From the IMG/VR virus record IMGVR_UViG_3300021511_000005, positions 1 to 64,000 of that record: DNA of 64,000 nucleotides. One strand, written 5' to 3'. This DNA is from a virus. Below are positions 1 through 64,000 of the stretch, piece by piece. The first letter of the stretch is position 1. Each line of letters begins with the position of its first letter. The translations under genes and the position numbers were made by a program. The notes under the pieces were generated by a model. The model saw nothing but the letters and a program-made list of their open reading frames with translations, was not told the origin of the DNA and ran no database searches.

Positions 1-2310
1 ATGACCGAGTTCCAGGCCACTGGCGCGCCGGGGGTCTACTACTACGCTTGGACTCCTCCAAGCGGCGATGATGACGTCTACGTGGGCTACGTCCGAGACA
101 GCTCCGCCACGGCCAAGAACGTCCCACAGACCTGCGAGGTCTACGTGGGCGGATGGGCCGACCAAATCAACGATATGGACACCCGGCTCCCCAGCGATCC
201 GGCGGATGAGTCGCTGCAGCAGGCGGCCCACGCTGCGACTCAGGCGGACATCGCGGCGCTTAATGACCTGGACCAGGCCGGCGTCCAGGCCGCCTTGACA
301 GCTCAGGGCTACACCGCGGCGCGGGCTCCCAACCTCGATAACCTCGATGCGGCGGTGAGTACCAGGGCCACACCGGCTCAGGTCAAGACACAGGCGGACC
401 AGGCCCTGGTGGATTACGACCCACCCACGGCGGCCGAGCTGAACACCGTGGAGGACAACATCCGCGGCGCCGACAATCGGGATTTGTCCGAGCTGGCGGG
501 TGCGGGTTTCAACGCGGCCACCGACACGTTAGAGGAGATTCGGGACGCGGTGGACGGGATCGCGGTGAGCGGGGATTGGACGACGGCCGAGAAGAACCAG
601 ATCCGCTTCCGCCTGGCGATGGATGGTCCCCAGACCGATCCCACCACGGGAACCGGGACCCTGGAGGACATCTTGGCGGACACGGACGCCATCGATTCCC
701 GGCTTCCCAGCGATCCGGCGGATGAGTCGCTGCAGCAGGCAGCCCACGCCGCAACCCAAGCGGATATCGCGGCTCTGAATGACTTGAGTCAGGCGAATGT
801 GCAGGCGGCTATGTCCGCTCAGGGATACACGGCAGCCCGCGCCCCCAACTTGGACAACCTGGACGCGCCAATCAGCGGTCGCGCGGTGCCCGGGGATGCC
901 ATGACCTTGACTGCTGGTGAACGGTCAGCCATCGAAGCGGCGTTGGCGGCCATCCATGGCGGTGGGAGCTGGGAGACGGCGGTGGCCACAGTCGATTGGA
1001 CGCCAGCTGAGAAGGACGCGATTCGTGAGGCTTTGGGCGTGCCGGGAGCAAAGGCCGGCGCGGCCGGAGGGCATCTCCAGGATGTGCTCACCGATACGGC
1101 CGCCATCGATGGGCGGCTTCCCGTGGACCCGTCGGATGAGAGCAACCAGAACGCGAATCATAACGCTACGCAGCTCCTGATCGCCGCGCTCAATGATCTG
1201 GACCAGGCCGGCGTCCAGGCCGCGCTGACGGCTCAAGGTTATACAGCGGGGCGTGCGGCGGCCTTGGACAACCTGGACGACGCAGTGACGTCACGGGCGG
1301 CTCCTGGGGACGCCATGGCCTTGGTGCCCAATGCTGTGGATTCAACGGCGCTGGCGGCCTCTGCGGCGACTGAGATCGCCAATGAGGTGGAGTCCGTGCA
1401 GGCGGGTGTCCATGGGGGCGGAAGCTGGGAAACGGCCGCGCCGGCGACCGGGGACTGGACCAGTGGCGAGCGGGAGCAGATCCGGGATGCTTTGGGAGTG
1501 GCAGGCGCCAAGACGGCAGCCACGGGTGGTCAGCTCCAGGAGGTCAAGACGGCTGCGGAGGCCGTGGATACTCGGCTGCCGGCGGATCCGGCGGATGAGT
1601 CGCTGCAACAGGCCAGCCACGCCCAGACTCAGGCGGACATCGCGGCGCTGGAAGACCTGTCTCCGGCGCAGGTGGCGGCGGTCTTCAACAGTCAGGGTTA
1701 CACGACGATCCGCGCCGCCGGGCTCGATGATACCAAGGCGGCAGCGGAGGCCGTGGACGCGCGGCTACCGGCGGATCCGGCGGATGAGTCCAACCAGTTG
1801 GCGGCTCATGCGCAGACCCAGGCGGACATCGCGGCTCTGGAGAATCTGAGTTCCGCCCAGGCGGAAGCGGCCTGCGATGCTGCTTTGACGTCGTATGACG
1901 GGCCGACCAAGGCCGAGTTGGACACTGTCGAATCGAATCTTGCCGCGGGCCACGCGACGACTCAGGCAGCAATTGCGGGGTTAGAGGACTTGGCGGCGAC
2001 AGACATCTTCGTGGTCAAGCAGACCTACGCCTACGATAGCGGAGGAGATGTCCTGGTGGGGCTGATCTGGGTAGAGGATGGGTCGGGCGCGATCGTCACT
2101 CCCACCAGTGTCAGTGTGGATCTCAAAGATGCGGATGACACGCTGCTGTTCAATCTGACGGATGCGAGCCCGGATGCTTCGGGCTTCTTCAAGGTGGAGC
2201 AAGCTGCCCCGGGCTTCGCCACGGGCCAGGCCATCAAGGCTGTGGCGGACGTGGTGGTTCCGGTGGTGGGGACGCTGAGCAGCGGATACGGGATGTTCTC
2301 CATTGGCTAG
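1..2310 (+). CDS. Repeat-rich virion/tail protein (5' end possibly cut)
   Basis: The frame is open from the first base, so the true start may lie upstream. The 769 visible residues are Ala/Asp-rich and built from five repeats of roughly 28 residues around a core like RLPSDPADESLQQ followed by TQADIAALNDL, separated by helical linkers and DW-T-E-IR-ALG segments. The last about 110 residues look like a compact beta domain with a VSVDLKDADD stretch. Heptad-like repeats ending in a globular tip are typical of trimeric phage fibre or whisker proteins. Its place ahead of the head-tail connector genes supports a virion role. The exact function is inferred. Confidence 0.6.
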   Translation: MTEFQATGAPGVYYYAWTPPSGDDDVYVGYVRDSSATAKNVPQTCEVYVGGWADQINDMDTRLPSDPADESLQQAAHAATQADIAALNDLDQAGVQAALTAQGYTAARAPNLDNLDAAVSTRATPAQVKTQADQALVDYDPPTAAELNTVEDNIRGADNRDLSELAGAGFNAATDTLEEIRDAVDGIAVSGDWTTAEKNQIRFRLAMDGPQTDPTTGTGTLEDILADTDAIDSRLPSDPADESLQQAAHAATQADIAALNDLSQANVQAAMSAQGYTAARAPNLDNLDAPISGRAVPGDAMTLTAGERSAIEAALAAIHGGGSWETAVATVDWTPAEKDAIREALGVPGAKAGAAGGHLQDVLTDTAAIDGRLPVDPSDESNQNANHNATQLLIAALNDLDQAGVQAALTAQGYTAGRAAALDNLDDAVTSRAAPGDAMALVPNAVDSTALAASAATEIANEVESVQAGVHGGGSWETAAPATGDWTSGEREQIRDALGVAGAKTAATGGQLQEVKTAAEAVDTRLPADPADESLQQASHAQTQADIAALEDLSPAQVAAVFNSQGYTTIRAAGLDDTKAAAEAVDARLPADPADESNQLAAHAQTQADIAALENLSSAQAEAACDAALTSYDGPTKAELDTVESNLAAGHATTQAAIAGLEDLAATDIFVVKQTYAYDSGGDVLVGLIWVEDGSGAIVTPTSVSVDLKDADDTLLFNLTDASPDASGFFKVEQAAPGFATGQAIKAVADVVVPVVGTLSSGYGMFSIG
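184..1850 (+). repeat. Five dispersed ~87-bp coding repeats
   Basis: Near-identical DNA units begin at about 184, 700, 1114, 1573 and 1762, each opening with CGGCT-CC and including GATCCGGCGGATGAG or a close variant. They encode the repeated RLP-DP-DES...TQADIAAL module. Copies 1, 2 and 4 are closest. This suggests growth of the fibre by internal duplication. Confidence 0.85.
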
Positions 2311-2662
2311 CCTCTTCTCATACGGAAGCCGGACTTCCCAGGCTCTTCACCTGACGTCGTCACTGCCGACGGGGACACTTATCGGTGGTGGGGGATGGGT
2401 GGTTCAGCCGTTGCCAGTGCCGGTCTTTGTACCTCCAGATCCGCCGATTCCGCTTCCACCAGGGTTGCGACCGTACATCAGGGATTCTCTGCTCCTGGCC
2501 CCCCGCATTACCGGGACCGAGCCGTCCGAGCCACGGCCGCGTATCAGCGAGTCCCTAGCACTGCGTCCCCGGGTTTCAACGAAGGACGACGGCGACCGTC
2601 CCCGGATCAAGTCCACCCAGAAGCTGGTCCCTCGCATCAAGGGGACCAAGGGCCCTAATTAG
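2303..2662 (+). CDS. Small proline-rich repeat protein of the neck/tail region
   Basis: A 119-residue basic, proline-rich protein starting with TTG and overlapping the previous stop by 8 nt, which suggests translational coupling. After a short hydrophobic, Gly-rich N-terminus, the C-terminal half is a repeat of the form RP-I--S--L-PRI-GT, occurring about three times (for example RPRISESLALRPRVS). No known domain was recognised. The regular basic/proline repeat suggests an extended linker or DNA- or virion-binding peptide. The start codon is the least certain point because no strong ribosome binding site is visible. Confidence 0.6.
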   Translation: MASLFSYGSRTSQALHLTSSLPTGTLIGGGGWVVQPLPVPVFVPPDPPIPLPPGLRPYIRDSLLLAPRITGTEPSEPRPRISESLALRPRVSTKDDGDRPRIKSTQKLVPRIKGTKGPN

Positions 2663-2671
2663 GAGTAGCGG

Positions 2672-3697
2672 ATGGCAACCCCCATCAAAGTCAAGATTGA
2701 GGTGGACGAGCTGGACAACGTCCTCAAGACGTTCGACCGGATCAAGGTCTACCGCTCTATCACGGGCATCAATGGGACCTACGTGGAGATCACCACCGCT
2801 GCGACGAGGATCCAACTTCAGCAGGGCGTCGAGGAGTACGAGTACGATGATCAGGCGGGCCAGACCACCTACTGGTACAAGGTCTCCTATTTCAACAGCT
2901 CGACTAGCCAAGAATCGGAGCTGTCGGATCCGCGACTGGGCGATGACCCCAGCGTGGCCAACGTTCTAACCATCTCCGAGCTGAAGGAGATCTTCCTGTT
3001 CGGGTTGGACTTGACCGACGACGCGGGAAATCCCTTCCCGGACTCCATGTTTGAGTGGGGGATCCGGAGTGCTATCGGCTTCCTGGAGCGGCGGCTGGAC
3101 ATTCGGATCACGAAGACGGTTTTCACGGAGGAGCGCTACGACTACTACCGCGGGGACTATCTCTACTGGACGATCATCAAGCTCCGGGAGTCGCCGGTCT
3201 TGTCCGTCGAGCGGGTGGCGGTCATGTGGCCGAGCAACACGGAGGTCATTGTTTTCCCGGATGAGTGGATTCAGCTCCGTCCTGATGTGGGGCAGGTGAA
3301 CATCGTCCCAACGTCGGGCACGTTGTCCCAGGTCTTGCTCACGGCCGGCGGATCCTTCCTTCCGCTGTTGGCGACGGGCCGCAACTTCGTCCCCAACATC
3401 CTGGAGGTGGACTTCACCGCCGGGTTTGCGGATGGAGAGGTCCCCCAGGAAATCCGGGATACGGTGGCTAAGTTGGCGGCCTTCGCTCCGCTCAACGTCG
3501 CCGGCGACTTGATCGTGGGAGCGGGGATCGCGTCCAAGTCCATCTCGATCGACGGCTTGAGTCAGTCCATCAACACCACCAGCTCTGCGACCAACGCCGG
3601 CTACGGAGCGCGGTTGACTCAGTACGAGAAGGAATTGAAGCGGACGATTCCGGTTCTCGAGAAGTACTACAAAGGCGTCCGCCTGTTGGCGATATAG
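2672..3697 (+). CDS. Head-tail connector-like protein with N-terminal Fn3-like domain
   Basis: 341 residues with a ribosome binding site (GGAG at 2662-2665) about 6 nt before ATG. Residues 1-85 look like a fibronectin type III fold (YRS-TGINGTYVEI ... YWYKVSYFNS). The rest resembles gp6/gp8-type head-tail connectors: an N-terminal helical pair (MFEWGIRSAIGFLERRLDI), then beta strands, then FTAGFADGEVPQEIRDTVAKLAA, the usual 'tAGF...P-eir-AV--LAA' signature. It would sit at the neck between portal and tail. The Fn3-like addition is unusual for a connector. Assignment rests on motif and position. Confidence 0.6.
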   Translation: MATPIKVKIEVDELDNVLKTFDRIKVYRSITGINGTYVEITTAATRIQLQQGVEEYEYDDQAGQTTYWYKVSYFNSSTSQESELSDPRLGDDPSVANVLTISELKEIFLFGLDLTDDAGNPFPDSMFEWGIRSAIGFLERRLDIRITKTVFTEERYDYYRGDYLYWTIIKLRESPVLSVERVAVMWPSNTEVIVFPDEWIQLRPDVGQVNIVPTSGTLSQVLLTAGGSFLPLLATGRNFVPNILEVDFTAGFADGEVPQEIRDTVAKLAAFAPLNVAGDLIVGAGIASKSISIDGLSQSINTTSSATNAGYGARLTQYEKELKRTIPVLEKYYKGVRLLAI

Positions 3698-3706
3698 GAG
3701 GAGTCG

Positions 3707-4537
3707 ATGCCCCCGCTGGTTCCCAGGATCTCGAGCGGCCTTCCGCCGGGCATTAAGCCCAGGCCGCGGAGCGACTTCCGACCGGAGGAGTTCGACAAGG
3801 GCATTTATGAGAAGGGATACCGATTGTGGTGGAGCCGGGCGGCGATCTGTCCGTGTCAGAACAACGAACAGACGGAACAGGCGGATGTTAACTGTCCCCT
3901 GTGTAATGGAGGCCAGTACCTCTATTTCCTCCCGGACCCGGCGCTGCAACAGGGAGGGACCAAGGACGCCTTCGGCAATGACGTGGAGCTGAACGACGCC
4001 GGGGACGCTGTGATGATCCAGGCGATCATGACGAGCTTCACCAAGGACGTACAGGTCTTCGAGCGCTTCGGAGAATGGGTCTTCGGCACCAGCCGGGCCA
4101 CGACTCAGCCGGAGAATCGTCTGGGCTACCGAGACCGCCTGGTGGCGGTGGACAGTTTGATGCCTTGGGCCCAAGTCATCGAGTACGACGGCTCCGCGGA
4201 GATCGTGGTGACCGGCGGCTACAGCAAGAGGGGGCTTCGCTATCCGTTTGTGGAGGTCAACTATTTCCGCAGCGTGGAAACGGTCTTCCGCGAGGGACTG
4301 GACTTTGAGCGGACGGACGATGGGACCCTCCAGTGGCTGGGTTCCGCGGCGCCGGAGGCTGACACGCGGCTGACCATTCATGGAGCTGTGCGGCCCACCT
4401 GGATCTGCATGGACCACATGCACACGTACCGGGACACCCTGGTTGAGCGGAATGCACCGGGACCCACCCGCGCGGACCAATATAAACGGTTACCTCTGCA
4501 GATGGTGGTCAAACTCGACTTCCTTATAGAGGCTTGA
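3707..4537 (+). CDS. Virion neck protein with CPC/CPLC zinc-like knuckle
   Basis: 276 residues, AGGAG ribosome binding site just upstream. Residues 48-67 hold four cysteines in a C-x-C...C-x2-C-G-G arrangement (CPCQN ... NCPLCNGGQ), a pattern I associate with neck or head-completion proteins of long-tailed phages. The remainder is beta-rich with no enzymatic motif. It lies between the connector and a gp10-like protein, so a neck/adaptor role is likely. Zinc binding is inferred from the cysteine spacing. Confidence 0.55.
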   Translation: MPPLVPRISSGLPPGIKPRPRSDFRPEEFDKGIYEKGYRLWWSRAAICPCQNNEQTEQADVNCPLCNGGQYLYFLPDPALQQGGTKDAFGNDVELNDAGDAVMIQAIMTSFTKDVQVFERFGEWVFGTSRATTQPENRLGYRDRLVAVDSLMPWAQVIEYDGSAEIVVTGGYSKRGLRYPFVEVNYFRSVETVFREGLDFERTDDGTLQWLGSAAPEADTRLTIHGAVRPTWICMDHMHTYRDTLVERNAPGPTRADQYKRLPLQMVVKLDFLIEA

Positions 4538-4551
4538 TAGGCTGGGACCCG

Positions 4552-5364
4552 ATGCCCCTGATTGACATCGACATCGACGAGCTGATTCCGCCATCCCTGA
4601 AGGGACTCCTGGACCATGCGGACCAGTTGGTTGAGGCTGTCCTGGACGACGTGGCCAACAGCGCCCTGATGAAGTGGCGTCAATTGGCCTCCCGAGAGCT
4701 GCATACGTCGAAAGCGGAATACCTTGATTCCTTACAGGATATCGAGGCCCGGGAGGGGGAGCGAATTTTGTCTCTGGTGGGCTGGCTCGCGGAAGCCGTG
4801 GAGACCGGCCTGGGAGCCTACGATCTGAAGGAAATCCTTCTGGCTCGTGGCGCCCGGAAGTCCGCAGCGGGCTTCAAGTATCGACCGATCCCTTTCCGCC
4901 ACGCCACCCCGGGGGCTACGACAGGGCAGGCGGGGACGGCGATGGGTTCGCAGTATGGACCCGCCAGGGTGGGCTCTTTGGCCACCCCAGGGGCTCTGAG
5001 CCGCGGTCAGGCGCGCGAACTAGGACGGAGGGTACATAGGGAGGCCAAGAAGCTCCGCGGTGGCGCCAGGCTCCGCACAGGCGCCGGAGGGGCGATCAAG
5101 CTCCACAAGCGGCATTCCACGGACCTGTTCTCCGGGATGGTCAAGCGGGCTCAGCCTAAGGCCGGTGGAGGGAAGCAGACCAGTGGCTACATGACTTTCC
5201 GCATGGTGTCGGATAACCCGGCTGTCGCGGTGACAGGTTCTGGGGAGAAGTGGCTCCATCCGGGCATCGACGCCCACAACTTCGCGGACCAGGTGGCGGA
5301 TCACGCGGCGGCGCTGGTGGCACCGGCGCTTCATCAGGCGATCCGCGGGGCGTTGGAGGGCTGA
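4552..5364 (+). CDS. HK97 gp10-like tail-completion/neck protein
   Basis: 270 residues from ATG 4552. A TTG at 4534, overlapping the previous stop, would add six residues (MIGWDP) and is a possible coupled start. An N-terminal acidic helix is followed by a long basic middle (GRRVHREAKKLRGG...). The C-terminus has the S-NPAVAVTGSGEKWLHPGIDAHNF segment and terminal helices. A W-HPG-...F motif followed by helices is characteristic of HK97 gp10/minor tail Z-like proteins at the head-tail joint. Position before a terminator-like gene and the sheath agrees. Confidence 0.55.
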   Translation: MPLIDIDIDELIPPSLKGLLDHADQLVEAVLDDVANSALMKWRQLASRELHTSKAEYLDSLQDIEAREGERILSLVGWLAEAVETGLGAYDLKEILLARGARKSAAGFKYRPIPFRHATPGATTGQAGTAMGSQYGPARVGSLATPGALSRGQARELGRRVHREAKKLRGGARLRTGAGGAIKLHKRHSTDLFSGMVKRAQPKAGGGKQTSGYMTFRMVSDNPAVAVTGSGEKWLHPGIDAHNFADQVADHAAALVAPALHQAIRGALEG

Positions 5365-5368
5365 GCCG

Positions 5369-6097
5369 ATGATGATCGAGCGCGTCCTCTACGAGGTGAT
5401 CAACGCCGGCCTGGAGTGGTACAAGGCCGATTCTGCGCGGTTTGAGCGTTTCCTGGTGGACAAGCAGGAGCTGTCCACGGAAGAGGCGGCCAAGGGGCGG
5501 ATCTACTTCGGCGGTGGAACGCTGGAAGACGGGACGGTGGTGGACGCGAAGCCGCCGACCCTGATCCATGGTTACGCGCGGACGGGCGGGCCCTTTCCCT
5601 GCTGGGCGTTGACCCTGGGCGGCGAGGTCATCGAGACCGATTATCTGGGTAAAGACGCCCCCTTCCTGGACAGCGATGGGGAGAACTTCTACGACCCCGA
5701 GACTGGCGACGTGGTGGACCCCAAGGCGCGCCGGATGAAGTACACCTTCAATATTATGGTCCACGCGGATCACCCGGACGTCTGTATCTGGTACTACCAT
5801 CTGCTGAAGACCATCGTGATGGAGAGCCAGGACACGCTCGAGGACCGTGACGTGGAGGACCTGGACTTCACCGGCCAGGACATGGCGCCGGATCCACGCT
5901 ATCTCCCCGCCGATATGTTCACCCGGCTCTTCCAGGTCAACGTCCGCGGGGATGAGGTCTGGTGCGAGCGGAGCTATCCGGCTCCTGGGCCCAAGACGAT
6001 CACGGGGCTCCACATTGATGACGATGGATCCGGGACGCCGGTCGGCGCGACCGGTGGAGAGAAGTCCCTGGTGACCCCATACACGACGGAGAGCTAG
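5369..6097 (+). CDS. Probable tail terminator or neck protein
   Basis: 242 residues starting MMIERVLYEVINAGLEWY. No catalytic motif. An N-terminal amphipathic helix is followed by strands and a long acidic stretch (DSDGENFYDPETGDVVDP). It lies between the gp10-like gene and the sheath, the usual slot for the tail terminator. Size and beta-rich composition fit, but sequence alone does not prove it. The final 30 residues are Gly/Thr-rich and probably disordered. Confidence 0.4.
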   Translation: MMIERVLYEVINAGLEWYKADSARFERFLVDKQELSTEEAAKGRIYFGGGTLEDGTVVDAKPPTLIHGYARTGGPFPCWALTLGGEVIETDYLGKDAPFLDSDGENFYDPETGDVVDPKARRMKYTFNIMVHADHPDVCIWYYHLLKTIVMESQDTLEDRDVEDLDFTGQDMAPDPRYLPADMFTRLFQVNVRGDEVWCERSYPAPGPKTITGLHIDDDGSGTPVGATGGEKSLVTPYTTES

Positions 6098-6100
6098 GCC

Positions 6101-6541
6101 ATGGCCAAGAGAACCAAGAAAGACTCCGATAAGCCCAAGGTGGAGGAGACCCCCGAGGTCATGACGTCTGCGGAGGACATCCCCAAGGACGAGCCCGAGG
6201 CGAAGCCGGAGCCGAAGAAGCCGGAACCGGTGAAGGATCGGCCAGATCTGGTGAAGGCGAAGCAGTATTTGTCCGATTTGAAGGCAGAGCCGGCGAAGCC
6301 GCCACCCCCGCGGCCGCCGGACACCCGCGCGGGCAAGCGTCCACCGCCTCCGAATCAACCGGAGCCCCGGCTGACCGCCCGCCAGTTCGTGAGGGCGCGG
6401 AAGCAGCGGTGGGAGCGTTGTGCCGGCTTCCTGTTGGACATGAAGCGGAAGGTGGGCCCCAACGCCCAGTTGACGATGCTCGAATGGGCGCCCCTGTGGG
6501 ACGCCTTCTGGAAGCGACCTGTCGGCGGCTGCCGGCGTTAG
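6101..6541 (+). CDS. Charged Pro/Lys/Glu-rich small protein
   Basis: 146 residues. Residues 1-85 are low-complexity Lys/Glu/Pro (KPEPKKPEPVKD...PPPPRPPD). Residues 86-146 form a compact basic, Trp-containing helical tail (RKQRWERCAGFLLDMKRKV ... LEWAPLWDAFWKRP). Placed 3 nt after the terminator-like gene and 15 nt before the sheath gene. Function not recognised; a tail-assembly accessory is a guess from position only. Confidence 0.6.
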   Translation: MAKRTKKDSDKPKVEETPEVMTSAEDIPKDEPEAKPEPKKPEPVKDRPDLVKAKQYLSDLKAEPAKPPPPRPPDTRAGKRPPPPNQPEPRLTARQFVRARKQRWERCAGFLLDMKRKVGPNAQLTMLEWAPLWDAFWKRPVGGCRR

Positions 6542-6556
6542 ACGGAGGACGAGAAC

Positions 6557-8896
6557 ATGGCACCCACATCTATCTTCTTCAACGGCCGGCTGATCAGCAT
6601 CCCGGGTTCGTACACCGAGGTCGATGCTTCCGGGCTCGAGACCGTGGGGCTGGGAGCCTCCGGTATCGTGGCTCTGGTCGGAATGTCGATCGGCGGCAAG
6701 CCCTGGACCGACGTGGGGGAGGGGTCCGTCAAGGACAACCTCCAGGTGGCAACCAACCCACAGCAGCCCTTCACCTACTTCCGCAGCGGTGACCTGAAGG
6801 AAGCCGCGGCCATTGCCTTTGGGCCGTCCAACGATGCAGACGTTCCTGGTGGTGCGGTGGAGGTCGTCTTCGTGAAGGTCAACCCATCGACTCAGTCCAC
6901 GGGGACCTTCAACAACGTGGACGGTGCGGCCTTGGTCGTGACATCTGTGGACTGGGGGTTCCACACGACCCAGATCAACATGGAGATCGGGTCCGGGACG
7001 TCCAAGGGCAAGCTGATCACGATTGTCTTCGAGAGCACCACGGAGACCTTCGACGACGTGGGCGGAGACACGGTCTTCAGTCTGCAGTACCTGTCGACCA
7101 CGCCCGCTGACGGCTTCTTGACCATCACCGCGGAGGTCAGCGCCAGCGCCTTGGTCTGCGCCTTCACGCACAAAACGGATGGCCTGGACGGCGATGTGTC
7201 GAACCAGGTCACCCCGACCCAGGCGATTGAGCTTCTCAGCTCGAGCGCTCTGGACGTGGCGGTGGTCGTGGAGCTGTATGGCACGACCACCGCGGATGCG
7301 ACCCAGCGGGCCCGGTACACGTTGACCGGGACGACCCTGATCACCACCAGCGAGACCTGGAACAGCTTCCACGGCGTCCGCGTGGTGTCCGGGACGTTGG
7401 TGGGCACGTTGACCGTCCAGAACGTTGCCGCTGCCTCCACCATCACCACCATCGCTCCGGCGGGGACGTCGAGCGGGATGGAGCCCATGGTGGACATGGT
7501 CGGCGCCGGCTCTATCGCCACCTACGTGGCGGATGCAGCGTCCACGGCGCGAGTGACCTTGGTGGGTCTATCGGCCTCCGGGACCATCCAGACGGAGACG
7601 GTCCAGCTCAACGGCACCACCCCGGTTCCGGGGACAGCGCTGTGGAGTCGGTTCGACTTCATGGCGGCCGGCGAGCTGGCGGCTGCGCGGGATGTCATCA
7701 TCAGCGGTAACGCGATTAACGCGGTCTTCGCGGGGCTCGACACGGTCCAGAAGTTGGCCGACAACATCAACGGAAAGCTGGGCTTCACCTTGACGGTGGT
7801 GGTCAGCAACCCGGCCACTTACGATCCGGCGGATCTGGATATCGTGGCGACCCCGGTGGACATCCTGTCACCGGCGACGGCGAGCTTCGGAGATGACCTG
7901 ATGGCCATCGTTCGGGCGTTGAACGATGAGTCCAGCTTGGTCACCGCGGCCCGCGGAACCCCGGGCACGGATGCGCCGGACAACACCACGGCGCCGGTCT
8001 TCCTGACGGGAGGCCACGAGGGCAGCTCCACGCCGGGCCAGGAGGCTATCCCCACGGCGTTGGCCGCCGACTGGCAGGGAGCCTTCGACCTGCTGAAGAA
8101 GGTTCGGGTCAACACGATTGTCCCCCTCACCGGTGACCCCGCGGTTCATGCGGTGGCGGATGCCCACGCGGCCTACATGGGCGGCGTAGGGCGGTCCGAG
8201 CGGGACATCTGTGTGGGGATCCAGAATGCGGCGATGGACGATGTCCCGACCAAGACGGAGCTGAAGGCTCAGATCGTCGATCTCAACAGCCGGCACGTCC
8301 GGGCTATCGCCCAGACGATTGACCGCTACAACACGGGCCTGGATGAGGAGACTTTTCAGCCCCCGTTCGCTGCGGTCCTGTTGGCCGGGATGCAGGCGGG
8401 ATCCCCAGTGGGGACCAGTCTCACCCACAAGTTCGCCAACGTCTTGAAGGTGGAGCAGGACTCCTCCTGGAACCCCGCGGATGACGCGGAGGAGCTGATC
8501 AAGGCGGGCTTGGTCATGCTCGAGTCCATCGACGGCGTGGGTCGGCGCGTGGTCCGCAATGTGACCACCTATCTGACGGACAGCAACATCGCCTACACCG
8601 AGGCCTCGGTGAACGAGGCCGCGAATCACGCGGTCTACAACTTCCGGACCACCATGGAACGGATGGTGGGCAAGCGTGGCTTCGCTGGCTCCATCGCGGC
8701 CGCGGAGGGCCTGGCGGTCAACATCCTGGGCCTGTTGGTTGGGGTTTCGCTGGTCACCTGGCGGAGCCTCACCATTGATCTGATCCTGGACGTGCTCGAG
8801 GTGAGCTGTGAGATCGCGCCGGTGCTGCCGATCAACTTCGTCCAGACCACCGTACACCTGGTCAGCGTGCCGCAGTCCGCGGCCGCCGCGGCCTAA
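6557..8896 (+). CDS. Contractile tail sheath protein
   Basis: 779 residues. The N-terminus (FFNGRLISIPGSYTEVDASGLE) is the beta-arm and first domain of contractile sheaths ('PGvY-e-d-S'). The middle consists of Thr/Val/Gly-rich inserted beta domains. The C-terminal ~250 residues carry the conserved sheath core, with long helices and a terminal strand (INFVQTTVHLVSVP) that would add to a neighbouring subunit. Followed 12 nt later by the tube gene, the invariant sheath-tube order. Upstream GGAGGACGAG gives a good ribosome binding site. It shows the phage has a contractile tail. Confidence 0.88.
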   Translation: MAPTSIFFNGRLISIPGSYTEVDASGLETVGLGASGIVALVGMSIGGKPWTDVGEGSVKDNLQVATNPQQPFTYFRSGDLKEAAAIAFGPSNDADVPGGAVEVVFVKVNPSTQSTGTFNNVDGAALVVTSVDWGFHTTQINMEIGSGTSKGKLITIVFESTTETFDDVGGDTVFSLQYLSTTPADGFLTITAEVSASALVCAFTHKTDGLDGDVSNQVTPTQAIELLSSSALDVAVVVELYGTTTADATQRARYTLTGTTLITTSETWNSFHGVRVVSGTLVGTLTVQNVAAASTITTIAPAGTSSGMEPMVDMVGAGSIATYVADAASTARVTLVGLSASGTIQTETVQLNGTTPVPGTALWSRFDFMAAGELAAARDVIISGNAINAVFAGLDTVQKLADNINGKLGFTLTVVVSNPATYDPADLDIVATPVDILSPATASFGDDLMAIVRALNDESSLVTAARGTPGTDAPDNTTAPVFLTGGHEGSSTPGQEAIPTALAADWQGAFDLLKKVRVNTIVPLTGDPAVHAVADAHAAYMGGVGRSERDICVGIQNAAMDDVPTKTELKAQIVDLNSRHVRAIAQTIDRYNTGLDEETFQPPFAAVLLAGMQAGSPVGTSLTHKFANVLKVEQDSSWNPADDAEELIKAGLVMLESIDGVGRRVVRNVTTYLTDSNIAYTEASVNEAANHAVYNFRTTMERMVGKRGFAGSIAAAEGLAVNILGLLVGVSLVTWRSLTIDLILDVLEVSCEIAPVLPINFVQTTVHLVSVPQSAAAAA

Positions 8897-8908
8897 GAGG
8901 AGGAAGCA

Positions 8909-9358
8909 ATGCCTGGTGAGAAGGGGAGAGTCTTCACTGGCGCACGGGCCCGGTTCCTGATCGATGGGAAGAAGGTGGGCTTCGCCACAAATGTCGCTGG
9001 ATCCGAGGAGCTGCAGCTAGACCCCCTGGAGCTACTGGACAACATCGAGGTGGACGAGTTCGTCCCGGTGGCCTACAGGGTCACCTTCACCGCCTCGCTG
9101 GTCCGTATCGTCGGGGAGACCGTCAAGTCGGAGGGCTACTTCCCGAAGTCCGGGACGTCCCCCGACGAGCACCTGACCAACATCCTCCTGATGGGGGACA
9201 TGGTCTGTGTGCTGGAGGACTCGAAGACCGGCAAGAAGGTGATGACCCTCGAGCAAGTCAAGATGGCCAGCCGGAATTTCACCGTGAACGCCAGAGGCGT
9301 CGTGGGAAAGGACGTGACCTTCGTGGCCGTCCGGATGCGTGACGAGAGCGAGGCCTGA
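8909..9358 (+). CDS. Tail tube protein
   Basis: 149 residues, GAGGAGG ribosome binding site 7 nt upstream. Sequence features match myophage tube proteins: an N-terminal FTGARARFLIDGKKVGFATNVAGSEE region ('G----v-ing--vg-a---s'), a central acidic loop, a YFPKSGTSPDEHLTNIL segment and closing strands. It would polymerise as hexameric rings inside the sheath. Position directly after the sheath supports the call. Confidence 0.8.
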   Translation: MPGEKGRVFTGARARFLIDGKKVGFATNVAGSEELQLDPLELLDNIEVDEFVPVAYRVTFTASLVRIVGETVKSEGYFPKSGTSPDEHLTNILLMGDMVCVLEDSKTGKKVMTLEQVKMASRNFTVNARGVVGKDVTFVAVRMRDESEA

Positions 9359-9388
9359 TTATCAACGGCGGCCTGATTATCAACGGCG
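9353..9388 (+). repeat. Two tandem 18-bp copies spanning the tube stop codon
   Basis: GCCTGATTATCAACGGCG occurs exactly twice in tandem. The first copy contains the tube gene's TGA. A related GATAATCA lies at 9404-9411. The remaining intergenic sequence to 9468 holds no gene that I can support. Confidence 0.9.
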
Positions 9389-9468
9389 GGCTTATAGAGA
9401 TCGCTGATAATCACTGATGACCCCTTATGACGCGCTTTGGCGCGGAGACTCCCAACCGGGAGTTGACA

Positions 9469-9984
9469 ATGACAGCACCCCTGAAGTCCGCCGCGGAGCT
9501 GGTGGCGGAGCATCGCGGAGACGATGAGGACTCCGCAGAGATCCAGACCGACAACCCCAAGGCTCAGAAGACCTACACCTTCAAGTTCGAGCATCGGGAA
9601 TCGGGGACCAACAAGTTACGGCGCGGGACGTTCACGAACAACATCCTGACAATCCGCGGCAAACGCATGGTGGGGGTGATGCAGTCCCAGCTAGCCGGTG
9701 GGATGCCCTGGGGGACCCTGTCTCCCTTCGACCAGAATCTGATCATGATGCTGGCCCACCTGTCGGTGAGCTTGGACCGTGAGAAGCGGCCGAAGTGGGC
9801 CAAGGACCTGGAAGCGCTCTACGATGACGATCTTATCGAGAAGCTCTATGAGGAGGTGGCCGATCACGAGGCCACGTTTCATGGACTTGATAAGGATCAA
9901 GAGGAGGGCGAGGGCGATAGCAGGGAGGAAGATCCCGATGGCGGGCCTGATGGTCTGGCACCGGGAGAAGCATCAGCCCCATAA
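9469..9984 (+). CDS. Tail assembly chaperone candidate, first frame
   Basis: 171 residues from ATG 9469, chosen because GGGAG (9458-9462) sits 6 nt upstream; an in-frame ATG at 9427 lacks this. An N-terminal KSAAELVAEHRGD helix is followed by strands (QKTYTFKFEHRES) and a helical domain, ending in an acidic disordered tail (DKDQEEGEGDSREEDPDGG). Small acidic proteins between tube and tape measure are the G/gp14-type tail chaperones that coat the tape measure during assembly. The 3' end overlaps the next gene by 47 nt in another frame. Confidence 0.6.
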   Translation: MTAPLKSAAELVAEHRGDDEDSAEIQTDNPKAQKTYTFKFEHRESGTNKLRRGTFTNNILTIRGKRMVGVMQSQLAGGMPWGTLSPFDQNLIMMLAHLSVSLDREKRPKWAKDLEALYDDDLIEKLYEEVADHEATFHGLDKDQEEGEGDSREEDPDGGPDGLAPGEASAP

Positions 9985-10297
9985 GGGAGTTCCCTGGGAC
10001 GATCGAACCTTCGGGGACCTGTTGGAGGAGTACTTCTTGGACATTGCCCTGGAAGTTCGAAGTCTCCGGAAGCGTGTCACGGAGCTGGAGCCCGCAGAGG
10101 CTCGCCATCTCGTGGAGCTGGAGGATATGCTCGAGGACGAGCCGGCCTATCTGGCCGAGCTGTCCTCCGAAGAGACGGATGACCTGTGGGAGACCGCTCA
10201 CAGGACCGGGGACCCGCTCGCGGACTATTGGGAGCGCCAGATCGCTAACGGTGAGGTCCCGGACCTGGACCTGACCGAAGTCCCGGAGGACGAGTAG
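9938..10297 (+). CDS. Tail assembly chaperone candidate, second frame
   Basis: 119 residues, +1/-2 relative to the first chaperone frame. ATG 9938 follows a strong AGGGAGGAA Shine-Dalgarno (9922-9930) about 8 nt away, so independent initiation is the simplest reading. The protein is acidic and helical (DDRTFGDLLEEYFLDIALEV ... LEDMLEDEPAYLAELSSEE). In many phages this partner is made by frameshifting as a T-extension. Here the overlap lacks a standard -1 signal and the frame offset is wrong for -1. It ends exactly one base before the tape measure start. Confidence 0.65.
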   Translation: MAGLMVWHREKHQPHKGVPWDDRTFGDLLEEYFLDIALEVRSLRKRVTELEPAEARHLVELEDMLEDEPAYLAELSSEETDDLWETAHRTGDPLADYWERQIANGEVPDLDLTEVPEDE

Positions 10298-12475
10298 ATG
10301 GCCCGTGATCCCACCGTTAACGTGAAGGTCAAGGCGGATTCCCGTGAGCTGAAGAAGCTTCGAGCGGCGGGCAAGCAGGCCTTCGACAAGAAGACCCTGA
10401 CCGAGTTCACCCGCGCAGCTGGCGACATGGAGAAGCAGCTCGCGGATGTCCTGAAGCGGCAAATCTCGATCGTTGATCGCATGAAGGACCTGAAGAAGGG
10501 GTCCGATACGTGGAAGGAATGGCGGACCCAGCTGAAGGGGGTGAATCAGGAGGCCTCCGAGGTCGAGCGGACGCTGAGTCGGCTGCGTGGGGTTTTGAGG
10601 CAGCAGGATCAAGAGCAGGAGAAGCAGCAGCAGAAGAGGCGGTCCTTCGCCGCTGGGATGGGCCAGGGGCTGGGGGTTGCCCAGTACATCCCGGCCGACC
10701 GGGGGATGGCCGGCCGGATGGCGGGTGCAGCGTTGGGTGGGGGTATCCGGCGTAGTGCGGGAGCGGCGGCAGCTCCGTTCCTTACTCCGGGGATCGGCGG
10801 GATGGCGCAAGCCTTCGGGGCTATTCCGATTGTGGGAGGAATGGCCGCGGGGGCTCTGCAAACGGGAGCAGGGGCCTATCAACAGGCTTCAGCTTTCGCC
10901 CAGACGGCCAGGGGGGCTCTATTTGCCCAGGGACAAGGAATATCCAGCAGGGCAATGGCCCGGCGGAGCGCCTTGGCCGAAGTCCAAGTTCGCAGGGTTC
11001 GTGCGATTGGCAAACAAGACGCGAGGGAGGCCATTAGGCGAAGGGCCCGTCTTGTGAAGCAGGTAGCAGCCCAGAAGGCATCAGCTCGAACAACAACGAT
11101 CGGAGCCGTGATACCCGGGGAGCCGGCGCCTCAGATGGGTGCCGGGGCTGCTTCTGAAGCCATGACCGACCAGATGGATCGGGCCATGCAGGAAGGTGTC
11201 CGAACGCCGGCGGAGTTTACTCAGTGGCTTAAACGCCGCAAGGGACCGGGGACCACACCACCAACTGTTGCGGAGCTGGGGCGGACACCAGAGCAAGTCC
11301 GCCAGCAGACCAAGCAGCAGATCCAGAGCATTCGGGCTCGAGCGAGGCGGCAACCGACAGGACTTCCTGGAGCTGGTGCGGGCGTACAGTTTGGGCTGGG
11401 GCCACAGGAGATGATGCAGGGCTTTACCCAGATGATGCAGGCGCGGGGTGGAACCTACGATGATGTCCGCCAGGGGGAGTTCAAGGGGCAAATGGCGGCG
11501 CAAGTGGCCTATGGGGTCTCGGCCCAACAGGCCGGCCAAGTCGGTCGGATGGGCATCAGGGGCGGCGGTGGGACCGGCATGGGGCAGGGCCTCGCGGGCG
11601 TCCTCCAAGCCGCTGTAGCACAGGGGTTGAGGGGCTCGCAGGTCACTGAGTATCTGCAGACCTTGGTGGGGCTGGGGCAAGCTGCGGAGCGCTCAGGGGT
11701 CAAGATCAACGCCACCGAGTTCACCCGGTCCGCGGCGACTTTGGGAGCTGCGGGGCTTCAAGGGCTCCAAGCTCAGCGAGTTGCCGGCGGGATGCAACAG
11801 GCGGCTATGAACGTCAGCAAGCGGGGGGTCCAGTCTCCTATCGATGTCATGTTGGCCCGAGCCGCTGGTTTCGATCCGAGCCAGGGACCGGAGGGCTACG
11901 CTGCGGCGATGAACAAGATGGCCGGCGGAATGACCACCGACATGATGAACAAGCTCATGGCCAACATGACCAAGGGAGCCGGCGCCGGCGGCTTTGGGCC
12001 GGAGATGCAGGCCCTGATGCTGCGGAGGGCCATGGGCAAGATGGGGGTGGAGGTGGGCCCGGGCCAGGCCACGTCTATGTTGGAAGCTTATCGGCAAGGG
12101 AAGCCCTTTGGGGGTGACAAGTACGGCGAAGAAGAAGGAGCCGAGCAGCGGCTAATCAAAATTGCTAGGGGAAAGGTCCGAAGGGGCGCAGGCTTGGCAG
12201 TCGCTGCCGCGGGGCTCCAAGCGACCCAGATTGACGTTGGATCGCGGATGGCTTCGACTGTCATCTCTTTGGAGAAGGCGAGCTTGAATACGGCTCGAGC
12301 GATCAGTCGGCTGCCTATTAATAAGCTGGCTAGTGCGGTGGAACGGTCTACGAAGGCTCTGGATAACTTCTTTGCGGGTAAAGGTGGATCGGGGATCATG
12401 GGGCTCCTCGAAGACTTGATCCAAGCTGTCCGCGGCGGCGGGGGTACCAAAGGTCCTGCGGGGACGGGGGGATAA
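10298..12475 (+). CDS. Tape measure protein
   Basis: 725 residues, starting directly after the chaperone stop. The N-terminal 130 residues are coiled coil (DMEKQLADVLKRQ..., RQQDQEQEKQQQKRR). The middle is Gly/Ala/Met-rich and hydrophobic (GGIGGMAQAFGAIPIVGGMAAGALQTG), likely the membrane-inserting part. Long Gln/Ala helices follow. Composition, length and position between chaperones and baseplate hub are those of a tape measure. At about 0.15 nm per residue it implies a tail of roughly 110 nm, short for a myovirus (inference). No lysozyme-like domain was seen. Confidence 0.8.
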   Translation: MARDPTVNVKVKADSRELKKLRAAGKQAFDKKTLTEFTRAAGDMEKQLADVLKRQISIVDRMKDLKKGSDTWKEWRTQLKGVNQEASEVERTLSRLRGVLRQQDQEQEKQQQKRRSFAAGMGQGLGVAQYIPADRGMAGRMAGAALGGGIRRSAGAAAAPFLTPGIGGMAQAFGAIPIVGGMAAGALQTGAGAYQQASAFAQTARGALFAQGQGISSRAMARRSALAEVQVRRVRAIGKQDAREAIRRRARLVKQVAAQKASARTTTIGAVIPGEPAPQMGAGAASEAMTDQMDRAMQEGVRTPAEFTQWLKRRKGPGTTPPTVAELGRTPEQVRQQTKQQIQSIRARARRQPTGLPGAGAGVQFGLGPQEMMQGFTQMMQARGGTYDDVRQGEFKGQMAAQVAYGVSAQQAGQVGRMGIRGGGGTGMGQGLAGVLQAAVAQGLRGSQVTEYLQTLVGLGQAAERSGVKINATEFTRSAATLGAAGLQGLQAQRVAGGMQQAAMNVSKRGVQSPIDVMLARAAGFDPSQGPEGYAAAMNKMAGGMTTDMMNKLMANMTKGAGAGGFGPEMQALMLRRAMGKMGVEVGPGQATSMLEAYRQGKPFGGDKYGEEEGAEQRLIKIARGKVRRGAGLAVAAAGLQATQIDVGSRMASTVISLEKASLNTARAISRLPINKLASAVERSTKALDNFFAGKGGSGIMGLLEDLIQAVRGGGGTKGPAGTGG

Positions 12476-14133
12476 TGGCCAAGGTCGCTCCGCTGAAGGG
12501 CTATGTGGGTCTGGACAACCGTGGTGACGTGCCGCGGGTGTCCCAGAATCTGCGGGTCCGCTTCACCATCTATCCGCAGGCCATGGACTTCGAGGGCCTG
12601 GCGCTCAACGCTGCCGGCGGTAACGCCCTGGCCAAGCGGACGAGCGCCAAGAAGATGGTCCTGGACTGGACATCCCAGTCCCAGATGGGGCTCCAGTTGT
12701 TCGACTTTCACAAGCAAATGGGGCAGCCGAGCGGCGTCTGGTCAGCGATAGCCAAAGAGAAGCGGGGGATCGAGCTGGGGCTGGAGGATGGGCAGATCCT
12801 GGACGGCGACTGGTGCGACGTGTCGATCCTGCGGAACGGTGTGGAGATTCCGCTGTGCCGCGGGGTGATCGACAGCTGCCGGGAGCAGACCATGTCCTCC
12901 GGGGGGTCCACGGTCCGGACCTGGTCTCTATCGGGACGGGACCACGGATCCTTCTTCGAATATCCGATCACCTACTCCAACATCTGGGCGCAGACGCTGG
13001 GGGAGCTGACTCAGGGACTGTTCACAGCCCGCGTGAAGGGCAAGATCGGCGGCCGACCGGACGAGCTGTTCCGGATTCTGGTGGAGGCGACCTTCGCCTC
13101 CGGGAAGCTGTCGGGGCAGTGGGAGCTACCGCAGAGCCTGGCGGATACCACGGGCGGCCAGAAACGGTTACACGACCTTCTGGACATCGTCACCTACTCG
13201 GCGGACAAGACCCTTCGCCAGGGCCTCCGAGGCGCCTACTACAACGAGCCGGCGCTGTGGACGGCCGGCGGGCAGACCCTCCACCAGACTCTCGAGCAGT
13301 GGTGCAACCCGCTGATGAATGAGATGTACTACGACCTGATCCCACCCACGGGCTTTACGCCGCAGAACGGCCAGGGGCAGTGGATCATCCCTCTGCCCAC
13401 GGACACAGACGTCGAGGTCAAGGAGCGGGTGGACAACCTGGGCGGGGTCCTCAAGCCCGGCGGCGCCGAGCTGGACAGTCTCCTGGGCGAGTTCGGGGTC
13501 ATCTCCGCTATCATTCGGGAGCGACCCTTCCCGTCCACCGTGATGGGGCGGGACAGCCTGTGGTTTGATTTGCCGGAGTGGCGGCTTCCCATGTGGGCGC
13601 TGCAGTCCCTGGACCTAGGGCGCGCGGGCCACGAACGCTACAACCTGTTCGAGCTGCTGACCGATTTGTCGATGGGCTCCACCGCGGAACAGCCACCGCA
13701 GGCGCGGCCGACCTGGAACAAGATGGACATCCGCCAGCGCGGGCTCCGGACCTTCAGCCAAACGACGCGCTACCTGGCCCAGCTCAAGTCCGGCCTGGGG
13801 GACTGGTTCGCGGAGCGCTCTACCTGGCAGGCCCTTATCCGGGACTGGTACGCGCCGAGTCCCTATCTCCGCCAGGGACAAGTGGTCTCCAAACTGTTCT
13901 TGCCGGAGGTCCGCATTGGCCAGAAGCTAGTCCTGGACGAGGGCGGCGCCGAATCGGATAACGAGCGGCTCTATATTGAGGGGACCCATCTCCGCTACAC
14001 GGGCCCCGCGGGGCCCAGCAAGCCGCCCGGTGGGATGACCACCTTCACCCTGTCCCACGGCTTCCGCGGGACGGACAAGCAGCACCTGGACGCGGTCAAG
14101 TCGCTGGCCTCGTTCTTCGAGGAGGTCTTTTAA
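12475..14133 (+). CDS. Baseplate hub protein (gp27/gpD-like)
   Basis: 552 residues, start overlapping the tape measure stop (TAATG). The protein is beta-rich with aromatic and polar composition and phrases common in hub proteins: VSILRNGVEIPLCRGVIDSC, TWSLSGRDHGSFFE ('v-G-D----l----i'), and a C-terminal region of strands and loops. It precedes a gpV-like spike gene, the standard hub-spike pair. It would form the central trimer linking tube to spike. No enzymatic motif visible. Confidence 0.6.
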   Translation: MAKVAPLKGYVGLDNRGDVPRVSQNLRVRFTIYPQAMDFEGLALNAAGGNALAKRTSAKKMVLDWTSQSQMGLQLFDFHKQMGQPSGVWSAIAKEKRGIELGLEDGQILDGDWCDVSILRNGVEIPLCRGVIDSCREQTMSSGGSTVRTWSLSGRDHGSFFEYPITYSNIWAQTLGELTQGLFTARVKGKIGGRPDELFRILVEATFASGKLSGQWELPQSLADTTGGQKRLHDLLDIVTYSADKTLRQGLRGAYYNEPALWTAGGQTLHQTLEQWCNPLMNEMYYDLIPPTGFTPQNGQGQWIIPLPTDTDVEVKERVDNLGGVLKPGGAELDSLLGEFGVISAIIRERPFPSTVMGRDSLWFDLPEWRLPMWALQSLDLGRAGHERYNLFELLTDLSMGSTAEQPPQARPTWNKMDIRQRGLRTFSQTTRYLAQLKSGLGDWFAERSTWQALIRDWYAPSPYLRQGQVVSKLFLPEVRIGQKLVLDEGGAESDNERLYIEGTHLRYTGPAGPSKPPGGMTTFTLSHGFRGTDKQHLDAVKSLASFFEEVF

Positions 14134-15338
14134 TGGGCGGCAATGGTCCATCCCGCCAGACGGGATTCGAGGTCATGCAGGACCGCGACGGCAATGTCCA
14201 CCAGGCGGGGATTCCTTCTGATCCATTGACACGCCATAGGCCCATTGATCTGGTGGAGCGCCAGCCCGTGGAGTGCGTGGTGGAGGCGCTCTACTACACC
14301 GATGAGGATGATCGGAACAACCTGACCAAGAGCCAACAGCGGACCTTGATGGCGGATATCCGGACGCTGGGCAAGCGGTCCCAGCAGCTCCGCTGGGTCC
14401 CAGTTCTGCAGCGAACCCAGGGCTTGTGGGATGAGGACTTGGTGATCCCGCGGCCAACTAAACTGGACATCGACGGTAACGACTTGTCTATGGGTTCTGC
14501 GGCCAAGGGCGACAAGAAGCCGACGCCGGCGGAGTCGATGGACGGAGACCGCGGTCTGCTGATGTTCTTGGAGGCCGATCCAGCGCGGCCTGTGCTCTTG
14601 CCCTATAGCCAGGGACACCCCAAGACGAATACGCCGCGCAAGGCCGCTGACGGGCGCGTGAAGCGGCTCCGCCACGGTGGGACGCTGGTGGAGTGGAGTG
14701 AGGACGGCAACTGGACACTAGACGCCACAGCGGCCGCCAAGCAGGAGCTGGACTCCAGCGGAAACGAGCAGGCCAACAACGGGACCAGCGGGATCATCAC
14801 CTTGAAGACCAAGGACGGGGGCGGGGCTGAGCTACACCTGGTCTTGGACGAGAACGGAAACGCGGAGCTGCAGGACGGCGGTGGGACGGAGAAGCTCACC
14901 CTAACCAAGTCTGGCAAGATGGCGGAGCTGAAGGCCGGTACGAAGATTTTGGTGGACGCTGGGGCCCAGCTCGAGTTGAAGGCCGGCGCGTCCATGCAGA
15001 CAACGGCGCCGACGCAGGTCAACACCGCGGCCGTGAGCTTCGCCTTGACGTCGCCGGCGCAGACCTTCACGGCGGCTGCCAGCTTTACGGTGGTGGGTCC
15101 CAACCTGATCCTGGGGACGGGACTTCCGTTGCCTGTGGTCAAGCACACTCCTTGGCTGGCGTCATGGATCGCTCTGAATCAGGAGGTGGCTAGCCAGATC
15201 GCCAAGTATGATCCCGGGAATCCGGCGAGGCCGCAGAAGGCCGACGACGTCAACGATTACTACAACCTGTTGTTGAAGGTGAATTCCGTCGCCGCAGCTT
15301 TCGCGGGGACAACAACAACTGCGACCAAGGTGGCCTAG
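14133..15338 (+). CDS. Baseplate spike protein (gpV/gp5-C-like)
   Basis: 401 residues. The N-terminal ~170 residues fit an OB-fold spike base. Residues ~190-320 are short repetitive strands rich in Gly/Lys/Thr (GGGAELHLVLDENGNAELQD, KLTLTKSGKMAELKAGTKI), typical of an intertwined beta-helix needle. The C-terminus is Ala/Thr-rich with VGPNLILGTG. This gives the membrane-piercing spike at the baseplate centre. No HxH iron tip motif or lysozyme domain was seen. Overlaps the hub stop by one base. Confidence 0.65.
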   Translation: MGGNGPSRQTGFEVMQDRDGNVHQAGIPSDPLTRHRPIDLVERQPVECVVEALYYTDEDDRNNLTKSQQRTLMADIRTLGKRSQQLRWVPVLQRTQGLWDEDLVIPRPTKLDIDGNDLSMGSAAKGDKKPTPAESMDGDRGLLMFLEADPARPVLLPYSQGHPKTNTPRKAADGRVKRLRHGGTLVEWSEDGNWTLDATAAAKQELDSSGNEQANNGTSGIITLKTKDGGGAELHLVLDENGNAELQDGGGTEKLTLTKSGKMAELKAGTKILVDAGAQLELKAGASMQTTAPTQVNTAAVSFALTSPAQTFTAAASFTVVGPNLILGTGLPLPVVKHTPWLASWIALNQEVASQIAKYDPGNPARPQKADDVNDYYNLLLKVNSVAAAFAGTTTTATKVA

Positions 15339-17261
15339 ATGGGCGTGAGCATCATTGACGTGGCGATCGAGTCCGCCCGGCAGCTCAAGACGGGGGACGA
15401 GAATTACGCCCAGGTGGGATCCTGGGTCTTCATCCTCAAGGGGCCGTCGATGGAAGGCCCCGTAGGCCCCTTGGGGGAGGTTCAGTTCCCGCTCCCCATC
15501 AACCCGCGGAGCTTCAGCTACACGTTGCCCTTCTCTGCCGAGTTGACTCCGCTTCAGGAGGGCGGCGTGGTTACGGAGGAGAATGGCGTCGTTATTGGGG
15601 AGATCACGATCGAGGGGACCACGGGCTTCAAGCTCCGTCAGATCCGCGATACGTCGGCGGCTTCCGGGGATGGCGAGTTCACCGGGGATTTGACGTCTAA
15701 GGTCATGTCGCCGGTCAGCGCTGGCGACGAGGTCAGCGGACAGTACGCCTTTTGGCGGCTGGCGAATCGCTGCTTCGATGGTTACAGCGCGTTGAAGAAG
15801 GACCCCAAGGCCTCCGCCAAGACGTCTATGGAGCTGCATGTCTCCAAGGACGAGCTGCATTTGGAGGTGGTACCCCGGGAGTTCGCCCTGAGGCGCGATT
15901 CCACCCGTTCGCGCGTGACCTACGAGTACTCTATCCGGTTGGCGGTTATCGGCGCGGCGCAGACCCGGGTCTTCCCGAGTCCGGACGAGGGGCTGCTGAC
16001 CAAGCTCCGAAACACCATCAGCAGGATTCGGACGTCGGTCCAGCAGATTGCCGCGACGGTGGACGACGTGACCCAGGCCCTGGACGAGATCTCTAGAACC
16101 ATCACATCGGTCGCGGGGATCCTCGACGACTTCAAGAGCGTGATCGACGCCCACAATGATCTGCTGGACGGGACCAAGCGGTTCCTGTCCACCCCCAAAT
16201 CCTTCATGAACAACTTGGCGGAGCAAGTTGAATCCGTGGCCGCCATCGCGGTCAACGCGGAGGAGTGGCCCGCGGATGTGGCGCAGAGCTTCCGCAGCTT
16301 AGGCGATGATTTGGACCGCTTGATTGTGGCGGGGACCCAGTTCCACAAGCCCACCTGGGAAGAGAAGGTCAGGGCCTATGAGAACAAGGCGGCCAGCGGG
16401 GACCCCAATGTCGCCAGGCGGACCTTCGCCAGCGGAGGCGCTGTTCCGGACGGGACCAGCGCCAGTTCTGACCAACTTCCCGGAACCGGGACCACGGGCA
16501 AGAAGGTGGTGGATGTTTTCGGCCCCGCTGGCAACAAGCCGGGAGACGCCCGGCGGGCGTTGCTGATTGAGCCGGCGGCTCGACTCAACACCAAAGAGTA
16601 CTCCGGTTTCCAGGAGATCGTGGTGGGCGCCGGCGACACGCTGCAAGCCATCGCGGCCAAGCGGTTGGGGCGCGCCGATAAGTGGCTGGACCTGGCTATC
16701 CTCAATGACTTGAAGTCACCCTTCATCACGGAGAACAAGCTGCCCCAGACGCTGCAGACGGGCTCCAAGATCGTCATCCCGGTGGACACGCCCACAGTCA
16801 ACCCGGACGTCATCACGGGCTCCGGCGTCAAGGTCGGGTCCAGCCAGATGGAGGAGCACTTGGGTCAGGACTTCGAGATGATCCAGACCAAGCGGGCCAA
16901 CGGTCGCCCTTCGGGCCAATTCGGATGGGCCATTGACACGGCCGGCGGCTCCATTGACGTCCGCAAGGTCAAGGGGGTGGCCAACTACGCCCAGGCCCTG
17001 GAGATGCGGTTCCGCACAGAGAACGGCTTCAACATCCTCTACCCGGCCATCGGGCTCCCGCGGCTCGTGGGTCAGCGGGGATTCCGGGATCGACTAGCCT
17101 CCGCCAACTTCGCAGCGCGCCAGCAGCTCCTGGCCGATAAGCGGACGGACCGGGTCTTGTCTTTCCAGTTCCGGGTGGTCAAGGATACTGTCTTCATCGA
17201 GGCGGACGTCCAGCCAGTGGGCTTCAATTCGAGCCGGGTCATCAGTCGGGCTATCACGTAG
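15339..17261 (+). CDS. LysM baseplate protein fused to a gp25-like wedge domain
   Basis: 640 residues starting immediately after the spike stop. Residues 1-220 form a beta domain. Residues ~225-330 are helical (LRNTISRIRTSVQQIAATVDD). Residues ~423-480 are a LysM module (VVGAGDTLQAIAAKRLG ... LQTGSKIVIP). Residues ~515-640 resemble gp25/DUF2634-type wedge proteins (NYAQALEMRFRTENG, then YPAIGLP). In T4 these functions are on gp53 (LysM) and gp25. Here they appear joined. Expected location is the inner baseplate, docking the sheath. Confidence 0.65.
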   Translation: MGVSIIDVAIESARQLKTGDENYAQVGSWVFILKGPSMEGPVGPLGEVQFPLPINPRSFSYTLPFSAELTPLQEGGVVTEENGVVIGEITIEGTTGFKLRQIRDTSAASGDGEFTGDLTSKVMSPVSAGDEVSGQYAFWRLANRCFDGYSALKKDPKASAKTSMELHVSKDELHLEVVPREFALRRDSTRSRVTYEYSIRLAVIGAAQTRVFPSPDEGLLTKLRNTISRIRTSVQQIAATVDDVTQALDEISRTITSVAGILDDFKSVIDAHNDLLDGTKRFLSTPKSFMNNLAEQVESVAAIAVNAEEWPADVAQSFRSLGDDLDRLIVAGTQFHKPTWEEKVRAYENKAASGDPNVARRTFASGGAVPDGTSASSDQLPGTGTTGKKVVDVFGPAGNKPGDARRALLIEPAARLNTKEYSGFQEIVVGAGDTLQAIAAKRLGRADKWLDLAILNDLKSPFITENKLPQTLQTGSKIVIPVDTPTVNPDVITGSGVKVGSSQMEEHLGQDFEMIQTKRANGRPSGQFGWAIDTAGGSIDVRKVKGVANYAQALEMRFRTENGFNILYPAIGLPRLVGQRGFRDRLASANFAARQQLLADKRTDRVLSFQFRVVKDTVFIEADVQPVGFNSSRVISRAIT

Positions 17262-17270
17262 GAGAGCGAG

Positions 17271-18698
17271 ATGGGTCAGTTTACGGTCAAGGTCTATGAG
17301 GACATCCTGGACGCGCAGATCGCCAAGGTGGTCGCGCGGACGGACCTGACGGACATCAACGACGGAAGCAGCCTGAAGCAGGTCCTGGCGGCCAGCTCCA
17401 GGTCCGACGATGAGCAGTACTTCCAGATGCTCAATCTCCGGGACCTGTTCGATATCGACAAGGCCACGGACGAGGACCTGGACGATCGGGCCAAGGAGAT
17501 CCAGGGGGCGCTCGAGTTGACTGGGCAGATCACCAGGATAGGCGCCCGGCGAGCCACAGGGGAGGTGGTCTTCTCCAGGACGGGGACGGTGGGGACGGTG
17601 ACCATCCCGATCGGGACGGAGGTCAAGGTCCCGGCCGTGGGCGCGGCAGCGGACATCCTGTTCACCACCACCGAAGAGGGAACCATCGCCGGAGGCTCCC
17701 AGGACTCCAACAACGTGGACATTCAGGCCAACGTGGCCGGCGCAGACGGCAACGCTGCACCGACCACGATCAACGGCTTCGTGACCAAGCCGTCCGGGGT
17801 GGACTCGGTCTCCAATCCCAGTACGTTGACCAACGGTCTGGACAAGGAATCGGATGATGACTTCCGACGCCGTTTGAAGCTGTCCATCAAGGGCCTGGCC
17901 CGTTGTCATCCGGCCGGGCTTGAGGCTGGCGCGGTGGGCGTGGAGGACCCGGGCGGTTCCGGCAAGACGGTGGTCTTCGCCAACGTGGTCGAGGACACCG
18001 TTGATCGCGGTGAGGTCACGCTCTACGTAGACGACGGTTCTGGGACTGCGGAGAGTACGGCCGCGGTGTCTTCGGATACTCTGGGGATCCCCGGAGGCGC
18101 CGCTGGCGGCGAGGTGGACTTGTATACGGCCGACAAGCCCATCAAACCTGGGACCACCTTCACGCTGACCTATGATGCCCTGGGTGGCGGGTCGCCTGTG
18201 GTTCTGACCGAGGGAGTGGACTACACGTTAGATCGGGCCGCGGGGCACATTAAGCTGACCCAGGCGTCCTTCCCAACAGGTCTGACAGCTACGGATGACA
18301 TCGAGGCCGCCTATACCCACTTCACTGGGCTGATTCAGGAGGTTCAGAAAGTCATTGACGGTGATCCGGCGGACCGTTCCAACTACCCGGGCTGGAGGGC
18401 CGCGGGTGTCCGCGTGACCGTTCTGTCCCCCAACATCCTGCAGTTGACGGTAACTGTGAACGTGACCGTCAAGACTGGGTTCGGCCAGGCGGCCGCTATC
18501 AGCTCTGTGGAATCGGCGCTGTCGGGCTACGTCAATAGCTTGGGGATATCGGAGGACGTGATCCTCAACGAGCTTCGGGAGCGAGCGATGGCCGTGGAGG
18601 GGATCTTCGATGTCAGCTTCCAGTTGCCGGCGGATAACACGGTCATCCTGGACAACCAGATCGCTCGCCTGATTGCCAGCAACCTGACAGTCAATTAG
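17271..18698 (+). CDS. Baseplate J-like protein
   Basis: 475 residues, GGAGAG ribosome binding site. It has the order of gpJ-family wedge proteins: an N-terminal helical region, a Gly/Thr beta domain (TVTIPIGTEVKVPA), the hallmark SNPSTLTNGLDKESDDDFRRRLKLSI, then a C-terminal core with VRVTVLSPNILQLTVTVNVTV and a final IFDVSFQLPADNTV strand. gpJ-like proteins form the iris-like ring of baseplate wedges and connect fibres. Confident from the N-L-D-ES-D-FR-R signature. Confidence 0.85.
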   Translation: MGQFTVKVYEDILDAQIAKVVARTDLTDINDGSSLKQVLAASSRSDDEQYFQMLNLRDLFDIDKATDEDLDDRAKEIQGALELTGQITRIGARRATGEVVFSRTGTVGTVTIPIGTEVKVPAVGAAADILFTTTEEGTIAGGSQDSNNVDIQANVAGADGNAAPTTINGFVTKPSGVDSVSNPSTLTNGLDKESDDDFRRRLKLSIKGLARCHPAGLEAGAVGVEDPGGSGKTVVFANVVEDTVDRGEVTLYVDDGSGTAESTAAVSSDTLGIPGGAAGGEVDLYTADKPIKPGTTFTLTYDALGGGSPVVLTEGVDYTLDRAAGHIKLTQASFPTGLTATDDIEAAYTHFTGLIQEVQKVIDGDPADRSNYPGWRAAGVRVTVLSPNILQLTVTVNVTVKTGFGQAAAISSVESALSGYVNSLGISEDVILNELRERAMAVEGIFDVSFQLPADNTVILDNQIARLIASNLTVN

Positions 18699-18706
18699 AG
18701 ATTTCC

Positions 18707-20350
18707 ATGAGCACGTTCATCGTCTACACCGCTCGCTTCAATAAGGACGATCTGTACCAGTTCGACGGGGTTTCATGGGGGCTGTTCCCTACCCCGAAAC
18801 CGACGACAGCGGAGGCGTTCTCGATCCACGGGCAGACCCCCGATGATTTTTGGGTGCTAGAGCCGTCGGCATTGAACCACTGGAATGGGTCGATCTGGAC
18901 GACCTACAATTTCCCCGTGTCGATCGGGGGGAGGGGGTCGGTTCACACCTCGGCCGACGGTGGCGTGTTTGTCGGATGCGGCGATGGTGCATCGTTGCTG
19001 GGGGAGCTATGGCGACTCACTGGCGGATCACTGGTGCAGCTGTGGACTACGCCGTTCGTCGGATTCAACGCAAACTCAGTGTTTCCATGGGTCATCAGCC
19101 AGACCGAGTGCCTGGCTGCTGTCGCTGAATTCAATACCCCGCCACTGTTCAAATGGACCCTTGCTGGCGGAATCGTTCAGCACCCGTCGGGGCTCGGCCT
19201 GCCATATGGGATGGCTGCCGGCATCGCCGTGCTTGGGAGCGAGATCTTCGTACTGTTTACCGACGGTCGCGTGTTTCGGGGGACGTGGGGCGGGACCTGG
19301 ACCCACGACAATCCGACGGATGGACCGTTCACGGGGATCCCGTCTGGCTCGAATACGATTCGCAATTACATAACCCCATCCGCCGACGGACAGAAGCTCT
19401 GCGTCCAAAGCGGCACACCGACGTGGGGGTTCTGGGTCAGAAACGGTCCCGACGACTGGGGGTCCGATCTCGGGCCGACGGGGACCAACATCCCCGGCGA
19501 GCCACAGATGGCGGATGACGTTCTGCTGGCCACGAGTGACAACGCGTTCTGGTCCGACGATGCTGGGGCTACCTGGGCGCAGACCCCCCAGGTCGGAGCT
19601 ACCACCGACGGCTACGGAGCCTGGGCCTATGGGACAGACACGGATCCCCCGATTCTTCAGAACCAGAATCCGCCGGCCAGTTCCACCGGGAACCGCGGGG
19701 ACATGACCCAGTACCTGGAGGTGATTGATCCGGGGAGCGGAGTTAACGCCAGCTCCGTGGAGATCTATTTTGGCGGTGTCCTGGCCTGGGGCGGTAATGC
19801 GCCGGCCGTCGGATGGAGCGGGAGTCGCGGAAACGTGGTCGATGGTTACAGCTATACTCTGATTCCGGATGTCCCGTTGCCCCCGGGGACGATTATCCGG
19901 CGGGTGGTCGCGAGGGACTTGGCTCCGTCGGCCAACCTTTTGGACACTAGCGAGACCTTCAATAACGGTAGCTTCTTGGACGGTGTAGACGTGAGTATCA
20001 TCCCCACCGTGGGGGGGATCAAGATGACGGCTACAGGTCTTTTCAGCTTGGACCCCATGAAGATCCACCTGGGACCGCTGGGGTCCACTGATGATCCGGA
20101 GTGTTACGGGGGCTCGGGGCTGAGTTATTCTCCGATGAGTCTAGACGGCGTGACCGTCGAATTCGCTTCTCCACCGCTGGCCAAGGGGAGCGTTGACCTG
20201 ACCATCGTGGACGGGTCCACGACGTTGAACCTGGCAGCCATCAAGGTGGTGGAGCGCAATTGGCCGGGGCAGGGCTTCAACATGCGGAAGGACCATCCGC
20301 CTTGGGGCGCGGTGGGGGCTAAACGTCTGGAGCTGGAGGACCTGGAGTAA
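18707..20350 (+). CDS. Tail protein, beta-propeller-like head plus Ig-like C-terminal region (paralogue 1)
   Basis: 547 residues. Residues 1-310 contain repeated W/G-rich blade-like segments (LYQFDGVSWGLF, LNHWNGSIWTTY, FWSDDAGATWAQ), suggesting a beta-propeller. From about residue 318 (PPILQNQNPPASSTGNRGD) to the end it matches the next gene closely: -YLEV-DP-S, SVEIY-GG-AW, DGVTVEFASPPLAKG and the terminal PPWGAVGAKRLELEDLE. The C-terminal half probably anchors it to the baseplate or fibre while the N-terminal half contacts a receptor (inference). Upstream ribosome binding site is weak. Confidence 0.6.
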   Translation: MSTFIVYTARFNKDDLYQFDGVSWGLFPTPKPTTAEAFSIHGQTPDDFWVLEPSALNHWNGSIWTTYNFPVSIGGRGSVHTSADGGVFVGCGDGASLLGELWRLTGGSLVQLWTTPFVGFNANSVFPWVISQTECLAAVAEFNTPPLFKWTLAGGIVQHPSGLGLPYGMAAGIAVLGSEIFVLFTDGRVFRGTWGGTWTHDNPTDGPFTGIPSGSNTIRNYITPSADGQKLCVQSGTPTWGFWVRNGPDDWGSDLGPTGTNIPGEPQMADDVLLATSDNAFWSDDAGATWAQTPQVGATTDGYGAWAYGTDTDPPILQNQNPPASSTGNRGDMTQYLEVIDPGSGVNASSVEIYFGGVLAWGGNAPAVGWSGSRGNVVDGYSYTLIPDVPLPPGTIIRRVVARDLAPSANLLDTSETFNNGSFLDGVDVSIIPTVGGIKMTATGLFSLDPMKIHLGPLGSTDDPECYGGSGLSYSPMSLDGVTVEFASPPLAKGSVDLTIVDGSTTLNLAAIKVVERNWPGQGFNMRKDHPPWGAVGAKRLELEDLE

Positions 20351-22071
20351 TGGGAGTACTGTCACTGATCGGCGGCCAGGGCACCCCTGCGCCAGCGTTC
20401 GTCTTGAAGCACGACGGGTCGTGGTCCAGCACGCCAACGATCCCCGTTGGTAGGGTCACGTCGATCTCTGGCACCGCCGAGGATGATCTCTGGGCCGGCA
20501 TGTTCAATGCGAGCACCGGCAACTTTGGCTCGTTGCTCTACCACTTCAACGGTACCTTGTGGACGGCGCAGACGCTGCCGTCGGACATCAGCGACTTCAA
20601 CAGGTCAGTGCGCGTCAAGGCTGTCGACGACCAAGTGGTGTTTGTCGTCTGCAAGGCCAACTCCGGCGGCAACTACCGCGTCTACCGCACAGCGGATGGA
20701 GGGGCTTCGTGGACGGTGTTGAAGTCCGGCGTGTTCAGCCCGGGCAATCACCCCGCGATCACCTTCCTCCCCGTCGGCCCCGAAGAGTTGTACATGTGCC
20801 ACAACGCCGCGTTTCTCAACCCGAGCAAGACCGGCGTGTGGCGCTGGACCCTGAGTGGAGGCTGGGCGACAGAGAGCGGGTCTGTCGGCCTACCTCACGA
20901 CAACGGCGTGGCCGCTTTCACGGGGCTCGCTTGGGACCGTCAGGATCCGAACGACATCTGGATCGTGTACAGCCGCACGTCGGTGACCGCCCGGTTGTAC
21001 CGGGGGAAGTTCGGCGGACCCTGGACGCTGATCGAGACCTTTGACTCGGCGACCTACGGCCTCAACTTGCAGGCCATGGAACACTACTGCTGTTCGATGG
21101 ATACCGACGGCACGATCTCGATCCTGCTGGGCGCCTATGGGCTGGGGAGCAACGTCCGCTGCATGCAGGGCGACCCGACGTCCCTCCCTCTGACCAACGT
21201 TCGAAGCATTGCGGGGTCCCTCACCCACGGCGAGATAGAGACGCTTGGCGGTCGTACTATCTTCGCTGACGCGGCCAACGGGCAGTTCTTCGACGGATCG
21301 ACCTGGAGCGTGCCCCCAAATGGGACCTGGGGACTGGCGACGGGGGCACACCTCATCCAGGGACCGGAGCCGCCCGTTCTCCAGAACCAGAGCCCGGCGC
21401 CCAGCTCTACTGGTAATCGTGGCGATGGCGCGATCTATCTGGAGGTGGTGGATCCTGATAGCGACTTGGCGCCGTCGTCCGTCCAAATTTGGGTGAATGG
21501 GACGCCGGCCTGGGAGGGCTCCGCGGCTAAGATGGGCTTCTCCGGAGGGCGTAGCACGGTGACCGACGGTTACGGTTACACCTTCACACCGAATACGCCG
21601 CTGCCTGTGGGGACACAAACGATCCGCGTTCGAGCAGTGGACCAAACGGGCTTGGTCATGGACGAGTCCTATACCTTTGATACGAGGAGCTACCTGGACA
21701 GCGTTGATCGACTGATCATCCCCACGACAGGCGGGACGCTGATGGTGGCGAGCGGCTTGTTCACCAGGGACCAAGAGCTGGCGGTTCACCTAGGGGCGCT
21801 GGGAACGACGGCGGATCCTCCTTGCTATGGGCTGCAGGGCAATGGCTATAGCCCTCATTCCGAGGACGGGGTGACCGTGGAATTCGCCTCTCCGCCATTG
21901 GCCAAAGGGGCCGCTGACTTGACTATCGTGGATGGGGTGACGACTTTGACCTATACACCGATCCAAGTGGTCGAGCGTAACTGGCCTGGGGTAGGATTCA
22001 TCTCAAGACGCCAGCAGCAGCCCTGGGGCGCCGTGGGGGCGCGGCGGCTCGAGCTGGAAGACTTGGAGTAG
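20350..22071 (+). CDS. Tail protein, beta-propeller-like head plus Ig-like C-terminal region (paralogue 2)
   Basis: 573 residues, TAATG overlap with paralogue 1. The N-terminal ~330 residues again have propeller-like blades with Asp-box-like turns (TADGGASWTVL), but little direct identity to paralogue 1. The C-terminal ~230 residues are a clear copy (PPVLQNQSPAPSSTGNRGDG, YGYTFTPNTPLPVGT, QPWGAVGARRLELEDLE). The pair looks like a duplication in which receptor-facing halves diverged or were exchanged while the mounting half was kept. Confidence 0.62.
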   Translation: MGVLSLIGGQGTPAPAFVLKHDGSWSSTPTIPVGRVTSISGTAEDDLWAGMFNASTGNFGSLLYHFNGTLWTAQTLPSDISDFNRSVRVKAVDDQVVFVVCKANSGGNYRVYRTADGGASWTVLKSGVFSPGNHPAITFLPVGPEELYMCHNAAFLNPSKTGVWRWTLSGGWATESGSVGLPHDNGVAAFTGLAWDRQDPNDIWIVYSRTSVTARLYRGKFGGPWTLIETFDSATYGLNLQAMEHYCCSMDTDGTISILLGAYGLGSNVRCMQGDPTSLPLTNVRSIAGSLTHGEIETLGGRTIFADAANGQFFDGSTWSVPPNGTWGLATGAHLIQGPEPPVLQNQSPAPSSTGNRGDGAIYLEVVDPDSDLAPSSVQIWVNGTPAWEGSAAKMGFSGGRSTVTDGYGYTFTPNTPLPVGTQTIRVRAVDQTGLVMDESYTFDTRSYLDSVDRLIIPTTGGTLMVASGLFTRDQELAVHLGALGTTADPPCYGLQGNGYSPHSEDGVTVEFASPPLAKGAADLTIVDGVTTLTYTPIQVVERNWPGVGFISRRQQQPWGAVGARRLELEDLE

Positions 22072-22074
22072 GCC

Positions 22075-24426
22075 ATGCCGGACAACGTGCTGAAGGCCGT
22101 AACAGACGCCATTGCGGAAGAGGACAACGAGATTGGCGGTCAGCTCCAGACGCGGCTTCGCCAGAAGGCCAAGTGGGGGCGCAACGACGGCTTCTTGGAG
22201 ACGGCTAATTCGAACCGGATCAGCGTCCCCACAGGGACCGCCTGGTTCGAGAGCTGGATGGTCGGCTGCGAGATCGACATCATCGTGGAGGCCACCTTCA
22301 AGGGGCGTTACACGGTTCTGACCGTGGACAGTTCCGGGGACTATGCGACCTTCGAGGTCCTGGGGGGTGGCGCGCCGGGTTTCACCGACACCGATCCGAT
22401 CCAGTTCCGCCTGGCCACGCTCCTAGTGGAGACCACCTTCGAGTTCTTGGATCCGTCTACTCACGTCACCGATGACCGGGGGTCCTTGTGGGTGGGGCTC
22501 GAAGAAGAGCGGGTCACCTACGGGGCTGTTCAAGTCGTGGCGGGGGACATGGAGTTCCAGCAGCTGGGCGATCCGGACACGGGCCTGGGCTATCTCCAGG
22601 GAGTCCGACGCGGCGGAATCCTGCATGACCATCCGCCTCTGACGGAGATCACCGAAGCCTCTAAGAGCTACAGTGCCCTGGATCACCTGCGGCGGGCTCT
22701 GCTGGTCGAGTATGCCACGGAGGAGGAGCTGGACCGGGTGGCGCGGAATCTGGCCGTAGTGCGGCCGGTAGGCATGTCTGACGCGGTATTCCGGGAGGTG
22801 ATCAAGGTTCTGGCCTTTCTGCCCAAGGGGACGATCTTCGGGCTCGAGCTGTTGTTGGACGCCATCTTTCCGGGAGGCGGCTGGACCATCTACGAGGACC
22901 TGATCAACGAGAACAACACAGTCTACATCATGCTGCCCGTGATGGAGCCGGGCCAGGACCTGGAAGGGCGGACCTTCATCTCGAGTGAGGAATCCCAGGC
23001 CGCTGCCAGCACCACCACGGTCACGGTGGACCATACCCCCATCAGCGTGTCCTCGATCATCCTGGAGGACGTCGAAATCACCTTGGACATGGCCGTCCTT
23101 CCGAGTGCGGCGACGATCCCCTGGACCTATCAGAACGAAGGCGACGTAGAGGGGACCACATTCTCCATCGTCTCATCCGTGCTCCAGCATGTTCAGGGGC
23201 CTGGGGACGCCCTGGGTGGCCGCTACGAGCGGACGGAGGCTGAGCTGGGGATCGCCTTTCCCCCGGGTTCTTACCGGGAGGACGAGGTCCTGTGGGCCTT
23301 CAACGTCGAGTGGATCGCGGACACGGTGGTCACAGTGGGCGGCAGCCCCTGGATGATGACGGTCCGAGACGGAGTCAAGGAATACACACTCATGTGGAAT
23401 ACCGGCGGGCTGGCTCTGGGGCAGAGCAACGGAACCCAGCATGCCGCCGGCGGAACCGAAGCTCCGGGGACGGCCACCTGGCATCGAATCAGGATCCAGC
23501 GCCGCGGCGATAAGATCGAAGCCTACATGGACGGCCGCTTTCAGATCGCGGAAGACGTGGCCACTTTCTCCGCGGACGCCAACACGGACTTCAGCTTCGG
23601 CTATTGGAACAACGCTCAGAACCAGGACTGGACGGTTCGCTGGGACAACGCGGTGGCCAGGGCCTCCGCCAAGTGGCGCAACTTCTGGAACCTGTATCGG
23701 ACCAGCGGCGCTCTGTCTGTGGCAGATTCCGATCTGGACGACGCCGGCAATCCCTTCGTGGCCGGCGATGACGGGAAGTACGTCCGCGTCTACTCAGACG
23801 ATGGGGAAAACGATGGCCTGTGGTTGGCCGCCTACGTCGCGGCCGGGACAGTGACTTTGGACGGGGTGGAAATGGAGCGGGCCCGGGTCTTCACACCGGA
23901 CCCGGCCACCCCCTCCGAGAGCTTCCTCATCTTGGAGGAGCCTTGGTTCCGCCCGAAGGACGCGGCCAAGAGTGTGGTGATCAGCGGCTCTGGCCTGGGC
24001 AATGACGGGACCTATCCGGCCACCGGCTGGGTTAGCGAGCTGTCGCTTCAGGTGGACGCTAGCGCTCTGGCCGCGGGCTTTGCGGCTGAGTCGTTGTTGA
24101 CCTGGAAGTTCGATCCAAGTTTCGTGAACGAGGCAAGCGTGAGCTACGAGGTGATCGACGCCGGCACTGTGGCGGCCAAGACCTTGACGGTTCACGCCTC
24201 GGAGCCGGGCTGGCCCAACGCAGCTCAGCCGGTGGTGGTTGACTACACCGCGGTCCTGTCGGCCCAGCTGATGCGGAATGAAAGTGTCGAGAACGAGGGA
24301 AGCGGGGGGTCGGCACCCAACGTCTTCTATCCGTTCTATCTCTGGGACGTGGAGCAGGGTATAAGGGATCTGATGGACGAGGTCACAGCCGCCGGAGTGA
24401 TCCCCGAATTTGAGCGTGACTTCTAA
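22075..24426 (+). CDS. Large tail protein with wedge-type helical region and LamG-like domain
   Basis: 783 residues. Residues ~200-270 have the helical segment YATEEELDRVARNLAVVRPVGM ... LKFLPKGT-like (FREVIKVLAFLPKGTIFGLE), reminiscent of gpI-type baseplate wedge proteins. Residues ~358-532 look like a concanavalin/LamG sandwich (EVLWAFNVEWIAD, TWHRIRIQRRGDKIEAYMDGRF, WTVRWDNAVARA). The C-terminus is beta-rich. The LamG-like insertion suggests carbohydrate contact. Starts 3 nt after the preceding stop. Confidence 0.55.
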   Translation: MPDNVLKAVTDAIAEEDNEIGGQLQTRLRQKAKWGRNDGFLETANSNRISVPTGTAWFESWMVGCEIDIIVEATFKGRYTVLTVDSSGDYATFEVLGGGAPGFTDTDPIQFRLATLLVETTFEFLDPSTHVTDDRGSLWVGLEEERVTYGAVQVVAGDMEFQQLGDPDTGLGYLQGVRRGGILHDHPPLTEITEASKSYSALDHLRRALLVEYATEEELDRVARNLAVVRPVGMSDAVFREVIKVLAFLPKGTIFGLELLLDAIFPGGGWTIYEDLINENNTVYIMLPVMEPGQDLEGRTFISSEESQAAASTTTVTVDHTPISVSSIILEDVEITLDMAVLPSAATIPWTYQNEGDVEGTTFSIVSSVLQHVQGPGDALGGRYERTEAELGIAFPPGSYREDEVLWAFNVEWIADTVVTVGGSPWMMTVRDGVKEYTLMWNTGGLALGQSNGTQHAAGGTEAPGTATWHRIRIQRRGDKIEAYMDGRFQIAEDVATFSADANTDFSFGYWNNAQNQDWTVRWDNAVARASAKWRNFWNLYRTSGALSVADSDLDDAGNPFVAGDDGKYVRVYSDDGENDGLWLAAYVAAGTVTLDGVEMERARVFTPDPATPSESFLILEEPWFRPKDAAKSVVISGSGLGNDGTYPATGWVSELSLQVDASALAAGFAAESLLTWKFDPSFVNEASVSYEVIDAGTVAAKTLTVHASEPGWPNAAQPVVVDYTAVLSAQLMRNESVENEGSGGSAPNVFYPFYLWDVEQGIRDLMDEVTAAGVIPEFERDF

Positions 24427-24436
24427 GGAGTGATCG

Positions 24437-26257
24437 ATGGACCTTCCGAATTGGCAATCTCTAGAACGTGTGGGGCGGCCGGACTTCCGGGCGGCCACCG
24501 GCCAGCTCGTCCTGGGCGACTTCATCCGCCATCTGCGGAATCTGATCCTCCCGATGGGGAGGGCGAATGGCGGAGAGACCAACTACGACTCCCGGGTCAT
24601 TCGGGGCTTCGACTGGACCACCACGGTCACGGGGGCCGTGGGGGCGCTGGTCATGAACCGGGGCGTGGGGCTGTTCCCCTATCTGGATCCGGATGACGGC
24701 CAAATAAAGCACGCGATCCTGTTCGCGGATGAAGGGGCGGAGACCATCTCTGTGGACTTCAGCGGGGCCACGGATCCAGGGACCACGGACGTCTTCGTCC
24801 GCCTGGTGCGGACGCCGGCGACCTTCGCGAATCGGGTCTTCTGGAATCCCAGCGGAGCCCCGGCCCAGGAGTACGTGAGCAACATCCCGACGCGGCTGGT
24901 CTTCCAGTGGGAGGTCACCATCCAGGATACTGGTCTGCCAGCTCCGGGGGATGAGTGGGTCAAGGTCTGGGAGATCACCATAGCGGCCGGCAACTTCACC
25001 GGCTCCGAGGATTTCCGACACTTCTACTTCGAGGGCTCCGCCAACTCGACGGACAACTACGACCAAGAGTGGGGCGATGGTGCCAACGACCGGAACAGCG
25101 ATCGGGCGCAGTACGGGGTCAACGATATTCACGAGATCCTGCAGGCCATTCGGCGCCAGCTGGACGATGCGTTTCTGACCGGCGACGGCTGGTATCAGGC
25201 GATCAACGTTGCCTTGGGTCACCTGGCCACCGAGCATCACGGCTATGCTTCGGTTGCGGGGAGCCGTGGCTTCCACAAACTGATCCGCTTAGGGCAGCTA
25301 GCCACCGCGTCGACTACGCGGGTTTGCGAGTTGGACGGAGACGACGCCTTCTTTCTCGTGAAGTTGGCGAACGCGCCAAACGGGCAGCTCGCGGAGATGC
25401 TCCTTCAAGAAGCGGGAGCCGCGGAGGTTCGCTGGGGCGTGGCCCCGCGAGGCGGCGCACCGATGAGCAATGGCGACGAGCTGGTGGGGATCCTGGGTGA
25501 CTACTCGGCCATGGAAGACGTCCAGCTCCGGGTCCAGAAGACGGCCACTACCAGTCATGTAGCTCGCATCACGGCCGGCAACGGGTTGATCAACGGCCTG
25601 GACGTTTACATGGGCACCGCTGCCGCGATCAAGGGATCGGTGTTGCGGGAGGCGGAGAGCGCCTACTATGTCAATCAGCGGCAGGTCTACATCAATTTGG
25701 ACTGGTCCAGCATCGTGACGGATATCGCCGGAAGTCGGCGCTGGCATCTTGATGGGCCGGTCAATGGGGATGTGGGGCTGGGGATCGGTGGTGATGTGAC
25801 CTTGAAGACCATCGGCGCCCGCAGCGGCAATGAACCCCTGTTCCTGGAGTTCAAGGACTTCCCCGACGAGGCCACGTTGGATGCCATCGATGTCACCTGG
25901 TCCCAGGGGGGTGTGGGCGCCGCTAACGAGATGCGGATGTATGCGGCTCGCCACATCCAGACTTGGGCCGAGCCCACCGATGCCCACGATCAGAGTTCGG
26001 ACGAGGCCTTCACCTGGACGACCCAGGTACTCAACAGCGTCCAGAACTACGTCCAGTACGTTCTCAACGTGCAGACGACCCAGACTAGGCGCTTCAAGCC
26101 CAACCAGAACAACACGTCCTGGGATCGCCGGCGGCACAAGCTGGTGCTGGGGATCGTTCCCCCGGACACGTTGGCCCAGACCTGCACCATCCTGAACATT
26201 CGGACCAGGTGGACCTACAGCAACGCGCAGCCCTGGCCACGGCGGACCGCCGCATAG
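24437..26257 (+). CDS. Tail fibre/baseplate-attached protein
   Basis: 606 residues, AAGGAG ribosome binding site 7 nt before ATG. N-terminal DFIRHLRNLILP and FDWTTTVTGAVGALVMNRGVGL segments, beta-rich middle, a helical hinge (VNDIHEILQAIRRQLDDAF), then strands and a basic C-terminus. No enzymatic motif. Position downstream of wedge and LamG-like proteins and the strand-hinge-strand layout fit a tail fibre or fibre-attachment protein. Confidence 0.5.
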   Translation: MDLPNWQSLERVGRPDFRAATGQLVLGDFIRHLRNLILPMGRANGGETNYDSRVIRGFDWTTTVTGAVGALVMNRGVGLFPYLDPDDGQIKHAILFADEGAETISVDFSGATDPGTTDVFVRLVRTPATFANRVFWNPSGAPAQEYVSNIPTRLVFQWEVTIQDTGLPAPGDEWVKVWEITIAAGNFTGSEDFRHFYFEGSANSTDNYDQEWGDGANDRNSDRAQYGVNDIHEILQAIRRQLDDAFLTGDGWYQAINVALGHLATEHHGYASVAGSRGFHKLIRLGQLATASTTRVCELDGDDAFFLVKLANAPNGQLAEMLLQEAGAAEVRWGVAPRGGAPMSNGDELVGILGDYSAMEDVQLRVQKTATTSHVARITAGNGLINGLDVYMGTAAAIKGSVLREAESAYYVNQRQVYINLDWSSIVTDIAGSRRWHLDGPVNGDVGLGIGGDVTLKTIGARSGNEPLFLEFKDFPDEATLDAIDVTWSQGGVGAANEMRMYAARHIQTWAEPTDAHDQSSDEAFTWTTQVLNSVQNYVQYVLNVQTTQTRRFKPNQNNTSWDRRRHKLVLGIVPPDTLAQTCTILNIRTRWTYSNAQPWPRRTAA

Positions 26258-26265
26258 GAGCCCCA

Positions 26266-26718
26266 ATGTTTGATCCGTCCATCCTCGATCAACTGCCCTA
26301 TTTGCCTGTGACGCAGGTGGGTGAAGTCATGATTGCCCGGCACCGGGAGACTCTGGACCTGGTCCTGATTCTTAATACACCGCGTGGTCCAGTGGCCCAG
26401 ATGATGACTGACGAGATCGGCCAGCAGCTCGCGCTGGAGGTCATCCGTGAGACTGGGCGCCGGTCGGAGCGCACACAAACTGTAACGAACAATCTGGGCC
26501 AGGCGGTCCAACAGGCCCTGGAGCAGTTCCAGGACAAGGAGAGTGGCAATGAAACCCAACAAGGTGAGAATGTTTCTACTGGCGATGATGGCAGCGTTGG
26601 CTCTGTCTTTGGTGGGAACGGCGCAGGGAGCCCCGGACAGCGGGTCAACAGCGGCCTCAGCCCCTGCAGCCCCCGGGATCTCGGACTCCCAGGCACCGAA
26701 GGACGCGAGCCCAGCTGA
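26266..26718 (+). CDS. Small protein of unknown function with 3' end overlapping the next gene
   Basis: 150 residues from ATG 26266, chosen because TAGGAG (26255-26260) lies 5 nt upstream; earlier in-frame codons fall inside the fibre gene. Residues 1-90 look folded (LPVTQVGEVMIARHRETLDLVLILNTPRG, then helix). After a helical LGQAVQQALEQFQDKESG the last ~56 residues are Gly/Ser-rich and overlap the signal-peptide gene by 170 nt. The tail may be mere read-out of the overlapped frame. Function unknown. Confidence 0.55.
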   Translation: MFDPSILDQLPYLPVTQVGEVMIARHRETLDLVLILNTPRGPVAQMMTDEIGQQLALEVIRETGRRSERTQTVTNNLGQAVQQALEQFQDKESGNETQQGENVSTGDDGSVGSVFGGNGAGSPGQRVNSGLSPCSPRDLGLPGTEGREPS

Positions 26719-27055
26719 GCCCAAGAAGCCTGAGCCCCCAGAGGACATCGCCGGTGCGGCCAAGCTCGTGGGCGATGGAATCAAGGCGGGCAAGGAGGGG
26801 CGTTGGTGGTACTTGTCGTCCCTGGCCTGCCTGCTGATCATGTTCATTCTGTCCAAGGTCGGGGTCTTCGAGAAGATCGGGCGCTGGAAGTATGCGATCC
26901 TCCCGACCCTGTCGATCGGTTCCGCGCTTTTGGCGGCTTTCCAGGGAGGGGTCTCGGTGGACCACGCCTTGGGGGTCTTCACCAGCTCGTGGGTCATGGG
27001 CATGGTGGAGGAGGCCTGGAATCACGGTGTTCTGAACAAGCCCCACAAGACCTAG
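26549..27055 (+). CDS. Secreted/membrane protein with signal peptide and two TM segments; holin candidate
   Basis: 168 residues from ATG 26549, 7 nt after AAGGAG (26536-26541). N-terminus MKPNKVRMFLLAMMAALALSLVG-TAQG-A is a classic Sec signal peptide with signal peptidase I site. A Pro/Ala-rich linker follows, then two hydrophobic helices (YLSSLACLLIMFILSKVGVF and YAILPTLSIGSALLAAF). A small two-TM protein near spanin-like genes is a reasonable holin candidate, but the cleavable signal is atypical and it could instead be an envelope-modifying protein. Confidence 0.6.
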   Translation: MKPNKVRMFLLAMMAALALSLVGTAQGAPDSGSTAASAPAAPGISDSQAPKDASPAEPKKPEPPEDIAGAAKLVGDGIKAGKEGRWWYLSSLACLLIMFILSKVGVFEKIGRWKYAILPTLSIGSALLAAFQGGVSVDHALGVFTSSWVMGMVEEAWNHGVLNKPHKT

Positions 27056-27107
27056 ACCCCCACCGAGGCTTCCGGTATGCTCCTGGCATCACCAGGAGGA
27101 GACCAGC

Positions 27108-27683
27108 ATGGGAGCCATGAGCACGCCGATCGTAATCCCCGACCTTGACCCGTCGGAGTTCGCCCACCAGACCCGGGCGATGGCCAGGTACTTCGCGGAG
27201 CTGGCCGCCGTTGAGAAGAATAAGGTTCTATCCGGGGGCATCGTGTCCGATCCCTCGACCCCCAGTGCGCAGTTGACCGGCGTGGGTAACACGACCTGGT
27301 CCTATGATTCGACCCTGTTGGATATCCTCGTGGACGGGGTTCAGGGGGCCATCGCGGCTGCCACTGACGGGGTCATCCATTCCGGGTCTTTTCTGACGGG
27401 CCTGGTCAATGGTACCAGCTGTGTCGCGGCGATCGTCATCAAGAACGCGGCCGGGATCTTGTCGTTGGTCGCGGTCAAGGGGACGCCGGCGACGACCGGG
27501 ACCCAGCGGGGACCGACGGACTCCGAGATCGATACGGCCGTCTCTGACGTCCCGTGGGTGAAGATCGCGGAATGCACGCTCAACAGGACTGGCGATACGA
27601 CCGTCACCGAGTCGCAGGACAACACCGTCCGGCCCGTTCTGGGCGTTTCGGTTGACCCGAATTTCGGGGTATTCACCGGCTAG
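27108..27683 (+). CDS. Virion-associated protein of unknown function
   Basis: 191 residues, strong AGGAGGAGA ribosome binding site upstream. A short helical N-terminus (FAHQTRAMARYFAELAAVEKNKVLSGG) is followed by a beta-rich Thr/Gly/Val body (VDGVQGAIAAATDGVIHSG, VAAIVIKNAAGILSLVAVKG). It has no Cys cluster or catalytic motif. Its composition resembles fibre-tip or decoration proteins, and it lies just before a beta-helix tail protein. Function is not recognised. Confidence 0.55.
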   Translation: MGAMSTPIVIPDLDPSEFAHQTRAMARYFAELAAVEKNKVLSGGIVSDPSTPSAQLTGVGNTTWSYDSTLLDILVDGVQGAIAAATDGVIHSGSFLTGLVNGTSCVAAIVIKNAAGILSLVAVKGTPATTGTQRGPTDSEIDTAVSDVPWVKIAECTLNRTGDTTVTESQDNTVRPVLGVSVDPNFGVFTG

Positions 27684-27710
27684 CCCGTATCGCAGAATCT
27701 GCGACACGGG
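27684..27710 (+). other. Strong perfect stem-loop between two late genes
   Basis: CCCGT (27684-27688) pairs with ACGGG (27706-27710) and TCGCAG with CTGCGA around a 3-nt loop. One A/C mismatch interrupts 11 pairs. It begins directly after the upstream stop and ends against the GGAGGAG ribosome binding site of the next gene. There is no U-tract, so it is more likely an mRNA processing or translation-control hairpin than a terminator. Confidence 0.6.
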
Positions 27711-27722
27711 GAGGAGTAGGCT

Positions 27723-28622
27723 ATGTCTGGGCGTTTCCCACTTCCGCCGGGGACCTTCGCCCGGCTCGAGCTGCTGACCAATGACGACGGCCTACTGGCG
27801 ATTCTGAATCTACTGGCCAGCGGCTCTCTTGGTGGCGTGGACATGCAGCGGACCCGATGGGTCGGCAAGCATGGCGATGACGACAACAGCGGGCAGACGC
27901 TAGAGACGGCCTTCTTGACCTTCACGGAGGCGCTGGCAGCTGCCAGTTCTGGTGACGTGGTCTGTTGCCTGGACGCGGGATCCTACGAGGAGGAGCTATC
28001 AGTTCCCGCAGGGGTCCACATTTGGGCCCCCAACGCAACCTTGACCACCGCGGCCGGTGGGGCGATCACGAATGCCGCGTTGACATTGGATGCGGACTCG
28101 GACGTGATGGTTCGGGCCATTGTCCCCAAGGGCAATCGGTCCGCAGTCATCCGTGCCAACACAGCGGGGACCGCCCGGATCCGGGCCCAGGTCATCGATT
28201 GTCGGGCCGGTGGAGGAGCCTGCCTATTCAATCTGAGCTTTGCAGGGGGCGGGATCCTGATGTCCGAAGTGGAGCAAGTCCACGTTGGTACGGGCTTCGG
28301 CGTGGGCTCTATCACGGTCAGTACGGGCCACACCCACGTCAACATCGAGGACATCTACATCCACGGAAACAACGGGTTCGGTCTGGCTCAATTCGGGGGC
28401 AACGGGATCGTGGGCCGCGTGACCCATATCCTGGAGTTTGGATCTCCCACGGGTACGGTCGCGATCTTGGTCAACGGTGGGCGGGTCGATCTAATGGCGG
28501 GGGGGATCAGCGCGGATACGGCGTGGACGGTAGGCGGCGCCGGGACTCTGAGCCTGTTCTACAACCAGGCCACGGGGGTCCAGGTCGAAACGGGGACGGT
28601 TCTCAAGTCCACCCCCGCATAG
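27723..28622 (+). CDS. Beta-helix (pectate-lyase-like) tail protein
   Basis: 299 residues, GGGGAGGAGTAGG ribosome binding site. The N-terminal helix is followed by the right-handed beta-helix entry signature GDDDNSGQTLETAFLTFTEALAAASSGDVV and then regular short strands with G/N turns (VIDCRAGGGACLFNLSFAGG, VNIEDIYIHGNNGFGLAQF). Such folds occur in tailspikes and fibre tips that bind or cut polysaccharide. No clear catalytic Asp/Glu triad could be picked out, so binding rather than cleavage is the cautious reading. Confidence 0.7.
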   Translation: MSGRFPLPPGTFARLELLTNDDGLLAILNLLASGSLGGVDMQRTRWVGKHGDDDNSGQTLETAFLTFTEALAAASSGDVVCCLDAGSYEEELSVPAGVHIWAPNATLTTAAGGAITNAALTLDADSDVMVRAIVPKGNRSAVIRANTAGTARIRAQVIDCRAGGGACLFNLSFAGGGILMSEVEQVHVGTGFGVGSITVSTGHTHVNIEDIYIHGNNGFGLAQFGGNGIVGRVTHILEFGSPTGTVAILVNGGRVDLMAGGISADTAWTVGGAGTLSLFYNQATGVQVETGTVLKSTPA

Positions 28623-28630
28623 GAGATTCC

Positions 28631-28951
28631 ATGTGGTATATCATCACAGCCGGCGCCGGTTTGGCGCTGGGAATTGGTCTGATGATCTGGGCTTTGACCG
28701 AGCGGAGCAAGCGCCACGCGGCGGAGCGGGCCGCGGATGCTGCGGAGCAGAAAGAGAAGGCTCAGCGCCAGTTAGCCGCCCAGAACGCCTCCGCCGCCCA
28801 GAACCTGGAGATGCAGCATGGGCGGATGAAGGAGCAGCTGGGGATCCTCCGCGGGCAGCTCGAAGAGACACGGAAGCGTTTGGCGGAGTCCGGGGATCCG
28901 GAGGCGATCAAGAGCTGGCTTGACGATGAGCTGAAGGGCGGGGCAGTATGA
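28631..28951 (+). CDS. Rz-like inner-membrane spanin candidate
   Basis: 106 residues from ATG 28631 (AGGAG at 28621-28625). One N-terminal TM segment (YIITAGAGLALGIGLMIWAL) is followed by a continuous charged coiled coil (ERAADAAEQKEKAQRQLAAQN ... QLEETRKRLAE). This single-TM/coiled-coil layout is that of i-spanins. It overlaps by 4 nt a gene with a lipobox, as expected for an Rz/Rz1-type pair that fuses the outer membrane during lysis. A gram-negative host would be implied. Confidence 0.6.
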   Translation: MWYIITAGAGLALGIGLMIWALTERSKRHAAERAADAAEQKEKAQRQLAAQNASAAQNLEMQHGRMKEQLGILRGQLEETRKRLAESGDPEAIKSWLDDELKGGAV

Positions 28952-29412
28952 TCGAGCAACCATGTGGATCCGACGAGCTTGCTACAAATCCAAGGTTGAC
29001 AGGCGCTGCCCGAGTCGGGCAGGGGGTGCCCGCGGGGTCACGGCTCCGCGGCCTCCTTGACGATCTGCTCTTGTTCCTGTTCCTGGCCTTCCTAGCGGTC
29101 CTGTTCGCGGGCTGTTGCTGGTTCTCCAAACGGTCCTGTTTCCCCGCCTGTCCGCCGCCGACCAAGGTGGTGGTGGAGGTGGAGAAGACCTGCGAGATGC
29201 CTCCTGCGGTGGTCCTGGACGCGGTCAAACGGGCGGAGTGCTCCACGGAGCCCACCTGGGCTTGCTACGCGCCCCAGGAGGCCGGCAAGCTCGCCCGGAA
29301 CCTGGCGGTCATGAAGACGTGGATACGGGAGACACGGGCGCGCTGCGGCCCCAGAGCGGCCTCTCAGCCGTCATCCCAGCCGGCCAGTCGACCAGCCCCT
29401 GATCCTCAGTAA
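28948..29412 (+). CDS. Rz1-like outer-membrane lipoprotein spanin candidate
   Basis: 154 residues. The hydrophobic run LLLFLFLAFLAVLFAGC ends in a lipobox-like LFAGC (Cys56). The exported remainder is Cys- and Pro-rich (CPPPTKVVVEVEKTC ... PSSQPASRPAPDPQ). A GTG at 29026 would give a more normal signal length and may be the real start. Proline-rich mature lipoproteins next to a TM/coiled-coil gene are typical of o-spanins, though this one is longer than usual and has extra cysteines. Confidence 0.5.
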   Translation: MIEQPCGSDELATNPRLTGAARVGQGVPAGSRLRGLLDDLLLFLFLAFLAVLFAGCCWFSKRSCFPACPPPTKVVVEVEKTCEMPPAVVLDAVKRAECSTEPTWACYAPQEAGKLARNLAVMKTWIRETRARCGPRAASQPSSQPASRPAPDPQ

Positions 29413-29513
29413 TCCACAGGTTCGATGTAAACAACTCCCGGAGTGGTCTCGATCACTTGGATCGGTCAGTCCACAGGATCCCGTTCTCTGTGGATAAGTC
29501 CGCGGGATCCAAG
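29410..29513. promoter_or_regulatory. Candidate replication origin: DnaA-box-like sites in nested inverted repeats
   Basis: TGTGGATAA at 29489-29497 is an exact consensus DnaA box on the minus strand. TAATCCACA at 29410-29418 differs by one base on the plus strand, and GTCCACA at 29469-29475 is partial. They sit in nested inverted repeats: CTTGGATC/GATCCAAG (29456-29463 and 29506-29513), CCACAG/CTGTGG (29471-29476 and 29488-29493), GGATCCCG/CGGGATCC (29476-29483 and 29503-29510). The site separates late genes from replication genes. Origin function is inferred. Confidence 0.4.
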
Positions 29514-29517
29514 AATC

Positions 29518-29547
29518 TTGACAACGGGATCGCGCTTGGGGTATGCC
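29518..29547 (+). promoter_or_regulatory. Possible sigma70-like promoter
   Basis: A perfect TTGACA (29518-29523) is followed after 18 bp by TATGCC (29542-29547), a weak -10 with three of six consensus bases. It could drive the winged-helix gene at 29678 or an origin transcript. The -35 is good and the -10 poor. Confidence 0.35.
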
Positions 29548-29587
29548 TGATCGCTGTGATTGGAGAGTGCAGACCTACATAAACGAT

Positions 29588-29617
29588 GGGCCCCGCCGAC
29601 CTGAATCGACGGGGCCC
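29588..29617 (+). terminator. Very stable GC-rich hairpin, terminator-like without U-tract
   Basis: GGGCCCCGCCGA (29588-29599), a 6-nt loop, then TCGACGGGGCCC (29606-29617): 12 pairs with one mismatch. It lies between the possible promoter at 29518 and the winged-helix gene. No run of T follows, so it may act as an attenuator, processing site or part of the origin rather than an intrinsic terminator. No gene could be supported between 29413 and 29677. Confidence 0.4.
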
Positions 29618-29677
29618 TGATACCTTCCGCGCTGCCCTGGACTCAAGGAGGGTCACGGCGGCGAGAAAGGCTGACCC

Positions 29678-30238
29678 ATGGAAGATGCACCAGGGCTCCG
29701 GGCCCCGTCAACCCCTTCCTGTTCACACGAGTCCCCTTCTGTACCCACACGACCCCCGGCGGACATTATTCCGGGACCTTGGGCGGTTCCGCCAAGGAAG
29801 CGGACTTACACGCGCCGGGGCTCTTGCTTCTTCCGCCAGAGCACGCGGGCGTGGATGGAGACCTTCTCGGAGATACCCGTCCGCGGCCGGATCAACGGTC
29901 TCAAGGGCTCGAGCAAGGCGGGCCGCTATACGCTGAGCGCTGCGGAGCGCCGGATCCTGCTGCTGCTGGTGGATCACGGGGTCGGTCGGCGGGGGATCCA
30001 CCAGCCTGCGACTATCAAGTGGATTGCTGGTGAGCTGGGCGTAGACCCTTCGTCCACGGGCGTCGTTCTCCGCCGTTTGGGGGTCTGTGGGATCGTCGTT
30101 AACCTGGGTCGCGGACGGTCCATGGACCTGGCCGTCAACGGTGATCTGGACAACCAGTGGGGCTGGGACATGCCCCGATTGATGGAGCTGCGGAAGGTCC
30201 GCAGCCGCCAAATCACGGCGGGGACGCGGAAGTTTTGA
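29678..30238 (+). CDS. Winged-helix DNA-binding protein
   Basis: 186 residues from ATG 29678. The first ~75 residues are Pro/Ser/Arg-rich and probably disordered, so a later start is possible. Residues ~85-160 fit a winged helix: LSAAERRILLLLVDHGVG (H1), TIKWIAGELGVDPSSTGVVLRRL (H2-H3 recognition helix), GIVVNLGRGRSMDLAVNG (wing). MarR-type spacing. Immediately downstream, partly inside its stop codon, begin three direct repeats. It may bind these and control its own operon or replication (inference). Confidence 0.6.
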   Translation: MEDAPGLRAPSTPSCSHESPSVPTRPPADIIPGPWAVPPRKRTYTRRGSCFFRQSTRAWMETFSEIPVRGRINGLKGSSKAGRYTLSAAERRILLLLVDHGVGRRGIHQPATIKWIAGELGVDPSSTGVVLRRLGVCGIVVNLGRGRSMDLAVNGDLDNQWGWDMPRLMELRKVRSRQITAGTRKF

Positions 30239-30303
30239 AAGGAGCGCAGTTCGATTTGAAAGGAGCGCAGCGGCCATTTGAAAGGGGCGCGCCCCTTTCA
30301 AAT
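30234..30303. promoter_or_regulatory. Three phased direct repeats ending in a 28-bp palindrome (operator or iterons)
   Basis: TTTGAAAGGAGCGCAG occurs at 30234-30249 and 30255-30270; TTTGAAAGGGGCGC at 30277-30290 is the third copy. Start-to-start spacing is 21 and 22 bp, two helical turns. The third forms a perfect palindrome, ATTTGAAAGGGGCG (30276-30289) with its exact complement at 30290-30303. Same-face spacing plus a palindrome is typical of cooperative operators or replication iterons. Confidence 0.65.
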
Positions 30304-30325
30304 AGGGGGGTAGAGAAGGGGGCTT

Positions 30326-30362
30326 CCCCGAAGGGGAGCGGATGCCCCGAAGGGGCGTCCGC
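30326..30362 (+). other. Two CCCCGAAGGGG hairpins in the leader of the replication operon
   Basis: CCCCGAAGGGG occurs at 30326-30336 and 30345-30355. The second extends into a larger stem: GCGGA (30338-30342) and GCCCC pair with GGGGC and TCCGC (30358-30362). With the next hairpin at 30422 they make the 246-nt untranslated stretch (30239-30484) strongly structured. No gene could be supported there. Confidence 0.6.
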
Positions 30363-30368
30363 GCTAAG

Positions 30369-30399
30369 TGACAATCCATGGAATCCGCGGAAGGGTAAG
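30369..30399 (+). promoter_or_regulatory. Bipartite motif, copy 1
   Basis: TGACAATCC (30369-30377), 8-bp spacer, CGCGGAAGGGTAAG (30386-30399). It lies 85 bp upstream of the helicase ATG. Two or three further copies keep a 16-17 bp distance between the two halves. Candidate phage-specific promoter or regulator site. Confidence 0.45.
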
Positions 30400-30421
30400 A
30401 TCAGGGAGGACGTCGAAGAAA

Positions 30422-30441
30422 CCCTGGGCTATCGCCCAGGG
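30422..30441 (+). other. Hairpin ahead of the SF2 helicase gene
   Basis: CCCTGGGC (30422-30429), TATC loop, GCCCAGGG (30434-30441): eight perfect pairs with a tetraloop, 43 nt before the helicase ATG. Terminator, attenuator or RNA-stability role cannot be distinguished; no U-tract follows. Confidence 0.5.
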
Positions 30442-30484
30442 GCACTTCACCGGGTAACACCTTCTAGATCGAGCTGGAGAAAAG

Positions 30485-32002
30485 ATGCCCAAGGCCACGC
30501 TGACCGTCCAGAACGCCAGGTCCAAGATCGAGGGCCTGCGGCCGGAGGCCTTCAAGCTGCTGTCCTACGAGTTGGCCTACCCAGTGGCGGAGCCCGGGCA
30601 GAGGGTCTATCCCCAGCGCGACGGTTCCGCCAAGGTGGTCCACTGGGACGGCTTCGCCCGGTTGTTGCGGAAGACGGGTCAGTTTCCCAGCGGCCTGGTT
30701 CCGCGGGTGATCCGCCTGTTGCGGAAGTGGCGGATCGGCGTGGAGATTCGAGACGCGCGGAAGCGGCCCGCGGAAGCGGTGCCACGGTGGAGCTTCGCGG
30801 ACGGTTTCCAGCTCCGCGACTACCAGGCGGAGGCCTGCGAGCGGGGGATCCAGATGACACGCGGGGTCTTCGATTCCCCGCCGCGGACGGGCAAGACCGT
30901 GATGATGGCCGAGATGGCGCGTCAGGTGGCGGACACCACAGTTATCACGGCCCCCACGGTCCCCATCGCCAAGCAGACCCACGAGAAGTTGCTGGAGCTG
31001 CTGGTCCGCCACGGCGAGGGCTGGAGCAAGGTGGACGCGGACTACGAGATCCAGCTTCTGACCGGCGGGCCGCCCAAAAGCCAGAAGGCACGGCGTCAGC
31101 TCCTGCGGGCGGTGATCACGGTCTGCACCGCGGAGACGGCCACGGCGATGTCGAAGACATGGTGGGGGAAGGTTCGCTGTCTGATGGTAGACGAGCGGCA
31201 CCACCAGGCCGCCCTGAAGACCTACGGCAAGATGAACGACTTGGCGGTGGAGGCCTTCTGGCGCTGGGGTTTCACGGGGACCAACTTCCGCTCCAACCCG
31301 CTCGAGCAGGTGGCGCTGGAGGCATGCTTGGGGCGGACGGTGGCGAGCTACTCGATCGGGGACATGCGCCGGCGCGGCGTCCTGGTCCCGGGGCAGGTCC
31401 GTTTCGTGGCCTTCCAGACCCCACGCATCGGGGCCTCGGTGGACTTTCAGGGAGCCTACGAGCGCGGCGTGACTCGCTGTCAGAGCCGGAACGAGGCGGT
31501 GGCCCGGGAGGCCGTCCAGCTCCAGAGGGAGGGGCGGAAGGTCCTCGTCCTCGTCCAGCGACTCGAGCACGGCGAGCGATTGGAGAATTTGATCCCGGGC
31601 TCGAAGTTTGTCCAGGCGGACGACGGCGACGAGGTCCGCAAGGTGGTGGAGGACCTGGATCGTGGGGAGCTGACCTGCGTGATCGGCAGTCCAGTGGTGG
31701 GGGAGGGCCTGGATATCCCGAGCGCGGATGCCCTGATTTACGCCAAGGGGATGAAGGCGCGCGTCACCCACACTCAGGACACTTTCCGCGTGTTGACGGG
31801 TGGCGCCGGCAAGGAGGACGCGGTGGTGGTGGACTTTCTGGACCGCCACAACGCCAAGCTGATCGAGCATGCGATCGAGCGGATGCGGAATTATCATGCG
31901 ATGGGGATGGAGGTGACCGTTGACAACCAGGGGGGTCAGCAGTCACCATACACCCAATTGGGCTTTGGCCTGGACGGAGGCTCCATGGACAACAACACAT
32001 AA
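30485..32002 (+). CDS. SF2 DNA helicase, UvsW/XPB-like
   Basis: 505 residues, GGAGAAAAG ribosome binding site. Helicase motifs in order: Q/I region FQLRDYQAEACERGIQ, Walker A SPPRTGKT (~residue 130), Ia TAPTVPIAKQTHE, motif II VDERHH (~237), FTGT (~260), motif IV VLVLVQRLEHGERL, V VGEGLDIPSADALI, VI QDTFRVLTGGAGKEDAV. N-terminal ~100 residues form a separate domain, as in UvsW. Such enzymes remodel branched DNA and R-loops during phage replication and recombination. First gene after the structured regulatory region. Confidence 0.85.
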   Translation: MPKATLTVQNARSKIEGLRPEAFKLLSYELAYPVAEPGQRVYPQRDGSAKVVHWDGFARLLRKTGQFPSGLVPRVIRLLRKWRIGVEIRDARKRPAEAVPRWSFADGFQLRDYQAEACERGIQMTRGVFDSPPRTGKTVMMAEMARQVADTTVITAPTVPIAKQTHEKLLELLVRHGEGWSKVDADYEIQLLTGGPPKSQKARRQLLRAVITVCTAETATAMSKTWWGKVRCLMVDERHHQAALKTYGKMNDLAVEAFWRWGFTGTNFRSNPLEQVALEACLGRTVASYSIGDMRRRGVLVPGQVRFVAFQTPRIGASVDFQGAYERGVTRCQSRNEAVAREAVQLQREGRKVLVLVQRLEHGERLENLIPGSKFVQADDGDEVRKVVEDLDRGELTCVIGSPVVGEGLDIPSADALIYAKGMKARVTHTQDTFRVLTGGAGKEDAVVVDFLDRHNAKLIEHAIERMRNYHAMGMEVTVDNQGGQQSPYTQLGFGLDGGSMDNNT

Positions 32003-32008
32003 TCGCTT

Positions 32009-32062
32009 GGACCCTCGCGGGGTCCCGTTCGGGATTCCCGAGCCTCCGCCCCGCGCGGGTCC
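32009..32062 (+). other. Long-range stem-loop between helicase and zinc-protein genes
   Basis: GGACCCTCGCGGGG (32009-32022) is complementary, with one mismatch, to CCCCGCGCGGGTCC (32049-32062). A smaller inverted repeat TCGGGA-T-TCCCGA lies between them. It occupies most of the 93-nt gap. It could be a transcription terminator or mRNA end, but lacks a U-run. Confidence 0.5.
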
Positions 32063-32095
32063 TTGTTCCATGATCCGATAGAGAAGGAGGAAACG

Positions 32096-32605
32096 ATGGC
32101 GTGTAATTGCGGCAAGGATCCCCACGAACCGACGTGTCCGGAGTTCTCTGGGGTGCGGGGGATGGACGACAAGCGGCGGCTGTTGGGATTCTTCGCCCAG
32201 AAGGGACACCACAACTTGGTCCTGCGGGTGGTGGATGTCCTAGATCTGGCGGATCAGACCCAGGCCAACTTGATCGGCATGGTGGCGATCAACCGGGACG
32301 GGGGGCTTCCCGAAGTGCCCGGCGGCGATCTGAAGGGTTGGTGGTTGCAGCAGTATCCGGGCGGCTATATCACCATCCCGATCAACAAGCTCTTGGAGCC
32401 TCTCCCGCTGAAGGAAGTGGCGGTGGTCCAGCAGGTGGTGGCGGAGTATCGAGACGTCCGCATGGGTAAGGGTTCTCCCAGCCGCAAGGACCTGTGCGTC
32501 AAATGCCATGGGAAGGGCTGCAGCGATTGTCACGAGGGCTACGTCTACACCTTTTTGGAGATGGACGAGTACGAGGTGGAGCTGGCCAAGAAGGAGATCG
32601 GATGA
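32096..32605 (+). CDS. Zinc-knuckle protein with DnaJ-type CxxCxGxG elements
   Basis: 169 residues from ATG 32096, 5 nt after AAGGAGGAAA; upstream in-frame codons lack a ribosome binding site. Cys-rich ends (MACNCGKDPHEPTCPEF and LCVKCHGKGCSDCHEGY) flank a compact alpha/beta middle. The C-terminal pattern C-x2-C-x-G-x-GC-x2-C resembles a DnaJ-type zinc finger. Overlaps the Sm-like gene by 4 nt (ATGA). Function unknown; a nucleic-acid or protein-binding role is plausible. Confidence 0.6.
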   Translation: MACNCGKDPHEPTCPEFSGVRGMDDKRRLLGFFAQKGHHNLVLRVVDVLDLADQTQANLIGMVAINRDGGLPEVPGGDLKGWWLQQYPGGYITIPINKLLEPLPLKEVAVVQQVVAEYRDVRMGKGSPSRKDLCVKCHGKGCSDCHEGYVYTFLEMDEYEVELAKKEIG

Positions 32606-32838
32606 AGCCTGGAGAGAAGACGGCGAAGCAGAACCGGGCCCATAAGCACGCCTTGGGGGATCAGCCCAACAACGTGGCTAACAAGTACTTGTCGGGGCAC
32701 CGAGGTCAGCAGGTGGTGATCTACTTCGGCCGGGAACAAATCTTGGCCGGCGAGCTGGAGGCCTTCGACCTGTACAGCTTCACCGTGGACGGTTGTCTCG
32801 TCTTCAAGGGGCCGGGCGTTTGGATCCGCGCGGTCTGA
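32602..32838 (+). CDS. Hfq/Sm-like RNA-binding protein candidate
   Basis: 78 residues, the size of a minimal Hfq. After a basic Asn/His-rich helix-like N-terminus (AKQNRAHKHALGDQPNNVAN) residues ~28-78 read GQQVVIYFGREQILAGELEAF-DLYSFTVDG-LVFKGPGVWIRAV. This follows the Sm1 pattern (hydrophobic strand, G, 'G-l-aFD-y---v') and a short Sm2 strand ('v-k-av---'). The match is to the fold pattern, not to identity. The H-K-A-x-S motif of true Hfq is replaced by FKGPGVW. If correct, it would act on mRNA or sRNA. Confidence 0.5.
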   Translation: MKPGEKTAKQNRAHKHALGDQPNNVANKYLSGHRGQQVVIYFGREQILAGELEAFDLYSFTVDGCLVFKGPGVWIRAV

Positions 32839-33308
32839 TCAAGCTCTATAACCAGCTCGTTGGCCTGATGGTCGAGGGCAAGTTCCGGCCGAGTTATGGT
32901 CGGCGCGGCGGCTTCAAGCAGTTTACGGCCAAGAACCTGGAGCAGGCCACCGAGCTGCTGGGCTATCTTGAGGACCGCGAGTGGGATCCGCTGGTCTACT
33001 TGGCGGGGGCGTTCGGCTCGCACAACTGGTGCTACCAGCCGAAGTTCGAGCGACTCTTGACGCCCCAGTACAAGAAGCTCTACCACACGAAGGAAACGTG
33101 GGCCTGGTGGTCGCTGTTGAAGCGAGAGGACCGTTTCGCGGACAAACCCGAGGGCGTTCACCCGGGTCACGAGATCATCCGTCAACGCTACTTCGCCACC
33201 CATGGTTCCGCCGGTGGAGAGCTGTGCCACATGGAGGGTTTCGCCGGGCGCTTCGATGCGCGATCCAAGTTCTGTCCCAGCTGTCCACGGAAGGACGATT
33301 GCCGATGA
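32820..33308 (+). CDS. Protein with C-terminal four-cysteine zinc motif, unknown function
   Basis: 162 residues from TTG 32820, preceded by AAGGGG at about 9 nt and overlapping the Sm-like gene by 19 nt. A helical N-terminus (LIKLYNQLVGLMVEGKF, a Gly/Arg-rich turn, then NLEQATELLGYLE) leads to an aromatic middle (FGSHNWCYQPKFERLL). The end reads ELCHMEGFAGRF followed by CPSCPRKDDC. The final C-x16ish-C-x2-C-x5-C group probably binds zinc. It sits just before the replicative helicase, so a replication accessory (loader-like) role is a guess. Confidence 0.5.
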   Translation: MDPRGLIKLYNQLVGLMVEGKFRPSYGRRGGFKQFTAKNLEQATELLGYLEDREWDPLVYLAGAFGSHNWCYQPKFERLLTPQYKKLYHTKETWAWWSLLKREDRFADKPEGVHPGHEIIRQRYFATHGSAGGELCHMEGFAGRFDARSKFCPSCPRKDDCR

Positions 33309-33367
33309 GCGATTGGGCGCGGGCGACGGCGAAGAGGGTAATGAAGATAGATTGGAGCAAGGAGTGA
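33305..33367 (+). CDS. Possible 20-residue leader peptide ahead of the replicative helicase
   Basis: ATG 33305 overlaps the previous stop (CGATGA) and the ORF ends in a GTGA overlap with the helicase start. The peptide is basic and Trp-containing. GGAG inside it (33354-33357) serves as the helicase ribosome binding site. It may only couple translation between the flanking genes. Too short to judge as a protein. Confidence 0.35.
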   Translation: MSDWARATAKRVMKIDWSKE

Positions 33368-34773
33368 GCTTCCCCTTTGATTCAGAATTCCAGCGCAAGA
33401 TGATCAAGCTGGCTTTGGAGGATGACGGTTTCTGTTCCCAAGCCCTGAAGCACATTCAGCCGGGAATGTTTGAGTCCGACGGCCTGGCCTGGGCGTGGAA
33501 GATGATCCAACGGGAGCGGGAGGAGGGGCGTGCCCCGTCCATGCTGGTCTTGAAGGATCGACTTCGCGACGTCCAGCAAGTTCTCCAGCCGCGCTACTCG
33601 GCGCTGGTCCAGATGCTCGAGGCGGACCAGCTCCAGGAGGACCGCTTCATCCGTCATCGGCTTGCGGAGTTCATACAGCGCAACATGTTTGTGGCGGCTT
33701 TCGCGGACTCCAAGCGGCTCTACAACATGGAGCGGGTGGACGAGGCCATCGATTTGATGCGTGGTGAGTCTCAGAAGGCTGCCCAGATTACCTTCGATGC
33801 GCCGGACCGCGGGTGGTTCTTCCGGGAGCTGCAGGACCGCCAGCGGCTCCGCCGGCGGATGCAGGATCGGGCCTGGGAGTACACTTTTCCGACGGGGATC
33901 CACATCACGGACCAGGTCTTGGACGGCGGCCTGAGCCGCGGCGAATTGGGCACCTGGATCGCGGACAGCAAGGGTGGGAAATCTCTTTTCCTGGTCCATC
34001 TGGCACTCTATATCGCGCGGGCGCAGATGCAGCCCGTTTTGTTCTGCATCTTCGAGGGCAGCCGGCACCAGACGGAGAATCGGCTCGAGGCGTTGGCCGC
34101 GGGGATGTTCTACCGCGAGATCAAGCGTGGTGAGATCGATCCGGAGACCTTCGAGCGCATCATGGCGGAGTACCGCAGCCTGGCGAACAATCTGGTCACG
34201 CGCGGCTTCACCGACAGCTGGAATTACACCGGCGCCGATATCCGCGCGGAGTTGGACGACCTGCGGAGCCAGCACGGCTGGCGGCCGGTGGCGATCATCT
34301 GCGACTACGGCGACCTTTTGCGGAGCCAGGCCGGCCGCGTCAGCTCAGAGGAGCAGCATCAGAGGGACGCCTTCGGGGACTTGAAGACCATCACGACCCA
34401 GGACGACGGATATGCTCTGTGGACGGCGAGCCAGGCCAGGCGTCCATGGGAGGAGAAGGACGGCGACGACAAGAAGAAGGGTGGCAATAGGATTTGGGGA
34501 CAACGTGTGTTGCGCGCCAAGGATGTGGCCGACTCCTACAACAAGATCCGTCGGAGCGACTTTATCGGCAGCATCAATCAGTCGCCAGAGGAGAAGAAGA
34601 AGGGGGAGGCGCGGCTCTACCACGAGCTGTACCGAGACAACGCGGCCCACCGGATTTGCCGCATCAAGCAGGACCTGAATAAGATGGTCTTCGTTGACCT
34701 GCTGGACCCCTACAACCGGCCCGGCGCGCAGAACGACGGCGACCCGGAGAAGATCCCGGAGCTGGATATATGA
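33364..34773 (+). CDS. DnaB-like replicative DNA helicase
   Basis: 469 residues from GTG 33364 (GGAG 6 nt upstream). An N-terminal helical domain is followed by the RecA-type core: LDGGLSRGELGTWIADSKGGKSLFLVHLAL with Walker A ADSKGGKS (~200-207; the first Gly of the consensus is Ala), CIFEGSRHQTENRLEALAAG, Walker B VAIICDYGDLL (~310), and QDDGYALWTASQARRP. This is the SF4/DnaB order. It precedes the primase gene with an ATGA overlap, so the two probably form the primosome. Confidence 0.82.
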   Translation: MSFPFDSEFQRKMIKLALEDDGFCSQALKHIQPGMFESDGLAWAWKMIQREREEGRAPSMLVLKDRLRDVQQVLQPRYSALVQMLEADQLQEDRFIRHRLAEFIQRNMFVAAFADSKRLYNMERVDEAIDLMRGESQKAAQITFDAPDRGWFFRELQDRQRLRRRMQDRAWEYTFPTGIHITDQVLDGGLSRGELGTWIADSKGGKSLFLVHLALYIARAQMQPVLFCIFEGSRHQTENRLEALAAGMFYREIKRGEIDPETFERIMAEYRSLANNLVTRGFTDSWNYTGADIRAELDDLRSQHGWRPVAIICDYGDLLRSQAGRVSSEEQHQRDAFGDLKTITTQDDGYALWTASQARRPWEEKDGDDKKKGGNRIWGQRVLRAKDVADSYNKIRRSDFIGSINQSPEEKKKGEARLYHELYRDNAAHRICRIKQDLNKMVFVDLLDPYNRPGAQNDGDPEKIPELDI

Positions 34774-35840
34774 CGGTTTGGTGGCAGGCGGAAGCCCGGT
34801 TTGACTGGGGCGAGTACGTCCGTAACAAGGGCGGGATGCGGTCGCTCCGGGGGCGCGCGGATGAGTACCTTTTGGCGTGCCCGGACTGCCATAAGCCCAA
34901 GCTGGCGGTGAACATCGCCCGGCGGAAGTGGCGCTGTTTCGTGTGCAGTGATGGCGGTCAAGACGCGGCAAGCTTGATCGCCAAGGTGGATCAGCTTCGC
35001 TTTGGGGACGCGTTGCTGCAGGTGATGACCGGCTATCGCGGCGCGGTGGGGCGGATCGATGTCATTGAACAGAGCCTCGACCCCCAGGACGATCGGCGGT
35101 TGGGCTGGATCCCCAAGCCCATTTCGTGGCCGGAGGGCTTCGTGTGGTTGGCTCCGTTCGACCGGCCCAACGGCGGGATGGTCCACCGGCGCGCCGTTCA
35201 ATATGCCATCGGTCGTGAGTGGCCAGAGTATGCGGCTGATGCTATGCGTTTGGGGGTCTGCGAGCGTGGGCGCTTTCGTGGACGGATCATCTTTCCGGCC
35301 TTTGATAGCGGGGACCGATTGATCTTCTTTCAGGGCCGGGCGACGTGGACCCCCGATCCACGGGAGCGCCATGTCAAGACGTTGAGTCCGCGGCGAGACG
35401 ATCCGGAGAATCAGGCCGGGCCGGCGGACTGCTTGCTCAATCTCCACACCGTTATGTCTCAGGGCTTCGACAGTGTGGCCTTGATTGAGGGTCCCACCGA
35501 TTGCATCAAGGCCTGGCCGGACGCGGTGGCGAGTTTCGGCAAGACGATCAGCGCTCGACAGATGGAGCTGTTGATTCGCGCGGGCGTCCGACGTGTGGAT
35601 ATCTGTTGGGACAACGATGTCATCCCGCCAGAGCAACGGGCTCGTGGGGTGATCAGCGGCTACGAGGCGGCGCTGAAGGTGGCGCCGACGATGACGGACC
35701 TGTTCGACGTTCGCGTGGTTTGTCTGCCCCTGGGGAAGGATCCGGGGGAGTTGACCAAGGAACAGCTCGAGGGGTATCGTGCTCACGCTCAGCGGTGGGG
35801 GCATGGCGACCGTTTGAGCCACATCCCGGATACGTTGTAG
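34770..35840 (+). CDS. DnaG-type DNA primase (zinc finger plus Toprim)
   Basis: 356 residues. The N-terminal zinc ribbon CPDCHKPKLAVNIARRKWRCFVC (~37-58) recognises template. A reduced polymerase domain follows with GRFRGRIIFPAFDSGDRLIFFQGR. The Toprim module has EGPTDCIKAW (Glu ~240) and DICWDND (~277). Shorter than bacterial DnaG because it lacks the helicase-binding C-terminus, as in many phage primases. ATGA overlap with the helicase gene. Confidence 0.85.
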   Translation: MTVWWQAEARFDWGEYVRNKGGMRSLRGRADEYLLACPDCHKPKLAVNIARRKWRCFVCSDGGQDAASLIAKVDQLRFGDALLQVMTGYRGAVGRIDVIEQSLDPQDDRRLGWIPKPISWPEGFVWLAPFDRPNGGMVHRRAVQYAIGREWPEYAADAMRLGVCERGRFRGRIIFPAFDSGDRLIFFQGRATWTPDPRERHVKTLSPRRDDPENQAGPADCLLNLHTVMSQGFDSVALIEGPTDCIKAWPDAVASFGKTISARQMELLIRAGVRRVDICWDNDVIPPEQRARGVISGYEAALKVAPTMTDLFDVRVVCLPLGKDPGELTKEQLEGYRAHAQRWGHGDRLSHIPDTL

Positions 35841-35863
35841 CCCTTCGGGGCGGAGGAGGCGCA

Positions 35864-36346
35864 ATGCACGAGTGGTCAAGAGTCGTCTGGGCAGTCTTGA
35901 GACCCCGTTACCGAGCTGCGCGCAGGCTGGGGCTTCATCGTGACGAGCTGGAGAGCTTGGCGGGCATGGCCGCGGTTGAGGCGGAGCTGTCGTGGGTTCC
36001 CGATGGCGGCCGGAGCCTATCCAGCTGGGTCTACCTGTGCGTGGAGTTCGCGGTCAGGAAGCGATTGGCCAAGGTCGCACGGGAGTTTGCGGACGATGAG
36101 ATGGACGAGTGGGTGATGGACCCCGATGAAGGCCCGGAAGCCCGCGTGGTGGTTTCGGAGGCCCTGGTCTATCTTCAGGCCCGGCTCACCCAGGCTGAAT
36201 GGTGGCTGCTGTGGATGTATCACGGTGAAGGCTACAGCGCCAAAGAGTTGTCCAAGCAACTTGGCCTTGCATATGGGACAGTTAGGAACCAATTGTCCGC
36301 AGCCCGTCGGAACGCGATGACAATCCTGAACCACGCGGAAGGGTAA
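35864..36346 (+). CDS. ECF-like sigma factor
   Basis: 160 residues from ATG 35864, GGAGGAGG ribosome binding site 4 nt upstream. A region-2-like half (ELESLAGMAAVEAELSW ... SLSSWVYLCVEFAVRKRLAK) and a region-4 helix-turn-helix (LTQAEWWLLWMYHGEGYSAKELSKQLGLAYGTVRNQLSAARRNAM) are joined by an acidic linker. Only two sigma domains, as in ECF factors. It could redirect host RNA polymerase to phage promoters. Its last codons coincide with copy 2 of the TGACA/CGCGGAAGGG motif. Confidence 0.7.
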   Translation: MHEWSRVVWAVLRPRYRAARRLGLHRDELESLAGMAAVEAELSWVPDGGRSLSSWVYLCVEFAVRKRLAKVAREFADDEMDEWVMDPDEGPEARVVVSEALVYLQARLTQAEWWLLWMYHGEGYSAKELSKQLGLAYGTVRNQLSAARRNAMTILNHAEG

Positions 36347-36347
36347 G
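36318..36347 (+). promoter_or_regulatory. Bipartite motif, copy 2
   Basis: TGACAATCC (36318-36326), 7-bp spacer, CGCGGAAGGGTAAG (36334-36347), identical in both halves to copy 1 although here it also encodes the end of the sigma factor. GGAAGG also serves as ribosome binding site for ATG 36351. Confidence 0.45.
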
Positions 36348-36350
36348 GAT

Positions 36351-37295
36351 ATGAGCAACGAACCCCCAATTATCGATGATCCGGAGGACGAGGCGGAGGT
36401 GGACCCCGAGGAGCTGAAGCAGCTCCTGGGACAAGCCCACGACCTGGGACTCCACATCAACAGCCGGGATCCCATCGAGATCGCGGCCCTGGTGGCGCTG
36501 GCCCAGCAGGAACGCGGATCGGAGCATCCGGTTCCCTGCTACGGCCTGAGCTACGACCCGACAGACAGGCGCTGCCGTGTTTGTCAGCTCCGCACCAAGT
36601 GCGCAGAGCTGGACCAGTCGCCGCGGGTGGAGGTATCCGACCTGACCCAACTTCAGGCGGTCCCGTGTGATGTGTGCGGGGGGTCGCTGGAGGTCGAGCT
36701 ACTGGACCGAGAACACCAGGAGGTTCGGGACTACGGATGCACCACCACCGGCTGTGCCAACACGTTGGGTGTCCAGTGTGGGTGGGAGACTCGCGCGGCT
36801 GACGTGGTCCGGGACATTGTGTTGCCCAAGGATGAAGTGGCCGAAGCGGAGCCGGAGGACGATTCCGTCCCCCCCTCGGAGGTCCCCCCTCCGGCTCCGC
36901 CGAAGCCCTCCAAGAAGAAGGCCAAGAAGAAGGCCAAGAAGAAGGCCAAGAAGAAGGCCAAGAAGAAGCCGAAATCCGACGCTACGCCCGCTCCCAAGAA
37001 GAAGGTCCAGGTGAAGGTGAAGCGGAAGCCGACCAAGCCAGCCAAGAAGAAGGCCAGCAAGAAGAAGACGGTCACGGTGAAGCCCAAGGGCAACGGCAAG
37101 CCCACGGGGAAACTGGTCTACATCTATGACGGCGAGCCCTACAACACGTTGACCCCGATCGCTGTGGCCATCAGCGGAAGCCGAAACTGGAGCGGCAAGC
37201 GGTTCTTCCGGGTCAAGGGCGAGCTGGAAGCGGGGACCACCCTGGAGCGCGAGTGGGAAGGCCAGACCTACTCCGTCCGCGTCGAGAAGGAGTAG
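36351..37295 (+). CDS. Zinc-motif protein with histone H1-like Lys tail and permuted DUF2924-like domain
   Basis: 314 residues. N-terminal acidic helix; residues ~62-85 carry CYGLSYDPTDRRCRVCQLRTKC; a second Cys group follows (CDVCGG...CTTTGC). Residues ~185-250 are a (K3-4)AK repeat like histone H1/HC1, with Pro linkers. The end (YDGEPYNTLTPIAVAISG-RNWSGKRFFRV, then AGTTLEREWEGQTYSVRVE) matches the two halves of DUF2924 in swapped order. Probably a DNA-binding/compacting protein; the zinc motif recurs in the -1 frame after ssb. Confidence 0.6.
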   Translation: MSNEPPIIDDPEDEAEVDPEELKQLLGQAHDLGLHINSRDPIEIAALVALAQQERGSEHPVPCYGLSYDPTDRRCRVCQLRTKCAELDQSPRVEVSDLTQLQAVPCDVCGGSLEVELLDREHQEVRDYGCTTTGCANTLGVQCGWETRAADVVRDIVLPKDEVAEAEPEDDSVPPSEVPPPAPPKPSKKKAKKKAKKKAKKKAKKKPKSDATPAPKKKVQVKVKRKPTKPAKKKASKKKTVTVKPKGNGKPTGKLVYIYDGEPYNTLTPIAVAISGSRNWSGKRFFRVKGELEAGTTLEREWEGQTYSVRVEKE

Positions 37296-37298
37296 ATC

Positions 37299-37883
37299 AT
37301 GTACGAGGGCAACAACGGCCGGGTGGCAATCGCGATCCCGAGCTTCAACGACATCGTGTCTCGGATTGCCAAGTTCGAGACCTTCCAGGTGGCGGATCGG
37401 CTCTACAGCGCCGACTTGCTGATCCCCCAGCTCACCATCAGCGGTAAGGACCTGATCGCGGAGGCCGCGAGCTGCGCCGCGCTGATCCTCTACTGGGGCG
37501 TGGAGGCCGCGCGTGCGCGGCGTCACGTCGAGAGTGTGGAGGGCTCTTATCGCGGGTGGCGGGATCGGAAGTGGCTGGATCTGAAGTCCACGCCGATTGA
37601 CGACGGCAAGGGCGGGGTGAAGATCCCGTCTGATGCCGTGTGTGATAAGCAGTATCGCACTCACCCAGAGTATGGCGTCTGGCAGCAGCGGAAGGCCGCT
37701 GCTCAGGAGGCCGCCGAGTGTGCCGAAGCGGTCCACGAGGCGTTCAAGGCCAAGAAGGATCTGGTCAAGGTGATGGAAAATCTGATGCGTGACGAGGCCG
37801 GTGGCCCCTATTGGGTCTCGGAGCAACCGTCCGTTGAAGTCCCACGACAGCCCCAACTAGCAGGAGAACAGGCCAATGAGTAA
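37299..37883 (+). CDS. UvsY-like recombination mediator candidate
   Basis: 194 residues, AAGGAG ribosome binding site. Mostly helical, with the pattern seen in UvsY-type proteins of long-tailed phages: a YRGWRDRKWLDL segment, HPEYGVWQQRKAAAQEAAECAEAVHEAFKAKKDLVKVMENLM with alternating Ala and charged residues, and a basic 'K-KKD' end. Located directly before SSB (overlap 8 nt) and close to RecA, where a mediator that loads recombinase onto SSB-coated DNA would be expected. Similarity is from memory of the family pattern only. Confidence 0.4.
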   Translation: MYEGNNGRVAIAIPSFNDIVSRIAKFETFQVADRLYSADLLIPQLTISGKDLIAEAASCAALILYWGVEAARARRHVESVEGSYRGWRDRKWLDLKSTPIDDGKGGVKIPSDAVCDKQYRTHPEYGVWQQRKAAAQEAAECAEAVHEAFKAKKDLVKVMENLMRDEAGGPYWVSEQPSVEVPRQPQLAGEQANE

Positions 37884-39441
37884 CGGAGATCCGTCCCAGA
37901 ACTATCCACAGCCGGGCCAGGGGCCGGGGGTCCACGGACATGCCCAAGCCGCACCGGACCCACAGCAAGGCTACCAGCAGCCGCAGGGTCAGCCGCAGGG
38001 TCAGCCGCAGGGTCAGCCGCAGGGTCAGCCGCAGTATCCCCAGGGGCCGCCACCGCAGGGCCAACAGGGGTATCCGCCCCAGCAGCCTCCGCCCCAGCAG
38101 CCCCAGCAGCCTCAGCCGTGGTTCGACCAGAATACGGGGCAGTGGGTTTATCCCCAGCAGCCTCCGCCCCGGCAGCCGCAGGGACCAGGGCCGTCGCAGC
38201 TCAGTCAGGCCGAGCTGGACGCCTTGAACGAGACTAAGCAGGAGCTGGACGATCGGACCAAGGACTTCGGGGACGTGGATTACTACAAGCCGAAGCAGCC
38301 CCAGTCCGTGGGTGACACGGTGGATAGCCTGGTCCGTCTGCTGCCGGCTTGGCCGGGCAAGGAGCAGACGGCTCAACCCGCCGGAATGTTCTGGAAGGAA
38401 TATGTTCACTTCATCTGGGTCCCGAGTCAGGAGGATCCGGGGAAGAATACCCGGATGGCCGTTCTCTGTGAGCGGGAGATGACGCCGGCGGGCTACGCGC
38501 CGGCGCCGTGTCCGGTCTGCGATCGGCGCGACTTGGCGGAGAAGGAAGGCGACCAGAAGATGGCTACGGCCCTGTCGGCGCGGCCGCGGTTCCTCTTTAA
38601 CGTGATCGACATGGAGGACAACAACCGTCACTGGAAGCAGGACAAGGCCACAGGGGCCTACACTTGCACCGCGGCGGTCGGCACCTTCGGGCCCGGGCTG
38701 ATGAAGAAGTTGATCAACATTTTCCATCAGCGTCAGAACATCGCGGACATGCGGTACGGTAAGAGCTTGGCCATCAGCACTAGCAAGGTGGGCAAGCAGC
38801 GACGGGATGTCCGTTACGACGCCTTGGACCACGGCGATCCGGGTCCCGTGCCTCAGGGGATGGAGAACATTATTCTGGTGGACCTGTCGCAGGTCACTCC
38901 CAAGAAGGACTACAACGAGGTGGCCGTGGCGATGAGGGTCACCTATCCGCCGCGGGACCAAGCTCCGCCGCCCCAGGGTTATCAGCAGCCTCAGGGTCCA
39001 CCGCCGCAGCAGGGCTATCAGCAGCCTCCGCCCCAACAGGGGCCACCGCCACAGCAAGGTTACCAGCAGCAGGGGCCGCCGCCGCAGCAGAGGCCACAGC
39101 CGCCCTACGGGAACCCCTATCCTCAGCAGGGCGGGCCGCCGCCGCAGCAAGGAGGCTATCAGCCTCCACAGCAGGGCCAGCAGCCTCAGCAGGCCGGCCC
39201 GCCGCCCCAGCAGCCTCAGCAGGCCGGCCCGCCGCCCCAGCAGGGATATCAGCCGCCTCAGCAGGCCGGCCCGCCACAGGGCCAGCCAGGGCCCCAGGGG
39301 GGCCCCCCGCCTCAGCAGGGCTATCAGCCCCCAGGAGGCTACGCCCAGCCGGCGGGGCCTCCTCAGCAGCAACAGCCACAGCAGGGGCAGCAGTCGGTCC
39401 CCTACGGTGAGCAGGGGCAGGATCCGGATGTCCCTTTCTAG
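37876..39441 (+). CDS. gp32-like single-stranded DNA-binding protein with Pro/Gln-rich arms
   Basis: 521 residues, AGGAGA ribosome binding site. Residues 1-110 are Pro/Gln-rich with a run of five PQGQ units. The core (~115-360) has the gp32 look: FWKEYVHFIWVPS, then C198 and CPVC (~213) as zinc ligands, ARPRFLFNVIDME, VKV-like strands and RRDVRYDALDHG. Residues ~365-510 are a second Pro/Gln-rich arm. The extreme C-terminus DPDVPF resembles the bacterial SSB tip (DDDIPF) that recruits partner proteins. The stop lies in a candidate -1 frameshift signal. Confidence 0.75.
   Translation: MSNGDPSQNYPQPGQGPGVHGHAQAAPDPQQGYQQPQGQPQGQPQGQPQGQPQYPQGPPPQGQQGYPPQQPPPQQPQQPQPWFDQNTGQWVYPQQPPPRQPQGPGPSQLSQAELDALNETKQELDDRTKDFGDVDYYKPKQPQSVGDTVDSLVRLLPAWPGKEQTAQPAGMFWKEYVHFIWVPSQEDPGKNTRMAVLCEREMTPAGYAPAPCPVCDRRDLAEKEGDQKMATALSARPRFLFNVIDMEDNNRHWKQDKATGAYTCTAAVGTFGPGLMKKLINIFHQRQNIADMRYGKSLAISTSKVGKQRRDVRYDALDHGDPGPVPQGMENIILVDLSQVTPKKDYNEVAVAMRVTYPPRDQAPPPQGYQQPQGPPPQQGYQQPPPQQGPPPQQGYQQQGPPPQQRPQPPYGNPYPQQGGPPPQQGGYQPPQQGQQPQQAGPPPQQPQQAGPPPQQGYQPPQQAGPPQGQPGPQGGPPPQQGYQPPGGYAQPAGPPQQQQPQQGQQSVPYGEQGQDPDVPF
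37979..38035 (+). repeat. 12-bp tandem repeat encoding PQGQ
   Basis: The unit CAGCCGCAGGGT is repeated in tandem at 37979-38026, followed by a partial unit. It encodes the PQGQ run in the N-terminal arm of the SSB. Perfect copies suggest recent slippage expansion. Confidence 0.8.
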
Positions 39442-39565
39442 GGGAGGGGTCTCCACGGCCACCCGTTGGCTCTGACGGGTGGCCGATTTGCCGCGGCCAC
39501 CATAACGACACGGATCGAACCTGCGGTCTGTGTGCCAGGTCGGAGGCGTGCAAGGTGGAGACCCC
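39413..39565 (+). promoter_or_regulatory. Candidate programmed -1 ribosomal frameshift element at the ssb stop
   Basis: In order: SD-like AGGGGCAGG (39413-39421), 10 nt, the X-XXY-YYZ heptamer C-CCT-TTC (39432-39438, in the ssb frame), TAG as next codon, and a 7-nt spacer. GGGGTCTCCAC (39446-39456) then pairs perfectly with GTGGAGACCCC (39555-39565). Stacked directly on that stem is a second one, GGCCACCCGT (39457-39466) with ACGGGTGGCC (39475-39484). This is the architecture of dnaX-type -1 frameshift signals. Function is inferred from sequence alone. Confidence 0.7.
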
Positions 39566-39656
39566 GCCGGATGCGGGTCCGCCGCCCGTCCCCACAGAAC
39601 ACCCAGCCCAGGACCCCGAGGCCCTGGAACGCATGATGCGAGGTACCGATGGCTAA
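39438..39656 (+). CDS. -1 frame extension of SSB carrying a zinc motif (no start codon of its own)
   Basis: After a -1 slip at 39432-39438 the ribosome would read 72 further codons from CTA 39438 to TAA 39654-39656, giving a ~593-residue SSB. The frame has no ATG, GTG or TTG before its conserved part. It encodes WPICRGHHNDTDRTCGLC-RSEAC, the same C-G-xx-DxTDRxC-xx-C-x5-C motif as the H1-like protein at 36351, then a Pro-rich linker and an acidic helix. It overlaps the recA start by 8 nt, so extension and recA translation may be coupled. Confidence 0.65.
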   Translation, partial: LGEGSPRPPVGSDGWPICRGHHNDTDRTCGLCARSEACKVETPPDAGPPPVPTEHPAQDPEALERMMRGTDG

Positions 39657-40788
39657 GTCAGCCACCGCCCAGAAGAAGGCCACTAAGAAGACCACCAAGA
39701 AGGCCACCCCCAAGCGCAAGGGTGCGGGCAAGGTCAGTCCCAAGAAGCGGGCCACCCAGCTCCAGGTGATGGTGGAGGCCCGCGAGTTCCTGCAGCAGAA
39801 GCACGGCAAGGGTGCGGTTCGGATGATGAACGAGGTGGACAGTACCATCCCGGGCTATATCTCCACGCAGTCCTTGGCGTTGGACAAGCTCGTAGGCAAT
39901 GACGGGGTCCCGCAGAGTCGGATGATCGAGATCTACGGGCCGGAGGGGATCGGGAAGTCCACCATCAGCGATCATCTGATTGCCCAGGTCCAGAAGCTCG
40001 ACGGTGTGGCCTATCTGTGGGATACGGAGAACGCGCGGGACCACCGTTACATGGACCAGGTGGGCATCGTCCGCGGCCGCGCTATCCGCGTTGAGGCGGA
40101 CACGGTGGAGGCGGGTTACGCTATCGCTCAGGACACCATCGACTGGCATCTGGCCCATTACCCAGACCGGCTGGGGATCTGGGTCTGGGACACAGTGGCG
40201 GGAACGCCCACTGAAGCGGAGTTGGACCCCAGCAAGTCCAATGAACGCTTCGGGCCGGCGAAGATGATCCGCGGCATGTGCCGTGTGTTGACTCAGAGCC
40301 TCAAGAAGTCCCGCTGGATCTTCGTGGTGGTCAACCAGACCTATATCACGCAGAAGGGGCACTTCCCGGTAGTCAAGACCTACGGCGGTGAGGGGATCCC
40401 CTACTACAGCTCTGTTCGGCTTGAGTGCGGCTACCGGAGTCCGCAGTGGCGGACGACAACGTCCAAGGAGGCCGGCGAGGATCCGATTGGGCAGACCATC
40501 ATAGTCAAGTCGTCTAAGAACAAGACCTTTCCACCGTTGCGGTCAGAGAAGATCTACATCCGCTACGGCGAGGGCATCGATAACGTGTGGACGTTGTATG
40601 ACACGCTGTGTGGTGCCGGGATGATCACTCAGGCTGGGGGCTGGTACGAGCTGGACTGGCCGGAGGTGGCGGGCAAATACCCCAAGTGGCAGAGCGGCTA
40701 CGACGGGTTGAAGCAGCTCTGCTCGGAGAACGTGGATCTGTGGAGAGACGTGATTCTGGGCTATCAGGCGCTGGAGAAGAGGCGATGA
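39649..40788 (+). CDS. recA: RecA/UvsX-family recombinase
   Basis: 379 residues. A Lys/Thr/Ala-rich N-terminal arm (~1-35, H1-like) precedes the core: LALDKLVGNDGVPQSRMIEIYGPEGIGKST with Walker A GPEGIGKST (~97-105), LWDTENARD (~125), Walker B LGIWVWDTVAGTP, and WIFVVVNQTY. The C-terminal part carries PYYSSVRLECGY. Catalyses strand exchange on SSB-coated DNA. Weak GAGG ribosome binding site; the start lies inside the end of the -1 ssb frame, hinting at translational coupling. The basic arm is an unusual addition. Confidence 0.85.
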   Translation: MAKSATAQKKATKKTTKKATPKRKGAGKVSPKKRATQLQVMVEAREFLQQKHGKGAVRMMNEVDSTIPGYISTQSLALDKLVGNDGVPQSRMIEIYGPEGIGKSTISDHLIAQVQKLDGVAYLWDTENARDHRYMDQVGIVRGRAIRVEADTVEAGYAIAQDTIDWHLAHYPDRLGIWVWDTVAGTPTEAELDPSKSNERFGPAKMIRGMCRVLTQSLKKSRWIFVVVNQTYITQKGHFPVVKTYGGEGIPYYSSVRLECGYRSPQWRTTTSKEAGEDPIGQTIIVKSSKNKTFPPLRSEKIYIRYGEGIDNVWTLYDTLCGAGMITQAGGWYELDWPEVAGKYPKWQSGYDGLKQLCSENVDLWRDVILGYQALEKRR

Positions 40789-41420
40789 GCAACGGACAAC
40801 CGGCGGAGGCCTACCCCCTATATTGGCCGGAGAGCTGGACGAGGACCGCTCCGCATAAGCGTCAGCGAGCCGCCTACAAGGTTAGCCCGGGCCGGGCCAT
40901 GGACGACCTTCAGGCGGAGCTGCGGCGTTTCAACGCACTCTACGTGGTCATCAGCTCCAACATCCCGTTGCGGCTCGATGGGTTGCCCAGGGCCAACAGC
41001 ATGGACCGGCTCTACGATGATCCAGGCGTGGCGGTCTACTTCAGCCGCTACGATGAGACCAGCCGCGAGCACATCCCCCACGTCATGGCCTGTGACCGCT
41101 GGGACCTGGTCCACCACAATATGCGCGCGGTGGGCCAGACCATCGAGGCCATGCGGACCATCGAGCGGACGGGAGCGCTTGAGCTACTCAATCGGGCCTT
41201 CGAGGGCTTCAAGGCTCTGCCGCCGGCGGAGAAGCCGAAGCGGCCCTGGTGGGAGGTCTTCGGTCTGCAGAAGGAAGGGACGAGCCTCCTGGTGGTGGAG
41301 GCTGTCTACAAGGCCCGGGCCCAGGAAACCCATCCCGACAAGGGAGGCGATGAGGATGCCTTCAAGGAGCTGGGTCAGGCCCTGGAGGACGCTAAGGTGG
41401 ATCTCGAGGAGGCCCGGTAG
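40785..41420 (+). CDS. J-domain protein (phage DnaJ-like co-chaperone)
   Basis: 211 residues, ATGA overlap with recA. Residues ~1-145 form a unique alpha/beta domain (RFNALYVVISSNIPLRLDG ... DPGVAVYFSRYD ... DRWDLVHHNMRAVGQTIEAM). Residues ~154-211 are a J-domain with WWEVFGL, a helix of basic residues, the diagnostic HPDKGG (~182) and a final helix. It would stimulate a DnaK-type ATPase, probably the host's. Its location between recA and DNA polymerase suggests replisome assembly. Confidence 0.7.
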   Translation: MSNGQPAEAYPLYWPESWTRTAPHKRQRAAYKVSPGRAMDDLQAELRRFNALYVVISSNIPLRLDGLPRANSMDRLYDDPGVAVYFSRYDETSREHIPHVMACDRWDLVHHNMRAVGQTIEAMRTIERTGALELLNRAFEGFKALPPAEKPKRPWWEVFGLQKEGTSLLVVEAVYKARAQETHPDKGGDEDAFKELGQALEDAKVDLEEAR

Positions 41421-41734
41421 TGACAGATCGCCCCGATATCGTCAGAGAGCTAGTAGGCCCGCACCAGTCGTTGAACCTGATCCAGTCCGCGGTGGACGAT
41501 CTGAAGACCACGCTGGAGGCGTGTCCGAGCCAGGAGGACCCGTTGACCAGCCCCGTCTACAGAACCTGGGACCGTCGCGTCTGCATGAAGTTGGGTGCGG
41601 CTTTCGGCCATATACGCCATGCCCAGGCCTGCGGGCACATCACACCGGACGTCTACCACAAGATTTATCTTGAGCTGCTGGGCATCACGACGCGCCAGGC
41701 CGCGGCCGTGGAGATGGGGCTCCAGAAGCCATGA
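41420..41734 (+). CDS. Small helical protein, unknown function
   Basis: 104 residues, GTG start overlapping the previous TAG by one base. Predominantly helical (LVGPHQSLNLIQSAVDDLKTTLEACP, then KLGAAFGHIRHAQACGHITPDVYHKIYLELLG). No recognised motif. ATGA overlap with the next gene places it in the polymerase operon. Confidence 0.65.
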   Translation: MTDRPDIVRELVGPHQSLNLIQSAVDDLKTTLEACPSQEDPLTSPVYRTWDRRVCMKLGAAFGHIRHAQACGHITPDVYHKIYLELLGITTRQAAAVEMGLQKP

Positions 41735-41874
41735 AGTGGTTGGCAAGGATAGCTCCCCTATTCATCGGGGCTGGGGCGGTCTTACTCTGGAGCGCCAACG
41801 GCCGGTGGTGGCTTTTGTTGCCGGGCGTGGTTTTGTTCGCGGCCGGGTTGGCCGTTAGTCAGGCGCGTCCATGA
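41731..41874 (+). CDS. 47-residue two-helix membrane protein
   Basis: ATG 41731 overlaps the previous stop, and its own stop overlaps the next ATG. It consists of IAPLFIGAGAVLLWSANG and RWWLLLPGVVLFAAGLAV, two TM helices joined by a short loop, with a basic N-terminus. Similar in outline to small host-membrane-targeting phage peptides. Function unknown. Confidence 0.6.
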   Translation: MKWLARIAPLFIGAGAVLLWSANGRWWLLLPGVVLFAAGLAVSQARP

Positions 41875-42182
41875 GTCGTGGTTGGTCTGTCAACCTGTCC
41901 CTGGTGGGTCAGTCCCAGGAGATCGACTTGCCCGCTCCCCCGTTGTTCCAGACGAGCGTGGGGCCAGTGGTGGAGCTGGTCTTCTGGAGCCTGTTGGTGG
42001 AGCGCTGGATGCACGCGGTCAGTGAGCATTTCGAACGCGAGCTGCCATTGGGTCACGTTCAGGTGACCTACGGCGATTTGACCTGGATTCGCCGGGTGGC
42101 GGCTCGATCGGGTATCGAGGGTTTGCGGGAGTGCGTTTCCGATTTGGAGGAGTTCCAGCTCCCGAGCAAGGGGGAGGGATGA
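41871..42182 (+). CDS. Small protein of unknown function
   Basis: 103 residues. Begins with a beta-like VNLSLVGQSQEIDL, then helices (GPVVELVFWSLLVERWMHAVSEHFER; IRRVAARSGIEGLRECVSDLEEF). No known motif. ATGA overlaps at both ends keep it in the operon leading to the DNA polymerase. Confidence 0.6.
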   Translation: MSRGWSVNLSLVGQSQEIDLPAPPLFQTSVGPVVELVFWSLLVERWMHAVSEHFERELPLGHVQVTYGDLTWIRRVAARSGIEGLRECVSDLEEFQLPSKGEG

Positions 42183-42433
42183 GGCCTCCTGTACAAGTTG
42201 ATGTCCGATACGACGGAGATCCCCATAACGATGAAACTATCTTGAGCACGATGATGTGGGAGGCACCGCGGGCGGGGGAGCATCTGTGGTTGATCCAAGG
42301 AGAGGGCTCTGATCCCTGGCCGCCATTCGGTCATACGTCGTGGACGGTGACGTCTGTGGCCCATTGGATCTCGGAGGGCGGATATCACCACGTTTGCGTG
42401 TACGCCAAGCCGACGGAAGGCGCCGATGGCTAA
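42179..42433 (+). CDS. Small beta-rich protein of unknown function
   Basis: 84 residues from ATG 42179, GGGGGAGGG ribosome binding site. The sequence GEHLWLIQGEGSDPWP ... WTVTSVAHWISEGGYHHVCVYAKP suggests a compact beta barrel resembling small SH3- or OB-like domains. It overlaps the polymerase start by 8 nt. Function not recognised. Confidence 0.6.
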   Translation: MRPPVQVDVRYDGDPHNDETILSTMMWEAPRAGEHLWLIQGEGSDPWPPFGHTSWTVTSVAHWISEGGYHHVCVYAKPTEGADG

Positions 42434-44489
42434 GCGCAGACCCAAGCCCGGAGCCATGGGCCACATATTCGACCAGGACGTGGACTGGGAGGTGGTCCAG
42501 GACGGCGATCGGCTGGAGAAGGCGCTCCGCGAATTGGAGGATCAGAAGTTTATCGGTTGGGACACGGAGGGCACAGGCCTATCAACTTTCAGGGGGGCGC
42601 GGATCATTGGTCATAGCTTCGCTTGGAGGCAGTCTAACCAGCGGATGAAGGCGATCTATATTCCGATTCGGCATGAGTCGGAGCGAATTGGGCTGTCTCT
42701 CTTCAATGACGAGACCAATATGGACGCGGCTGCGGTTACTGAGGCGTTGAAGCCCGTCTTGGAGGACCAAAGCACCATGAAGGCGGCCCATCACGCCCGG
42801 CATGACATCCACATGGCCCATGCCGATGGTATCAAGCCGGCCGGACGATTCACGGACACGGTTATCGCGTGCAAACTGATAGATGAGACCTGGCATAACC
42901 ACCAGCTCGAGACGTGCCTCAGTAAGGCGAAGTTGCCTCACGATCCCGACTGGAAGAGCACGATGACCGGCGAAGTTGAGCGAGTGGCCAAGCTGATGAA
43001 GCAGGGGCCCAAGGCGCACAAGGAGGAGCACGGTTACAAGTTCGGCTCGATTGGCGTGGTGGGGCGCTACGCTTGTCAGGACGCGGCCTACGAGCTGCGG
43101 TTGGCTGAATGGGCACTGCCTCAAGTAGAGAGCAAGTGGCCGGACATCTGGCGGATGGAGTCGGAGCTGCTGTGGGTCGTGCTGGATATGGAGCGCAAGG
43201 GGGTCCCCATTGATCCAGACAAGCTCCGCCGATTGTCGGAGGTGGCCTTCAAGGAACAGGCGCATCTGGCCCCGCAGGTCTGGGGCGCGGCAGGCTTCGA
43301 GTTCGACCTGGGCAACGATAACGCTGTCCGTGAAGCCCTATTCGAGCGGCTGGGCTTTCCGGTTCTGGGGACGACCAAGCACAAGACCCCCCAGGTGGAT
43401 GACGATACGCTGTGGAAGCTCGAGCTGGGGATCCGCGTCGAGGACAAGGACAAGGAGCGGGTTCGGAAGCTGGTCAAGCCCTTGCGGGAGTGGCGCGACT
43501 TCCAGAAGATCAAGACCACCTACACCTTGGGCTTGATCGAGCTGGCCGACGCCAACAGCATCCTTCATGCTGAGCTGGACCAGGGCGGTGCCAAGACTGG
43601 CCGTCTGTCCTGCCGCAACCCCAACCTTCAGAACATCCCGGTCCGGACCAAGCTGGGTCGCCGCGTCCGCGAGGCTTTCCACGCGCGGGAGGGGATGGTC
43701 CGCTACTGCCTGGACTATTCCCAGGTGGAGCTGCGGGTCTTGGCCCACTTGACCAAGGATCCGCTGTTGCTCAAGGTGTACCGCGAGGGGCTGGACGCCC
43801 ACGCCACCACGGCTATCGAGGCCTTCGGCACGTCGGGCAAGGTCGGAGGCGTGGACATGCGGAAGATCGCCAAGATTCTTAACTTCGGGACCAGCTTCTG
43901 CATGACCGAGGTGGGGCTGATGGGCAACGTCAACAAGGACCTACCCGAGGGCGTCCCGTGGATCACCGAGAACAAGGCCAAGGACTTCCAGGCACGGTTC
44001 TACGCCAAGTACAGCTCCATCATCGGATTCCGTGAGTACCTGTGGCGCTGTGTCGAAGCGCACCCCCAGCATTACTTCGAGAATCTGTACAAGCGGCCGC
44101 GGCGGATGGGGCGGGGCTTTGACTTCGGTGCGCCGAAGTGGGTCCGTCGGATGGTGGAGCGACAGACGATTGCGTCCATGGTCCAGGGCTCCGCGGCGGA
44201 CATGATCAAGTTTTCGATGGTCGAGACGTGGAAGTATCTCAAGTCCCAGCAGGACTGTGAGGCGGACATGGTCCTGATGGTTCACGACGATCTGCAATTC
44301 GATATGATGCCCCGCGGCTCTGCCAAGGTGATCCGGGAGATCAAGGCCATCATGGAGGACACGGGTGTCCGCGAGCTGAAGCGGATCAGCGGAAAGGACT
44401 TCGCGGTCCCGGTGGTGGTGGACGTCGAATACTTCGCGAGTCCGGACGGCAACTGGGCCCACAAGCACAAAATGGAACTTGGAGGATAA
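42426..44489 (+). CDS. Family A DNA polymerase with 3'-5' exonuclease domain
   Basis: 687 residues. Exonuclease motif I GWDTEGTG (Asp/Glu ~47-49), then AAHHARHDIHMAH and a RYACQDAAYELRL (ExoIII-like) region. Polymerase motif A YCLDYSQVELRVLAHLT (~429), motif B R-K-IAK-ILNFGTSF (R478, K482, F486), motif C VHDDLQFDM (~620). In motif B the position equivalent to E. coli Tyr766 is Phe. No 5'-3' exonuclease domain. This is the phage replicative or repair polymerase, working with the clamp at 55782 or alone. Confidence 0.9.
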   Translation: MAKRRPKPGAMGHIFDQDVDWEVVQDGDRLEKALRELEDQKFIGWDTEGTGLSTFRGARIIGHSFAWRQSNQRMKAIYIPIRHESERIGLSLFNDETNMDAAAVTEALKPVLEDQSTMKAAHHARHDIHMAHADGIKPAGRFTDTVIACKLIDETWHNHQLETCLSKAKLPHDPDWKSTMTGEVERVAKLMKQGPKAHKEEHGYKFGSIGVVGRYACQDAAYELRLAEWALPQVESKWPDIWRMESELLWVVLDMERKGVPIDPDKLRRLSEVAFKEQAHLAPQVWGAAGFEFDLGNDNAVREALFERLGFPVLGTTKHKTPQVDDDTLWKLELGIRVEDKDKERVRKLVKPLREWRDFQKIKTTYTLGLIELADANSILHAELDQGGAKTGRLSCRNPNLQNIPVRTKLGRRVREAFHAREGMVRYCLDYSQVELRVLAHLTKDPLLLKVYREGLDAHATTAIEAFGTSGKVGGVDMRKIAKILNFGTSFCMTEVGLMGNVNKDLPEGVPWITENKAKDFQARFYAKYSSIIGFREYLWRCVEAHPQHYFENLYKRPRRMGRGFDFGAPKWVRRMVERQTIASMVQGSAADMIKFSMVETWKYLKSQQDCEADMVLMVHDDLQFDMMPRGSAKVIREIKAIMEDTGVRELKRISGKDFAVPVVVDVEYFASPDGNWAHKHKMELGG

Positions 44490-44490
44490 G

Positions 44491-45021
44491 ATGGGTGGAC
44501 GTAACTGGAAACCTGAGCACATCGCGGCTGTGTTGAAGCTCCGGCACTTGTTGGGGAGTCATTGCAATGAGGCCATTATCAAGGTGTTGCGTTGGCAGGA
44601 TCGTGAAATCTTCGGCTATCGGGGGCGAGCGCCTCGGACGGCTGGGGCGATCGATAGTCTGGTCTCGCTGATCAAGAAAGGCGAGCGCCATGCTGCGGTC
44701 TTGAAGCGGCTGGGCGTGGAGCCGGGGACTTTCCGGGGTGTGATGACGATGAACACCCGGGGGCTGGCGGGTTGGCCTGCGACGGAGAAGAAGATCCGAC
44801 GCGAGATAAACAAGTTCAACAAGGAGAGGGGGCGCAAGACTGATCAGATGCCCTTGCCCCAGCTCCGGGCCAAACGGGCGCCGCCTAAGCAGCCGCCGGG
44901 TTTGGGACGGACTCCGGAGCAGGAGGCCCAAGTGGCGTTGGATGATCTGATCAAGGCGCAGGAGCAAGTATCCGCGGCTCGTAAGCGGCTAGATCGGGCT
45001 TACCGGGAGATGAGTGGGTGA
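44491..45021 (+). CDS. Basic helical protein of unknown function, possible DNA binder
   Basis: 176 residues from ATG 44491, GGAGG 5 nt upstream. The sequence WKPEHIAAVLKLRHLLGSHCNEAIIKVLRWQDREIFGYRGRAPRTAGAIDSL suggests a helix-turn-helix-like N-terminus. A Lys/Arg/Pro-rich linker and a C-terminal coiled coil (ALDDLIKAQEQVSAARKRLDRAYREM) follow. Located between polymerase and sbcD; GTGA overlap with sbcD. Confidence 0.55.
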   Translation: MGGRNWKPEHIAAVLKLRHLLGSHCNEAIIKVLRWQDREIFGYRGRAPRTAGAIDSLVSLIKKGERHAAVLKRLGVEPGTFRGVMTMNTRGLAGWPATEKKIRREINKFNKERGRKTDQMPLPQLRAKRAPPKQPPGLGRTPEQEAQVALDDLIKAQEQVSAARKRLDRAYREMSG

Positions 45022-46079
45022 TTATCCTGTCAGACTTGCACTTGAAGGAGGCCAACGAACACCTGGTCTGGGAGGTCCTGGACCGGGTGGAAGAGCTGGC
45101 CGTGGAGGATCCGGACTGCCGGGTGGTCTTCACCGGTGACTGGTGGCAGCTCCGCTATCAGGTCTCTGTCCGCTTGTTGAACTTGGTCCACGAGCGGCTG
45201 ACTCGTTGGGTCGCGCGGGACATCAACGTGGACTTGGTTCCGGGCAACCACGACCAGGTGACGGTCCAGGGCGTTAACGCGTTGGAGATCCTGGCGCGGG
45301 ACGGCGTGGACGTGTGGACGGAGCCGGGGATCAGCGAGGTCCGCGAGGGTTGGCCGGGCCGGTGGTGCGGCTACGTCCCCTACCGCAAGGATCCGGAGGG
45401 GCAGCTGGCCGCGTTGGAGGCGGTCTTGGGGGCGCTCCGGGTCGAGGAGGCGGCGCATCCGGTGGTCTTCGGACACTTCGGGGTCCACGGGGCCTTGATG
45501 AACAACGGACAGAAGGACCGCGGAGGGCTCGAGGCCGGCGATCAAGACAGCTACCTCTTGGTCCTGGGGCATTACCACAAGCACCACGCGCCGGCGCCGG
45601 GGGTGGTCTACGTCGGCAGTCCCTTCCAGCATACCTTTGGGGAGGTCGGTAACCGGACCGGCGTGGGCCGTGTTCTGTGGGTCGATGGGGGCGTGGTCTT
45701 CGATCAAATCGAGCTGGACGTGGGACCGAAGCATTACGTGGTGTCCTGGGACGTCGCGAAGGAGGAGAGGCCGCCGGCGCCGGAGTCTCTGGTCAACGGG
45801 CAGCCGCGGCCGCAGGACAAGGTCCGCGTGGACATCGTGGCCCCGCCGAGCCTGATCAACAAGGACCTGACCAAGCGGCTGATGACGGCCGGCTACGAGG
45901 ACGCCCAGGTCAACGTCCAGCCGGCGCCGGAGAAGCGGGAGCATCGTTTCCCCCTGGTTCCGGGCGAGTCGCTGGTGGAGCTGGCGGAGCGGTTCGTGGC
46001 CCACCGGTTCGAGAAGCAGATCGATCCGGACGAGGATCCGCTGTGCCGCAAGCTTCATGAGTGGGCGGGTGAGCTATGA
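45018..46079 (+). CDS. sbcD: SbcD/Mre11-like exonuclease subunit
   Basis: 353 residues, GTG start overlapping the previous stop. Metallophosphoesterase motifs in order: ILSDLHL (I), VVFTGDWW (II), VPGNHDQ (III), FGHFGVHGALM (IV) and LGHYHKHHA (V). A C-terminal capping region follows. These bind two Mn ions for nuclease activity. With the adjacent SbcC (4-nt overlap) it forms the Mre11/Rad50-type complex equivalent to T4 gp47/gp46, which processes DNA ends for recombination-dependent replication. Confidence 0.88.
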   Translation: MIILSDLHLKEANEHLVWEVLDRVEELAVEDPDCRVVFTGDWWQLRYQVSVRLLNLVHERLTRWVARDINVDLVPGNHDQVTVQGVNALEILARDGVDVWTEPGISEVREGWPGRWCGYVPYRKDPEGQLAALEAVLGALRVEEAAHPVVFGHFGVHGALMNNGQKDRGGLEAGDQDSYLLVLGHYHKHHAPAPGVVYVGSPFQHTFGEVGNRTGVGRVLWVDGGVVFDQIELDVGPKHYVVSWDVAKEERPPAPESLVNGQPRPQDKVRVDIVAPPSLINKDLTKRLMTAGYEDAQVNVQPAPEKREHRFPLVPGESLVELAERFVAHRFEKQIDPDEDPLCRKLHEWAGEL

Positions 46080-48112
46080 GACTGATCGAGCTGGAGCTGG
46101 AGAATTTCCAGACCTATACCGGCGTTCACACGCTGGTCCTGGACAACCGCGGCCTGGTACAGGTCTCCGGCAACAACCTGGACGATCCGGGCAACAACGA
46201 CAACGGCGCCGGCAAGACGACGATCCTGGAGGCGCTGACTTGGTGTCTGTTCGGGGAGGGGCTACCTCGCAGCCAGGGCAACAAGGAGAAGGGCGTCCAG
46301 GCCGATGAGGTGATCCCCGACAACACGAAGGGCCAGACGCGGGTCACGGCCTATCTGATGGACGAGCAATTCGCGCCCACCCATATCGGCGTGGTCCGCT
46401 GGCGCAAGTACAAAGAGGGATCCAAGAAGCGGTCGAGCGGAGTCACTATCCGGGAGGATGGTCAGGACTTCACCTACCTGGACATGTCGGAGGGGAACAA
46501 GCATATCAAGAAGACCCTGGGCATCGACCGGGACATCTGGGTCCGGTCCGTCATCTTTGGTCAGGAATCCGCCTTCAACTTCTGCGAGGCGACGGCCAAG
46601 CAGCGGGCGGACATCTTGACCACGGTGATGGGGCTTGAGGAGCTGGACCGCTGGCTGGGGCGCTGCAGGGACGAGCGGACCAACCTCCGGCCGATCCTGG
46701 CCCGCGCCGAGGGGGCCCACGAGCAGCAGGCCCACCAGCTCGAGCAGGTCCGCGCCGAGAATCCAGCGGAGCGCGTCGAGGCGTGGGAGCAACAACGGCG
46801 GCAGCGGCTTGAGCAAGCCCGAGCCTACCGGGATGAGATCGAAGCCCATGGCAAAGACCAGAAGGCCAAGCTGGACGCGCTGCCGGCGCCGGAGCCTATC
46901 GAGGAACCGGCTCATGGCGTGGACCCCGCGCTGGAGGAGAGACATCACCAGCTCCGGACGCAGCACATCGCAGCGTGCGGTGAGGTGACACAGCGAGAAC
47001 GGACGCTGGCTGAGCTGGTAGGGAGTTTGGACAGCTTGCGGGACTTCAACCAGAAGGCGACGTGCCCAGTCTGTCTCCAGGATATCCAAGAGGAGCACAA
47101 GCGATCCTGTGAGCAAGAAGCAGCGCAGCGGTGCCACAACGCGCAGATTGAATTGGAGGCGGCCAAGGCTGCCGTACCGGTGACGGAGCAGGCCTTCGCG
47201 GCCGCGGACGCGGAGCTGAAGGAGGTCCGCCAGCAGCTGGCCCGGGCGTGCGAGTACTACGACGTCCACAAGGCTCGCAATGCGCGGCTGAGCATGGATC
47301 GGCTCACCCTGGAGCAGGCCGTCAAGCTGGATCGCAGCAACTGGCAAACGGCCAACACACGGGTCCTGGAGATCGAGACCGAAGTGAATCCCCATCTGGA
47401 CCTGGAGCAACTGTGGCGGGCGAAGGTGAGCAGGCTCGAGCAAGAGCGGGCCGCTAGCCAGGCCGCGGTGGATGATCTTCAGGAGCAGATGGGCGTCTTG
47501 GATTGGTGGGCCGCCGAGTTTCCGCGGTTCAAGACCTGGTTGTTCGATAGTGTAGTGGACAGCCTGGCCGCGGAGGCCAATCGCTGGATCAAGGTGATGA
47601 CCGGCGGCGTACTGTGGATCCAGGTCTCGACACAGCGGGAGCTGGCCAAGGGAGCGTTGAAGGACGAGCTAGACGTCCAGCTCTATCGCTGGAACCCGGA
47701 CGGGTCTATCACGAGCCGGCCCTATCGTGTATGGTCCGGGGGCGAGAAGCGCCGGGTGGCGTTGGCGGTGGACCTGGGGTTGTCCAGACTGATGGCCCAG
47801 CGAGCCTCCAAGCCCTATCGCTTCTTGGCGCTTGATGAAGTAGACCGCCATCTGGACACCCAGGGGCGGGAAGGCCTGCGGCAAGTCCTGGAGGAGTTAC
47901 GACGCGAGCGAGAGACCACCTTGGTCATCACGCACGATCCCGAGTTCCGCGCGTCATTCGATCGGGAGATCCGGGTCACCAAGCACGGGGGCTCGAGCAC
48001 AATGGAGACCATCAATCATGGGCAAGAAACGAGAGATCAAGCAGACGCGGACCCGGAAGGTCGCCAAGAGGACGAAGCCGCGCACCAAGAAGCAAGTTCT
48101 CCGCCGGCCTGA
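46076..48112 (+). CDS. sbcC: SbcC/Rad50-like ATPase subunit
   Basis: 678 residues. N-terminal LENFQTYTGVHTLVL and Walker A NDNGAGKTT (~41-49). Q-loop VIFGQESAFNFCEAT (~160). Long coiled coils flank a zinc hook CPVC (~329). ABC signature VWSGGEKRRVALAVDLGLS (~552). Walker B YRFLALDEVDRHLD (~580) and ITHDPEF H-loop. Coiled coils are shorter than in bacterial SbcC but in range for phage gp46. The last ~35 residues are polar and overlap the next gene by 95 nt. Confidence 0.88.
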   Translation: MRLIELELENFQTYTGVHTLVLDNRGLVQVSGNNLDDPGNNDNGAGKTTILEALTWCLFGEGLPRSQGNKEKGVQADEVIPDNTKGQTRVTAYLMDEQFAPTHIGVVRWRKYKEGSKKRSSGVTIREDGQDFTYLDMSEGNKHIKKTLGIDRDIWVRSVIFGQESAFNFCEATAKQRADILTTVMGLEELDRWLGRCRDERTNLRPILARAEGAHEQQAHQLEQVRAENPAERVEAWEQQRRQRLEQARAYRDEIEAHGKDQKAKLDALPAPEPIEEPAHGVDPALEERHHQLRTQHIAACGEVTQRERTLAELVGSLDSLRDFNQKATCPVCLQDIQEEHKRSCEQEAAQRCHNAQIELEAAKAAVPVTEQAFAAADAELKEVRQQLARACEYYDVHKARNARLSMDRLTLEQAVKLDRSNWQTANTRVLEIETEVNPHLDLEQLWRAKVSRLEQERAASQAAVDDLQEQMGVLDWWAAEFPRFKTWLFDSVVDSLAAEANRWIKVMTGGVLWIQVSTQRELAKGALKDELDVQLYRWNPDGSITSRPYRVWSGGEKRRVALAVDLGLSRLMAQRASKPYRFLALDEVDRHLDTQGREGLRQVLEELRRERETTLVITHDPEFRASFDREIRVTKHGGSSTMETINHGQETRDQADADPEGRQEDEAAHQEASSPPA

Positions 48113-48632
48113 GTGGTACCGGCTCGAGGCGCTGTTTCGGGATGCGCCGGCCAACACGGTCAGCCAGGTGGACGGCGGCGATGTCGTCATGTGCGGATTC
48201 TTGCCTCCGGAGAACGAGGTGGCTCTGTGCCTGGCTCCGCCGTCGATCACCCATGAGCAGGGGCTGGCGCTTCAGAAGCTCCTGGAGGCCAACTTCCGCG
48301 CACCCGTGATGATCCTGACCAACAACATTCAGCTGGTTCGCCTGAAGCCCATCACGGAGGCGCTCGCGAACAAGGTGATCGCGGAGACCACTGGCGAGGT
48401 CGTTCAATTCGGACACGATGGAGAAGACGATGGGAGCGAAGTCGGGACCCAAAGGGAAAACGTTCGAGAGGAAAGTTGCCCAGCTGATGAGGGAGATCTA
48501 CGATCCGCCGGAGCTGCTGGCGGAGCTGGCGGACTTGTCGAAACTGGCGGCGAGGGCCGCGAAGGGGAAGAAGGGTCCGCTCCTGCAGACTCATCGGGAG
48601 CTTCAGAAGTCAAGCGCGGTCCGACGTTCTGA
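48018..48632 (+). CDS. Basic-tailed protein of unknown function; 3' end read through the next gene
   Basis: 204 residues. N-terminal ~30 residues are Lys/Arg/Thr-rich (nucleic-acid-binding or disordered). Residues ~30-135 look folded (DGGDVVMCGFLPPENEVALCLAPPSITHEQGLALQKLLE, VMILTNNIQLVRLKP). The last ~67 are Gly/Glu/Ser low complexity and overlap the nuclease-like gene by 203 nt, so may not be selected as protein. Overlap of 95 nt with sbcC at the 5' end. Confidence 0.5.
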   Translation: MGKKREIKQTRTRKVAKRTKPRTKKQVLRRPEWYRLEALFRDAPANTVSQVDGGDVVMCGFLPPENEVALCLAPPSITHEQGLALQKLLEANFRAPVMILTNNIQLVRLKPITEALANKVIAETTGEVVQFGHDGEDDGSEVGTQRENVREESCPADEGDLRSAGAAGGAGGLVETGGEGREGEEGSAPADSSGASEVKRGPTF

Positions 48633-49074
48633 CCAGGGCAAGGGTGCCATAGAGCCCGATGTGGTGATCCGGGAGGGGCTCTGCCCTTGTTGGTTGGAAT
48701 GTCAGGACGCTGCGGGGATCAATTACAGGCCCAAGGCCAAGTACACGCAGGCATGCAGGGATGTGGTGGAGAGTCGGTCTCCGTTGTGGCCGGTGGCCAT
48801 CTGCCACAAGACCGGGGACCAGAAGATCGGCGTGTGGATCGGACTACCCCACCTGGTCCTGCTGGCCAACATGCAGCCGGGCGTTGGGCGGACCTGCGAG
48901 GCCGGACCGCTGAATCGCTGGTCCCAGGGCTTCGAGTTGCGGCAGCCCGTCCGCCTGGACCTGGAGGACTTCCTGTTGCTGCTGCGGGATGACAACTCAC
49001 GCCGCAATGTGCAGAGCAACAATGGGGCCAAGATGCTGGAGCGGCAGAATAACGCGCTGAAGAGGAACCAATGA
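48430..49074 (+). CDS. PD-(D/E)XK nuclease-like protein, possible Holliday junction resolvase
   Basis: 214 residues from ATG 48430 (GGAGAAG 6 nt upstream; an in-frame ATG at 48418 is possible). The basic N-terminus has KTFERKVAQLMREIY (conserved Glu). The core EPDVVIREGLCPCWLECQDA followed by KYTQACRD fits D...ExQ/K nuclease cores. VAICHKTGDQKIGVWIGLPHLVLL resembles the following strands of resolvase-type nucleases. Placed next to recombination genes. Assignment is structural inference. Confidence 0.5.
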   Translation: MGAKSGPKGKTFERKVAQLMREIYDPPELLAELADLSKLAARAAKGKKGPLLQTHRELQKSSAVRRSDQGKGAIEPDVVIREGLCPCWLECQDAAGINYRPKAKYTQACRDVVESRSPLWPVAICHKTGDQKIGVWIGLPHLVLLANMQPGVGRTCEAGPLNRWSQGFELRQPVRLDLEDFLLLLRDDNSRRNVQSNNGAKMLERQNNALKRNQ

Positions 49075-49262
49075 ACGAATTAGGCGATAAGCTTTTCGAA
49101 TTAAGGAAGGCGCTCAAGGAGCAGGCCGAATTGATGAGGCGCTGGGCCGGGGAGTGCAGGATCTTTGGGTGGTCCACCCAGTTGGTGGAGCCGATGCGCC
49201 GCCAGGCGGATCTCCTTGATGAGCTGCTGATTCGCCACAGGCAAGGGGAGTCCGATGGCTGA
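49071..49262 (+). CDS. 63-residue helical protein
   Basis: ATGA overlap with the previous gene and 8-nt overlap with the next. Two amphipathic helices (ELRKALKEQAELMRRWAGE; STQLVEPMRRQADLLDELLIRH). No known motif; helical-hairpin fold likely. Confidence 0.6.
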   Translation: MNELGDKLFELRKALKEQAELMRRWAGECRIFGWSTQLVEPMRRQADLLDELLIRHRQGESDG

Positions 49263-49857
49263 GGACCTGGACAAGGTGAAGGCCCAGCTGAAGGCCGCCA
49301 AGATCAACGAGGTCCTGAATCGGCTGAAGGTCTCCGGGGCGGAGGACTTCTTCAAGGACCACCCCCAGCTCAAGCAGGGCTACGCGATCTACATGCAGCG
49401 GCGGGCGATGCGAGCCAAGGTCGGTGCCGATATGGCCCCGGGTGGTTGTTTCATCCTGGGGGATGCCGCGGTGATCGCCGGCTGCGTGGCGGAGGCCCAT
49501 ACCATGCTGGCGCGGTTGTTGCGGCTTCCCGCGGAGAACATCAAGCTGTCCATCGAGCGTCCGGGGCTCAACACGGGGATCCGACTCAACGCGGACGTGC
49601 AGATCCCGGAGGGCTACATGACACCGGTCCACACACTGGACTCCCCGGAGGCCCAGCTCGACGAGATCGGCAAGTTGACCAAGGACTACCTCGAGGTCTG
49701 CCTGTCCAAGATCAACCCTATCTTCAAGAAGGATCTGACCGAGCGGTTGGCCCACGTTCGTGTGACTCGGCCGGACTTGAACCAGCCGGTGGTCCCCTTC
49801 CGGAAGGAAGTCAGTGGCGAAGAAGAAGAAGAAGAAGGTCGTCCTGGTCCGGAGTGA
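49255..49857 (+). CDS. Conserved-looking protein of unknown function in the recombination operon
   Basis: 200 residues. N-terminal helices (LDKVKAQLKAAKINEVLNRL), then a mixed domain with GGCFILGDAAVIAGCVAEAHTMLARLLRLPAENIKLSIERPG, strands and a long helix, ending in an acidic Glu run that overlaps the next gene by 44 nt. No enzymatic signature recognised. Confidence 0.6.
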   Translation: MAEDLDKVKAQLKAAKINEVLNRLKVSGAEDFFKDHPQLKQGYAIYMQRRAMRAKVGADMAPGGCFILGDAAVIAGCVAEAHTMLARLLRLPAENIKLSIERPGLNTGIRLNADVQIPEGYMTPVHTLDSPEAQLDEIGKLTKDYLEVCLSKINPIFKKDLTERLAHVRVTRPDLNQPVVPFRKEVSGEEEEEEGRPGPE

Positions 49858-50470
49858 GGCCCAGGAGGCGCGTTCCGCCAAGAAGTGGCAGCGGGAAGAG
49901 GCGCTCCGTAGCGCGGAGGTCGCCTATATCACGGACGAGCAGCAACGGTCCCTGGAATGGTGGTGGCATCAGCTCTGCGACAAGGTGATCGACCTGCGGA
50001 CCTATACGGTCCGGGCGTCGAAGGGCAAGTGGGCCGATCGTCGGGAGAAGTACTGGCGCGGTGTCCAGCAGGCCATCCTTCGCCAGTCCAAGAACCACGC
50101 GATCCGGGATCGTGTCCGAGGGCTTCAGGAGATCCAGAAGGTGAGGGACAACACGCTGGAGTTGATTCAGCCCAAGATCGTGGACGGTCAGAAGTTCTAC
50201 AAGGTCCAGCCCAGCACCTACGAGGGGATGGCCCGGGCCTTCGTGAAGCTCGACGAGCACCTGTCCGCTGAGCGCGACGGGATCCTGTCCATGATTGAGC
50301 CCGACCTGGCCCGCGACGAGCTGGGCGAGGAGCGGACACTATTCCCCCATGACGAGATGACAGCTCTGGCCGAGACCCTGCTGGAGATGCGACGACAGAA
50401 GCAACAGAAGCGGCTCGAAGCCAAGGTGGCCAAGGAGAGTGAAAATGGATCCGAAGACGATCACGATTGA
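49814..50470 (+). CDS. Charged helical protein of unknown function
   Basis: 218 residues, GTG start with GGAAGGAAG upstream. Begins with a poly-Lys run, then helices rich in Arg/Glu/Gln (SLEWWWHQLCDKVIDLRTY; KWADRREKYWRGVQQAILRQ) and a C-terminal MRRQKQQKRLEAKVAKE coiled segment. May bind nucleic acid. Overlaps the ParB-methyltransferase gene by 26 nt. Confidence 0.6.
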   Translation: MAKKKKKKVVLVRSEAQEARSAKKWQREEALRSAEVAYITDEQQRSLEWWWHQLCDKVIDLRTYTVRASKGKWADRREKYWRGVQQAILRQSKNHAIRDRVRGLQEIQKVRDNTLELIQPKIVDGQKFYKVQPSTYEGMARAFVKLDEHLSAERDGILSMIEPDLARDELGEERTLFPHDEMTALAETLLEMRRQKQQKRLEAKVAKESENGSEDDHD

Positions 50471-51827
50471 GACTGCGGAGGTCCGCGAGGGCCGCCGAGT
50501 CCGCTCTGATCTGGGTGATGTGGATGGCCTCGCGGCCTCCATCCGTGACCTGGGGCAGCTCCACCCCATTGTGGTGACCAACGGGGGGCACGGTCGCTAC
50601 GACCTTGTGGTGGGCGCCAGGCGGCTCCGTGCGTGCAAGAAGCTGAAGGTTCCGGTCCGAGCCGAAGTGGTGACGGTGGAGGAGGCGCTCAAGCGGCTGG
50701 ACATGGAGATGCACGAGAACCTACGCCGTAAGGATCTGGATTTGGCGGAGGAGTCGGAGGCCCACGCACGGCGGAAGGCTCTGTGGGAGAAGGCCCATCC
50801 CGAGACCAAGCGCGGTGCTCCGCTCAAGAAGGGCGACAAGAAGCCGGAGCCTCCCGTGTCGCAGAAACCGCGAGACGGGGAGCCGCCGGAGCCGGTCAAG
50901 CGCTACACGCTGATGGCCGCGGAGGCCCTGGGCTGCAGCGAGCGGCGGGTCCAGGAGCTGCTGGAGATCCAGAAGCTCCCCAAGGACGCGCTGGAGAAGG
51001 TTCTCAAGGGGTGCAAGACAACGACAGAGCGTAATCGGGCCTGTCAGGACTTGCTTCGCCAGGTCCGCCAGAAGCGGAAGGAAGACAAGCTCCAGAAGAA
51101 GGCGGAGGCCAAGAAACAGCAGACGATCGAGGATGTGACCAGGCCCAAGGTTATCTTGCACCACGGTAACTGTATGGAGCTGATGGGGCACGCGGAAGAG
51201 ACCGTGGACCTGTGTATGACAGATCCGCTCTATGACCGGAAGCGAAGTCTGATCACCCACGCGGCCCGGGCGGCCATCGGGGAGGATGTGGACTGGGACC
51301 ACGAGCTGGACCTGGGTTGGATCTTCAAGATGGCGCCCATGTTGAAGAAGGGCGGCCAGGTCTTGGCCTTCTGCCCGCTGGAGGCCGTGGGCTCCTATGA
51401 GGTGGTGATGAAGGCCGCGGAGCTGGAGTACCGGATGACCCTGATCTGGTGCAAGACCAACCCCGGTCCGGCCCACCGGCCCACCTATGTCCATGCTACC
51501 GAGGCCATCGTCTGGGGAGTCAAGCCAGGCAAGGCTCCCTACTTCGAGCCCTGGGGCGACCAGAGCGGCGGTGAGGCGCTCAATTGGATTGAGGGTCCTA
51601 TCTGCCAGGGTAACGAGCGGCTCAATCATCCGACGCAGAAGCCTGAGTGGCTGATCACGAAGCTGATTAACCGCCATAGTCAGGAGGGGGACAACGTCCT
51701 GGATCCCTTCGCGGGCGTGGGGACCACCGGAGCGGTCTGTATGGATCTGAAGCGGGCCTGCACCATGATGGAGCTGGAGCCCAAGTACGTGAAGTTGGCC
51801 CGGATGCGGCTGGAGGCGAGGCGATGA
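50445..51827 (+). CDS. ParB-like domain fused to a DNA methyltransferase
   Basis: 460 residues from ATG 50445, AAGGAG 7 nt upstream. Residues ~1-110 are ParB/Srx-like (LGDVDGLAASIRDLGQLHPIVVTNGGHGRYDLVVGARRLRA, then MEMHENLRRKDL); a helical linker follows (CSERRVQELLEIQKLP). Residues ~235-460 are an N4/N6-methyltransferase with motif IV DPLY (usual DPPY) near residue 259 before motif I LDPFAGVGTTG near 419, the beta-class order. Likely modifies phage DNA against host restriction. Confidence 0.8.
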   Translation: MDPKTITIETAEVREGRRVRSDLGDVDGLAASIRDLGQLHPIVVTNGGHGRYDLVVGARRLRACKKLKVPVRAEVVTVEEALKRLDMEMHENLRRKDLDLAEESEAHARRKALWEKAHPETKRGAPLKKGDKKPEPPVSQKPRDGEPPEPVKRYTLMAAEALGCSERRVQELLEIQKLPKDALEKVLKGCKTTTERNRACQDLLRQVRQKRKEDKLQKKAEAKKQQTIEDVTRPKVILHHGNCMELMGHAEETVDLCMTDPLYDRKRSLITHAARAAIGEDVDWDHELDLGWIFKMAPMLKKGGQVLAFCPLEAVGSYEVVMKAAELEYRMTLIWCKTNPGPAHRPTYVHATEAIVWGVKPGKAPYFEPWGDQSGGEALNWIEGPICQGNERLNHPTQKPEWLITKLINRHSQEGDNVLDPFAGVGTTGAVCMDLKRACTMMELEPKYVKLARMRLEARR

Positions 51828-52015
51828 TCTGGCTCTGGTTTGCGGGGGCTGTGGTGATCTCCTTTAGCGTTGGTTACGCGGTGGGGCACGTCCACGAAGG
51901 TGATTATTGGGAGCGGAGGGCTCGCATTCAGACACCTGTCTGTCACCGAGGGGAGTTCTACTATGTGGTGCCCGAGGCCGCGTATGTGGAGATCAAACGG
52001 GAGGCCAGACGGTGA
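51824..52015 (+). CDS. 63-residue single-TM protein
   Basis: ATGA overlap with the methyltransferase gene. N-terminal TM helix (WLWFAGAVVISFSVGYAVGH) followed by a short charged cytoplasmic or periplasmic domain. Function unknown. Confidence 0.6.
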   Translation: MIWLWFAGAVVISFSVGYAVGHVHEGDYWERRARIQTPVCHRGEFYYVVPEAAYVEIKREARR

Positions 52016-52203
52016 GCCGAGTTAAGATCACGGTGACCACGGTGGGGGCGGGCCACGACCAGCTCCCCACCGAGACGATGCGGAAGGCCATCCAGCAGGA
52101 CGTCCAGGCCCAGATCAACGCGGGTCGGACGCTGCGCGCCGGCGTGAGTCGCGGTGGCGCGGTCTACCTGGTCTACGCGGAGAAGGTGAAGGGGGAGCGG
52201 TGA
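52012..52203 (+). CDS. Small protein, unknown function
   Basis: 63 residues, GTG start in a GTGA overlap. Reads like a strand-helix-strand fold (VKITVTTVGAGHD, TMRKAIQQDVQAQINAG, GAVYLVYAEKV). Not recognised. Confidence 0.55.
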   Translation: MSRVKITVTTVGAGHDQLPTETMRKAIQQDVQAQINAGRTLRAGVSRGGAVYLVYAEKVKGER

Positions 52204-52394
52204 TCACTGTCGTCCTGGTCAAAGAGGAGGAGGTCTGGGCCTATGACATCGGCCGCAGGCCTGGGGGTGAGTACGTGGTGGAGACGATCCCCTGTGGGGC
52301 TCAGGCTCACTTGGTCAGTGCGGCGATCAAGAAGCTCGACGGGCATCTGATGACGACGCAGAAGCGGGGCTGTAAGCGGAGGCGGAGACGATGA
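52200..52394 (+). CDS. Small basic-tailed protein, unknown function
   Basis: 64 residues, GTG start overlapping the previous TGA. Beta strands (ITVVLVKEEEVWAYDIG; EYVVETIP) and a Lys/Arg-rich C-terminus ending in five arginines. Not recognised. Confidence 0.55.
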   Translation: MITVVLVKEEEVWAYDIGRRPGGEYVVETIPCGAQAHLVSAAIKKLDGHLMTTQKRGCKRRRRR

Positions 52395-52555
52395 AGTGTG
52401 GGCAGTGCGGCGCGCCGACGTTCTCTTTGGTGGGGGACCGCTGTAAGTTCTGTCGGCGCGAGGGCCTGGTGGCCCGGCTATGGTGGTGGCTCCATCCCGA
52501 CTTGATGCGGCGCGTCCGCTGGCGTCAGAATTTCCGCGCGGGGGGCTGGTGGTGA
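52391..52555 (+). CDS. 54-residue zinc-ribbon protein
   Basis: ATG 52391 overlaps the previous stop (ATGA). N-terminal CGQCGAPTFSLVGDRCKFC gives a C-x2-C...C-x2-C zinc ribbon, then a Trp/Arg-rich basic tail (RLWWWLHPDLMRRVRWRQ). Likely nucleic-acid or membrane-surface binding. One base separates it from the next GTG start. Confidence 0.6.
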   Translation: MKCGQCGAPTFSLVGDRCKFCRREGLVARLWWWLHPDLMRRVRWRQNFRAGGWW

Positions 52556-52556
52556 C

Positions 52557-52847
52557 GTGCCCAAGACAGGCTCCAGGCGATTCATTCGGGTCTGCCACGA
52601 GGACCACTGGTACGAGATCACGGTTCCGCAGTGGCGGGCCTTCGATTTGCTGTCTCCCCAGTGGATGTGGATCAAGTGGAAGGTTATTCACTTCAACACG
52701 CGGCTGGGGCTCGAACGTCAGGGCTGGGCGGAGTTCCGCAATGTCAGTGGAACGTTGCAAGTCCGGCTCACACCGCTGGGGCTTATCATCCGCGACAAGG
52801 TGGAGCTGCGGTTGGCCCAGCGCCGCGATCGGGAGCTGAGACGATGA
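52557..52847 (+). CDS. Small basic protein, unknown function
   Basis: 96 residues from GTG 52557. Trp-rich and basic (HWYEITVPQWRAFDLLSPQWMWIKWKVIH), then strands and an Arg-rich helix. ATGA-type overlap with the next gene. Not recognised. Confidence 0.55.
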   Translation: MPKTGSRRFIRVCHEDHWYEITVPQWRAFDLLSPQWMWIKWKVIHFNTRLGLERQGWAEFRNVSGTLQVRLTPLGLIIRDKVELRLAQRRDRELRR

Positions 52848-53353
52848 TTGTCCGATTGCCTGATGTGCCCCCGATGACCGAAGACGGCGATCCTCCCGAT
52901 CCATTGGCGGTGTTGCTGGGGTCAGCGGGACCTTGGCAGCCCCGGATCGCCAAGGACTTGGGGGCCAAGGCCGGTTCAGCGGGGGCGGTGGTGATGACGG
53001 ATTGCCCTATTCGGGGAGTTCTGCAGACGGAGGGGTATCGTCCGGAGCCCATCTTGGACGCGATTCAGCTGTTGGTGGAAGCCGCGGATGTGGTGATGGT
53101 CTGGATCGATGGGGGTCCTGTGTGGTTGTGGCTTGAGCTGGGGGTCTGGATCGCGGATCGTCGTTTCGTTTGGGGTATCGACGAGTCAGTCCGAAGCCAT
53201 TTTCATCACGTTGGGCATCTCTATCACTTGTTGGTCCGCGAGGGCCGGGCGGTCCGCGCAACTCGTGAAGATACCCTAATAGAGGCCGGGATCCGGCTAC
53301 AGGAGAGACGAGCATGGAGACGCGACACATCCGGTTCTACATCAGCGAGTTGA
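52844..53353 (+). CDS. Nucleoside 2-deoxyribosyltransferase-like protein
   Basis: 169 residues from ATG 52844. The order LLGSAGPWQPRIAKDLG, AVVMTDCP, ILDAIQLLVEAADVVMVWI, VWLWLELGVWIADRRFVWGIDESV follows the Rossmann-like fold of the deoxyribosyltransferase-like family: 'W---d-a--L', then 'aDvv-fWi----v-l-ElG', then 'vvG-d'. Possible role in nucleotide metabolism or modification. The key Glu (ELG) is present. C-terminus overlaps the next gene by 40 nt. Call is from fold pattern only. Confidence 0.45.
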   Translation: MIVRLPDVPPMTEDGDPPDPLAVLLGSAGPWQPRIAKDLGAKAGSAGAVVMTDCPIRGVLQTEGYRPEPILDAIQLLVEAADVVMVWIDGGPVWLWLELGVWIADRRFVWGIDESVRSHFHHVGHLYHLLVREGRAVRATREDTLIEAGIRLQERRAWRRDTSGSTSAS

Positions 53354-53829
53354 TCGCGGCGCTCGAGGCCTATGGCAAGCTGCGGCGGCCGTCCATCTCG
53401 GAGGCGTTGACCTACTACTACAACTGGGCCTACGCCCGAGGGTGGCGGATCATCAGCGTCCTGGGGCATGGTGGCCGTCAGAGGATCTGGACGGGGGCAG
53501 GTGACCGGTCTACCCAGCTCGAGATCCAGGAGCTGGACTACGCCTATGAGGTGGTGATGGCCGGCGAGGACACAGACGGGACCTGCGACTTCATCGAGGC
53601 CTTTCCGGTGGTGGTGGCTGTCCGCGATATCGTCGAGGAGCTGGAGGCCCGGGGCTGGGTCATAGACGCCGATCGCGATGGCTACCAGAAGGAAGACGGC
53701 TATCTCTACATCGCGGGCGGACAGATCGCCAAGCTACCCCTGGAGCGGGTCTTCGACTGGGACAGTCCGGAGGGGGTGGCGGAGGCCTGCGATCTGCTGG
53801 AGTCCAACGCCGTTCGGATGGGCATCTGA
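53314..53829 (+). CDS. Protein of unknown function
   Basis: 171 residues, AGGAGAG ribosome binding site 6 nt upstream. Mixed alpha/beta: RFYISELIAALEAYGKLRRPSISEALTYYYNWAY (helices), then strands and an acidic helix (VVAVRDIVEELEARGWVI). No Cys cluster or catalytic motif recognised. Next gene starts on the overlapping TGATG. Confidence 0.6.
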   Translation: METRHIRFYISELIAALEAYGKLRRPSISEALTYYYNWAYARGWRIISVLGHGGRQRIWTGAGDRSTQLEIQELDYAYEVVMAGEDTDGTCDFIEAFPVVVAVRDIVEELEARGWVIDADRDGYQKEDGYLYIAGGQIAKLPLERVFDWDSPEGVAEACDLLESNAVRMGI

Positions 53830-54035
53830 TGGGCTTCAAGCGCCACAGGGAAGCAGGGGAGCCGACCCACGTCCAGGTGATGGAGAGCCACGATTGGGTT
53901 CTCCAGGGGGGCTTCTGGGTCAAGGACATCAACGGGGATCTGCGGAAGCTGTCCGCCGGCCTGGTTCTGCGGCTGTGGGAGGAACAGGGGCCGCGGAATT
54001 TGGAGAGGACGGTCCGTGCCAAGGAGGCCGAGTAG
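53829..54035 (+). CDS. 68-residue protein, unknown function
   Basis: Starts at ATG overlapping the previous TGA by one base and ends directly before the next ATG. Contains THVQVMESHDWVLQGGFWVKDINGDLRKL, suggesting a small beta sheet, then a helix. Not recognised. Confidence 0.55.
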   Translation: MGFKRHREAGEPTHVQVMESHDWVLQGGFWVKDINGDLRKLSAGLVLRLWEEQGPRNLERTVRAKEAE

Positions 54036-54230
54036 ATGCCGCGTCCACAACCTCATGATTTCCGCCTGGAGCGGCTCTGCGCGTCTGGGTGGTTACTGTT
54101 GGACTTCGGGACCCAGCGGGAGATGAACGCCGGCTATCGGGCTCTGACGGGCTCGCTCGAGCTGATTCATGTCCGGTTCCGCGTGTTGCGGCCGGACGGC
54201 AAGACCGAGGTGGATACAGGAGATCGATAA
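54036..54230 (+). CDS. 64-residue protein, unknown function
   Basis: Begins on the base after the previous stop. Alpha/beta pattern (LERLCASGWLLLDFGTQREMNAGYRAL ... VRFRVLRPDGKTEV) with a final strand pair. TAATG overlap with the next gene. Not recognised. Confidence 0.55.
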   Translation: MPRPQPHDFRLERLCASGWLLLDFGTQREMNAGYRALTGSLELIHVRFRVLRPDGKTEVDTGDR

Positions 54231-54514
54231 TGCCCTTCAAGCAGGACCTACAACAGCTGATGCAGCAGTTCGGCGGGCCGATGAACGCCATGGCGACGGT
54301 CCAGGGGATTGCCGGCGTGGCGATGGCGGTGGTCTACCAGGACCCCGAGGCGAGCGCGGAGGAGCGCAAGGACGAGGTGGCGCTGATCATCGTGCCCAAG
54401 CAGGCCCATATGGAGGACGACGTTATCCAGGTGGCCATCAACGCACTACAGGCGCATCTGCAGACCAAGCAGGCCCAGGACGCCGGCGGCGCTGCTGGCG
54501 GACCCAACAACTAG
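54230..54514 (+). CDS. 94-residue protein, unknown function
   Basis: ACAGGAG ribosome binding site. Helical start (QDLQQLMQQFGGPMNAMATVQGI), strands (VAMAVVYQD; VALIIVPKQ), helix (DVIQVAINALQAHLQTKQ) and a Gly/Ala tail. Reads as a small ferredoxin-like fold; no known family recognised. Confidence 0.55.
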   Translation: MPFKQDLQQLMQQFGGPMNAMATVQGIAGVAMAVVYQDPEASAEERKDEVALIIVPKQAHMEDDVIQVAINALQAHLQTKQAQDAGGAAGGPNN

Positions 54515-54522
54515 GAGGAGAC

Positions 54523-54762
54523 ATGGACGTCAAGACCGCAGTCGAGGTGTTGGAGCGATTCAAAGCCCACTACAGCATCTTGAAGTACTTCAGGTGGGAT
54601 CATCTTCCCGAGCCTCTACAGGCGGTTTCCAGGTCTTTCGGGATGCTGGCAGCGCGGGCGTTGCTCGACGTAGGTGATACGAAGGCGCCGGCGGAGGTGG
54701 CCGCGGGCCTGCGGAAGCTCCTGGAGGCGAAGGACTGTTTCGTCCGCGCGGCGCTGAAATGA
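54523..54762 (+). CDS. Helical-hairpin protein, possible Acb2/Tad1-type anti-defence protein
   Basis: 79 residues from ATG 54523, AGGAGGAGA ribosome binding site. Pattern: FRWDHLPEPLQAVSRSFGMLAARALL, a Pro-containing turn, then AGLRKLLEAKDCFVRAAL. Two helices with 'F-hLP--lq--s--f--LA---l' and 'al-kL-eAkd--vRA' are typical of a very common phage small-protein family. It resembles the hairpin domain of Acb2/Tad1 proteins that sequester cyclic nucleotide signals. The defence link is inference only. Confidence 0.4.
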   Translation: MDVKTAVEVLERFKAHYSILKYFRWDHLPEPLQAVSRSFGMLAARALLDVGDTKAPAEVAAGLRKLLEAKDCFVRAALK

Positions 54763-54977
54763 GCGAGTATCTGTGGAGGGGATTGGCCATGGGGGTGGCC
54801 GAGACCGATTCGGCATTGAAGGCCTGGCCCAGGCAGATCTTCCAAGACTATGATGCTGGCGCGGCGGTGGCGAAGAAGGAGCGTGTGGCGCTGGCTCAGC
54901 TTCTTCGCGAGGCGTTGAAACATCTCGAGCCTGGCGATCTGCGGGAACGCGTCAAGCGGGCGCTATCGGGGGAGTGA
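54759..54977 (+). CDS. 72-residue helical protein, unknown function
   Basis: ATGA overlap with the hairpin protein gene. Helices AETDSALKAWPRQIFQDYDAG and KKERVALAQLLREALKHLEP with a basic end. Could act with its neighbour. Not recognised. Confidence 0.55.
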   Translation: MSEYLWRGLAMGVAETDSALKAWPRQIFQDYDAGAAVAKKERVALAQLLREALKHLEPGDLRERVKRALSGE

Positions 54978-55195
54978 TGATCGGGGCTCTGAAGGACTTG
55001 GTTTGGGCGTTCCTCCACCGGGTCGAGATGACGGTCGATATCTTGGACAAGGCTCCGGCACTGAGCTTCCGCCAAGCGTGGGGGATGGCCTGCCAGACGA
55101 TGCGGCAGGTAGAGCTGGAGGAGCTGGAGGATCTGCGGAAGCAGGTGGCCCGTATGCGGGACCTACGGGACGATTTGCGGAAACGGAGGACTTGA
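54974..55195 (+). CDS. 73-residue coiled-coil protein, unknown function
   Basis: GTG at 54974 or ATG at 54977 as start, overlapping the previous TGA. N-terminal helix (LKDLVWAFLHRVEMTVDIL) and C-terminal charged coiled coil (VELEELEDLRKQVARMRDLRDDL). Not recognised. Confidence 0.55.
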   Translation: MMIGALKDLVWAFLHRVEMTVDILDKAPALSFRQAWGMACQTMRQVELEELEDLRKQVARMRDLRDDLRKRRT

Positions 55196-55362
55196 TGCAC
55201 TGGACATGGAAATTCGCGATGGTGGTTGCCGTCATGATCTATGCGAGCCTGGCGATCTGGGGATCGGAGTATATCTGTCGCGGAGCTTTGGCCGGGACCG
55301 CGTTGACCTACGTGCTGGAATTGGTCCCCTGTTGGCGGCGCAGGAGGCACCGATGGACTTGA
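55195..55362 (+). CDS. 55-residue membrane protein
   Basis: ATG overlaps the previous TGA. Two hydrophobic stretches (FAMVVAVMIYASLAIWG; GALAGTALTYVLELV) and a basic Arg-rich C-terminus (WRRRRHRW), predicting cytoplasmic ends. Function unknown. Confidence 0.55.
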   Translation: MHWTWKFAMVVAVMIYASLAIWGSEYICRGALAGTALTYVLELVPCWRRRRHRWT

Positions 55363-55718
55363 AGCTGGTTCCGGGTGACAACGCCCTGATCAACACGGTG
55401 AGGGCGGCTCGCCAGCTCCTGTTGGCGCGGAAGGCCTGGCTGGAGAAGGAGCGGACCCTGTATGTGGAGCGACTCACCAGCAGACACAAAGGCCTCGAGC
55501 CGGACTTGGATCTGATGAACGAGTTGGAGGACGAGCGCTTCCAGGTCCAGGCGGAGGGGTTGTCCTACGAGGCCATGGCGGCAGAGTTGCAGGTCCTGGT
55601 GGACGGCTACGAGATCGTCCGCGAGCGGGGAGCCAACGGTTACCGTGTGGAGATCCGCGTGGAGCCCATTTCCGATTCCAACAACTTTGTGGATCCACCC
55701 GACAAATCGACACCTTAG
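55353..55718 (+). CDS. 121-residue helical protein, unknown function
   Basis: ATG 55353 after AGGAGGCACCG. Helices TVRAARQLLLARKAWLEKERTLYVERL and YEAMAAELQVLVDGYEIV, a final strand pair (GYRVEIRVEPIS) and a polar tail. The small gap that follows contains copy 3 of the bipartite motif ahead of the clamp gene. Not recognised. Confidence 0.55.
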   Translation: MDLKLVPGDNALINTVRAARQLLLARKAWLEKERTLYVERLTSRHKGLEPDLDLMNELEDERFQVQAEGLSYEAMAAELQVLVDGYEIVRERGANGYRVEIRVEPISDSNNFVDPPDKSTP

Positions 55719-55719
55719 A

Positions 55720-55745
55720 CGACACCCCGAAGATCCGCGGAAGGG
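55720..55745 (+). promoter_or_regulatory. Bipartite motif, copy 3 (degenerate left half)
   Basis: CGACACCCC (55720-55728), 7-bp spacer, CGCGGAAGGG (55736-55745), same 16-bp offset as copy 2. It lies 37 bp before the sliding-clamp ATG, in the only real gap of this neighbourhood. Confidence 0.4.
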
Positions 55746-55781
55746 CGGAAGGATCGGGGGCGACAGCAAACAGGAGCCGAC

Positions 55782-56837
55782 ATGAGCGAAACTATAGACA
55801 GAATCGTCGCAGTGGCCAAGTTCGCGGACGCCAAGAGCGACATCAACAGCAGCTTCCAGACTGTCCAGTTCACCAAGGGACGCGTGGCCGCTTGCAGCTA
55901 CGAGGGAGGGGCGTCCATGAGTATCGATGTGGACGTCAAGGCTGTGGTGGCCGCGTCCATCCTGCTGAAGGTCTGTAAGGCGATGCCCAACGCGGAGCTG
56001 TCCATGACGGAGCCGGAGAAGGGGTCCAAGGAGCGTCCGCGGCTGCAGCTCCGCCAGGGCGAGTCCGTGGCGGTCATCGACACCCAGCCGGACCAAACGG
56101 CCCCCAGAATCCCCAAGCCAGCCAAGAAGGCTACCTGGCATGAGGTCAGTGGGCTGGACGAGTTGGCGCGTGTGGCTTGGTGTTGCTGCGCGGATCCCAC
56201 GCGGAGGCACATGGCGGGCGTCTACCTGGGCCAGTACGGGATGGCCGCCACGGATGGTCACGCCGCTGTGATGCTGCAGACACCGGGGGACCTGACCAAG
56301 GAGCTGGGGGAGAACGGACAGATCGTTCCGCCGGCGATGATGAAGGGTTTGGGAAGCCCGGTGATGATGACGTCCAGCGGGCGGCAGCTGTTCTTCGCGG
56401 AAGACCCCAGCTCCGGCGATTTCCGTGTGGCCAATTGCTACGACGGACGATTCCCCCCCTTGGACCAGGCGATGAAGGGCGTGTGGAAGCAGCCCAAGAT
56501 GGAGGTCCCACGGGTCGAGTTCGAGGACATGGTCAAGTCCGCCAAGCTCGCGGACAAGAATCTGGTCCTGGCCGTGGAAGGTCAGCGGCTCCGCGTGGTG
56601 GTGGACCGCGGACGGATGGTCCAGACCCTGTTCGACTTCGAATCGGCCGTGAGCTTCGAGGGGAAGGTTCCCCCGGGCTATATCGGGTTCGGCGCTCATC
56701 TGGTTCTTCCGGCGCTCCAGGCCTGTGACAGCGATACGATCCAGGTCTTCCTCAATCCCCACGAGAAGGGGAGCATCGAGCCGATGGGCATCAGGGACGG
56801 TGGATACAAGGTCGTCATCATGCCCACGCGGATGTAG
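55782..56837 (+). CDS. DnaN-like DNA polymerase sliding clamp
   Basis: 351 residues, CAGGAG ribosome binding site. Three repeated clamp-type domains can be discerned: an N-terminal strand/helix unit, a middle with GVYLGQYGMAATDGHAAVML ('-atDghrl'), and a C-terminal unit ending in YKVVIMPTRM, matching the 'vvMPmrl' end of bacterial beta clamps. A 'VANCYDGRFPPLDQAM' segment matches 'i-g-yPdy--vip'. It encircles DNA and tethers the polymerase. No clamp-loader genes were recognised in the window. Confidence 0.8.
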   Translation: MSETIDRIVAVAKFADAKSDINSSFQTVQFTKGRVAACSYEGGASMSIDVDVKAVVAASILLKVCKAMPNAELSMTEPEKGSKERPRLQLRQGESVAVIDTQPDQTAPRIPKPAKKATWHEVSGLDELARVAWCCCADPTRRHMAGVYLGQYGMAATDGHAAVMLQTPGDLTKELGENGQIVPPAMMKGLGSPVMMTSSGRQLFFAEDPSSGDFRVANCYDGRFPPLDQAMKGVWKQPKMEVPRVEFEDMVKSAKLADKNLVLAVEGQRLRVVVDRGRMVQTLFDFESAVSFEGKVPPGYIGFGAHLVLPALQACDSDTIQVFLNPHEKGSIEPMGIRDGGYKVVIMPTRM

Positions 56838-56840
56838 CCG

Positions 56841-57068
56841 GTGACCGTCCAGGAGCTGCGAGTGGTGCTGGCTGATCTGCCGGCGGAGATGCCAGTGTTG
56901 GTCCCCACGGGGACCAACTGGGCCTTCGTTGTCGAAGCGGGAGTGGAGGTCGTTTCCATCAAGGGAAGACATATCGCGTTGTCCGCAAGCGCGGGGTCAG
57001 GATTGGGAGTGGAGCTGCGGGGTTTGTTCTTGAAGCCTTATGAGGGCGATGGAGACAGGTATCCATGA
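56841..57068 (+). CDS. 75-residue protein, unknown function
   Basis: GTG start 3 nt after the clamp stop. Reads VQELRVVLADLPAEMPVLVPTGTNWAFVVEAGVEVVSI, the pattern 't-eLi--L---p-d-pV-v-----' seen in small phage proteins. Compact alpha/beta fold likely. ATGA overlap with the next gene. Confidence 0.6.
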   Translation: MTVQELRVVLADLPAEMPVLVPTGTNWAFVVEAGVEVVSIKGRHIALSASAGSGLGVELRGLFLKPYEGDGDRYP

Positions 57069-57274
57069 TGCGTTCGAGCTGGATCTTGAAACTGGTGTCC
57101 GCGGAATGGCAGAAGCGGCCATTGACCAAGGCGGAGGCGGAGCGGTTGGTGATGTACCTGGACCATCTGGACAGCGCGGTGGCGGAAGCTTCTCTGGCGT
57201 TTGGACAGATGGAGGGCCACGCGCGGACGTTCTACAGATGTACTCAGGCCGCTGATGGGCGCGCGGACGAATGA
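57065..57274 (+). CDS. 69-residue helical protein, unknown function
   Basis: Begins on ATGATG overlapping the previous stop. Helices WILKLVSAEWQKRPLTKAEAERLVMYLDHLDSAVAEASLAF. Its stop codon is the TGA of copy 4 of the bipartite motif. Not recognised. Confidence 0.55.
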   Translation: MMRSSWILKLVSAEWQKRPLTKAEAERLVMYLDHLDSAVAEASLAFGQMEGHARTFYRCTQAADGRADE

Positions 57275-57300
57275 CATCCGCAGCTCCCCGCGGAAGGGTA
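57272..57300 (+). promoter_or_regulatory. Bipartite motif, copy 4
   Basis: TGACATCC (57272-57279), 9-bp spacer, CGCGGAAGGGTA (57289-57300). The right half doubles as ribosome binding site for ATG 57306. Half-to-half offset is 17 bp as in copy 1. Confidence 0.45.
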
Positions 57301-57305
57301 GAGGT

Positions 57306-57485
57306 ATGAAGGATCCGACGTTCATGGATTACAAGGACTGGAAGCGCCGCCACTTGAGGGAGTGCCGTTACACGTCCATGGACGCTAGGCGGTCCACGCT
57401 GAGTCGGACGGTCATGTGTGCCAAGTACTTTGTGGGTCGGCGCTGCATGTGGAGGTGGTGTCCCCTGCGGAAGGAAGATCCATGA
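57306..57485 (+). CDS. 59-residue Cys/Arg-rich protein
   Basis: ATG 57306 follows GGAAGGGTAGAGG. Basic and aromatic (YKDWKRRHLRECRYTSMDARRS) with four cysteines, the last two in MCAKYFVGRRCMWRWC. A zinc or RNA/DNA-binding peptide is possible. ATGA overlap with the next gene. Confidence 0.55.
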   Translation: MKDPTFMDYKDWKRRHLRECRYTSMDARRSTLSRTVMCAKYFVGRRCMWRWCPLRKEDP

Positions 57486-57682
57486 AGTTGACGATCGAGC
57501 TGCCCGAGGTGGACGTGGACGAGGCGATCCGCGCCTTGTATGGGGTTCGTCGGTGGTGTCGGCTGTATTCCGATGAGGGGCTGCGGGAGCCAGAGATGGG
57601 CGATGAGCGGTTGTTGGAGCAGGACGCGTGGAACGTGCTGGAGGTGTTGCGGAAGGCCTTGGAGAGGGGGCGCGGACGATGA
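57482..57682 (+). CDS. 66-residue protein, unknown function
   Basis: ATG 57482 preceded by GCGGAAGGAAG. Acidic strand then helices (LTIELPEVDVDEAIRALYGVRRWCRLYSDEG; QDAWNVLEVLRKALERG). Not recognised. Confidence 0.55.
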   Translation: MKLTIELPEVDVDEAIRALYGVRRWCRLYSDEGLREPEMGDERLLEQDAWNVLEVLRKALERGRGR

Positions 57683-58194
57683 AACTGGTCCGATTGATCG
57701 GCGGCAAGCCCGCGCCGGAGGCCAAGTTCGAGGTGACCGTCCACGGCTACTCCATGATGATCAAGTGTCCGTGTGGAACGGTATGGACCACCACGGTCCC
57801 GGGTCCGGGGAGGCAGCGGGAGGAGATGTGCCCCAGCGGCTGTGGACACGGGATTGACGTGGACGCACGCCCGATAATGGAGGTCCAGTGGGTGGATCTT
57901 CCACCGCCGGGGCCCCTGGAGGATGTGCTGCGGAATTTGACCTATCCGGTCCCGGAGGTCTTGCGGAACGCTTTCCGTATTCCGGAGGAGCGTTTCCACA
58001 GGGAGTATCTGTGCGAGCCGGTACCGGCCGGCTTTGACTGGTTCTGCGGGGTCTGCCGGTTGGGTTACTACTCGCCGGACGTGAAACGGTCGGACGCGGA
58101 CAGCAATCCGCTGTGTCGCTGCGGACGGGTCCTGAACGGTTCACACGAACAACCCCCAGGACTGCGCTGGGTAGGAGAAGACGATGGGGACTGA
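57679..58194 (+). CDS. Zinc-ribbon protein of unknown function
   Basis: 171 residues, ATGA overlap. Two Cys sets: IKCPCGTVWTTTV...MCPSGCGHG and FCGVCRLGYYSPD...PLCRCGRVL, each able to form a zinc ribbon. The middle is Pro-rich with a helix. Twin ribbons suggest nucleic-acid binding or a scaffold. Overlaps the large following gene by 11 nt. Confidence 0.6.
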   Translation: MKLVRLIGGKPAPEAKFEVTVHGYSMMIKCPCGTVWTTTVPGPGRQREEMCPSGCGHGIDVDARPIMEVQWVDLPPPGPLEDVLRNLTYPVPEVLRNAFRIPEERFHREYLCEPVPAGFDWFCGVCRLGYYSPDVKRSDADSNPLCRCGRVLNGSHEQPPGLRWVGEDDGD

Positions 58195-59860
58195 CTACTA
58201 TCTGATCGACCCGAAGGCCCGGCAAGTCCTCTACATCGACCGCGCGGGCTCTGACTTCTGCTGCGTCCATCCCGGTCCCGAGCGCCAGAAGGTCCCGGAC
58301 CACGGGACCGTCCGCGTGGTGACCGCGGGAGTCTTGGAGGCAGTGAGGGAGAGCCTGGAGGATGATGGGCCGCACGCGGACTTGCGCACGAAGGACGCCT
58401 ACAATTGGTGCCTGGGGCGGACGCCGGTCCTGCTGGTGGACGACCACAGCTCCGGGGATGAAGTCGCGTTTGCATTCTGCGGTATGGTCTCTGCCGGCGA
58501 GGTGGAGGGCTGGTCCGCGGCGCCGGACGCGGGGACGGACCCCCGTCCGCGGAGCCAGCAGGAGCGGTGGGACAGCGCCATGTTCGAGCTGCGGGAGGCC
58601 GGCGTGGACGTTCCGCGGATGGCCATCGAGCAGGCGATGCGGAACTACGTCCGCCTGGGCCTGGGCAAGGATGAGCGGAAGGCCGCGGACGAGGCGATCC
58701 CCCACCGGATGTCCGCGGAGGGGATGAAGCTCCAGTACGAGCTGGACGTCCGCGACTTCGACGCGGGCGTGGCGGACACGGCCCACACGGTCCTGGTCCT
58801 CCGCAGCAAGGACCCCGGCCACGGTTTCCACCAGCCGGTCTACGGCGCGGTCTTCCAGGAGGAGTGGAACGGCGAGGACGACCCAGAGGCCCAGGGCGTC
58901 CGCATCGGCTACGGGCGGGACGTGCTGTCCGCCATCCAGGACCTGCTGGGCTCGGAGTCCGCGGAGGTGGACGAGGGCGACCTGCCCGGGCGGACCACCG
59001 GCGCGGAGCTTCCGCGGGAGGTGATCTTGGAGGCGGCGCTGGCGGACGCCTACGGACGGATCGAGCAGCTGCTGGAGGAGCGCCGGCCTCTCCTGGACCA
59101 GGCCAACGCGCTGGTCCTGTCCATGGAGCAGCGGGAGGCCATCGGGGAGGACTGGCACCCCTACTACGATCAGTGGCTGCGGACGTTCGCGGAGTGGTGC
59201 GCGCGGATGGGGCCCGAGTACTGGGGTCACCGGGATGCCGCCCACCTGGTCCGCTCCCTGTTCGCCAAGCTGTCGGGCTTCGAGCCCCAGGAGTCGCCGG
59301 AGCCCCGGCCGCTGTTCTACCCGACGATCCGCGGCGGCGAGCCTGAGCGGGACCAGGAGCGCCCGCAGACGTCGGAGCTGGAGAAGGACCCGGACCCCCA
59401 GAACGCCTACTGGGCGCAGCGGCGCGAGTCGGTGGAGGCCGGTCCGCCGGAGTGGCGTCAGCGCCGGCCGCCGCGGACGACGCGCGACAGGAGCGTGACC
59501 CACGAGGTCGTGACCCGCTTCAACGTGGAGACGGGCTACGTCGAGTGGCGCGGCTACCGCATCCTGCTGGGCGCGCTGGAGCCGCTGGACCAGCCCCTTC
59601 TGCAGAGCAACGGCCACCTGTTGGAGGGCGTGATGTTGCTCCACGAGGTCTGGGAGGACATCGCGGAGAAGTTCATGCTGGGCGTCCCGCCGGAGAAGTC
59701 TCTGGCGGACATCCTGACGGGGGACATCACGGAGCGTGTCCGCGCCTACCTCGACCGGATCCCGCGGGTGACGGAGGACGACCTGGCGGACAGCCACGGC
59801 GGGCCGGAGCTGGGCTCCCCGGCCCCCCACAAGCTATGGACAGGAGAGGACGATGGATAA
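58184..59860 (+). CDS. Large protein of unknown function
   Basis: 558 residues, TAGGAGAAG ribosome binding site. Starts TDYYLIDPKARQVLYIDRAG with a beta-rich first 110 residues (VLLVDDHSSGDEVAFAF). Helical middle sections follow (LREAGVDVPRMAIEQAMRNYVRLGLG; ILEAALADAYGRIEQLLEERRPLL) and a long Pro/Arg/Glu linker (~395-445). The C-terminal helical domain reads LLEGVMLLHEVWEDIAEKFMLG. Codon use is strongly GC-biased here. No known domain or catalytic motif recognised. Confidence 0.55.
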   Translation: MGTDYYLIDPKARQVLYIDRAGSDFCCVHPGPERQKVPDHGTVRVVTAGVLEAVRESLEDDGPHADLRTKDAYNWCLGRTPVLLVDDHSSGDEVAFAFCGMVSAGEVEGWSAAPDAGTDPRPRSQQERWDSAMFELREAGVDVPRMAIEQAMRNYVRLGLGKDERKAADEAIPHRMSAEGMKLQYELDVRDFDAGVADTAHTVLVLRSKDPGHGFHQPVYGAVFQEEWNGEDDPEAQGVRIGYGRDVLSAIQDLLGSESAEVDEGDLPGRTTGAELPREVILEAALADAYGRIEQLLEERRPLLDQANALVLSMEQREAIGEDWHPYYDQWLRTFAEWCARMGPEYWGHRDAAHLVRSLFAKLSGFEPQESPEPRPLFYPTIRGGEPERDQERPQTSELEKDPDPQNAYWAQRRESVEAGPPEWRQRRPPRTTRDRSVTHEVVTRFNVETGYVEWRGYRILLGALEPLDQPLLQSNGHLLEGVMLLHEVWEDIAEKFMLGVPPEKSLADILTGDITERVRAYLDRIPRVTEDDLADSHGGPELGSPAPHKLWTGEDDG

Positions 59861-61820
59861 GCTACAGGCGCTGGAGGAGCGCATCCTTGAGCTGCAGAAA
59901 CGGGAGAAGGTGGTGGCTGCTTTGGAGAAGCGGCTCGCCCAGGTGGAGGGTCTTCTCAGCATGCCCGAGGATCAGGACGAATCCCTGTGGGGTCTGGAGA
60001 AGCGGGTCAGGGCCCTTGAGAGCATCGAGCTGCGGTTGGCCCAGCCCCTGGCGGACCGACAAACGGAGCTGGCTGGGCGGATGTCTGAGCTGGAGGAGCT
60101 GGCCGGGCGGATGTCTGAGCTGGAGGAGCTGGGACAGCGGCTGTTGGGCACGTTGGAAGCGCAGCCCCATCAGCTCTTGAATCTGGCGTCCACAACGAAG
60201 CTCGAGGATCTGGAGGATCGGGGCAAGGCCGGGCTCAAGCGTCTGCAGGCGCTGGAGATGCGATGCTCCAGGATGGAGACGAACACAGATGAGTGGCTGG
60301 CCAAGGTGGGGGACCAGGCCTCGGGGGCTCTGCAGCGGGTGGCCCGTCTGGAGGAGGATCGGGGGGAGATGGAGGCTCTGGAGGCCTTGGCGGACAAGTT
60401 CGATTCGATGGGGGGGTGGTCCCGGCTCCTTGACGACGTCCAGCCCCGGCTGGAGGCCCTGGAGGCCAAGGCGGATCGGTTCCCCGATGGGATGGGGCAG
60501 CAGGCGATGAAGCGGCTTGAGGCGTCGGAGCAGGAGTGGGTGATCTGCCAGGCCCGTATCATGGCGCTGGAGGAGTTCGAGGTGGATGGGCAGCGGCTCA
60601 CTCGAAAGCGTTTCGACGTGCAATTGTTGAGTCGGTTTCAAGAGCTAGAGGAGTTGATGGAGCGGGTCCAGGAGCGGGTGATGGACGGCTTTCGCCAGCG
60701 TCCGCGCTGTGTGGACTGTGGTGCGGCGATTAAGGCTCCAGCATGCCGCTGTCCTCAATGCAGTGGGGGGGAGCCTGTTGGCCTAGCGGCGCGAGTCGCA
60801 GTGTTGGAGGAGCAGGCGCCATGGGCGGACGCTTTCCGCAGTCTGCGGAAGCGAATAGAGGGGTTGGAGGAGGATCCAAGCCTCGCGGGGCTCCAGGGGG
60901 CCATTGACGGCGTGGAGGATGCTGCCGAGCTGGCGCGCGGACGGCTGGAGAAGCGGATCGATTTGTTGGAGACGACGCAGAGCGATGCCGCCCGGGCGCG
61001 GACGGAGATTCGGGAGCATCTGTCCCGGGCGATGAATGTGCCGGGCAAGGCGATCAACGGGTTTGAGCGCCGGCTTCACGCGATAGAGGCAGCGCAAGCG
61101 GGCCAGGTCCTTCTGGACAAGGACCGGGCCGTGGAAGCCCAAGAGCTGAGCCATGGCCTGGCCAACCAGGTGGACGCTTTGAACGCACTGGACGGCCGTG
61201 TGGCTGTCCTGGAGACGATGCCAGACGAGGGTCCGGTGGTGGGCAAGCCCTTCCGCAATACCAAGGACCTGCAGAACGTTTTGAGTGGCACGGTGATGGG
61301 CGGATTCATCCCCAGTCCCCAGGCCCAGGCGGAGGTGAATCAGCATGTCCGGAACCTGCAGGACACGGCCGCCTTGCTGCAGGGGTTGGCGGAACAGCAG
61401 GAGCTGGCCGGGGCCTATCCGGCGAATAGCGAGCTGGCGGGACCTTGCGACTGTCCCCAGATGCCCTGTGAGCATGATAACCTGCCACCGTTGTTCGCGA
61501 ACGGGGAGCGCGCGAACCTGGTCAAGCTTCAAGCCCCGGTCCAGAGTCTGGTCCGTCCAGTCGGGTGGGTGATGACGGACTACGTGGGGGCTGTGACGGT
61601 GGAACAGCGCGGGGAGGTCATCAAGCTCCGCGGCGATTGCCTGGTGACCTGGACCTCCGTGGGGGATGTGTGGGTGGCCGTATTGGGCGACAATGCTATG
61701 GTGTCCGGTAAGGTAAGGGCTTGGGAGGCTGCGGGGGCAAATCCAATGACCTTCGAGTCCAAGCCGGTCTTGGAGGTGGAGGTCATGGAGGTCAAGCGCT
61801 ACGGCGACAAGGCCCATTGA
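59853..61820 (+). CDS. Long coiled-coil protein with central zinc ribbon
   Basis: 655 residues overlapping the previous gene by 8 nt. Residues 1-280 are almost continuous heptads (LEERILELQKREKVVAALEKRL; LEDRGKAGLKRLQALEMR). A ribbon CVDCGAAIKAPACRCPQC follows at ~286-303, then more coiled coil to ~490. A second Cys group (CDCPQMPCEHD) and a C-terminal beta domain (GEVIKLRGDCLVTWTSVGDVWVAVLGD) close it. Looks like a rod or scaffold; function unknown. Confidence 0.6.
   Translation: MDKLQALEERILELQKREKVVAALEKRLAQVEGLLSMPEDQDESLWGLEKRVRALESIELRLAQPLADRQTELAGRMSELEELAGRMSELEELGQRLLGTLEAQPHQLLNLASTTKLEDLEDRGKAGLKRLQALEMRCSRMETNTDEWLAKVGDQASGALQRVARLEEDRGEMEALEALADKFDSMGGWSRLLDDVQPRLEALEAKADRFPDGMGQQAMKRLEASEQEWVICQARIMALEEFEVDGQRLTRKRFDVQLLSRFQELEELMERVQERVMDGFRQRPRCVDCGAAIKAPACRCPQCSGGEPVGLAARVAVLEEQAPWADAFRSLRKRIEGLEEDPSLAGLQGAIDGVEDAAELARGRLEKRIDLLETTQSDAARARTEIREHLSRAMNVPGKAINGFERRLHAIEAAQAGQVLLDKDRAVEAQELSHGLANQVDALNALDGRVAVLETMPDEGPVVGKPFRNTKDLQNVLSGTVMGGFIPSPQAQAEVNQHVRNLQDTAALLQGLAEQQELAGAYPANSELAGPCDCPQMPCEHDNLPPLFANGERANLVKLQAPVQSLVRPVGWVMTDYVGAVTVEQRGEVIKLRGDCLVTWTSVGDVWVAVLGDNAMVSGKVRAWEAAGANPMTFESKPVLEVEVMEVKRYGDKAH
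60069..60128 (+). repeat. Two tandem 30-bp copies in the coiled-coil gene
   Basis: The units at 60069-60098 and 60099-60128 differ by one base and encode LAGRMSELEE twice. They extend the coiled coil by ten residues without breaking the frame, indicating recent slippage. Confidence 0.85.
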
Positions 61821-62296
61821 TGCCGATCCTGGATAGTGTGAGGGGGCAGCAGCCTACGATGGGATCGTGGGGGGCGCCGGCGACGGTGGACGGGACGCCG
61901 GCGATGGATACACCTCTATTTCGTCGATGTACGGGCCACTGCTGTCAGTGCTTCTGTCTGGGGGGTATGTCTCTCGAGGACTTCCGCGAGAACCTGCGGC
62001 GCTCGCGACTGCCGGGCGGCTACTTGTCGCAGGGCTGGCCCCAGCGATGTTCCAATGGGAAGTTTCTGCAGGGGCCGGTGGTCGATATCGAGCTGATCGT
62101 GGATATGCTGATTCCATGGAAGGAAAGCGATCCACGACCAGTGAGTCGATCATCAGGGACCCCGGATAGCCTTCCGCGGTTCACCTGCCGGTACCTGGAC
62201 GGGGATCGCTGTAGTATCTACAGTCGGCGGCCGCACTTCTGTCGGAGCTATCCGAATGGGGCGTGTGAATACCGAGATTGCACGAGGGAGCATTGA
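61820..62296 (+). CDS. YkgJ-like cysteine-cluster protein
   Basis: 158 residues, start overlapping the previous TGA (TGATG). RRCTGHCCQCFCL near residue 38 and FTCRYLDGDRCSIYSRRPHFCRSYP near 122 match the YkgJ/UPF0153 pattern (C-xx-CC..., then C--L-g--C-IY--RP--CR-yP), proposed to hold zinc or an Fe-S cluster. Biochemical role is unknown even in cellular members. Uncommon in phages as far as I know. Confidence 0.6.
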   Translation: MPILDSVRGQQPTMGSWGAPATVDGTPAMDTPLFRRCTGHCCQCFCLGGMSLEDFRENLRRSRLPGGYLSQGWPQRCSNGKFLQGPVVDIELIVDMLIPWKESDPRPVSRSSGTPDSLPRFTCRYLDGDRCSIYSRRPHFCRSYPNGACEYRDCTREH

Positions 62297-62514
62297 CCAA
62301 GGTCAATCTGATCCGCGATCACCCGCTGACCTGGCGGATGGTGAAGGGCGCGCGCAAGGGTGTTTGTCGGTACTACACGGCGCAAGGACGGCCGCCGCGG
62401 CGCGATTCGATTCTGTGTCTGGGGCTCGAGGGCGCGTGGCGGCCATGCCTGGATCGAGAGATCTGCCTAGAAGTGGCACCGGGCCAGCGGCGTGGTGTAG
62501 ACTCGAAACGCTAA
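62293..62514 (+). CDS. 73-residue protein, unknown function
   Basis: TTG 62293 in a TTGA overlap with the previous stop, after GAGG; TTG 62278 is an alternative. Basic, with three cysteines (GARKGVCRYYTAQG; CLGLEGAWRPCLDREICLEV). It may contact the neighbouring Cys-cluster protein. Ends on TAATG shared with the next gene. Confidence 0.45.
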   Translation: MTKVNLIRDHPLTWRMVKGARKGVCRYYTAQGRPPRRDSILCLGLEGAWRPCLDREICLEVAPGQRRGVDSKR

Positions 62515-62756
62515 TGGGGCAGCTCACGGACAGTCAGCGGAGGATCTTGGGGATCCTGGTTGTGGAGCATGGATGGTGGGCCAAAGCGACGAGCTTGGCG
62601 TCCATGCTAGGCATCAATCCCCAGGGCTGCGGGATGGCGCTGAAGGGGCTCTACAAGCGGGGGCTGGTGGACCGTCGGCCGCCAGCTCCCAAGGACTCGG
62701 CGGAGTATCGGATCAACGCGGAGGGCATCAAGGAGGCCCAACGCCATGGAGAGTAG
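62514..62756 (+). CDS. Winged-helix protein (80 residues)
   Basis: LTDSQRRILGILVVEHGWWAKATSLASMLGINPQGCGMALKGLYKRGLVDRRPPAPKD-AEYRINAEG is a minimal MarR/winged-helix unit with recognition helix around QGCGMALKGLYKRG and a wing after it. It resembles the DNA-binding half of the protein at 29678 in layout. A small transcription regulator, possibly of this accessory block. Confidence 0.65.
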   Translation: MGQLTDSQRRILGILVVEHGWWAKATSLASMLGINPQGCGMALKGLYKRGLVDRRPPAPKDSAEYRINAEGIKEAQRHGE

Positions 62757-63045
62757 ATATCGCGTGGACCTGGCAGTCTTTGATCCCCCGGAGGGAGAGG
62801 ACGAGGAGCCGGCCGTGGTTTGCCAGATGACGGCTCACGGGGCCAGTTTGGAGGGCGCCATCGCCAACGCGATCGTGGCGATGGCGCCGCATATCATCCA
62901 CATGGGCTACGAGTTCATGGTGGTGGGCGCGGGGGTCTTCTGCGACGTCCACGGCTGCTACCACGAGATCCGGAATGTTCTGGGCCATGCCGCGGAACAG
63001 CCGGAAGTGGTCTTCGAGGGACCGCCGGAGCCGGCGGTCAATTGA
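62746..63045 (+). CDS. 99-residue protein, unknown function
   Basis: Overlaps the winged-helix gene by 11 nt. Strand-rich start (RYRVDLAVFDPPEGE), helix (LEGAIANAIVAMAPHIIHM), then YEFMVVGAGVFCDVHGCYHEIRNVL. The repeated strand-helix-strand layout suggests a small ferredoxin-like or dsRBD-like fold. Not recognised. Confidence 0.55.
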   Translation: MESRYRVDLAVFDPPEGEDEEPAVVCQMTAHGASLEGAIANAIVAMAPHIIHMGYEFMVVGAGVFCDVHGCYHEIRNVLGHAAEQPEVVFEGPPEPAVN

Positions 63046-63049
63046 GGCC

Positions 63050-63265
63050 ATGATGGTCCACGAGGTCTTGTTGTTGTGCGAATGGAAGCTGGAGGCCTTC
63101 GAGCAAGCGCTGGGAGTCGAGTGGCCCTACATCCGGTTGGCGCTGCGAGTGTGGCGTCAAGCCCTTGGGCTGTGGCCACGGGGGGTCATCGGTCCGGAGC
63201 GCCAGCTTCCAGCTTACCAGTTCTTCTACGGGCAGCTGTGGCGATTGAAGGGGGTCACGAGGTGA
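63050..63265 (+). CDS. 71-residue protein, unknown function
   Basis: ATGATG start 5 nt after the previous stop, weak GAGG nearby. Helical and Trp-rich (VLLLCEWKLEAFEQALGVEWPYIRLALRVWRQALGLW). GTGA overlap with the next gene. Not recognised. Confidence 0.5.
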   Translation: MMVHEVLLLCEWKLEAFEQALGVEWPYIRLALRVWRQALGLWPRGVIGPERQLPAYQFFYGQLWRLKGVTR

Positions 63266-63519
63266 CGACGATCAAGGAGGCCTTCGCGAAGGTGGCTGTC
63301 GTTTTCACGGATGGCGCGATGGACAAGTTGGTCTACGGGCCGGGCAAGGACGGGGAGCCTGTCCGCATGATGTCCGAGCTGAAGAAGGGAGACCGTTTCC
63401 GCGAGTTCCGGTGGGATGGTCCGATCGAGGTTGCCGGTGGAGACGCTTATCAGATGGACAATCCACCGCCTGGGCCGAAGGGGAAGCTCTGGTGCGTGCC
63501 GATGGACCGGAGTCGCTGA
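63262..63519 (+). CDS. 85-residue protein, unknown function
   Basis: GTG start in a GTGA overlap. Helical start, then FTDGAMDKLVYGPGKDGEPVRMMSELKKGDRFREFRWDG, which reads as a small SH3/OB-like barrel. TGATG overlap with the next gene. Not recognised. Confidence 0.5.
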   Translation: MTTIKEAFAKVAVVFTDGAMDKLVYGPGKDGEPVRMMSELKKGDRFREFRWDGPIEVAGGDAYQMDNPPPGPKGKLWCVPMDRSR

Positions 63520-63776
63520 TGGCGGGCAAGCGGGCGTTGAAGGCCTACCTCGCGGTCCTGGAGGCCTTGTCCACCGGGCCCAAGATGAAGACCGATTTGA
63601 AGCGGGCCTGCGGCTACGACGTCATCCGCGAGTACCCAGCTCTGGATCGTCTGCTTCAGGATATGCGAGTGGCCGGGGTCATTGAGTGCCGCGGCAAGAC
63701 CTGGGTCTTGGCGGAGGGCAAAGAGCTGTGCCCCCAGTGCCATGGCCGGGGGATCTGGGATAAGGAGACGGGTTGA
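63519..63776 (+). CDS. Winged-helix protein with C-terminal zinc knuckle
   Basis: 85 residues. A winged-helix-like body (ALKAYLAVLEALSTGPKMKTDLKRACGYDVIREYPALDRLLQDMRVAGVIECRGKTWVLAEG) ends in CPQCHGRGIW, a C-x2-C-x-G-x-G knuckle as in the gene at 32096. Probably a DNA-binding regulator. Confidence 0.55.
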   Translation: MAGKRALKAYLAVLEALSTGPKMKTDLKRACGYDVIREYPALDRLLQDMRVAGVIECRGKTWVLAEGKELCPQCHGRGIWDKETG

Positions 63777-63925
63777 TGAGCAAAGACAAAGACAAGGATA
63801 CGGGTACAGACAGGGATCTGTTACGGGAGGGGGTGGGTCACCAAAACGATCAGATCGATGAGGCCATGAGGGAAGAGACAAGGGATGATCGAGGGGGCGG
63901 GGATCGCGAGGAGAACGGCAAGTGA
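63776..63925 (+). CDS. 49-residue acidic/charged peptide
   Basis: ATG overlaps the previous TGA, and its own stop overlaps the next ATG. Lys/Asp-rich start (SKDKDKDTGTDRD) and Arg/Glu/Gly-rich remainder, likely disordered. Coding status is supported mainly by its tight overlap with both neighbours. Confidence 0.4.
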   Translation: MSKDKDKDTGTDRDLLREGVGHQNDQIDEAMREETRDDRGGGDREENGK

Positions 63926-64000
63926 TGTGGAGCTGGATGAAGGCGAGTCCCTGGACCTTCGCTGTCGGTGGTTTGATTGCTGTTTTGGCGGTGGGTGGTG
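63925..64000 (+). CDS. Start of a membrane protein, cut by window end
   Basis: ATG 63925 overlaps the previous TGA. The visible 25 residues give a basic/aromatic N-terminus and a hydrophobic helix (WTFAVGGLIAVLAVGG). The rest lies outside the window, so nothing more can be said about its function. Confidence 0.45.
   Translation, partial: MWSWMKASPWTFAVGGLIAVLAVGG

Follow-up and report, generated by a model that had tools for sequence, protein, structure and literature searches.

A predicted programmed −1 ribosomal frameshift at the end of a phage gene for a gp32-type SSB

Programmed −1 frameshifting near the end of a gene, with the addition of a domain to its product, has been described for T7/T3 gene 10, phage Ig-domain extensions, tail chaperones, and dnaX (PMC5009743). 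The locus described here is like dnaX (tau/gamma) in being a replication gene with a predicted −1 shift, at a heptamer accompanied by candidate Shine-Dalgarno (SD)-like and stem stimulators; as in dnaX genes of the reversed type, the zero-frame stop lies right after the site, and the shift would yield the longer product (PMC5009743). It differs from dnaX in the gene itself, which encodes SSB, in the site (C_CCU_UUC rather than A_AAA_AAG), and in the domain gained, a four-cysteine module (PMC5009743). With T7/T3 gene 10 and the Ig-domain extensions it shares a phage gene, a late −1 shift, and a C-terminally extended form (PMC5009743); however, those are structural proteins, whereas here a replication/recombination protein would be extended and would lose its free C-terminal tip. 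The tail chaperone frameshift of lambda gpG/gpGT differs in gene, site, and purpose (PMC5009743).

Although −1 frameshifting is well known, we found no precedent in the literature searched for an SSB gene as its site. Full-text searches returned no SSB frameshift, which is not proof given that subscription journals were mostly uncovered. SSB is not mentioned in the main text of the frameshift review cited above (PMC5009743), and the main text of the GeneTack survey of prokaryotic frame transitions (PMC3711429) contains no SSB case. Nor did we find CCCUUUC described in that literature as a shift site in bacteria, which counts against a frameshift at this locus. Weighing this with the comparative evidence presented below, we put the probability at roughly 0.87 that a programmed −1 ribosomal frameshift at the end of the SSB gene makes two SSBs.

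The SSB gene and the overlapping −1 frame

We analyzed a 64,000-nucleotide stretch of virus DNA (here, the window), which comprises positions 1-64000 of the 109,478-base IMG/VR virus record IMGVR_UViG_3300021511_000005. The features of the SSB gene and its surroundings are as follows.

37876-39441, + strand: SSB gene, zero frame, 521 aa, with a gp32-type core, a Pro/Gln-rich linker, and the tip DPDVPF
about 38254-38955, + strand: gp32-type core of SSB (phrog_1192, SPO1 gp32.4, AF2/Foldseek)
39421-39438, + strand: codons of the SSB-Ct-like tip DPDVPF (in relatives, SGIPF, DDVPF, and NPPF)
39432-39438, + strand: candidate slippery heptamer C_CCT_TTC, read CCT TTC in the zero frame and CCC TTT in the −1 frame, kept in relatives
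39439-39441, + strand: zero-frame stop TAG, directly after the heptamer (TAG in G004 and L083, TGA in L088)
39432-39656, + strand: predicted −1 extension PFLGEGS...RMMRGTDG and stop TAA, with a four-cysteine module and a C-terminal helix; homologous −1 ORFs in relatives
39489-39551, + strand: cysteine module C-x10-C-x2-C-x5-C, with Cys codons starting at 39489, 39522, 39531, and 39549
39649-40788, + strand: recA/uvsX gene (RecA Pfam, E 2e-34), whose ATG overlaps the stop of the −1 ORF by 8 nt

The product of 37876-39441 is a gp32-type SSB by both core sequence and fold similarity. Its core matched phrog_1192 (single-strand DNA binding protein) in PHROG with an E-value of 6e-8 and SPO1 gp32.4 in a tblastn search, and an AF2 model of the core (pLDDT 85) matched RB69/T4 gp32 in a Foldseek search of the PDB (E 1.7e-7; TM 0.54 to RB69 gp32). 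The core is like gp32 in fold and like SPO1 gp32.4 in sequence; unlike these proteins, the window SSB has a long Pro/Gln linker, a PF tip, and a cysteine extension in the −1 frame. The tip DPDVPF, encoded by GAT CCG GAT GTC CCT TTC TAG, resembles the acidic tip of bacterial SSB, which in E. coli is ...DDDIPF (PMC7913777). Opposite the gene, a 565-aa open frame runs along the minus strand (37765-39462), most likely as a by-product of the repetitive Pro/Gln-coding composition.

The sequence-only reading of this stretch had placed an in-frame heptamer C-CCT-TTC at 39432-39438, just before TAG, and a base-by-base check agreed; its positions for the SD-like element, stems, spacer, and −1 frame were likewise correct. 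From the heptamer to the TAA at 39654-39656, the −1 ORF has 74 residues, counting PF; its translation is PFLGEGSPRPPVGSDGWPICRGHHNDTDRTCGLCARSEACKVETPPDAGPPPVPTEHPAQDPEALERMMRGTDG, and it ends 8 nt inside recA. As that reading had stated, the frame is open for 72 codons with no ATG, GTG, or TTG before its conserved part, and its cysteine motif recurs in the protein encoded at 36351-37295. The only near-start codon before the first cysteine is ATT. We found no tRNA genes that could tune a slip within the 64-kb window. Elsewhere in the window (12462-12476), a heptamer GGGGGGA stands right before the TAA of ORF 10298-12475; its G-run is probably the SD of the next gene, in an ordinary TAATG overlap.

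Relatives with the same frame break

A scan with the SSB protein alone found no relatives, and scans for recA and the cysteine pattern were needed instead. Relatives were found by searching DNA with a degenerate pattern of the cysteine module, by searching for the heptamer together with the module, and by RecA-alignment scans; a RecA-alignment scan of bacterial and archaeal genomes found none. Three IMG/VR genomes can be compared with the window at the end of the SSB gene: G004 (IMGVR_UViG_3300037264_004124), L083 (IMGVR_UViG_3300028840_002420; 113 kb, with gene order as in the window), and L088 (IMGVR_UViG_3300005828_000326). Two others, G002 and G003, were excluded, their sequences stopping within the SSB linker.

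The window, G004, and L083 share an identical in-frame CCCTTTC-TAG, with SSB core identities to the window of 39% for L083 and 33% for G004. The SSB gene of G004 ends GGC ATC CCT TTC TAG, with the −1 frame PFLAAGADLAPPMRPDGVPRCYGHYWPDDRTCGTCHVQAHC...DPEGLERLLRGK followed by recA; that of L083 ends GAT GTC CCT TTC TAG, with the −1 frame PFLGDGSSTQAPKPPVDGRGIPRCWGRWWADDRTCRACWVAEAC...DPEELERQLRG, again followed by recA. In L088, the end is AAT CCC CCT TTT TGA, which gives the near-identical arrangement C_CCT_TTT-TGA, then a −1 frame with a more distantly related module, then recA. The −1 ORFs are homologous to that of the window at 49% (E 1e-16) in L083, 47% (E 5e-19) in G004, and 33% (E 3e-4) in L088. 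The check on relatives proposed with the sequence-only reading therefore comes out in its favor: the heptamer, the adjoining stop, and the cysteine ORF in the −1 frame are kept in two more genomes and nearly so in a fourth, which supports its proposal of two SSBs made by frameshifting. The zero-frame ends are also alike, with acidic residues followed by Pro-Phe in DPDVPF (window), GADSGIPF (G004), and GGDDVPF (L083); the NPPF of L088 lacks the acidic residues.

The differences between genomes concentrate at third positions of the −1 frame (29/22/40, 27/24/46, and 27/29/47 by codon position), which shows the −1 protein to be under selection. The frame opens only 3 nt (L083), 6 nt (G004), and 21 nt (window) upstream of the heptamer; ribosomes in the zero frame could therefore cross into it only at the heptamer or its edge. 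For the residues encoded and the codon use of each gene, the C before CCT has a p of about 0.04-0.07 per genome; the joint p for C-CCT in the four genomes is 6e-6 if they are independent, which is a guide only, given their shared ancestry. The same caution applies to the whole comparison, in which three genomes carry the exact heptamer and one a near variant, with shared descent lowering their independence. A scan of IMG/VR for CCCTTTCTAG with the cysteine pattern after it found two contigs only, both with this SSB arrangement. When bacterial and archaeal genomes (257 Gb) were scanned for heptamer and cysteines, there was a single match, to a Flavobacteriales MAG, which we rejected as chance since it has no module in any frame.

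Relatives with in-frame fusions of SSB and module exist, as would be expected if the break in the window were a decayed, pseudogenized fusion or a misassembled one. This explanation is highly improbable, as G004 and L083 already largely refute it: in three independent contigs the break falls at one and the same codon and is followed by an identical stop, the −1 frame is under selection, and the PF tip that closes the zero frame is conserved. Assembly error is excluded because independent contigs carry the same break, and their agreement likewise answers the suggestion that a sequencing indel had separated the frames.

Alternatively, the cysteine ORF could be a small gene in its own right, with a product not fused to SSB, on which ribosomes that terminate at the SSB stop reinitiate. 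Start codons before the cysteines occur in the −1 frame of G004 (an ATG 36 nt past the heptamer start) and of L088 (a TTG that overlaps its TGA), and initiation of its own is possible in these two genomes; L013, which carries the module in the −1 frame, has a GTG that overlaps the TGA as well as an ATG before the first cysteine. Neither the window nor L083 has any ATG, GTG, or TTG in the −1 frame before the first cysteine, and the first GTG in that frame comes after the third or fourth cysteine in both. In addition, the −1 proteins of L083 and G004 resemble that of the window from the junction onward (PFLGEGS/PFLGDGS), so that conservation begins at PFLG(E/D)GS; the heptamer codons are constrained; and the module is joined in frame to SSB in several relatives. 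We consider a separate gene unlikely, if somewhat less so than decay of a fusion. The conserved heptamer, the homologous −1 ORFs, the narrow entry, and the lack of a start in the −1 frame of the window and L083 together argue for FRAMESHIFTING.

In L013 (2440-2560), no heptamer accompanies the −1 module, and the SSB ends PLPR with no PF tip. Given the GTG that overlaps the SSB TGA, reinitiation may take the place of frameshifting in this genome. No relative was seen that kept heptamer and stems without the −1 ORF, a combination named beforehand as telling against frameshifting; L013 is the converse, a −1 module without the heptamer but with a possible start.

Two other routes into the module were rejected. 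Readthrough of the zero-frame stop does not account for it, as what follows that stop in the zero frame of L083 bears no relation to the module. Transcriptional slippage normally needs long A/T runs, and the runs here are only three bases long.

Stimulators of the slip and the overlap with recA

The candidate stimulators in the window are as follows.

39413-39421, + strand: SD-like element AGGGGCAGG (weak in the window), with about 10 nt between it and the heptamer downstream
39446-39456, + strand: 5' arm of the outer stem of a three-way junction, 11 bp, GGGGTCTCCAC
39457-39466, + strand: 5' arm of the stacked hairpin, 10 bp, GGCCACCCGT
39475-39484, + strand: 3' arm of the stacked hairpin, 10 bp, ACGGGTGGCC, which pairs with 39457-39466
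39555-39565, + strand: 3' arm of the outer stem, 11 bp, GTGGAGACCCC, which pairs perfectly with 39446-39456

A spacer of 7 nt separates the heptamer from the structure. For the 142 nt downstream, the folding energy is −82.7 kcal/mol, with a z-score of −4.9 against dinucleotide shuffles and about −4 against shuffles that preserve the −1 protein, and local fold strength at the site ranks 2/852 among stretches of the window. In the computed fold, the 10-bp hairpin helix is made longer and the whole takes the shape of a three-way junction, the same shape as the stimulator of the IS911 −1 frameshift (PMC5009743). IS911 differs in that the gene is a transposase gene and in that the structure of the window is not conserved among relatives: downstream structure in L083 and G004 was not significant against shuffles, and that of L088 was (z about −2.9 to −4.0 at 135 nt). 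The sequence-only reading was thus right that both stems are perfect, and the fold is exceptional within the window, but conserved stems had to be dropped as the chief evidence.

The SD-like element fared similarly. It is present at 39413-39421, as had been claimed, but ranks an unremarkable 88/489 when the strength of the anti-SD duplex is compared across positions in its own gene, and we dropped it as strong evidence in the window. By the same ranking within their own genes, the internal SD-like elements of L083 (rank 0/471) and G004 (rank 9/424) are strong, and L088 has none upstream of its slip site. No stimulator is therefore common to all four genomes: the window and L088 have the structure, and L083 and G004 have the SD. 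This looks like two alternative routes to stimulating one slip, and is to be read as a pattern and not as a result. At 3800-3835 in L083, just upstream of the heptamer, GGGAGGTGATGATG comes close to a perfect ribosome-binding site, and an ATG after it in the third frame would open a 17-aa peptide; the site may be a stimulator of the shift or the start of a small peptide.

The stop of the −1 frame overlaps the recA ATG or abuts it in each of the four genomes, and recA always has an SD-like site of its own. Because of this overlap, it is plausible that shifted ribosomes, ending on the recA start, could feed RecA translation. The same stop/start overlap, together with the exceptional structure in the window, would also suit a role in operon control of SSB and RecA only, for example by autogenous SSB binding, with the frameshift incidental; T4 gp32 binds its own mRNA and regulates its translation (PMC3014915). 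Against such a role, structure is absent as a conserved feature in L083 and G004, which keep the heptamer and the −1 ORF, and the conserved −1 protein would be left unexplained; we give this explanation very little weight. Tentatively, the slippery site of the frameshift could act as a joint switch that links the ratio of SSB isoforms to the dose of RecA, and SSB-RNA binding could close a feedback loop. If so, the ratio of partner-recruiting SSB with a free PF tip to tip-capped SSB with a metal-binding module would be tied to the delivery of ribosomes to recA.

The cysteine module and the two predicted SSB forms

We collected 23 phage modules, in which four cysteines and one glycine are invariant; C-x2-C lies in the middle, and in most of them C-x2-C-x5-C is preceded by a longer gap. 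In five phages whose SSB gene lies beside recA (L007, L017, L067, L079, and L104), the module is in frame toward the SSB C-terminus, and these fusion proteins have no PF tip. Given these in-frame fusions in several phages, the module is a part of SSB. Two further SSBs, those of L089 and L090, lack the module; the former ends DEDDLQF. We infer that most of these phages have either the module or the tip, and that frameshifting would give both from one gene.

Pfam has no model for the module, two PHROGs of unknown function match some of its members, and a Foldseek search with its AF2 model (of low confidence, pTM 0.38) found no match. The best profile match in the PDB is weak (E 0.16), to the C-clamp of SLC2A4RG. 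The C-clamp is a zinc-dependent DNA-binding domain (TCF, SLC2A4RG) with the long gap first (PMC3896468). The module likewise has four cysteines with a long gap first, then a close pair, and the aligned residues of the SLC2A4RG C-clamp show C-x2-C-x5-C, as in the module; the first gap is 12 residues in the C-clamp (C-x12-C-x2-C-x5-C) and 10 in the window (x10/x2/x5). Unlike the C-clamp, which needs basic residues to bind DNA, the SSB modules have none between the third and fourth cysteines, and CARSEAC in the window is not basic; kinship to the C-clamp is a lead only. To judge from its cysteines, the module probably binds zinc. WhiB-type iron-sulfur proteins have a similar cysteine spacing, so that the metal may be other than zinc.

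The module also occurs outside SSB. In the window, the gene at 36351-37295 (+ strand), upstream of SSB, encodes the module (36513-36635) and a DUF2924-like C-terminal part (Pfam, E 3e-9), with homologues in L083, L044, L032, and L048. Small or unrelated phage proteins carry it, singly or fused, in L010, L012, L015, L026, L033, L041, L047, L055, and L059.

Genomic sequence thus provides a slip site and a selected −1 protein, with no canonical start in at least the window and L083, and suggests that the slip itself occurs on ribosomes. Under the proposed frameshift, most ribosomes would read CCT-TTC-TAG and release the gp32-type SSB with a free acidic-hydrophobic ...PF tip. A fraction would slip back one base on C_CCU_UUC, with Pro-tRNA moving to CCC and Phe-tRNA to UUU when UAG is next; alternatively, Phe-tRNA alone could slip with UAG in the A site, and the peptide would be the same, ...DVPF-LGEGS. 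The stimulator would differ by phage, being the three-way-junction structure in the window and a strong internal SD in L083 and G004. Slipped ribosomes would continue for 72 codons, adding the four-cysteine module and the terminal helix, and the junction peptide of the long form would read ...DVPFLGEGSPR (...DPDVPFLGEGSPR).

In the long form, the PF tip would be internal and capped. In bacteria, genome-maintenance proteins dock mainly on the SSB tip. Because bacterial SSB partners use the free C-terminal Phe, tip-dependent docking should be lost in the long SSB, and the two isoforms would differ in partner recruitment.

Among the conserved frameshifts of tailed phages for which we found descriptions, most affect genes for structural proteins or tail assembly. 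A frameshift conserved in SSB genes would take recoding into the core of phage replication and recombination, and suggests that a single gene can supply both SSBs whose interaction tip is free and SSBs that lack a free one. The cysteine module, which was collected from 23 phage stretches and has no Pfam model, merits a family of its own. An encoded, tip-capped isoform would offer a direct way to probe the role of tip-less SSB subunits.
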